A DNA stretch of 20,568 bases from a virus, in IMG/VR virus record IMGVR_UViG_3300034418_012497, positions 1 through 20,568 of that record; one strand, 5' to 3'. The translations under genes were made by a program, and so were the position numbers. Positions 1-20,568 of this stretch are shown here, in pieces. Under the pieces are notes generated by a model. It was not told the DNA's origin. It did no database searches and saw only the letters and a list, made by a program, of their open reading frames with translations. The first letter of the stretch is position 1; the number at the start of each line of letters is the position of its first letter.

Positions 1-231
1 CTTACAAATATTAAATCGATTTTCATGAAATCGACTAATCAATTTTTCTTGAAAATCATAAGTCTTAAATGGTTGAAGACCATGATCAAGAGTCACAATT
101 TGAACATAATTCTGTGCAAAATATACAGGATTGTCTTTACATTTGATGTATTCCTCAATCTGATCTTGAGTGAACTCAATAGGAGTGTTTGCTTTTTTTA
201 GAAGAGGATTACCAAGATATACGTCACTCAT
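1..231 (-). CDS. terL: Terminase large subunit gp17, N-terminal part (truncated by window edge)
   Basis: ATP-driven DNA-packaging motor and headful nuclease of tailed phages. Only the first 77 codons are in the window; the frame is open to base 1. I translated it by hand: it starts MSDVYLGNPLLKKANTPIEF and continues through DNPVYFAQNYVQIVTLDHG and YDFQEKLISRFHENRFNICK. This is the N-terminal pattern I know from T4-like marine myophage gp17, where it lies just ahead of the Walker A region, which would be off the left edge. The ATG at 231 lies 6 nt after the stop of the 451-aa gene, so it is probably co-transcribed. The ATPase and nuclease motifs themselves cannot be seen here, so the call rests on N-terminal family resemblance. 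Confidence 0.87.
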   Translation of the reverse strand, partial: MSDVYLGNPLLKKANTPIEFTQDQIEEYIKCKDNPVYFAQNYVQIVTLDHGLQPFKTYDFQEKLISRFHENRFNICK

Positions 232-237
232 AAGAAA

Positions 238-1593
238 TTACCTAGTCTCTCTCCACTGAAATGCATTGAAAATTTCTGTGTCACTATTATCAGATAAATT
301 TTCTACAATAATAGCAAAAATATTACTATCATTAGCATCAATGTTTTGTGCAATATAAGATCTTCTTGCAGTAGTCGGATTAAATGCAACCGTAGATGAT
401 GCTTGTTTTCCTGATGGATTATTTGCAGCAAGTAATGTTGCGTTTTTCAAGTCTCCACCAGTTGTTGTAAAACTTGTTCCAATACCAACATTATATTCAA
501 CTGCAGAATCATCATTAGCACTTACCCAAGTTCCACCTGTAATATTACTATTACCTGGTAATCTCCAAATCTCAAGTCTAGCATTTGTGGAAGCACTCAA
601 TACTTCAATATCAGTCAATCTAACTGTTGTTCTATTTGGAATTCCTTTGAATGTATTAGATAATCTGATAGCACCTACACATTGTCTAAATGTGCCTTGT
701 GTGTTTCTTGATAAAGTTATTGGTCCGTTATATGCAGCAAACTCAACACCAGTTTCAACATATCCACCTTCACTCAATACAGTGGAGCAGATTTGTTCCA
801 TTGATGTAATACCAACAGCAGCTCCTGTATTAGCAATCTCACATCTAATTGGAAGTGATGGAATTGACCAATATGCATGTTCTTCCACATTAGCATGATT
901 AAATTCATGGAAGTATATAGTTTGCCCACCCAGAACAAATCCACATCTTATCCTACCCACACCCAACCATTGAAAGTCTGAAACAAACAGGTGGGTTTTG
1001 GTGAAGTCCAAAGATACACTGGTAATACCAGTGCCATCCATAGGATCTAAATTCCAATTAACCTGATTAACGACTGTATCACTGGCAATTCCAGTATTAA
1101 AAGATCTTCTTACAACAGAAACAGTTCCGTCTCCCTCTTGCTGAACAAATATACCGTTTCTATCATCATAATATCCAATTTTCTTTGTTGTATTTTCTCT
1201 TACATCAAGAAAATTAAAACTAGTCATTACAAATTGAGACTTACCAGGCATGTAATGGTGATACATTCTGGATTGGTGAATAACCTGATCCGTTGCACCA
1301 GTTCCAACAATTAATGCGATAGATGCTGTATTTGGATTTACTTCGGTTGTAGCACCAGCACCAATAGTTTTTGTAAGAAGCTCTACTTCTTCACCATAAA
1401 TGTGCGTATAGTCGGCAAGTGTAAATGGTTGTGATGTTCTTGATCTTCCAAAAGCATCAACTCCTCCACCACTTGTGCCAGTAGATACTCCACAATCTCC
1501 AATGTTGCCATATCTATCGGCACACATAAAGACTTCGTGAAGTGTTCTCTCTTGATTTAGATAATCTTGTGTATTCTTATTCCATTGAGCCAT
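238..1593 (-). CDS. DAFGR-motif virion structural protein (451 aa)
   Basis: Probable virion protein. Near the N-terminus it carries GGGVDAFGRSRTSQPFTLAD followed by a tyrosine- and histidine-rich stretch and YMPGKSQFVMTSF. This DAFGR-x-R-x-S-x-P-x-TL signature plus a later PGKSQ segment recurs in structural proteins of many tailed phages. The rest is beta-rich (alternating hydrophobic residues, many Thr, Asn and Gly), with no signal peptide, membrane segment or coiled coil evident. It starts 3 nt after the stop of the 106-aa gene and ends 6 nt before terL, so it sits in the late operon. Its exact place in the particle (head, neck or tail) is not visible from sequence. In T4 this position next to gp17 is taken by gp16, which this is not. 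Confidence 0.72.
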   Translation of the reverse strand: MAQWNKNTQDYLNQERTLHEVFMCADRYGNIGDCGVSTGTSGGGVDAFGRSRTSQPFTLADYTHIYGEEVELLTKTIGAGATTEVNPNTASIALIVGTGATDQVIHQSRMYHHYMPGKSQFVMTSFNFLDVRENTTKKIGYYDDRNGIFVQQEGDGTVSVVRRSFNTGIASDTVVNQVNWNLDPMDGTGITSVSLDFTKTHLFVSDFQWLGVGRIRCGFVLGGQTIYFHEFNHANVEEHAYWSIPSLPIRCEIANTGAAVGITSMEQICSTVLSEGGYVETGVEFAAYNGPITLSRNTQGTFRQCVGAIRLSNTFKGIPNRTTVRLTDIEVLSASTNARLEIWRLPGNSNITGGTWVSANDDSAVEYNVGIGTSFTTTGGDLKNATLLAANNPSGKQASSTVAFNPTTARRSYIAQNIDANDSNIFAIIVENLSDNSDTEIFNAFQWRETR

Positions 1594-1596
1594 AAT

Positions 1597-1917
1597 TTAG
1601 TCAATCCACTCTAGTTTTGAAGGATGATATCTCCTTGCGTTTTTAATGTTAAAATTCTTTTCTTCTACTGGATAAATGTTTTGAACCATTGCTCCAGGAT
1701 AATCTTTTTGCAGTTGTTCTCCAAGTTCTTGTTTGGTTGGAATACCATTCTTGGACACCATTTCAAGACGATAGATGCTACCCATCCAAGTAACATCTGC
1801 AACATAATTTTCACCAACCTGTTTTGGTTCTTCGGGTTGAGAGTTTACATATAAGTTTCCGTTGAAGTCACCGGAAATATTAACTGACTCCGAAATGAAT
1901 TGTTTGAAGTTTTTCAT
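1597..1917 (-). CDS. Small conserved phage protein sharing a domain with its 512-aa neighbour
   Basis: Function unknown, 106 aa. It begins MKNFKQFISES, a start resembling those I associate with many T4-like marine phage head/core-region proteins. Residues about 36-90 resemble residues about 320-378 of the adjacent 512-aa protein: both have a tryptophan-centred strand (VTWMGS against FIWRGK), a T/SK/R-x-EL/V helix, and the motif YPG-x(3)-Q-x(2)-YP (YPGAMVQNIYP at 73-83 here, YPGCTLQRFYP at 360-370 there). The ATG follows the neighbour's TGA after 1 nt, so translation is probably coupled. The shared domain suggests duplication of a small fold followed by fusion. No catalytic residues are recognisable. 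Confidence 0.7.
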   Translation of the reverse strand: MKNFKQFISESVNISGDFNGNLYVNSQPEEPKQVGENYVADVTWMGSIYRLEMVSKNGIPTKQELGEQLQKDYPGAMVQNIYPVEEKNFNIKNARRYHPSKLEWID

Positions 1918-1918
1918 A

Positions 1919-3457
1919 TCAGCAATTCCAAGCTCTAAGGGACTTATTGATTCTGCTATCGGGATCGTTAGCAGTTTTCTTTGAAGTAAGTTTTTTCTTC
2001 ATGCCTTTCATTCTTGCGCAGAATGATGCTCTTCTAGGATTTCCAACTTTCTTACTTGGTGCCTTTAAGTCAGAACCAGGATTTTCTTTTTCATAAGATT
2101 TACGTCCTTTTTCATTGAGACCACCTTCTTTATTTTGCCCTTCTTTACGAGTCCAGGCTGCACCTTCTGAAACTTCCATAGAACCATTTTCATCAGTGCT
2201 TACTTCTTTTGCATTATCATCCCAGTAAGAACCACCATATGCACAATCAGATCTGGTTTCAATCTTCTTACACTTTGGACAATACTTTAACTCACTTCCC
2301 TCCTTTACACCAACATTCAGAACTGCATCTGTAGGTTGGAATGTTGTAGGATAAAATCTTTGAAGTGTACAACCAGGATAAACTTTATCAAGTGCATCTT
2401 GAACTTCATCTCTTGATGGTCTCTTGACTTCTGGGAAGAAGAGTTTCATCACCATATGTTTACCTCTCCAGATAAAGGTAGTGAGATAAACGTTTCCACT
2501 TTGAGATGGAATTCTCGTAGCTTCTTCAATGGTCCCTTGAGTCTGTTCTACTTCCTCAGACTTAGTTGATTTCCAACCACCACCTTTTGACTTATACCAT
2601 TTAGATGCCCATCCATTAGCATATGCTGAAGGATAGACATCAAACTTCTGTTTTGCAAGTGATTTTGCTCTTGACCAGAGTTTTGGATTGGTTGGTTTGT
2701 TCTCTTCTTCAATCCTTTCAAGTTCTTCAGTAGCAAAATGTCTATCAAGAACTCTTGCAACAATAGGACTTACTTCTTCTTTAGAAACACAATTTGGAAC
2801 CATTTTCTTACCTTTTTTCTTCATACCCACTTGTTTGTGAGTGTCCCAACAGGGATCTTTTTTTGATTCATCCATAGATCCATGAACATTATGTTCTCCA
2901 CTTTCAATGTAGTCAGCAGCAGAATCAATATAATCTGCTGCCTTTGTTATTTTAGATTGAACCCATGCCTCAACATTACCTTCACCTTTCATTTTTGACT
3001 TGAGACGATCGACTGCCTTTCTAATTGTTTCAAGTTCAGAACGAATCATTGAATGTTCATGATCAGGTTGTTTTTTTGCTTCGTTAATTTTATTAGAGAC
3101 CATTTTGGGTTTTCCTCCTTTACCTGGACGATCTGCTACAGGATCTTTTTTTCTTTTTCGTCTTACTGCTGCAGCAATTTCATCCTTTGACATCTTTGCT
3201 GCTTTTTCTTTTGAAAGACACTTTGGTTTTGGTTCACCAGGCTCACGAGCACATTTACCAATTCTCTCACCTTTGGTGTTGTAACGATCCCAGCCGCCTC
3301 CACCAACTCCACCTTTTCCTCCAGTTCCAAACCATTTACGAAGGTCTTCTTTTACTTCTTCTTTCTTTTTACCTTGGCAATGAGCCTTTTGACTGAAACC
3401 TTTTGGGTTATTGCAATCAATTGACTTCTTATATTTTTCACTCCAACCTTCTTGCAT
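1919..3457 (-). CDS. Basic, cysteine-containing multi-module protein of unknown function (512 aa)
   Basis: Very lysine-rich mosaic of short modules that I recognise as recurring in marine phage proteins. In order: a CNNPKGFSQKAHC motif (15-27); a Gly-rich segment with paired Cys and the helix AAAVRRKRKKDP (41-106); an amphipathic helix ADYIDSAADYIESGEH (174-189); CWDTHKQVGMKKKGKK with a following PNC (203-223); PKLWSRAKSLAKQKFDVYPS then KWYKSKGGGW (258-295); the domain shared with the 106-aa protein (315-378); CPKC with a later Cys at 405, possibly half a zinc ribbon; and a C-terminal block WTRKEGQNKEGGLNEKGRKS to RASFCARMKGMKKK (435-489), resembling the DUF6321 type (recalled, unverified). 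No enzyme motif is visible. The charge would suit nucleic-acid or head-interior binding, but that is inference. A late-promoter-like octamer lies just upstream. Confidence 0.75.
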   Translation of the reverse strand: MQEGWSEKYKKSIDCNNPKGFSQKAHCQGKKKEEVKEDLRKWFGTGGKGGVGGGGWDRYNTKGERIGKCAREPGEPKPKCLSKEKAAKMSKDEIAAAVRRKRKKDPVADRPGKGGKPKMVSNKINEAKKQPDHEHSMIRSELETIRKAVDRLKSKMKGEGNVEAWVQSKITKAADYIDSAADYIESGEHNVHGSMDESKKDPCWDTHKQVGMKKKGKKMVPNCVSKEEVSPIVARVLDRHFATEELERIEEENKPTNPKLWSRAKSLAKQKFDVYPSAYANGWASKWYKSKGGGWKSTKSEEVEQTQGTIEEATRIPSQSGNVYLTTFIWRGKHMVMKLFFPEVKRPSRDEVQDALDKVYPGCTLQRFYPTTFQPTDAVLNVGVKEGSELKYCPKCKKIETRSDCAYGGSYWDDNAKEVSTDENGSMEVSEGAAWTRKEGQNKEGGLNEKGRKSYEKENPGSDLKAPSKKVGNPRRASFCARMKGMKKKLTSKKTANDPDSRINKSLRAWNC

Positions 3458-3480
3458 TTTGGAATTAAAAGACCTCTTTC

Positions 3481-3488
3481 TATTTAGA
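3481..3488 (-). promoter_or_regulatory. Late-promoter-like octamer TCTAAATA
   Basis: On the minus strand the 47-nt gap between the collagen-like fibre and the 512-aa gene contains TCTAAATA, one substitution from the T4 late consensus TATAAATA. It ends 23 nt before the ATG at 3457, a spacing similar to the other sites in this window. AGAGGT follows it and could be a ribosome-binding site, though it lies rather far (about 14 nt) from the ATG. Confidence 0.5.
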
Positions 3489-3504
3489 TTGAGTAATTTT
3501 TAAT

Positions 3505-6500
3505 CTATTTTTTCAGTTCTTCAATTTCTTCTTTAAGAATATCTATTTGTTCCTGCTGTTCTTTAATAGCCTCAATCAGTAATCCAACCATATTACCATA
3601 TGCAACAGACTTGTACTCTTCATCAGTGCCAACAACTTCAGGAAGTACTTTTTCAACTTCTTGAGCAATAAGACCAGTCTGTCTTGGCGAATCCATATCA
3701 ACACGATCATAAGTAACACCACGAAGTTGCATCACTTTATCTAAAGCATTTGAAATAACTTCAATATTTTTTTTCAATTTAATGTCAGAGTAGGCAGTGA
3801 CATTTCCAGAAACGGTTAAATTACTACTACCATCTAATGTCATAGCAACTGAACCACCAGTACCTGGATTATTTTCAGCACTGTTATGAGAACCACCTTT
3901 GAACCAACTAAATCGACCACCAGATCTATAGTATAGAGTACCACTTTGAACCCCTAAAGCATAATATGTGGCATAGAGATTAATCATTTGACGAACTGAG
4001 GATCCAAAACTCAATGAACCGCCGCTGAAAGTGTCATCAGTATCAGATCTTAAGAAACTACCACTATTGATACCATCAAGTAAATCAGCATCCAACCCAG
4101 ATCCAGAACCATCATTTGTGGAGTGCCACACTTTACTAGTGGTTACGCTTACTGAGTTTTCATTGCCGCCGTCAATCGTGATGGTCCAAGGATCATAAAT
4201 GTCCGTCGCGTTGGTTTGATAACCTAGCGTCATGTTATGAACACGAACACCCGTATAATTTCCGTTGGCAATACTAATGTAGGCTTTACCGTTAGCGTCT
4301 CTACCCACGTAAATATCAGGTGACCCGGTTCCTGTGTAGATACACTTAGGTAATAACCACTGGTTAGTGCTGGGATACATGTACCCACCAACAACGTACG
4401 TATGTATTGTGTAGCTACTGTAAATGGATACAGTAACTTGGAACATGTGAGCACTGTTTGTGTTAAATGGAGCAGTACACCTGATCCTTCCTGATGCACC
4501 GGCCGTTGTTCCGTAAGTTGCTAGTGTTGCTCCAAAATTAGTATGGTGCTTACCGTCTAACAAGTCAGCATCTAAACCAGACCCAGAGCCATCAACGGTC
4601 TTAATAGCAGTAAGAATCTCCGACGCAGTTTGGTCTCCAGTAGCACCTGACTCTACATTAATAAACGCTCTAATTGCATCCGCAGTACCATGGCGGATGT
4701 AATTATCATTCCCAGTTTCCACCATGACTTTAGTCACACCAGAACTTACGTCATTGGCAGTGGTATTGAAGTAGTTGGCAAAGATATACCCAGAACTATG
4801 TCTTTTAACAATAGTATTGTTTGATGCAGAGACACTTGGTTGTGCCCCATCTAGCAAATCAGCATCTAACCCAGATCCAGCACCATCATTTCCTGCGTGC
4901 CATACCCTATAATTGGCAGCACCCATTGACCAACCACCAACTGCTATGTCATTTATCCCACCGTCTAGTCCAAAATAACAAGCATAATCACCTCCAACGT
5001 GGAAGGACATAAAGGCATCATTGCCAGAACCATTTGAATAACATTGGAGAGACGACTGATTACTAGAACCGGTAGCCATATTGGTGTTAGAGTAAAACTG
5101 TATAATATTTGAATATGTAGATACAGTATCACTAGCATCAGACCTTAAGAAACTTCCAGGGCTAATTCCACCAAGAGTAGTTGCGTCAGTCGTTGTTAGT
5201 CCACCAGCTCCTTGAGTACCTGTAGTTCCTTGAGAACCTGTGGGACCTGTTGTTCCTGTAGTTCCTTGAGAACCAGTGGGTCCTGTGGGACCAGTAGTTC
5301 CCGTAGTACCTTGAGAGCCTGTGGGACCAGTGCCACCAGTGGGACCTGTTGTTCCTGTAGTTCCTTGAGTACCTGTTGTTCCTTGAGAACCTGTGGGACC
5401 TGTGGGCCCAGTGCCACCTGTTGTTCCTGTAGTTCCTTGAGTACCTGTTGTTCCTTGAGAACCTGTGGGACCTGTGGGCCCAGTGCCACCTGTTGATCCT
5501 GTAGTTCCTTGCCTACCTTGTGTTCCTTGAGGTCCTGTTGGACCAGTGCCACCTGTTGATCCTGTAGTTCCTTGAGGACCAGTAGGACCTGTTGTTCCTG
5601 TAGTTCCTTGAGAACCTGTGGGCCCAGTGTCACCTGTAGTTCCTGTAGTACCTTGAGTACCTGTTGTTCCTTGAGAACCTGTGGGACCTGTGGGCCCAGT
5701 GCCACCTGTAGTTCCTGTAGTACCTTGAGTACCTGTTGTTCCTTGAGAACCAGTGCCACCTGTAGTTCCTGTAGTACCTTGAGTACCTGTTGTTCCTTGG
5801 ATACCTTGTGTTCCTTGGATACCTTGAATACCCTGAGTTCCTTGGATACCTTGTGTTCCTGTAATTCCTTGAATACCCTGAGTTCCTGTAATTCCTTGAA
5901 TACCTTGATCACCCTTATCACCAGTTCTGGCAAATGTTATAATTACATCTTCACTATCCGAAAAAGAAGTAACTCCAGAAAGATGGCTACAAGAAATTTT
6001 AAAATATCCGGTGGATTCTATACTTGATCCATCAATTGTAAATATTGCAAAGTCATCAGAATTTGTCCTATTAGATACTCTAAAATGACCTTTGATTGTA
6101 GATGTAGAGTCATCAATAACTCTTAAAAATGATTGAATATCTGTAGAGTTATCATCGGTATCATCAATATAAATTTGTGTTGCAGAACCTAGATTCAAAT
6201 TATTAAATTTTACAACTCCCGTACCAGGATCACTATCATCTGTGTTTGTGGAAAAGGTGTAATCAAATGTTGCACCACCAAAGTTACCATCAACACCCAC
6301 AGTTCCCTGAATTCCGGTTAAGCCTTGAGTACCTTGAATTCCTTGAACACCTTGAATCCCTAAAGTTCCCTGTATTCCTTGAATACCCTGGATACCTTGA
6401 GTGCCTTGGATACCTTGTATTCCCTGAGTACCTTGAATACCTTGTGTTCCTTGAGTACCTTGGATACCTTGTGTTCCTTGGATACCTTGTGTTCCTTGGA

Positions 6501-7620
6501 TACCTTGAATACCTTGTATTCCTTGAGTACCTTGGATACCTTGTGTTCCTTGGATACCTTGTGTTCCTTGGATACCTTGAATACCCTGGAGGCCTTGTAC
6601 TCCTTGGATACCTTGTGTTCCTTGAGTGCCTTGAATACCCTGAGTACCTTGGATACCTTGTGTTCCTTGGATACCTTGTGTTCCTTGGATACCTTGAATA
6701 CCCTGGAGGCCTTGTACTCCTTGGATACCTTGTGTTCCTTGAGTGCCTTGAATACCCTGAGTACCTTGAATACCCTGAGTACCTTGGATACCTTGAGTGC
6801 CTTGGATACCTTGTATTCCTTGAATACCCTGAGTACCTTGGATACCTTGAGTGCCTTGGATACCTTGTATTCCTTGGATACCCTGAGTACCTTGGATACC
6901 TTGAATACCTTGTGCACCAGTTGATCCAATACCACCTTGGATACCTTGTATTCCTTGAATCCCTAAAGTTCCCTGTATTCCCTGAGTACCTTGGATACCT
7001 TGTGTTCCTTGGATACCTTGTGTTCCTTGGATACCTTGAATACCTTGAGAGGCTTGAGTTCCTTGAGTACCTTGAAGACCTATCAATCCTGTAGTGCCTT
7101 GAGGACCTACAATTTTTCCTACATCAGACCATGTAGAACCTCCAAACGTCCAAAGACGACCAGTATCATCTGCAATAACACCATCACCAACCGAAGGAGG
7201 ATACCAAGACTCACTAGTATCATCTGAAGTTAATGTTGTAGCACCGGTGCCTTGAGTATTTGATGAGATATTTCCAACAATAGTAACCGAACTTCCATCT
7301 TGCCCTACAGTACCCTGAATTCCCAAATCACCTTGTATTCCTTGAATACCTTGTATTCCTTGTACACCTTGTACAGATGCATCTGCTAATGTAAGTTTTC
7401 CAGTAACACCTTGATCTACATCATAAGCAATGATGAAATCACTAGTACTTGGTGATGAAATTACTGATAAATCATTAATATTAACATCACTTGAAATTCC
7501 AGCGGTAGAAGCATATCCTATCTCACCAACCCATGAATGATCCCCATCAGAATTTGATGAGAGTACATATCCATCATTTGAAGGATTACCGAGATTATAG
7601 TTTCCTACTAGTTTTTTCAT
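3505..7620 (-). CDS. Collagen-like tail fibre with C-terminal S74 intramolecular chaperone (1371 aa)
   Basis: Probable receptor-binding fibre. The N-terminus [20 protein letters not shown] is of the type found in marine myophage fibres. Gly-X-Y tracts cover about residues 83-107, 172-442 (mostly GIQ and GTQ) and 563-805 (GPT, GTT, GTQ, GSQ), separated by globular inserts at 108-171 and 443-562. From 806 on there are fibre repeats, including three copies of [11 protein letters not shown] and two of GSFLRSD. The last 94 residues are an S74 (endosialidase-type) chaperone: SDIKLKKNI starts at Ser1278, the expected self-cleavage serine with a following Lys, then [15 protein letters not shown] and a terminal coiled coil. 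In this family the chaperone drives trimerisation and is then removed. The ATG is 3 nt after the 111-aa gene. The repeats make length variation likely. Confidence 0.93.
5206..5934 (-). repeat. Collagen-type tract, threonine/proline-rich (fibre residues about 563-805)
   Basis: Degenerate 9-bp periodicity encodes about 80 Gly-X-Y triplets. Pro, where present, is in the X position (GPT, GPQ) and Thr or Gln in Y. The tract begins with a short GIQ/GIT segment and becomes GTT/GTQ/GPT/GSQ. It differs in composition from the upstream GIQ/GTQ tract of the same protein. Confidence 0.9.
5344..5495 (-). repeat. Tandem duplication, 72-bp period
   Basis: Bases 5344-5423 and 5416-5495 are identical (80 of 80 by my reading), giving about 2.1 perfect copies of a 72-bp unit. 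This is 24 codons or 8 Gly-X-Y triplets, so the frame is kept. A closely related third copy lies near 5648-5709. The identity suggests recent slippage or unequal exchange. Confidence 0.8.
6295..7107 (-). repeat. Collagen-type tract, GIQ/GTQ-rich (fibre residues about 172-442)
   Basis: About 90 Gly-X-Y triplets, nearly all GIQ or GTQ with occasional GVQ, GLQ, GLT and GIG. Gln takes the Y position almost throughout and proline is nearly absent. The DNA shows 9- and 18-bp degenerate repeats, with one perfect 117-bp tandem duplication inside. Confidence 0.9.
6524..6768 (-). repeat. Perfect tandem duplication, 117-bp period
   Basis: Bases 6524-6651 equal 6641-6768 (128 of 128 by my reading), about 2.1 copies of a 117-bp unit. 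The unit encodes 39 residues or 13 Gly-X-Y triplets and includes the distinctive GVQGLQ step in each copy. The frame is preserved. Mismatches begin immediately outside on both sides (T/C on the left, G/A on the right), as expected for a recent duplication in an otherwise diverged array. Confidence 0.85.
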
Positions 7621-7623
7621 TTT

Positions 7624-7959
7624 TTAACTATTAGCAGTTTCTAAGATACTTAATATTAGTTTCAATGTATTGTCAGCACTTCCTTGAATTTTTACAATAT
7701 CACCAGTTTCTAAAACCAGTTTTCCTTGAAGTGGAATGTAAGCATCATTAATAGGAACTGTGCCGTCCTTTATAATTTCAGTTTGAGTTGAATTTCTATA
7801 ATGTGAAATTGTAAATGTAGCACTTGAAGAACCTACATTAGTTATATGAGAATATAGAATAATAGAAGTATAACCAACCGGAGCTGTATAAACAGTTTGT
7901 TCAGAAGTTGTTACTTCAAGAGTTTTTGTCTTAAAACTATTAAGTGCTAATTGTGCCAT
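7624..7959 (-). CDS. Small beta-rich virion-type protein (111 aa)
   Basis: Conserved small protein that I recognise from structural clusters of marine T4-like phages; biochemical role unknown. It runs MAQLALNSFKTKTLEVTTSE, then TVYTAPVGYTSIILYSHITN, a strand-rich middle, and GKLVLETGDIVKIQGSADN near the end. Alternating hydrophobic residues and no helix-forming stretch suggest a beta-sandwich. It lies between two fibre genes with gaps of 1 nt (upstream) and 3 nt (downstream), which argues for co-translation and a job in fibre or baseplate attachment. That role is inferred from position only. Confidence 0.75.
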   Translation of the reverse strand: MAQLALNSFKTKTLEVTTSEQTVYTAPVGYTSIILYSHITNVGSSSATFTISHYRNSTQTEIIKDGTVPINDAYIPLQGKLVLETGDIVKIQGSADNTLKLILSILETANS

Positions 7960-7960
7960 C

Positions 7961-10900
7961 TTAACCCAGTGCTAAAATAAATGGTGTCATTTGATTGAAT
8001 AAACTTCTACTGAATGCTCTTCCAGAAATAGTTCCAGTGTTTTGGTTAATTGTGATATCATTACCAATCTTAAAGTTTCCAGCTTGATCAGTACTTGTGA
8101 AAACTACCTTACCTCCATTTCGTGTAATAATTTCATTTTCCTGAACCGGAACTCCTCCTCTTAAAGGTGTTGCTGTTGTAATATCATTACCAGAACCAAC
8201 ATATTCAAAAGTGTGAGAACTAGCTGATATTCTACTAACCTGATAGAAATATGCAGTTGAACTTACACCAACAGTATTATTCAAATTTTCATCAAGTGTT
8301 ACTGTAGTAATTCCAGATGAAATTGGTGTTGAACTATTTATTGTATAGTAGATGGGAGAAATGTTTGCCGTTGCTGTAGCAGTTACTCCGGAATCGGGTG
8401 CAGAGATAGTAACAGATGGTGCAGATGTATATTGATTTCCAGAACTAATAATAGTAATTTCACTTACTGTTCCACCATTTAAAGTTGCAAAAGCTGTAGC
8501 TGTAATTCCATTTGGCCCAGTTGGTGCTGTAATTGAAACTGTAGGTGCTGATGTATAACCACTACCACCGTTTGTAATGGTGATTGTTTCCACTGTGTAA
8601 TAAAGAGTATCAAAATAAACAACCTGGCCTTCATATGGTCTTGTAGTTGTAGTGATACCAATAGATACAGTATCAGTGCTTACAGAAGCTTCTGTATTTA
8701 CAGTCCCTGTAAATTGAAGATCACTTACACCATCTGCAACTAATCCATATGTTCCAAAGTCAGTATTACTATTAGTAAGAGAACATTGACCACCTTTATG
8801 GACTGTAATTCCTTCATTACAACAAACAGTAAATACACTAACTAATTGAGCATATCCATTATTAGTAACTGCAATACCAACTCCACCCTGATTATATTGT
8901 GTGTAACTATCAACAACCATTGATTTAAGAGACTCTGCACGATCTCCATCAATTCTCATTCCAGTTCCAGTTGTTGTATTACTAGTGCAATTTTGAACAT
9001 AAGGACTTTCCCATTTCCCTCCTCCAGTGTTTGGTGCTCCTTCTGGTGGAAATGCAACGGCAGCTGCTGGGGCAGTATGTCCGGTAAAGGTCATATTAGC
9101 CAGATAAGTTCCCTTATTTACATGAAAAATATCTTGAGTTGAATTGTTTGGAATAACAGTTACTGTCTTTAAGTTATCTCCTACAATGGAGACAAAATCT
9201 GGAACTTCAATTGGGTTATTCTCGTTATATGTACCAGAAAGAACTTTAATAGTTGTTCCAGTTTGAGCGATACTGACTGCAGCACCGATTGTAAGTTTTG
9301 CATTATCAATTGAAGTTCCATTATTACTATCAACACCATCTTTTGCAACATATAAAATATTTGGTGCGGAGTTAATACCAGTAGCTGAAGAATTGATAGT
9401 AACATTTTCACCAAGAACAATCTGTGAGTTACTAATGGTAACAATACCAACAGAAACGACATTATTGTCACCATCAATAGTGACAGAAGAACGACCAATT
9501 GTAAGAATTCCTGTGATTCTAGCATTTCCATCAACAAAAAGTGCTGTAGAACCAGTTCCAATTGTGACAGTTCCAATACCATTTGAAGCACCAAGAGTTG
9601 TAATTCCAGAAACAAAAAGATTTCTGTTGACTATAACATCTTGTTGAGCAGTAATAATTCCAATAGAATCAATATTAGTTACATCTTCATAAGTAAGAGT
9701 TCCACCAATGGTAACATTACCATTGATATTAATATTTCCATTTCCTGTAATGTCATTTCCATTCAGGTCTAAACTACCACCTAATTGTGGAGTCTGATCA
9801 CTAATAACATCAGATCCTCCTCCACTACCTAAAGCAGTACTAGCAATGCCAACCCATCTGGAGTTAGTTTGATCGTATATTAAAAGTTTTCCATCCCCAG
9901 TTGTTTGATCAAAACTTACATCATCCAAGTCCTTTACAGAACCAGCTCCACCACCACCAATAGTAGAAAGTTGAACTTGAATTCTATTTAAGAAAAGTCT
10001 GTAGTGTTTTTCTAAATCACTGAATGTTGCAAATCTTTCTCCAGTAGGAGTCAGTGGATCTTTTTTATCACCAACTTTTTGTTCAACTTCTGGTGGTTCA
10101 TTGAGTAAATAATTTTCTTTCAGTTCCTCCTGTGATTCTTTTATTTGATCAACAATATCATAAAGTTCCTTTTTTAGTGTCTTGAAATCTGTCTTCAAAA
10201 AAGAAACTTTATTCTCTACGAGTTTTTCTACAGATTTTATTTCTTTTCCAACTTTTTTCAGATCTTCATCATAATACTTAACTTCAGGCAGATTTGTAAT
10301 TTCTTCCTTCAGATCATTAAAATATTTGAGAAGAAGTTCATCAGTTTTTATACTTTCTTGACTATACTTCTCAAGTTGTTCTTGAACTGATTGTTTAAGC
10401 TTACTGTATTCACTACTAATTTGTTTCTTTAACTTTCTGTCATCATCTTTAAATTCATTATGGTATTCCCAAATTTTCTGTGAAGAATTTTTAAACTCTT
10501 CCCAGATTTTAGATTTCTCTTCTTCTAATTTATCACTTAGAGTTTTAATATCAACTTTATTTTCAAAGTTTTTTACGTCAAGTTTTTCTATTAGAGTATC
10601 AATATTAAAATTTAGTTTCTCCTTAAGAGTCCCAATTCTATCACCAATATTGGTAAAATTTTCATCAACAACATCAAAAGCTTCCTTTACCCAATTCAGA
10701 TTGGGTATTTCCGATCTAACTTTATCAATATCTTCTTCATAATACCTAACTTCTGGAAGGTTTGATATTGATTCGTCAATATAATCTCTTACTTCTCCAA
10801 TTTTGTTAGATACTTCTTCTAACTCATCTTCATAATATCTAACTTCAGGAACAACTGGAATTGATTCTCTTACTTGGCAAATGGAATCATGAACTCTTTC

Positions 10901-11269
10901 CAGTTCTTCATCATAATATTTTATTTCTGGTATATTTGGTATATCTTTTCTTACTTCTTCAATTAAAGAAACAATCTCTGTTAAATCTTCAAAGCTGACT
11001 GATTTTTCTTCTTCTACTTTGTCTTCTTTTACTTCTTGGATTGTTTCTGTCAAAAAATCTTGAACTGAAGGTAGTTCATTATTCTCAACAATTTCTTGAA
11101 TTGATGGATACTCTTCTTCGATTATTTCTTCTTCTACAATTTCCTCTTCAACTAAATCTTGGATAGAGGGAAGTTCTTTCTTTTCAATAAAATCTTCAAG
11201 GGAAGGGAGATTATCTTTACTGATAAAATCATTTAACGAAGGCAGATTTTCACTATTGTCTTTTGACAT
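7961..11269 (-). CDS. Large coiled-coil plus beta-helix tail fibre-like protein (1102 aa)
   Basis: Probable virion fibre. The acidic N-terminus has five copies of an [LY]PS-x-x-[DE]-[FLI] motif (LPSLNDFI 9-16, LPSLEDFI 21-28, LPSIQDLV 33-40, YPSIQEIV 54-61, LPSVQDFL 66-73). Four copies of PE[VI][RK]YY[DE] (114, 141, 172, 328) mark a spaced coiled-coil region to about 430. A Gly-rich hinge near 438-443 leads to VKDLDDVSFDQTTGDGKLLI, a fibre-type segment, then repeated strand-turn units (GNVTIGGTL, GITTLG, GSTALFVDGNARITG). From about 640, NILYVAKDGVDSNNGTSIDN begins a right-handed beta-helix-like domain with Asn/Ser/Gly-rich turns. The C-terminus has GGSGYTSAP-type repeats and ends with TINQNTGTISGRAFSRSLF. 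A GATAAATA late-promoter match precedes it. No depolymerase catalytic residues can be assigned. Confidence 0.83.
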   Translation of the reverse strand: MSKDNSENLPSLNDFISKDNLPSLEDFIEKKELPSIQDLVEEEIVEEEIIEEEYPSIQEIVENNELPSVQDFLTETIQEVKEDKVEEEKSVSFEDLTEIVSLIEEVRKDIPNIPEIKYYDEELERVHDSICQVRESIPVVPEVRYYEDELEEVSNKIGEVRDYIDESISNLPEVRYYEEDIDKVRSEIPNLNWVKEAFDVVDENFTNIGDRIGTLKEKLNFNIDTLIEKLDVKNFENKVDIKTLSDKLEEEKSKIWEEFKNSSQKIWEYHNEFKDDDRKLKKQISSEYSKLKQSVQEQLEKYSQESIKTDELLLKYFNDLKEEITNLPEVKYYDEDLKKVGKEIKSVEKLVENKVSFLKTDFKTLKKELYDIVDQIKESQEELKENYLLNEPPEVEQKVGDKKDPLTPTGERFATFSDLEKHYRLFLNRIQVQLSTIGGGGAGSVKDLDDVSFDQTTGDGKLLIYDQTNSRWVGIASTALGSGGGSDVISDQTPQLGGSLDLNGNDITGNGNININGNVTIGGTLTYEDVTNIDSIGIITAQQDVIVNRNLFVSGITTLGASNGIGTVTIGTGSTALFVDGNARITGILTIGRSSVTIDGDNNVVSVGIVTISNSQIVLGENVTINSSATGINSAPNILYVAKDGVDSNNGTSIDNAKLTIGAAVSIAQTGTTIKVLSGTYNENNPIEVPDFVSIVGDNLKTVTVIPNNSTQDIFHVNKGTYLANMTFTGHTAPAAAVAFPPEGAPNTGGGKWESPYVQNCTSNTTTGTGMRIDGDRAESLKSMVVDSYTQYNQGGVGIAVTNNGYAQLVSVFTVCCNEGITVHKGGQCSLTNSNTDFGTYGLVADGVSDLQFTGTVNTEASVSTDTVSIGITTTTRPYEGQVVYFDTLYYTVETITITNGGSGYTSAPTVSITAPTGPNGITATAFATLNGGTVSEITIISSGNQYTSAPSVTISAPDSGVTATATANISPIYYTINSSTPISSGITTVTLDENLNNTVGVSSTAYFYQVSRISASSHTFEYVGSGNDITTATPLRGGVPVQENEIITRNGGKVVFTSTDQAGNFKIGNDITINQNTGTISGRAFSRSLFNQMTPFILALG

Positions 11270-11283
11270 TTGTTTATTAGTAA

Positions 11284-11338
11284 TTTGATACTTTGGGATT
11301 TCTCTCCCTTCCCCTATTTATCTTTATCAAGTATCAAA
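11284..11338. repeat. Inverted repeat flanking the late promoter of the 1102-aa fibre gene
   Basis: TTTGATACTT (11284-11293) and AAGTATCAAA (11329-11338) are perfect 10-bp inverted arms separated by 35 nt. The right arm covers the stop codon of the 827-aa gene and the loop holds the GATAAATA site. No T-run follows the left arm in the transcribed direction, so it is not a convincing intrinsic terminator. It may be a weak mRNA structure or chance. Confidence 0.4.
11315..11322 (-). promoter_or_regulatory. Late-promoter octamer GATAAATA
   Basis: The minus strand reads GATAAATA in the 57-nt gap before the 1102-aa fibre gene, matching the NATAAATA form of T4-like late promoters. The ATG at 11269 lies 45 nt downstream. 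In this family recognition would be by the phage gp55 sigma factor with the sliding clamp. Neither gene is in the window. Confidence 0.65.
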
Positions 11339-13810
11339 GAAGAACATTTGCCATAATCTACAATTTTCTTTCACAGTTCCAAAATATTCAGAAGCTGAAT
11401 GAATTGCACTAGCGTCAAAAAGAACAAGACGATTATAGACATTTCCAAGAACATCTACAGGTTCAAAAGGAGTTCCATCAAGATGACAATCACCTGGATT
11501 TGTTTCTGGATTCCAAGAAATATCCCAACCAGGTTCATAGTAAGTTCTAGCTCTACTTTGTTTATGAGCATACAATGTAGTTCCACATTGGAATGGTGCA
11601 TTAGGAGTGAGATATAACATTCCACCCCATTGTTGACTATCACAATGCCAAACACGAGGTTGTCCAGACCAACAATATTGGAATCTACCATTCATTCCAT
11701 GTTCTTCCCACTTTGTAATCTTTTTACCCATAATCTCCTCAAATCTTTCTTTGAGGCCAGGAAATAAGAATTGTTTGTGAGTTCTATTTCCAATATAACC
11801 CCTACCTAATCCACCGATATCAAAATCTTGATCTAATGCAAACTTTCTGATTTCATCAGGATTTTCGTAGAAATTATCAACAATCCAAGAAGTTGGATTG
11901 GGTTTTGAACTGAATGAAGAAAACACCATAGGTTTTTCTTCTACAACTGTTTCATTATCTCCATAGTTTTCTATAAAGATATAATCGGAAATATAAATTC
12001 TTCGAATGGTGTCAATTTGATTTTCTGTCAAATCATCCTTTCCAAATTTCTTCTTCGAACAATTGACAATTTCATCAACACCAAATCTTTGATTAATATC
12101 CTTCTTAAAAATCACTTCAAATGAATCATAATTTCTTTGATCAATAAAGTGAGTTTGTGGATACCAATGATGAACTTGTTGATCACTAGTGATTTTATCC
12201 AGATTTTGAATTACTGCCTTAATAATTTCATCTTTCGTAGATTTTTCAATGTCCAAATCAAGTGATTCAAGAATGTCTTGACCCCAAAGATTGTGATAAT
12301 TTGGAATGACAAAGTAATCATTCATCAAAGAAATGAATCTATCAATTGGATCATCAAGAACAACTATTGGTCTTACTTTTGGTCTATCTTCAACTACCTG
12401 ACATTTCTCAAAATGACCCTTAATTGATGCAGACCCATTCTTCGGAATCTCAAACCAATAATCATTTTTATCATTGTTCAAAGAATATAATCTTGGAAAT
12501 GGTGATTCAATACACCATTCACATTTACACTCTTTGAACAAATTATACTTTTTTACAGTCTCTTCCTCCTCTGAAATGAAAGTAAAATCAGTACAAAGTT
12601 GTGTATGAGGTTGAACAGATTTCATCTTTTCAATCAATTCTTCTGAAACTAAATCAGGATGTACCCACCAATCTTCAAAATTACTTACACCATCTGGTGA
12701 AACATCATTAATAACTAAAAGATATCCCTTATCTTCTAAAAACTTTCTGGATTTTTCACGATATGATTTTGAAACATCGACATAGTAGTCATGTTCATAT
12801 GTAATGACCGCAAACTTATACTTATCGAAAGGAATTTTTAACATACATTCATAAGTATGTTTTGCTGGTTCAATATCTAACTGAAGATAGTCAATAATAT
12901 TAGACTGAAAATTATTTTGAATAAATTCATCATAATCAAGATCTAGAGCGTCTTGTTGATAAATTGGATTTTTTCTATTATCCCTGTAGTTTCTAATAAA
13001 TTTCTCATCATATTCAAGGGAAACACCTGTCCAACCATAATCTCTTTCAAGAAGTGCTGTATTATTTCCTTTAAACGGATCTGCTCCACCAATTTCAAGA
13101 TAAGTTCCATTTCTTTTTCCATTCAAAACGGAGAGGATAAACATATCTTGATAGACTTGAGAGAAATTTCTCTCGATATTTTCAGAACCTTTGAACTTAA
13201 ACTTAAGTTTTTTATGATCTTCCTTATTGTAAGTGAAGAAAGCTTGTGATTCTGGACCAGAACCAAGACTTGTGATATTAACCTCTACCAAGTCTTTATG
13301 ATAATTATCCATCACATCCCAATAATTATCTACGAGGTGATGGAAAAGTTCCCTACTTTCCATGTTTTTACCCCAGTTCCAACTCACAACAGCTTTGTTG
13401 AAAATAAGACCCCATAATCCATGGAATTCAGGAATTCCAATATCTTCAACTTCTTCTTTATAACAATTAATCCCAAGATTTGCATATGTATATGCATTTA
13501 CCCACTCTTTTCTCTGTTCATACAAACTAGAAAGTAAAAAATAAGCCTCAGGTCTGTTGGGAAGAAGATTTAGAGCGTTTTCAAGTAAAATCTTTTCAGT
13601 ATGATCTCTAGATGATTGTTTTCTATAACAAATAGATGCTCGAATCAAAGATTTATATGCACTGATATCATTTTCAGATCTCTCGGCACATCTTTGGTAA
13701 TATGTGTGACCAGCTGCATTATGTCCTTGATTTTCATACCAACTAGCCAAAGCATAATTCTTTTCTGGACTTTCAGTATCAAAACAAAAGTCAAGTAATT
13801 CCTTATTCAT
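11327..13810 (-). CDS. Four-part fusion: TPR, FkbM-like methyltransferase, sulfotransferase-like, 2OG-Fe(II) oxygenase-like (827 aa)
   Basis: Residues 1-170 show TPR-like helical pairs (ALASWYENQGHNAAGHTYY; PEAYFLLSSLYEQRKEW). Residues about 215-385 resemble an FkbM methyltransferase: SQVYQDMFILSV, then the SAM-loop pattern GTYLEIGGADPFKGNN, YLQLDIEPAKHTYE, FAVITYEHDYY and a late EDWWVHPDL. Residues about 448-620 resemble a sulfotransferase, with FEIPKNGSAS (5'-phosphosulfate loop type) and VVLDDPIDRFISLMNDY (3'-phosphate motif position, with Asp where Arg is usual). Residues about 625-827 resemble a 2OG-Fe(II) oxygenase of DUF6445 type (name recalled): WHCD gives His722-x-Asp724, DASAIHS gives His804, and Arg818 follows. 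A GGAGGA Shine-Dalgarno precedes the ATG, which overlaps the propeller gene by 8 nt. There is no signal peptide. Domain order is seen; substrates are unknown. Confidence 0.8.
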   Translation of the reverse strand: MNKELLDFCFDTESPEKNYALASWYENQGHNAAGHTYYQRCAERSENDISAYKSLIRASICYRKQSSRDHTEKILLENALNLLPNRPEAYFLLSSLYEQRKEWVNAYTYANLGINCYKEEVEDIGIPEFHGLWGLIFNKAVVSWNWGKNMESRELFHHLVDNYWDVMDNYHKDLVEVNITSLGSGPESQAFFTYNKEDHKKLKFKFKGSENIERNFSQVYQDMFILSVLNGKRNGTYLEIGGADPFKGNNTALLERDYGWTGVSLEYDEKFIRNYRDNRKNPIYQQDALDLDYDEFIQNNFQSNIIDYLQLDIEPAKHTYECMLKIPFDKYKFAVITYEHDYYVDVSKSYREKSRKFLEDKGYLLVINDVSPDGVSNFEDWWVHPDLVSEELIEKMKSVQPHTQLCTDFTFISEEEETVKKYNLFKECKCEWCIESPFPRLYSLNNDKNDYWFEIPKNGSASIKGHFEKCQVVEDRPKVRPIVVLDDPIDRFISLMNDYFVIPNYHNLWGQDILESLDLDIEKSTKDEIIKAVIQNLDKITSDQQVHHWYPQTHFIDQRNYDSFEVIFKKDINQRFGVDEIVNCSKKKFGKDDLTENQIDTIRRIYISDYIFIENYGDNETVVEEKPMVFSSFSSKPNPTSWIVDNFYENPDEIRKFALDQDFDIGGLGRGYIGNRTHKQFLFPGLKERFEEIMGKKITKWEEHGMNGRFQYCWSGQPRVWHCDSQQWGGMLYLTPNAPFQCGTTLYAHKQSRARTYYEPGWDISWNPETNPGDCHLDGTPFEPVDVLGNVYNRLVLFDASAIHSASEYFGTVKENCRLWQMFFFDT

Positions 13811-14777
13811 TGATAAAATCCTCCACTACTTTCTTAGAAACTTTTAAAATATATGCCGCATTATCTTGACCACCAAATGTGATCAAAAAATCTTCACCAA
13901 AAGAATACATTCCACAACAAAATTCAATTTTCATATTCATGAAAGAGAATAATTTTGAAACTTTTCTGTTTACAAAATTCTTATCCCAAAAGACAAATCT
14001 ATGTCTATATGTTGCATCTTTCATTCCTCTTTCAGAAGAATACATATCTGTTTCGTGAATGATGGTAAGATAACCACCATTAAATTTTATAACCTGAGAA
14101 CCTCCTCTCATGTGACCACTGATTTGATCATCATATCCATTGGTTTCGAAAACTTCCGTTTCTTTACCCTCTTCAAATTTCATCAATGCTGTCGGATTTG
14201 TCCATTTCAATAGATGAAAAGGTTTGTCCTCAATTGGAGTACAGTTTTTCATACAGTACTCATTGTCGGGATATACTCCTGGAATTCTATATCTTGATAC
14301 TTCCTTTACATTTCTATCCTCAATTTTCAACTCAGAAATTTCCATTCTTCCAGTACCAATATTATCAAGATCTCTCCTGACACCGATACCATACAATTTA
14401 CCACCCCAATCCACTAATCTGACATCTTCAAGACCGACAAAATCCCATTGGGGTTGATAAGTATCAAACTCCGACGTATCTACCTTAGAATACCAAATAA
14501 TATCCAAATCATCATTCAATTCGGCAACATAGTTCCAAGTTCTGAGATGATTATCTTGTTCTGGATGAATATATGAGAGTGGACCCCACATATGTTCAAA
14601 TCTGTTCAATTCTGCATGATACAGTGTGTAATTTACATTTCTTATATTTACCAGTATCTTACCATTTCTTACAATAACTGACGGGTTTGTAAGAGCTGGT
14701 CCTGAAAGGTCTTCTGAGTTAGTTAAAAGAGGTTTTATAACACCACCATTAGCTAACGCTAATTGAGTAAAAGTCAT
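13803..14777 (-). CDS. GH130-like five-bladed beta-propeller protein (324 aa)
   Basis: Resembles the GH130 / glycoside phosphorylase-like propeller fold. Blade-start motifs are visible: NPSVIVRNGKILVNIRN (31-47), GLEDVRLVDWGGKLYGIG (115-132, the position of the family's E-D-x-R), LLKWTNPTALMKF (189-201), RGGSQVIKFNGGYLTIIHE (224-242), and FCCGMYSFGEDFLITFGGQD (286-305). Family members act on mannoside linkages by phosphorolysis or hydrolysis, but related propellers exist whose activity is not known, so no substrate is claimed. The length suits a single propeller. Its start faces the plus-strand oxygenase gene across 63 nt, and its end overlaps the 827-aa fusion by 8 nt, which indicates a two-gene unit. 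No strong Shine-Dalgarno is seen. Confidence 0.65.
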   Translation of the reverse strand: MTFTQLALANGGVIKPLLTNSEDLSGPALTNPSVIVRNGKILVNIRNVNYTLYHAELNRFEHMWGPLSYIHPEQDNHLRTWNYVAELNDDLDIIWYSKVDTSEFDTYQPQWDFVGLEDVRLVDWGGKLYGIGVRRDLDNIGTGRMEISELKIEDRNVKEVSRYRIPGVYPDNEYCMKNCTPIEDKPFHLLKWTNPTALMKFEEGKETEVFETNGYDDQISGHMRGGSQVIKFNGGYLTIIHETDMYSSERGMKDATYRHRFVFWDKNFVNRKVSKLFSFMNMKIEFCCGMYSFGEDFLITFGGQDNAAYILKVSKKVVEDFINE

Positions 14778-14840
14778 AATAATTTATCACTCTCGGAGAT
14801 AATCTATATAAGTATATATCTTTAATAATAAGGTGTCAAA

Positions 14841-15404
14841 ATGAAAGGTGAATGGTGCTACTTCAAATCGTATTTTTCTCCAGAGTATTGTGATAAACTC
14901 ATTAGTCAAGCTAAAAAACTGAAATTTCAAGATGCCTTTCTGGGAGTTTATGGTGAATCAGAAGTTCCAAATTATAGAAGATCTAACATTGCCTGGATGT
15001 ATCCTAACGAATTTCCAGATTTCTATACAAATTTGTGGAAAATGGCAGATCAAGCGAATGAAGAATGGTTTGGATTTGATATTGATGGTCTAGAACATGT
15101 TCAGTTTGCAGAATATAATTTAGAAAATAGAGGAGAATATAAAAAGCATCATGATGTTTTTTGGATCAACAATGGCCCAAAGCATAGAAAACTAACAGCA
15201 GTTATTCAATTAACTGATAATGAGTATTATGATGGTTGTGATTTAAAATTATATGAATGTAATAGTCATCCAAATAGGGAAGAAATTAGACAACAAGGAA
15301 CTGTCATATTCTTCCCATCCTGGTTATATCATTCGGTAGAACCAATTATTAGTGGAACTCGATATAGTGCTGTTGCTTGGTTTGAAGGTCCTAAATGGAA
15401 ATAA
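14841..15404 (+). CDS. 2OG-Fe(II) oxygenase, prolyl-hydroxylase-like (187 aa), only plus-strand gene
   Basis: Putative Fe(II)- and 2-oxoglutarate-dependent hydroxylase. The metal triad is visible: His103-x-Asp105 in KKHHDVFW and His164 in SWLYHSVEP, with Arg174 in SGTRYSAVAW at the 2-oxoglutarate carboxylate position. YYDGCDLKLYE (129-139) matches the GG-x-L-type strand between them, here with Gly-Cys-Asp. The length is normal for single-domain phage PKHD-type enzymes. AAGG lies about 7 nt before the ATG. It runs against all other genes: divergent from the propeller gene (63-nt gap) and ending directly against the 82-aa gene (TAA at 15402-15404, opposing stop at 15405-15407). This suggests an independently acquired cassette. 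The substrate is unknown. Confidence 0.8.
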   Translation: MKGEWCYFKSYFSPEYCDKLISQAKKLKFQDAFLGVYGESEVPNYRRSNIAWMYPNEFPDFYTNLWKMADQANEEWFGFDIDGLEHVQFAEYNLENRGEYKKHHDVFWINNGPKHRKLTAVIQLTDNEYYDGCDLKLYECNSHPNREEIRQQGTVIFFPSWLYHSVEPIISGTRYSAVAWFEGPKWK

Positions 15405-15653
15405 TCAGGTACTTGCAACTCCAACATTTTCATTTGGATCTGTGAAACTAATAGCACCTACTGCAATTTTATTATTAACTCCACGAAGTTGACCTTCTAG
15501 AATTTCTTGGAAATAGGTTTCATCAATATTTCCATTTTCCAAATGTGGAATATTGATAGTTCTTTTATGAATATTACCTTCTGAATTTTCATAAGTTACT
15601 TCAACTGAAGTATCTTCGGAAGTGTATTCTGCAACAGTGTATGTAGAAATCAT
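15405..15653 (-). CDS. Small conserved phage protein (82 aa)
   Basis: Function unknown, but of a family I recognise near tail-fibre genes of marine myophages: MISTYTVAEYTSEDTSVEVT, HKRTINIPHLENGNIDE, then QEILEGQLRGVNNKI and GAISFTDPNE. Predominantly beta, acidic, no membrane segment. A CTAAATA late-promoter-like site sits 16 nt upstream and overlaps the stop of the preceding gene. No clear Shine-Dalgarno is seen before the ATG at 15653. It ends stop to stop with the plus-strand oxygenase. Confidence 0.65.
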   Translation of the reverse strand: MISTYTVAEYTSEDTSVEVTYENSEGNIHKRTINIPHLENGNIDETYFQEILEGQLRGVNNKIAVGAISFTDPNENVGVAST

Positions 15654-15669
15654 GATTGGAAGTTTTTTT

Positions 15670-15677
15670 TATTTAGT
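15670..15677 (-). promoter_or_regulatory. Late-promoter-like octamer ACTAAATA
   Basis: The minus strand reads ACTAAATA followed by an A-run, ending 16 nt before the ATG at 15653 and overlapping the TAA of the upstream oxygenase gene. It differs from NATAAATA by one base and has the same CTAAATA core as the site at 3481-3488, so a CTAAATA variant may be used by this phage. Confidence 0.4.
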
Positions 15678-16365
15678 TTCCACGATCATAAGCATAGTGT
15701 GCCCTATACCCATCTTGTAAAACATAGTGGAAAAAGATTTGGTGATAGTATAAAGTTCTATCCACAATATCACCAGGCATTGATTCACGCCAGTGAGGAC
15801 GTTCACAACCTTTATAGATCATTCCATCTCCAGGTTTAAGAATTACTTTCTTATTTTTACCCTTTTTGATAACCTTAGTTTTCTTTTTTGGATCGTCATA
15901 AACATCAGGTGTCTTGATCCAAATAGGCCAAGATTCTTTGATATTGGAACCAATATGAACGGTCACTGAGATTTCACAAGCAGGTCTATCTGCATGATTT
16001 GATAATGCTTGTCCTGGATTATAGAACCTATCATAATAATAAGTATTGTAAAGTTTCCTACCGATTGCCTCCTCAAGTCTCAATCTTACTTGAGAGTGAA
16101 AGTACTTGTATGGAGGATAGTAATATCTAGAGGTAGATCCCTCTACTTGATTTTCTAATGGAGCATGATTGAACTTATCAAGACTTCCATAATAATTATA
16201 TTGACCTTTTTCTTTTGGAGGATCACATTTCAAATCCTTTGGATTACAAAGTTTTTTGATAACTAGATATCCGTCTCTGTCAAATTGTTCGTGACCCGTA
16301 ATTGATGTATAGGAGTTGATAAATTCTTGTAGATCAATATCCTTCTGTGTCATTCCTTCTGCCAT
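15673..16365 (-). CDS. 2OG-Fe(II) oxygenase-like protein (230 aa)
   Basis: Putative Fe(II)/2-oxoglutarate hydroxylase. YYYDRFYNPGQALSNHADRP contains His124-x-Asp126; GDGMIYKGCERPHWRE supplies His191, and Arg203 (IVDRTLYYHQIFFH) could bind the co-substrate. Between them is a lysine-rich insert (about 159-173), unusual for the fold. I start it at 16365 (MAEGMTQKDI) rather than at 16422: GAGGT lies about 6 nt before this ATG, while the longer form would run back into the upstream oxygenase gene. The gap to that gene is 7 nt, so the two oxygenases are probably made from one message. Substrate unknown; free amino-acid or peptide hydroxylation are both possible. Confidence 0.75.
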   Translation of the reverse strand: MAEGMTQKDIDLQEFINSYTSITGHEQFDRDGYLVIKKLCNPKDLKCDPPKEKGQYNYYGSLDKFNHAPLENQVEGSTSRYYYPPYKYFHSQVRLRLEEAIGRKLYNTYYYDRFYNPGQALSNHADRPACEISVTVHIGSNIKESWPIWIKTPDVYDDPKKKTKVIKKGKNKKVILKPGDGMIYKGCERPHWRESMPGDIVDRTLYYHQIFFHYVLQDGYRAHYAYDRGN

Positions 16366-16372
16366 AATTACC

Positions 16373-17008
16373 TCATTTCCAACGATTTCCCACAACCCAA
16401 CCAACAATACTCTTACGAACACCCTGAGTTACTTTTTGAACTCTGTGTTGAGTTCGTGAATCAAAAAGAGTAATCAAACCTCTATGTCTTGGTGCAATAT
16501 AGGGTTTTCCAGTTTCATCAAGTAGTTGAAGATTACCTCCACGATAATCTTCTGGATCGGAGAGTAGTAAACTGAAAGAAAGTTTCCTTACTCTTTCACA
16601 GTTCTCATTGATAAAGTCCTGAGCGATTTGTTCTCCAGTTCCACGATTTCCAGTTCTTACTGGTTTATAATGAGTTGCTAAACCAGAATCATTATGCCAA
16701 CCATAATATTCACCTTCACCATAAACGGTATATTGTAGTGATTCCCCATCAATATTTTCTAGGTCGTAAAGGAAGTTTTCACGGTTTGCTCTTTGTACAT
16801 AATGCCAAACAAACCCAGCAACCCAATGTGATGTTGGAATCCAAGAATTTCTAGCATTTCGTTTTTCACGATCAACAGTTCCATAATCACCACCTCCTAC
16901 CTTTGAATCTTCAAGAAGTGGATCAAATTTTTCCTTCAAATCTTCTTCAATAGTATCTACGATATTGTTTGGAATATCTGTAAAATACCAAATTGATTGA
17001 TAAGCCAT
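16373..17008 (-). CDS. 2OG-Fe(II) oxygenase, PKHD-type (211 aa)
   Basis: Putative Fe(II)- and 2-oxoglutarate-dependent hydroxylase and the clearest of the four such domains here. YTVYGEGEYYGWHNDSG gives His105-x-Asp107; RKLSFSLLLSDPEDYRGGNL is the typical strand and GGNL turn; TLFDSRTQHRVQKVTQGVRK gives His188 and Arg198. The length matches PKHD-type hydroxylases. A late-promoter match (AATAAATA) lies 31 nt upstream. No strong Shine-Dalgarno is seen before the ATG at 17008, and upstream ATGs are out of frame. It is followed after 7 nt by a second oxygenase gene. Phage homologues are known but their substrates mostly are not; fibre proline or lysine hydroxylation is a guess. Confidence 0.85.
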   Translation of the reverse strand: MAYQSIWYFTDIPNNIVDTIEEDLKEKFDPLLEDSKVGGGDYGTVDREKRNARNSWIPTSHWVAGFVWHYVQRANRENFLYDLENIDGESLQYTVYGEGEYYGWHNDSGLATHYKPVRTGNRGTGEQIAQDFINENCERVRKLSFSLLLSDPEDYRGGNLQLLDETGKPYIAPRHRGLITLFDSRTQHRVQKVTQGVRKSIVGWVVGNRWK

Positions 17009-17039
17009 TCAAAAACCCATTCATTTTTTTCAACAAAAT

Positions 17040-17047
17040 TATTTATT
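17040..17047 (-). promoter_or_regulatory. Late-promoter octamer AATAAATA
   Basis: The minus strand reads AATAAATA across the stop codon of the 130-aa gene, matching the NATAAATA late-promoter form. It ends 31 nt before the ATG of the PKHD-type oxygenase. Its overlap with a stop codon (GAA TAA ATA) lowers certainty. Confidence 0.5.
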
Positions 17048-17435
17048 CACTCTCCTCATAATCAATTTCCACCTTTGTTCTATCATGAACAAAAACACCA
17101 CCTGGTGGAAGTTTTACAAACTGATGGTCTTCAAAATATATGACTTTAGGGCCCCTTACAAATACTATATTTTCATCACTTGGACTGAAATTGTATATCA
17201 AAATTAATCTTTTGAAAATTTCTTCTGCCTGAACTTCATTATCCCATTCAGGATCAAACATATTCCACCCAATCAAAAAGTGGTTTTCACTGAAAAAATT
17301 CAAACTTTTTTCAGTAACAAGTTTGTATGGTTCTGGTTTATAACTCAGATAACATTTAAGTATATTATGAAGTTCCATAGGGCAACTATATGGACACCCT
17401 TTGATAATTCTATCCAAAATAAAATCTTGTATCAT
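17043..17435 (-). CDS. Hypothetical protein (130 aa)
   Basis: Not recognised. It starts MIQDFILDRIIKGCPYSCPM and ends acidic (KVEIDYEESE). It contains two Cys close together near the N-terminus (Cys-x3-Cys), aromatic-rich central strands (FLIGWNMFDPEWDNE, IVFVRGPKVIYFEDH) and LPPGGVFVHDRTKVE. No membrane segment, signal peptide or known catalytic motif is evident. It begins 15 nt after the MAHFA-type gene with GGTGAT about 7 nt before the ATG, so it probably belongs to that transcript. The open frame, composition and spacing fit a real gene. Confidence 0.6.
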   Translation of the reverse strand: MIQDFILDRIIKGCPYSCPMELHNILKCYLSYKPEPYKLVTEKSLNFFSENHFLIGWNMFDPEWDNEVQAEEIFKRLILIYNFSPSDENIVFVRGPKVIYFEDHQFVKLPPGGVFVHDRTKVEIDYEESE

Positions 17436-17450
17436 AATATAATCACCACT

Positions 17451-17876
17451 TTAAGTTTCTTCCGATTGAGATAGTTGAGTCAGTATCCAACCAGTCGTAT
17501 TATCTTGTTGATATACAGTTTCATCCCAGTAATAAAAGTAACCAGAATCCTCCTGTTCTTGAGTCAATTCTGGTTGTGCAATAGGTGCTTCCCAATCAGC
17601 AGTTGTTGAGTTTAATGTCCAAGAATTATATGGTTTTGGGGGAACAAAGGCATCTAGAGTTTCATCATATGTATTACCAATTCCAGCATAACGAAATCTA
17701 GAATTACCGTTATATGATGTTTGCTTCCAGTTGGTATCATTCCCAAAAAGACCTTTTAGGAATGAAATTCCAATTTGTTCCACCTCTTCTCCATCACTAT
17801 TTGAGGTATCATTATTGTCTACAACAATGACTCTTAGAACTTCATTATTTTCATTCAATTCAGCAAAATGTGCCAT
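17451..17876 (-). CDS. MAHFA-type conserved phage structural-cluster protein (141 aa)
   Basis: Conserved protein of unknown function that I recognise from many marine phages. It begins MAHFAELNENNEVLRVIVVD and has FLKGLFGNDTNWKQTSYNG, YAGIGNTYDETLDAFVPPKP, and SWTLNSTTADWEAP. The FG-x-x-TNWKQTSYN and YDxxLDAFxPPxPxxSW patterns are typical. I start it at the ATG at 17876; a TTG three codons upstream would only add three residues not found in the family start. A perfect TATAAATA late promoter lies 25 nt upstream. Gene order (after a polyglycine tail protein) suggests a tail-tip or fibre-assembly role, which is inference. No clear Shine-Dalgarno is visible. Confidence 0.75.
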   Translation of the reverse strand: MAHFAELNENNEVLRVIVVDNNDTSNSDGEEVEQIGISFLKGLFGNDTNWKQTSYNGNSRFRYAGIGNTYDETLDAFVPPKPYNSWTLNSTTADWEAPIAQPELTQEQEDSGYFYYWDETVYQQDNTTGWILTQLSQSEET

Positions 17877-17901
17877 AAGTATCAAGTGAAATAATTTTTT
17901 T

Positions 17902-17909
17902 TATTTATA
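17902..17909 (-). promoter_or_regulatory. Late promoter TATAAATA (perfect T4 consensus)
   Basis: The minus strand reads TATAAATA followed by an A-run in the 42-nt gap between the polyglycine tail-protein gene and the MAHFA-type gene, 25 nt before the latter's ATG. It is the exact T4 late promoter octamer and is intergenic, so it is the best-supported promoter in the window. Confidence 0.75.
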
Positions 17910-17918
17910 TCCATCATG

Positions 17919-19907
17919 TCATACTGCTCGTCTCAATATAACGATTCCAGATCCACCTGATGCACCATTAGTCAAATTACTAGCACCTCCACCACCGCCA
18001 GTATTTGCATCCCCACTACCACCGCTGTTCGGTGTACCCACACCACCAGGAGATGCTGAAGGAGGATCAGAACCTGCCCCTCCACCACCAGCACCCCCGG
18101 GCCCGCCAGAACCCGGACTGTAAGGCCCTGCGGCAGCACCACCACCACCACCAGCAAACCATCTGCCAGGTGTTGGTCCTGGTGTTCCATATGATGGTGG
18201 AATAGTCCAACCAGGTGCTACAGCTCCTACACCACCGGTTCCACCAGTAGTGGCAGAACCATTAGCCCCAGTTCCACCAGCACCACCACCACCACCACCT
18301 CTAAATCTGCCATCGGGGTAAACTTCATAACCTAAACTGGCAGGATTTCCTTGTGGAGGACTAACTGGAGGATCATTACCCAATCCTCGTTTTGAAGGTG
18401 CAGTAGGTGAAGGAGAATGATTAGAACCTCCACCACTACCACCAGGACTACCTCCAGTTGGTGGATTAACATATGGAGGAGAAGATCCATGACCTTGACC
18501 ACCTCCACCTCCGGCAGATGTATTTCCCGAAAATGAACTTGACGAACCAGGAGTTCCACCACAAGTTGGAGTTGGATTGGGAACACCACCAGCACCACCA
18601 GCACCGACAGTCACGGGAGTAGAACTTGGTGAATTTACAACGACGGGTACTATTCTATAACCTCCTGCTCCACCACCACCAGCAGCCCTTGTATCTTTGT
18701 TGCCCGGATCCAAAAAGGAATTAGTTCCTCCACCACCTCCACCAGCGATTATAAGGCATTCAAATGTCACAGGTGCACTTGTAACAGTTATAGTGCCTGT
18801 GGATGTGAAAATGTGATATTTGTACCCATCACCAGGAGTGAATTCAGTACCTCCACTCGAATTTCCTGTAGGTGAAGGACTGGGAGTACCACCTGTGTTG
18901 GAGTATCGAAAAATAAAAAATCCAGAACCACCATTTCCGCCACTACCATTTCTAGTTCCGGCGCCTCCACCGCCACCACCAGAATTTGTTGCTGCATTGG
19001 CACCAGATGAGCCAGCAGATCCCCCACCACCTACAGGACTTGCATTTCCTCCATCAGCACCACCACCACCACCAGAATATCCTCCTGGTCTTATTGAAGG
19101 TATGGGAGTGAAGGTGGATGGAGCGACAAGACCTGCTCCACCGTTTCCTGCCGAAGCTGGTGGTGGTGGACCGGGGTTGCCGCCGAATGCTGCTCCGCCA
19201 CCACCACCAGCTTCATCGGGTTGATAATCACCACCAGGATTTCCCTGAGGTCCTCCAGTTCCACCGGGTTGTGGGACAGGGAACGAGGGGCCCTGTCCAC
19301 CGCCACCACCAGAACCTAATGGAGCTGGATCACCATACTGAATTGTACTACTTGGTGGAGGAAAATATTGTGGGTTTCCAGCACCACCACCGCCACCATA
19401 TCCAGCAGTGATTGAAAACGCGGGAACAGTAGTATCGGATCCAGGGCTTCCTTTGTTAACGGAGTTATAAGAAGGATTTGTACCACCGGCACCACCTCCA
19501 CCAATAGTTACTGTAGTACTAACTGGTCCTGTGATGGGAGTGGATCCTGTTAAAAAACCACCAGCTCCTCCTCCACCACCATCTCTTGGATCATAACCTG
19601 CAGAACCACCGCCAGCACCACCGCCAATTGCCATATACTCAATAGTTCCACTAGCACAATCACCAGTAAGAGGACCTGTAGATGTAAAAACATGATATTT
19701 GTATCCATCTCCAGGAGTAAACTCTGTACCACCTGTAAGATTCAACTCTTTTGCCGTACCCCTCAAGTCATCCATACTAATGGTTCCCGTAGGAATACTA
19801 GCAAGTGCCCTTACATCAGCATCATTGAGTGTAATTGTAGTGGTAGATGGATTACAAAGCTCAGTATTTACCTGAGACATTGAAATTGTTCCAGTAGGTA
19901 ATACCAT
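17919..19907 (-). CDS. Glycine-rich tail adhesin-like protein (662 aa)
   Basis: Probable fibre-tip or adhesin protein. Residues 1-52 form a short conserved head with an internal echo (LPTGTISMSQVNTEL, then IPTGTISMDDLRG) of a type common at the start of phage tail proteins. Two long modules follow, each opening with GGTEFTPGDGYKYH[VI]FTSTG (59 and about 350). Each continues with a beta strand and then runs of Gly with Ser, Pro and Ala (for example GGGGGAGG). The modules end GSGFFIFRYS and GGSGIVILRRAV. Such Gly-rich domains can fold as packed polyglycine-II helices, as in the S16-type gp38 adhesin; that comparison is by composition only. A GGAGGT site overlaps the stop of the preceding gene and precedes the ATG at 19907. 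Base composition is markedly GC-richer than its neighbours because of the Gly/Pro codons. Confidence 0.82.
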   Translation of the reverse strand: MVLPTGTISMSQVNTELCNPSTTTITLNDADVRALASIPTGTISMDDLRGTAKELNLTGGTEFTPGDGYKYHVFTSTGPLTGDCASGTIEYMAIGGGAGGGSAGYDPRDGGGGGAGGFLTGSTPITGPVSTTVTIGGGGAGGTNPSYNSVNKGSPGSDTTVPAFSITAGYGGGGGAGNPQYFPPPSSTIQYGDPAPLGSGGGGGQGPSFPVPQPGGTGGPQGNPGGDYQPDEAGGGGGAAFGGNPGPPPPASAGNGGAGLVAPSTFTPIPSIRPGGYSGGGGGADGGNASPVGGGGSAGSSGANAATNSGGGGGGAGTRNGSGGNGGSGFFIFRYSNTGGTPSPSPTGNSSGGTEFTPGDGYKYHIFTSTGTITVTSAPVTFECLIIAGGGGGGTNSFLDPGNKDTRAAGGGGAGGYRIVPVVVNSPSSTPVTVGAGGAGGVPNPTPTCGGTPGSSSSFSGNTSAGGGGGQGHGSSPPYVNPPTGGSPGGSGGGSNHSPSPTAPSKRGLGNDPPVSPPQGNPASLGYEVYPDGRFRGGGGGGAGGTGANGSATTGGTGGVGAVAPGWTIPPSYGTPGPTPGRWFAGGGGGAAAGPYSPGSGGPGGAGGGGAGSDPPSASPGGVGTPNSGGSGDANTGGGGGASNLTNGASGGSGIVILRRAV
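18796..18854 (-). repeat. Direct repeat: start of second glycine-rich module
   Basis: This stretch encodes the TEFTPGDGYKYHIFTSTG-type module start. It is closely similar at DNA level to 19675-19733, offset by 879 bp (293 codons), which marks an in-frame internal duplication of the tail adhesin-like gene. Confidence 0.75.
19675..19733 (-). repeat. Direct repeat: start of first glycine-rich module
   Basis: Partner of the repeat at 18796-18854. The DNA differs at several mostly third-codon positions while the protein differs little, so the module duplication is not very recent. Confidence 0.75.
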
Positions 19908-19911
19908 TTAT

Positions 19912-20244
19912 TTACACCTCCCAAGGAAAATTTCCACTGACTACTTTAACTTCATTGTTTTTACATGTTTGCATATTTTCTAAAATAGAATTATTCACTT
20001 GATTTTGATCTGTGACTAACTCTATCCAGTCAATTATATCTTTTTTTGTGAGTTCTTTATATTGAATAAATGTTGTATTGTTATCTACCTGATCAATATT
20101 GAACTGAGTAAAGATTTTATAAGATCCCTTATATCCTTCTTCATCGTAACCTATTTTTTCCCAAACCACTCCAACAACTACATCATGAATTTTATTGATA
20201 GTTTTTTTCGTCAAAGATATAATTTTCCAATCGTATACTATCAT
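19912..20244 (-). CDS. Small conserved phage protein (110 aa)
   Basis: Function unknown. MIVYDWKIISLTKKTIN, DVVVGVVWEKIGYDEEG, then a FIQYKELTKKDIIDWIEL helix and a terminal NFPWEV. I recognise this layout (MIVY-x-W-K-I start, two beta strands, a helix, and a Pro-Trp end) as a family found beside tail-fibre genes in marine myophages. It overlaps the upstream fibre gene by ATGA (4 nt), so translation is coupled. Its TAA is 4 nt before the next ATG. Its position between two fibre genes would suit a fibre-assembly factor, but no evidence beyond context supports this. Confidence 0.7.
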   Translation of the reverse strand: MIVYDWKIISLTKKTINKIHDVVVGVVWEKIGYDEEGYKGSYKIFTQFNIDQVDNNTTFIQYKELTKKDIIDWIELVTDQNQVNNSILENMQTCKNNEVKVVSGNFPWEV

Positions 20245-20568
20245 GATTTTTCTGAAGAGTTATTATCAATGCCATTAATTTCTTCAAGTCTATTTATACG
20301 TTTTTGTTGTTCTTTAATGGCCTCAATCAGTAGAGCAGTTATGTTACCGTAAGCGACTGACTTGGTATCATTATCAATATTATGAATAACGACTTCTGGA
20401 AAAACCTTTTCAAGTTCCTGTGCAATAACACCAGCATAACGAATATTCTTTTCATCATCGGTTCTGGCAAAAGTAATACCACGAATAGACATCACTTTAC
20501 CAAGAGCACCTTCAATAAGTCTAATATCCTTTTTCAATCTCCCATCAGAATATGCAGTAACATTACCA
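20241..20568 (-). CDS. Tail fibre C-terminus with S74 chaperone domain (5' part beyond window)
   Basis: Partial gene; the frame stays open to the window edge. It reads [20 protein letters not shown], then [50 protein letters not shown] and a short coiled-coil tail. This is an S74 intramolecular chaperone: the Ser of SDGRLKKDI is the expected self-cleavage residue. A TTG-initiated start inside this motif (at 20537) is not used; the codon is an internal Leu. It is homologous to the S74 domain at the end of the 1371-aa collagen-like fibre. Its last bases form the ATGA overlap with the following gene. Confidence 0.9.
   Translation of the reverse strand, partial: GNVTAYSDGRLKKDIRLIEGALGKVMSIRGITFARTDDEKNIRYAGVIAQELEKVFPEVVIHNIDNDTKSVAYGNITALLIEAIKEQQKRINRLEEINGIDNNSSEKS
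20291..20298 (-). promoter_or_regulatory. Candidate intragenic late promoter TATAAATA
   Basis: A perfect TATAAATA on the minus strand lies inside the S74 coding region (codons for Arg-Ile-Asn-Arg), 46 nt before the ATG of the 110-aa gene. The distance is like that at 11315-11322. It could let the small gene and the polyglycine adhesin be made apart from the fibre, but being inside a coding sequence it may be chance. Confidence 0.4.

What the first reader, a model, noticed from the sequence alone, without database searches (positions are those of the whole stretch)
11327..13810. Four-part modification enzyme in one 827-aa phage protein
TPR-like helices, an FkbM-type methyltransferase region, a sulfotransferase-like region and a C-terminal Fe(II)/2OG-type region follow one another without a frame break. 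Seen directly: GTYLEIGGADPFKGNN, FEIPKNGSAS with VVLDDPIDRFIS, and WHCD...DASAIHS...R. Each family is known alone in phages and bacteria; I do not recall this combination as characterised. A single chain that could methylate, sulfate and hydroxylate would be a new kind of surface- or fibre-modifying enzyme.
Basis: partly seen in the sequence, partly recalled or inferred. Interest (0 to 1): 0.82.

Follow-up and report, generated by a model that had tools for sequence, protein, structure and literature searches.

The report
Mix-and-match phage decorating enzyme
A marine phage makes one long protein in which a docking region and three enzyme-like regions are strung together; related phages keep its two ends but swap the enzymes in between, which points to a rapidly re-tooled machine for chemically decorating phage fibres or host surface sugars.

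Summary
The 827-aa ORF is real. It runs on the minus strand (13810 to 11327), has a ribosome-binding site, overlaps its upstream neighbour by 8 nt, and is under purifying selection. The four parts hold up with different strength: an N-terminal TPR superhelix (strong); an FkbM-like methyltransferase, divergent and below Pfam's cut-off; a sulfotransferase fold, found only by structure and distant relatives; and a C-terminal DUF6445 domain with the HxD...H...R set of 2OG-Fe(II) oxygenases. The sulfotransferase-like part has lost the first Arg of the PAPS 3'-phosphate motif (DDPIDR), so sulfation is unproven. It is not a chimera: two other contigs carry TPR-FkbM-FkbM2-ST-2OG in 1075 aa. The protein belongs to an apparently undescribed T4-like cyanophage family. 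In 85 loci (16 architectures in 49 clusters) a TPR head and usually a 2OG tail enclose exchangeable methyltransferases, glycosyltransferases or the sulfotransferase, and a GH130-like gene lies upstream wherever the contig reaches. In two complete phage genomes every collagen-like gene lies within 7 kb of this operon. Best reading: a modular enzyme decorating the phage's own fibres. Rival: host surface polysaccharide modification. The substrate is inferred, not shown. New variant of a known kind.

The parts
11327..13810 (-). Whole gene: 827-aa TPR / FkbM-like / sulfotransferase-like / 2OG-like chain (stop codon 11327-11329)
   Evidence: RBS and start; selection
13820..13824 (-). GGAGG ribosome-binding site 9 nt before the ATG; the gene's first 8 nt overlap the end of the upstream gene
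13226..13810 (-). Residues 1-195: TPR-type helical head
   Evidence: PF13428 E=8e-5; model helices mostly pLDDT 83-97; Foldseek hits to TPR proteins, SPINDLY, OGT
12596..13198 (-). Residues 205-405: FkbM-like methyltransferase module
   Evidence: PF05050 E=0.039, below cut-off; 22 of 40 relatives hit it, best 1.4e-4; SAM-motif match to a Pfam-proven FkbM module E=2.9e-5; Rossmann-type alternation
11960..12538 (-). Residues 425-617: sulfotransferase-like module
   Evidence: Foldseek BFVD top hits sulfotransferases E=1.9e-5; PDB best NDST1 E=0.06; homologous to L089, which hits PF03567 E=0.012
12425..12448 (-). IPKNGSAS (residues 455-462), 5'-phosphosulfate-loop-like motif
   Evidence: PKN and the first Ser invariant in five ST relatives
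12329..12355 (-). DDPIDRFIS (residues 486-494): 3'-phosphate motif with Arg to Asp at its first position
   Evidence: D in window and L083, N in L093, R in L089/L090
12155..12172 (-). HHWYPQ (residues 547-552), invariant HHxxPQ motif
11330..11911 (-). Residues 634-827: DUF6445-type 2OG-Fe(II) oxygenase-like tail; H722, D724, H804, R818
   Evidence: PF20043 28.7 bits against cut-off 24 for the isolated domain; 40 of 40 relatives hit it; phrog_1644 E=6.5e-31; motif conservation
13803..14777 (-). Constant partner gene: 324-aa GH130-like protein (P324)
   Evidence: 25 of 40 homologs hit PF04041, best 7.1e-5; invariant WxFxGLEDxR; present in 82 of 85 loci
11315..11321 (-). ATAAATA, T4-late-promoter-like, between this gene and the tail-fibre gene
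7961..11269 (-). Tail-fibre protein (1102 aa), next gene downstream; candidate substrate
   Evidence: phrog_17885 E=1.5e-148
3505..7620 (-). Collagen-like fibre (1371 aa, 86-triplet G-X-Y run); candidate substrate

Best explanation
This is a modular modification enzyme of a T4-like cyanophage. SHOWN by sequence or structure comparison: a TPR head, an FkbM-like methyltransferase, a sulfotransferase-fold module and a DUF6445 2OG-type tail on one chain; a GH130-like gene immediately upstream; across relatives the head and its GH130-like partner evolve together while transferase modules and the 2OG tail are exchanged. INFERRED: the TPR head docks the protein substrate (as in O-GlcNAc transferase) and/or the GH130-like partner; the 2OG tail hydroxylates a residue or sugar; the middle modules add methyl groups, sugars or, in this phage, possibly sulfate to a glycan. 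The most likely target is the phage's own collagen-like or tail fibres, encoded directly downstream; swapping modules would change the decoration and so adsorption or resistance to attack.
For: Anatomy. Exchangeable modules, all glycan- or protein-decorating types (FkbM, Methyltransf_24, GT25, GT17, GT2). GH130-like partner in every locus whose contig reaches it. Co-evolution: identity of partner and TPR head correlates at r=0.93, but TPR with FkbM 0.69 and with 2OG tail 0.70; L009/L058 share 95% in the 2OG tail but 41% in the head. Fibre linkage: the gene stands at the head of a same-strand series with tail fibre and collagen-like fibre; in isolated phages DSL-LC02 and S-SCSM2R all four collagen-like ORFs of the whole genomes lie within 7 kb of the operon; 35 of 84 loci show a collagen-like ORF in the short flanks. 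T4-late-type ATAAATA within 100 bp upstream of the partner gene in 13 of 46 clusters against 1.0 expected. Precedent: mimivirus L230 hydroxylates and glucosylates collagen (PMC9546862).
Against: No activity or substrate was tested. In S-SCSM2R the operon sits beside nrd/ligase genes and the collagen-like gene is on the other strand. S-SCSM2R and DSL-LC02 also carry nucleotide-sugar and glycosyltransferase clusters that fit surface-polysaccharide work, and a homolog of this FkbM module lies inside DSL-LC02's cluster. The window has no exact ATAAATA in front of P324. The window's collagen repeat has almost no Lys and few Pro, so classical lysyl hydroxylation does not fit; Thr or Gln would have to be the sites. 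Sulfation is doubtful because of the Arg-to-Asp change.
Confidence: 0.45

Rival explanations
1. Host-surface modification: the chain decorates (methylates, sulfates, oxidises) lipopolysaccharide or capsular polysaccharide of the infected cyanobacterium, for example to exclude other phages.
For: Cyanophage gene clusters with glycosyltransferases, 2OGFeDO enzymes and O-methyltransferases have been interpreted as capsular-polysaccharide modification (PMC7824862); glycosyltransferases in the host-recognition cluster of pelagimyophages were proposed to alter the host surface (PMC7029224). The swapped modules include GT25 (Pfam: LPS biosynthesis) and FkbM types.
Against: The operon is tied to fibre genes in the window, in DSL-LC02 and in many contigs; the T4-late-type promoter enrichment fits virion assembly better than early surface change; the TPR head resembles that of protein-modifying SPINDLY/OGT, although a capsule-synthesis multienzyme (8qoy) is also among those hits.
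Confidence: 0.35
2. The sulfotransferase-like module is a degenerate or repurposed domain that does not use PAPS; only the methyltransferase and 2OG tail act. (This can be true together with either substrate reading.)
For: First Arg of the RxPxxR 3'-phosphate motif is Asp in window and L083 and Asn in L093, but Arg in L089/L090; most relatives lack the module altogether.
Against: dN/dS about 0.25 between window and L083; the PKN loop, the second Arg, the Ser and HHxxPQ are retained.
Confidence: 0.3
3. The C-terminal domain is a structural virion part ('minor coat protein') and the chain is a virion component, not an enzyme.
For: phrog_1644 and RefSeq cyanophage records carry the label 'minor coat protein'.
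Against: HxD, H and R are nearly invariant; the same domain stands alone between GT11 and GT25 genes in S-SSM7, and between an alpha-1,2-fucosyltransferase and a GT25 gene in Sf-FS3; the other modules are enzyme families.
Confidence: 0.07
4. The 2OG domain serves to consume or tune 2-oxoglutarate, as proposed for cyanophage 2OG oxygenases and NtcA control.
For: Published proposal (PMC3037559).
Against: Does not explain the fusion to TPR and transferases or the linkage to the GH130-like gene.
Confidence: 0.04

Closest known systems
Unfused or shorter homologs in isolated phages: S-SCSM2R SSCSM2R_195 (621 aa) and DSL-LC02 WJZ48257/WJZ48258
   Same: TPR head, FkbM-type module, DUF6445 tail, GH130-like gene directly upstream
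   Different: S-SCSM2R has no middle module and is labelled 'CcmH/NrfG'; DSL-LC02 has another FkbM type and the tail as a separate gene; neither has the sulfotransferase-like module
Mimivirus L230 and animal LH3/PLOD3 (2OG lysyl hydroxylase fused to collagen glycosyltransferase)
   Same: A 2OG hydroxylase on one chain with a transferase in a virus that makes collagen-like proteins (PMC9546862); phage locus L073 even has GT25 fused to the 2OG tail
   Different: Different 2OG family (DUF6445), added TPR head, methyltransferase and sulfotransferase-like modules; window collagen has almost no Lys
Cyanophage polysaccharide-modification clusters described for jumbo phages (PMC7824862) and the T4-like host-recognition cluster (PMC7029224)
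   Same: Glycosyltransferases, 2OG enzymes and methyltransferases in a variable region
   Different: There as separate genes; here fused between a constant head and, usually, a constant tail, with a constant GH130-like partner. The fusion is not mentioned in the passages read
TPR-glycosyltransferases SPINDLY and O-GlcNAc transferase
   Same: TPR superhelix followed by a Rossmann-type transferase; top Foldseek hits
   Different: The transferase is methyl- or sulfotransferase-like here, and the match probably rests mainly on the TPR part
Stand-alone viral sulfotransferases (Synechococcus phage ACG-2014f, Prochlorococcus phage P-SSM7)
   Same: Fold match E=6e-5 and 1.2e-4
   Different: About 12-19% identity; the window module is a domain in a multi-enzyme chain with an altered PAPS motif

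Membership tests
TPR proteins (PF13428 and relatives) | Repeated antiparallel helix pairs | tested here: met
   Helices 2-182, mostly pLDDT 83-97; Foldseek to designed TPR proteins E=4e-6; PF13428 23.4 bits against cut-off 23.5
FkbM methyltransferase (PF05050) | Score over Pfam gathering cut-off | tested here: not met
   14.5 bits against 22.7
FkbM methyltransferase (PF05050) | SAM-binding motif and Rossmann fold | tested here: met
   LEIGGADP motif aligned to a proven FkbM module, hhalign E=2.9e-5; strand-helix alternation 236-371
Sulfotransfer_2 (PF03567) | Score over Pfam gathering cut-off | tested here: not met
   No hit in the window; best relative L089 16.1 bits against 22
Sulfotransfer_2 (PF03567) | Sulfotransferase fold | tested here: met
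   Foldseek BFVD E=1.9e-5, prob 1.00; six of eight hits at E<=0.001 named sulfotransferase. Weak against PDB (best E=0.06)
Sulfotransfer_2 (PF03567) | 5'-phosphosulfate loop PKxGxxS | tested here: met
   IPKNGSAS
Sulfotransfer_2 (PF03567) | 3'-phosphate motif RxPxxRxxS | tested here: not met
   DDPIDRFIS: first Arg is Asp
2OG-Fe(II) oxygenase superfamily | HxD...H facial triad and 2OG-binding Arg | tested here: met
   H722, D724, H804, R818 at least 90% conserved
2OG-Fe(II) oxygenase superfamily | Double-stranded beta-helix fold | tested here: inconclusive
   Beta-rich, pLDDT mostly 70-94; profile match to proven phage 2OG enzymes weak (E=0.14); no separate fold search of this part
DUF6445 (PF20043) | Score over gathering cut-off | tested here: met
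   28.7 bits against 24 for the isolated domain; 22 bits within the full chain
Collagen hydroxylase-glycosyltransferase (L230/LH3-like) | Hydroxylation and glycosylation of collagen-like protein | not testable with these tools
   Only genomic linkage shown

The most novel reading that the evidence does not exclude
A phage-encoded combinatorial modification enzyme: a fixed TPR head with its GH130-like partner and a usually fixed 2OG tail form a socket into which methyl-, glycosyl- and sulfotransferase modules are recombined, giving each lineage its own covalent decoration of collagen-like fibres, the first such chain combining methyl, sulfate and hydroxyl chemistry.
Probability: 0.3. Interest if true: 0.82.

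Novelty: new variant of a known kind. Interest (0 to 1): 0.62.

Why it matters
Cyanophages carry many unexplained 2OG oxygenases, FkbM methyltransferases and glycosyltransferases near their fibre genes, and no function for them has been demonstrated in the papers read. A family in which these activities are fused on one chain, with a constant upstream partner and freely swapped modules, ties them together and makes a testable prediction: fibre (or host-glycan) modifications should change exactly with the module present. Two isolated Synechococcus phages carry the operon (one fused, one split), so the question can be approached in culture.

Tried and rejected
Assembly chimera: rejected, since the five-part L083/L084 joins the same modules in the same order in other contigs. 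ST relatives in reference phages by sequence: none at E<=1, and none useful with L089 or L093 as query. ST relatives in bacterial genomes: 108 pattern hits, none confirmed. Sequence search of PDB with profiles of FkbM, 2OG, ST and P324: nothing meaningful; the vanadium-nitrogenase and Fab hits are taken as chance. A Sulfotransfer_2 match in the window itself: none. Profile comparison of the 2OG tail with the window's other 2OG enzymes was too weak to prove homology (E=0.14; 0.23). The sulfotransferase annotated in S-SCSM2R (SSCSM2R_276) is not detected with the ST profile. 'Minor coat protein' as an identity was rejected as a label without evidence of virion location. Literature searches found no description of this architecture, but the library lacks most subscription papers and all bioRxiv preprints.

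Full report
OBSERVATION. The finding is an ORF of 827 codons on the minus strand, 13810 down to 11327. It starts with ATG behind GGAGG and overlaps the end of the gene before it by 8 nt. An open frame of this length is not expected by chance (about 6e-26 at the window's base composition). The window is the entire record: a 20,568-bp virus contig. A neighbouring virion gene (238-1593) has relatives mainly in Synechococcus T4-like phages (best about 36-40% identity).

DOMAINS. Residues 1-195 are TPR-like: PF13428 scores 23.4 against a cut-off of 23.5, the model is all-helical at high confidence, and Foldseek finds SPINDLY, O-GlcNAc transferase and designed TPR proteins. Residues 205-405 resemble FkbM methyltransferases but weakly (PF05050 14.5 of 22.7 bits; 22 of 40 relatives hit it, best 1.4e-4). 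The SAM-motif region aligns to a second module of the same family that is an undoubted FkbM member (that module scores 7.8e-19). Residues 425-617 have no significant family hit. Two stand-alone relatives in other viral contigs (L089, L090) weakly hit PF03567 Sulfotransfer_2. An AlphaFold model from five sequences (pLDDT 68, pTM 0.71) finds sulfotransferases first in PDB, though weakly (NDST1 E=0.06), and clearly among viral models (E=1.9e-5; of eight hits at E<=0.001 six are named sulfotransferase, one GT25, one unnamed). In the full-length model this part is poorly resolved. Residues 634-827 are a DUF6445 domain (28.7 of 24 bits in isolation; phrog_1644 E=6.5e-31) with H722, D724, H804 and R818 conserved. 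The fold is beta-rich, but a double-stranded beta-helix was not separately proven.

A CAVEAT ON SULFATION. The loop IPKNGSAS, the second Arg and Ser of the 3'-phosphate motif, and HHWYPQ are kept, but the first Arg of RxPxxR is Asp in the window and in L083 and Asn in L093; only L089/L090 keep Arg. From general knowledge of sulfotransferases this Arg contacts the 3'-phosphate of PAPS. The module is under purifying selection (dN/dS about 0.25), so it does something, but PAPS use is not to be assumed.

A MODULAR FAMILY. Eighty related loci were fetched, then others by motif. Profiles made from them give the architectures. In 85 loci with the TPR head (window included), a 324-aa GH130-like gene (P324) lies upstream in 82; in the other three (L047, L069, L072) the contig begins inside the TPR gene. 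After reduction to 49 clusters at 90% P324 identity, 16 arrangements occur: TPR-FkbM-2OG in 21, TPR-FkbM-FkbM2-2OG in 6, and smaller numbers with a class-I methyltransferase, GT25, GT17, GT2, other FkbM types, split genes or no tail in the fetched stretch, and the two sulfotransferase forms: the window (TPR-FkbM-ST-2OG) and L083/L084 (TPR-FkbM-FkbM2-ST-2OG, 1075 aa). Pfam confirms GT17 (1.7e-11), GT25 (4.9e-10), Methyltransf_24 (2.6e-12) and FkbM modules. The loci were chosen for similarity to the window, so the counts are not frequencies in nature.

RECOMBINATION. Over 1596 pairs of loci, identities of P324 and the TPR head correlate at 0.93, but the head correlates at only 0.69 with the FkbM module and 0.70 with the 2OG tail. 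L009 and L058 share 95% in the tail while their heads share 41% and their P324 53%. So P324 and the TPR head behave as one inherited unit and the rest is exchanged more freely.

CONTEXT. In the window the gene stands in a same-strand series: P324, this gene, a 1102-aa tail fibre, a 111-aa protein, a 1371-aa collagen-like fibre (86 G-X-Y triplets), then further genes including a virion protein. In DSL-LC02 and S-SCSM2R, read completely, all four collagen-like ORFs (three in one cluster, one in the other phage) lie within 7 kb of the operon. 35 of 84 loci show a collagen-like ORF in their short flanks. The T4-late-type ATAAATA occurs within 100 bp upstream of P324 in 13 of 46 clusters against about 1 expected; the window itself has it in front of the tail-fibre gene but not in front of P324. 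Against a simple fibre story, S-SCSM2R's operon is beside nrd genes and both phages carry nucleotide-sugar and glycosyltransferase clusters.

MECHANISM. Most likely the TPR head binds a protein substrate and/or P324, the modules act one after another on the same site or glycan, and the 2OG tail supplies a hydroxyl. The adjacent fibres are the favoured target (0.45), host surface polysaccharide the main rival (0.35). The window's collagen repeat is rich in Thr and Gln with almost no Lys, so if it is the substrate, Thr-linked glycans are likelier than hydroxylysine-linked ones; this is inference.

KNOWN AND NEW. Viral enzymes that hydroxylate and glycosylate collagen on one chain are known from mimivirus L230 (PMC9546862). 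Cyanophage clusters with glycosyltransferases, 2OG enzymes and methyltransferases as separate genes are known and were read as capsule modification (PMC7824862), and the hypervariable host-recognition cluster is known (PMC7029224). Searches found no description of the fused, swappable family. I file it as a new variant of a known kind.

Noticed in passing
window 13803-14777 (-): GH130-like gene (P324) found upstream of the TPR protein in 82 of 85 loci; it co-evolves with the TPR head (r=0.93), and only three reference phages have a detectable homolog.
   Followed up: yes
window 14841-15404 (+), 15673-16422 (-), 16373-17008 (-): Two further 2OG-FeII_Oxy_3 genes (E 8e-15 and 4e-12) and a gene of phrog_2954, labelled 'ferrochelatase', in the same fragment.
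   Followed up: partly
L073:5163-9405: A 944-aa methyltransferase-TPR-FkbM-GT2 chain followed by a GT25-2OG chain: a GT25 fused to a 2OG domain recalls collagen hydroxylase-glycosyltransferases.
   Followed up: partly
L098 (Sf-FS3), L099 (S-SSM7): Stand-alone DUF6445 oxygenase genes lie between a fucosyltransferase/GT11 gene and a GT25 gene.
   Followed up: no
L089, L090: Stand-alone sulfotransferase-like genes lie in a long same-strand run of about 200-270-codon ORFs; not identified further.
   Followed up: no
S-SCSM2R SSCSM2R_195, PQ898602.1:165855-167720: Annotated as cytochrome c biogenesis CcmH/NrfG, probably because of the TPR head; it is the TPR-FkbM-2OG chain.
   Followed up: yes
window 17919-19907 (-): A 662-aa Gly/Pro/Ser-rich repetitive ORF with no relatives among the fetched loci.
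   Followed up: no
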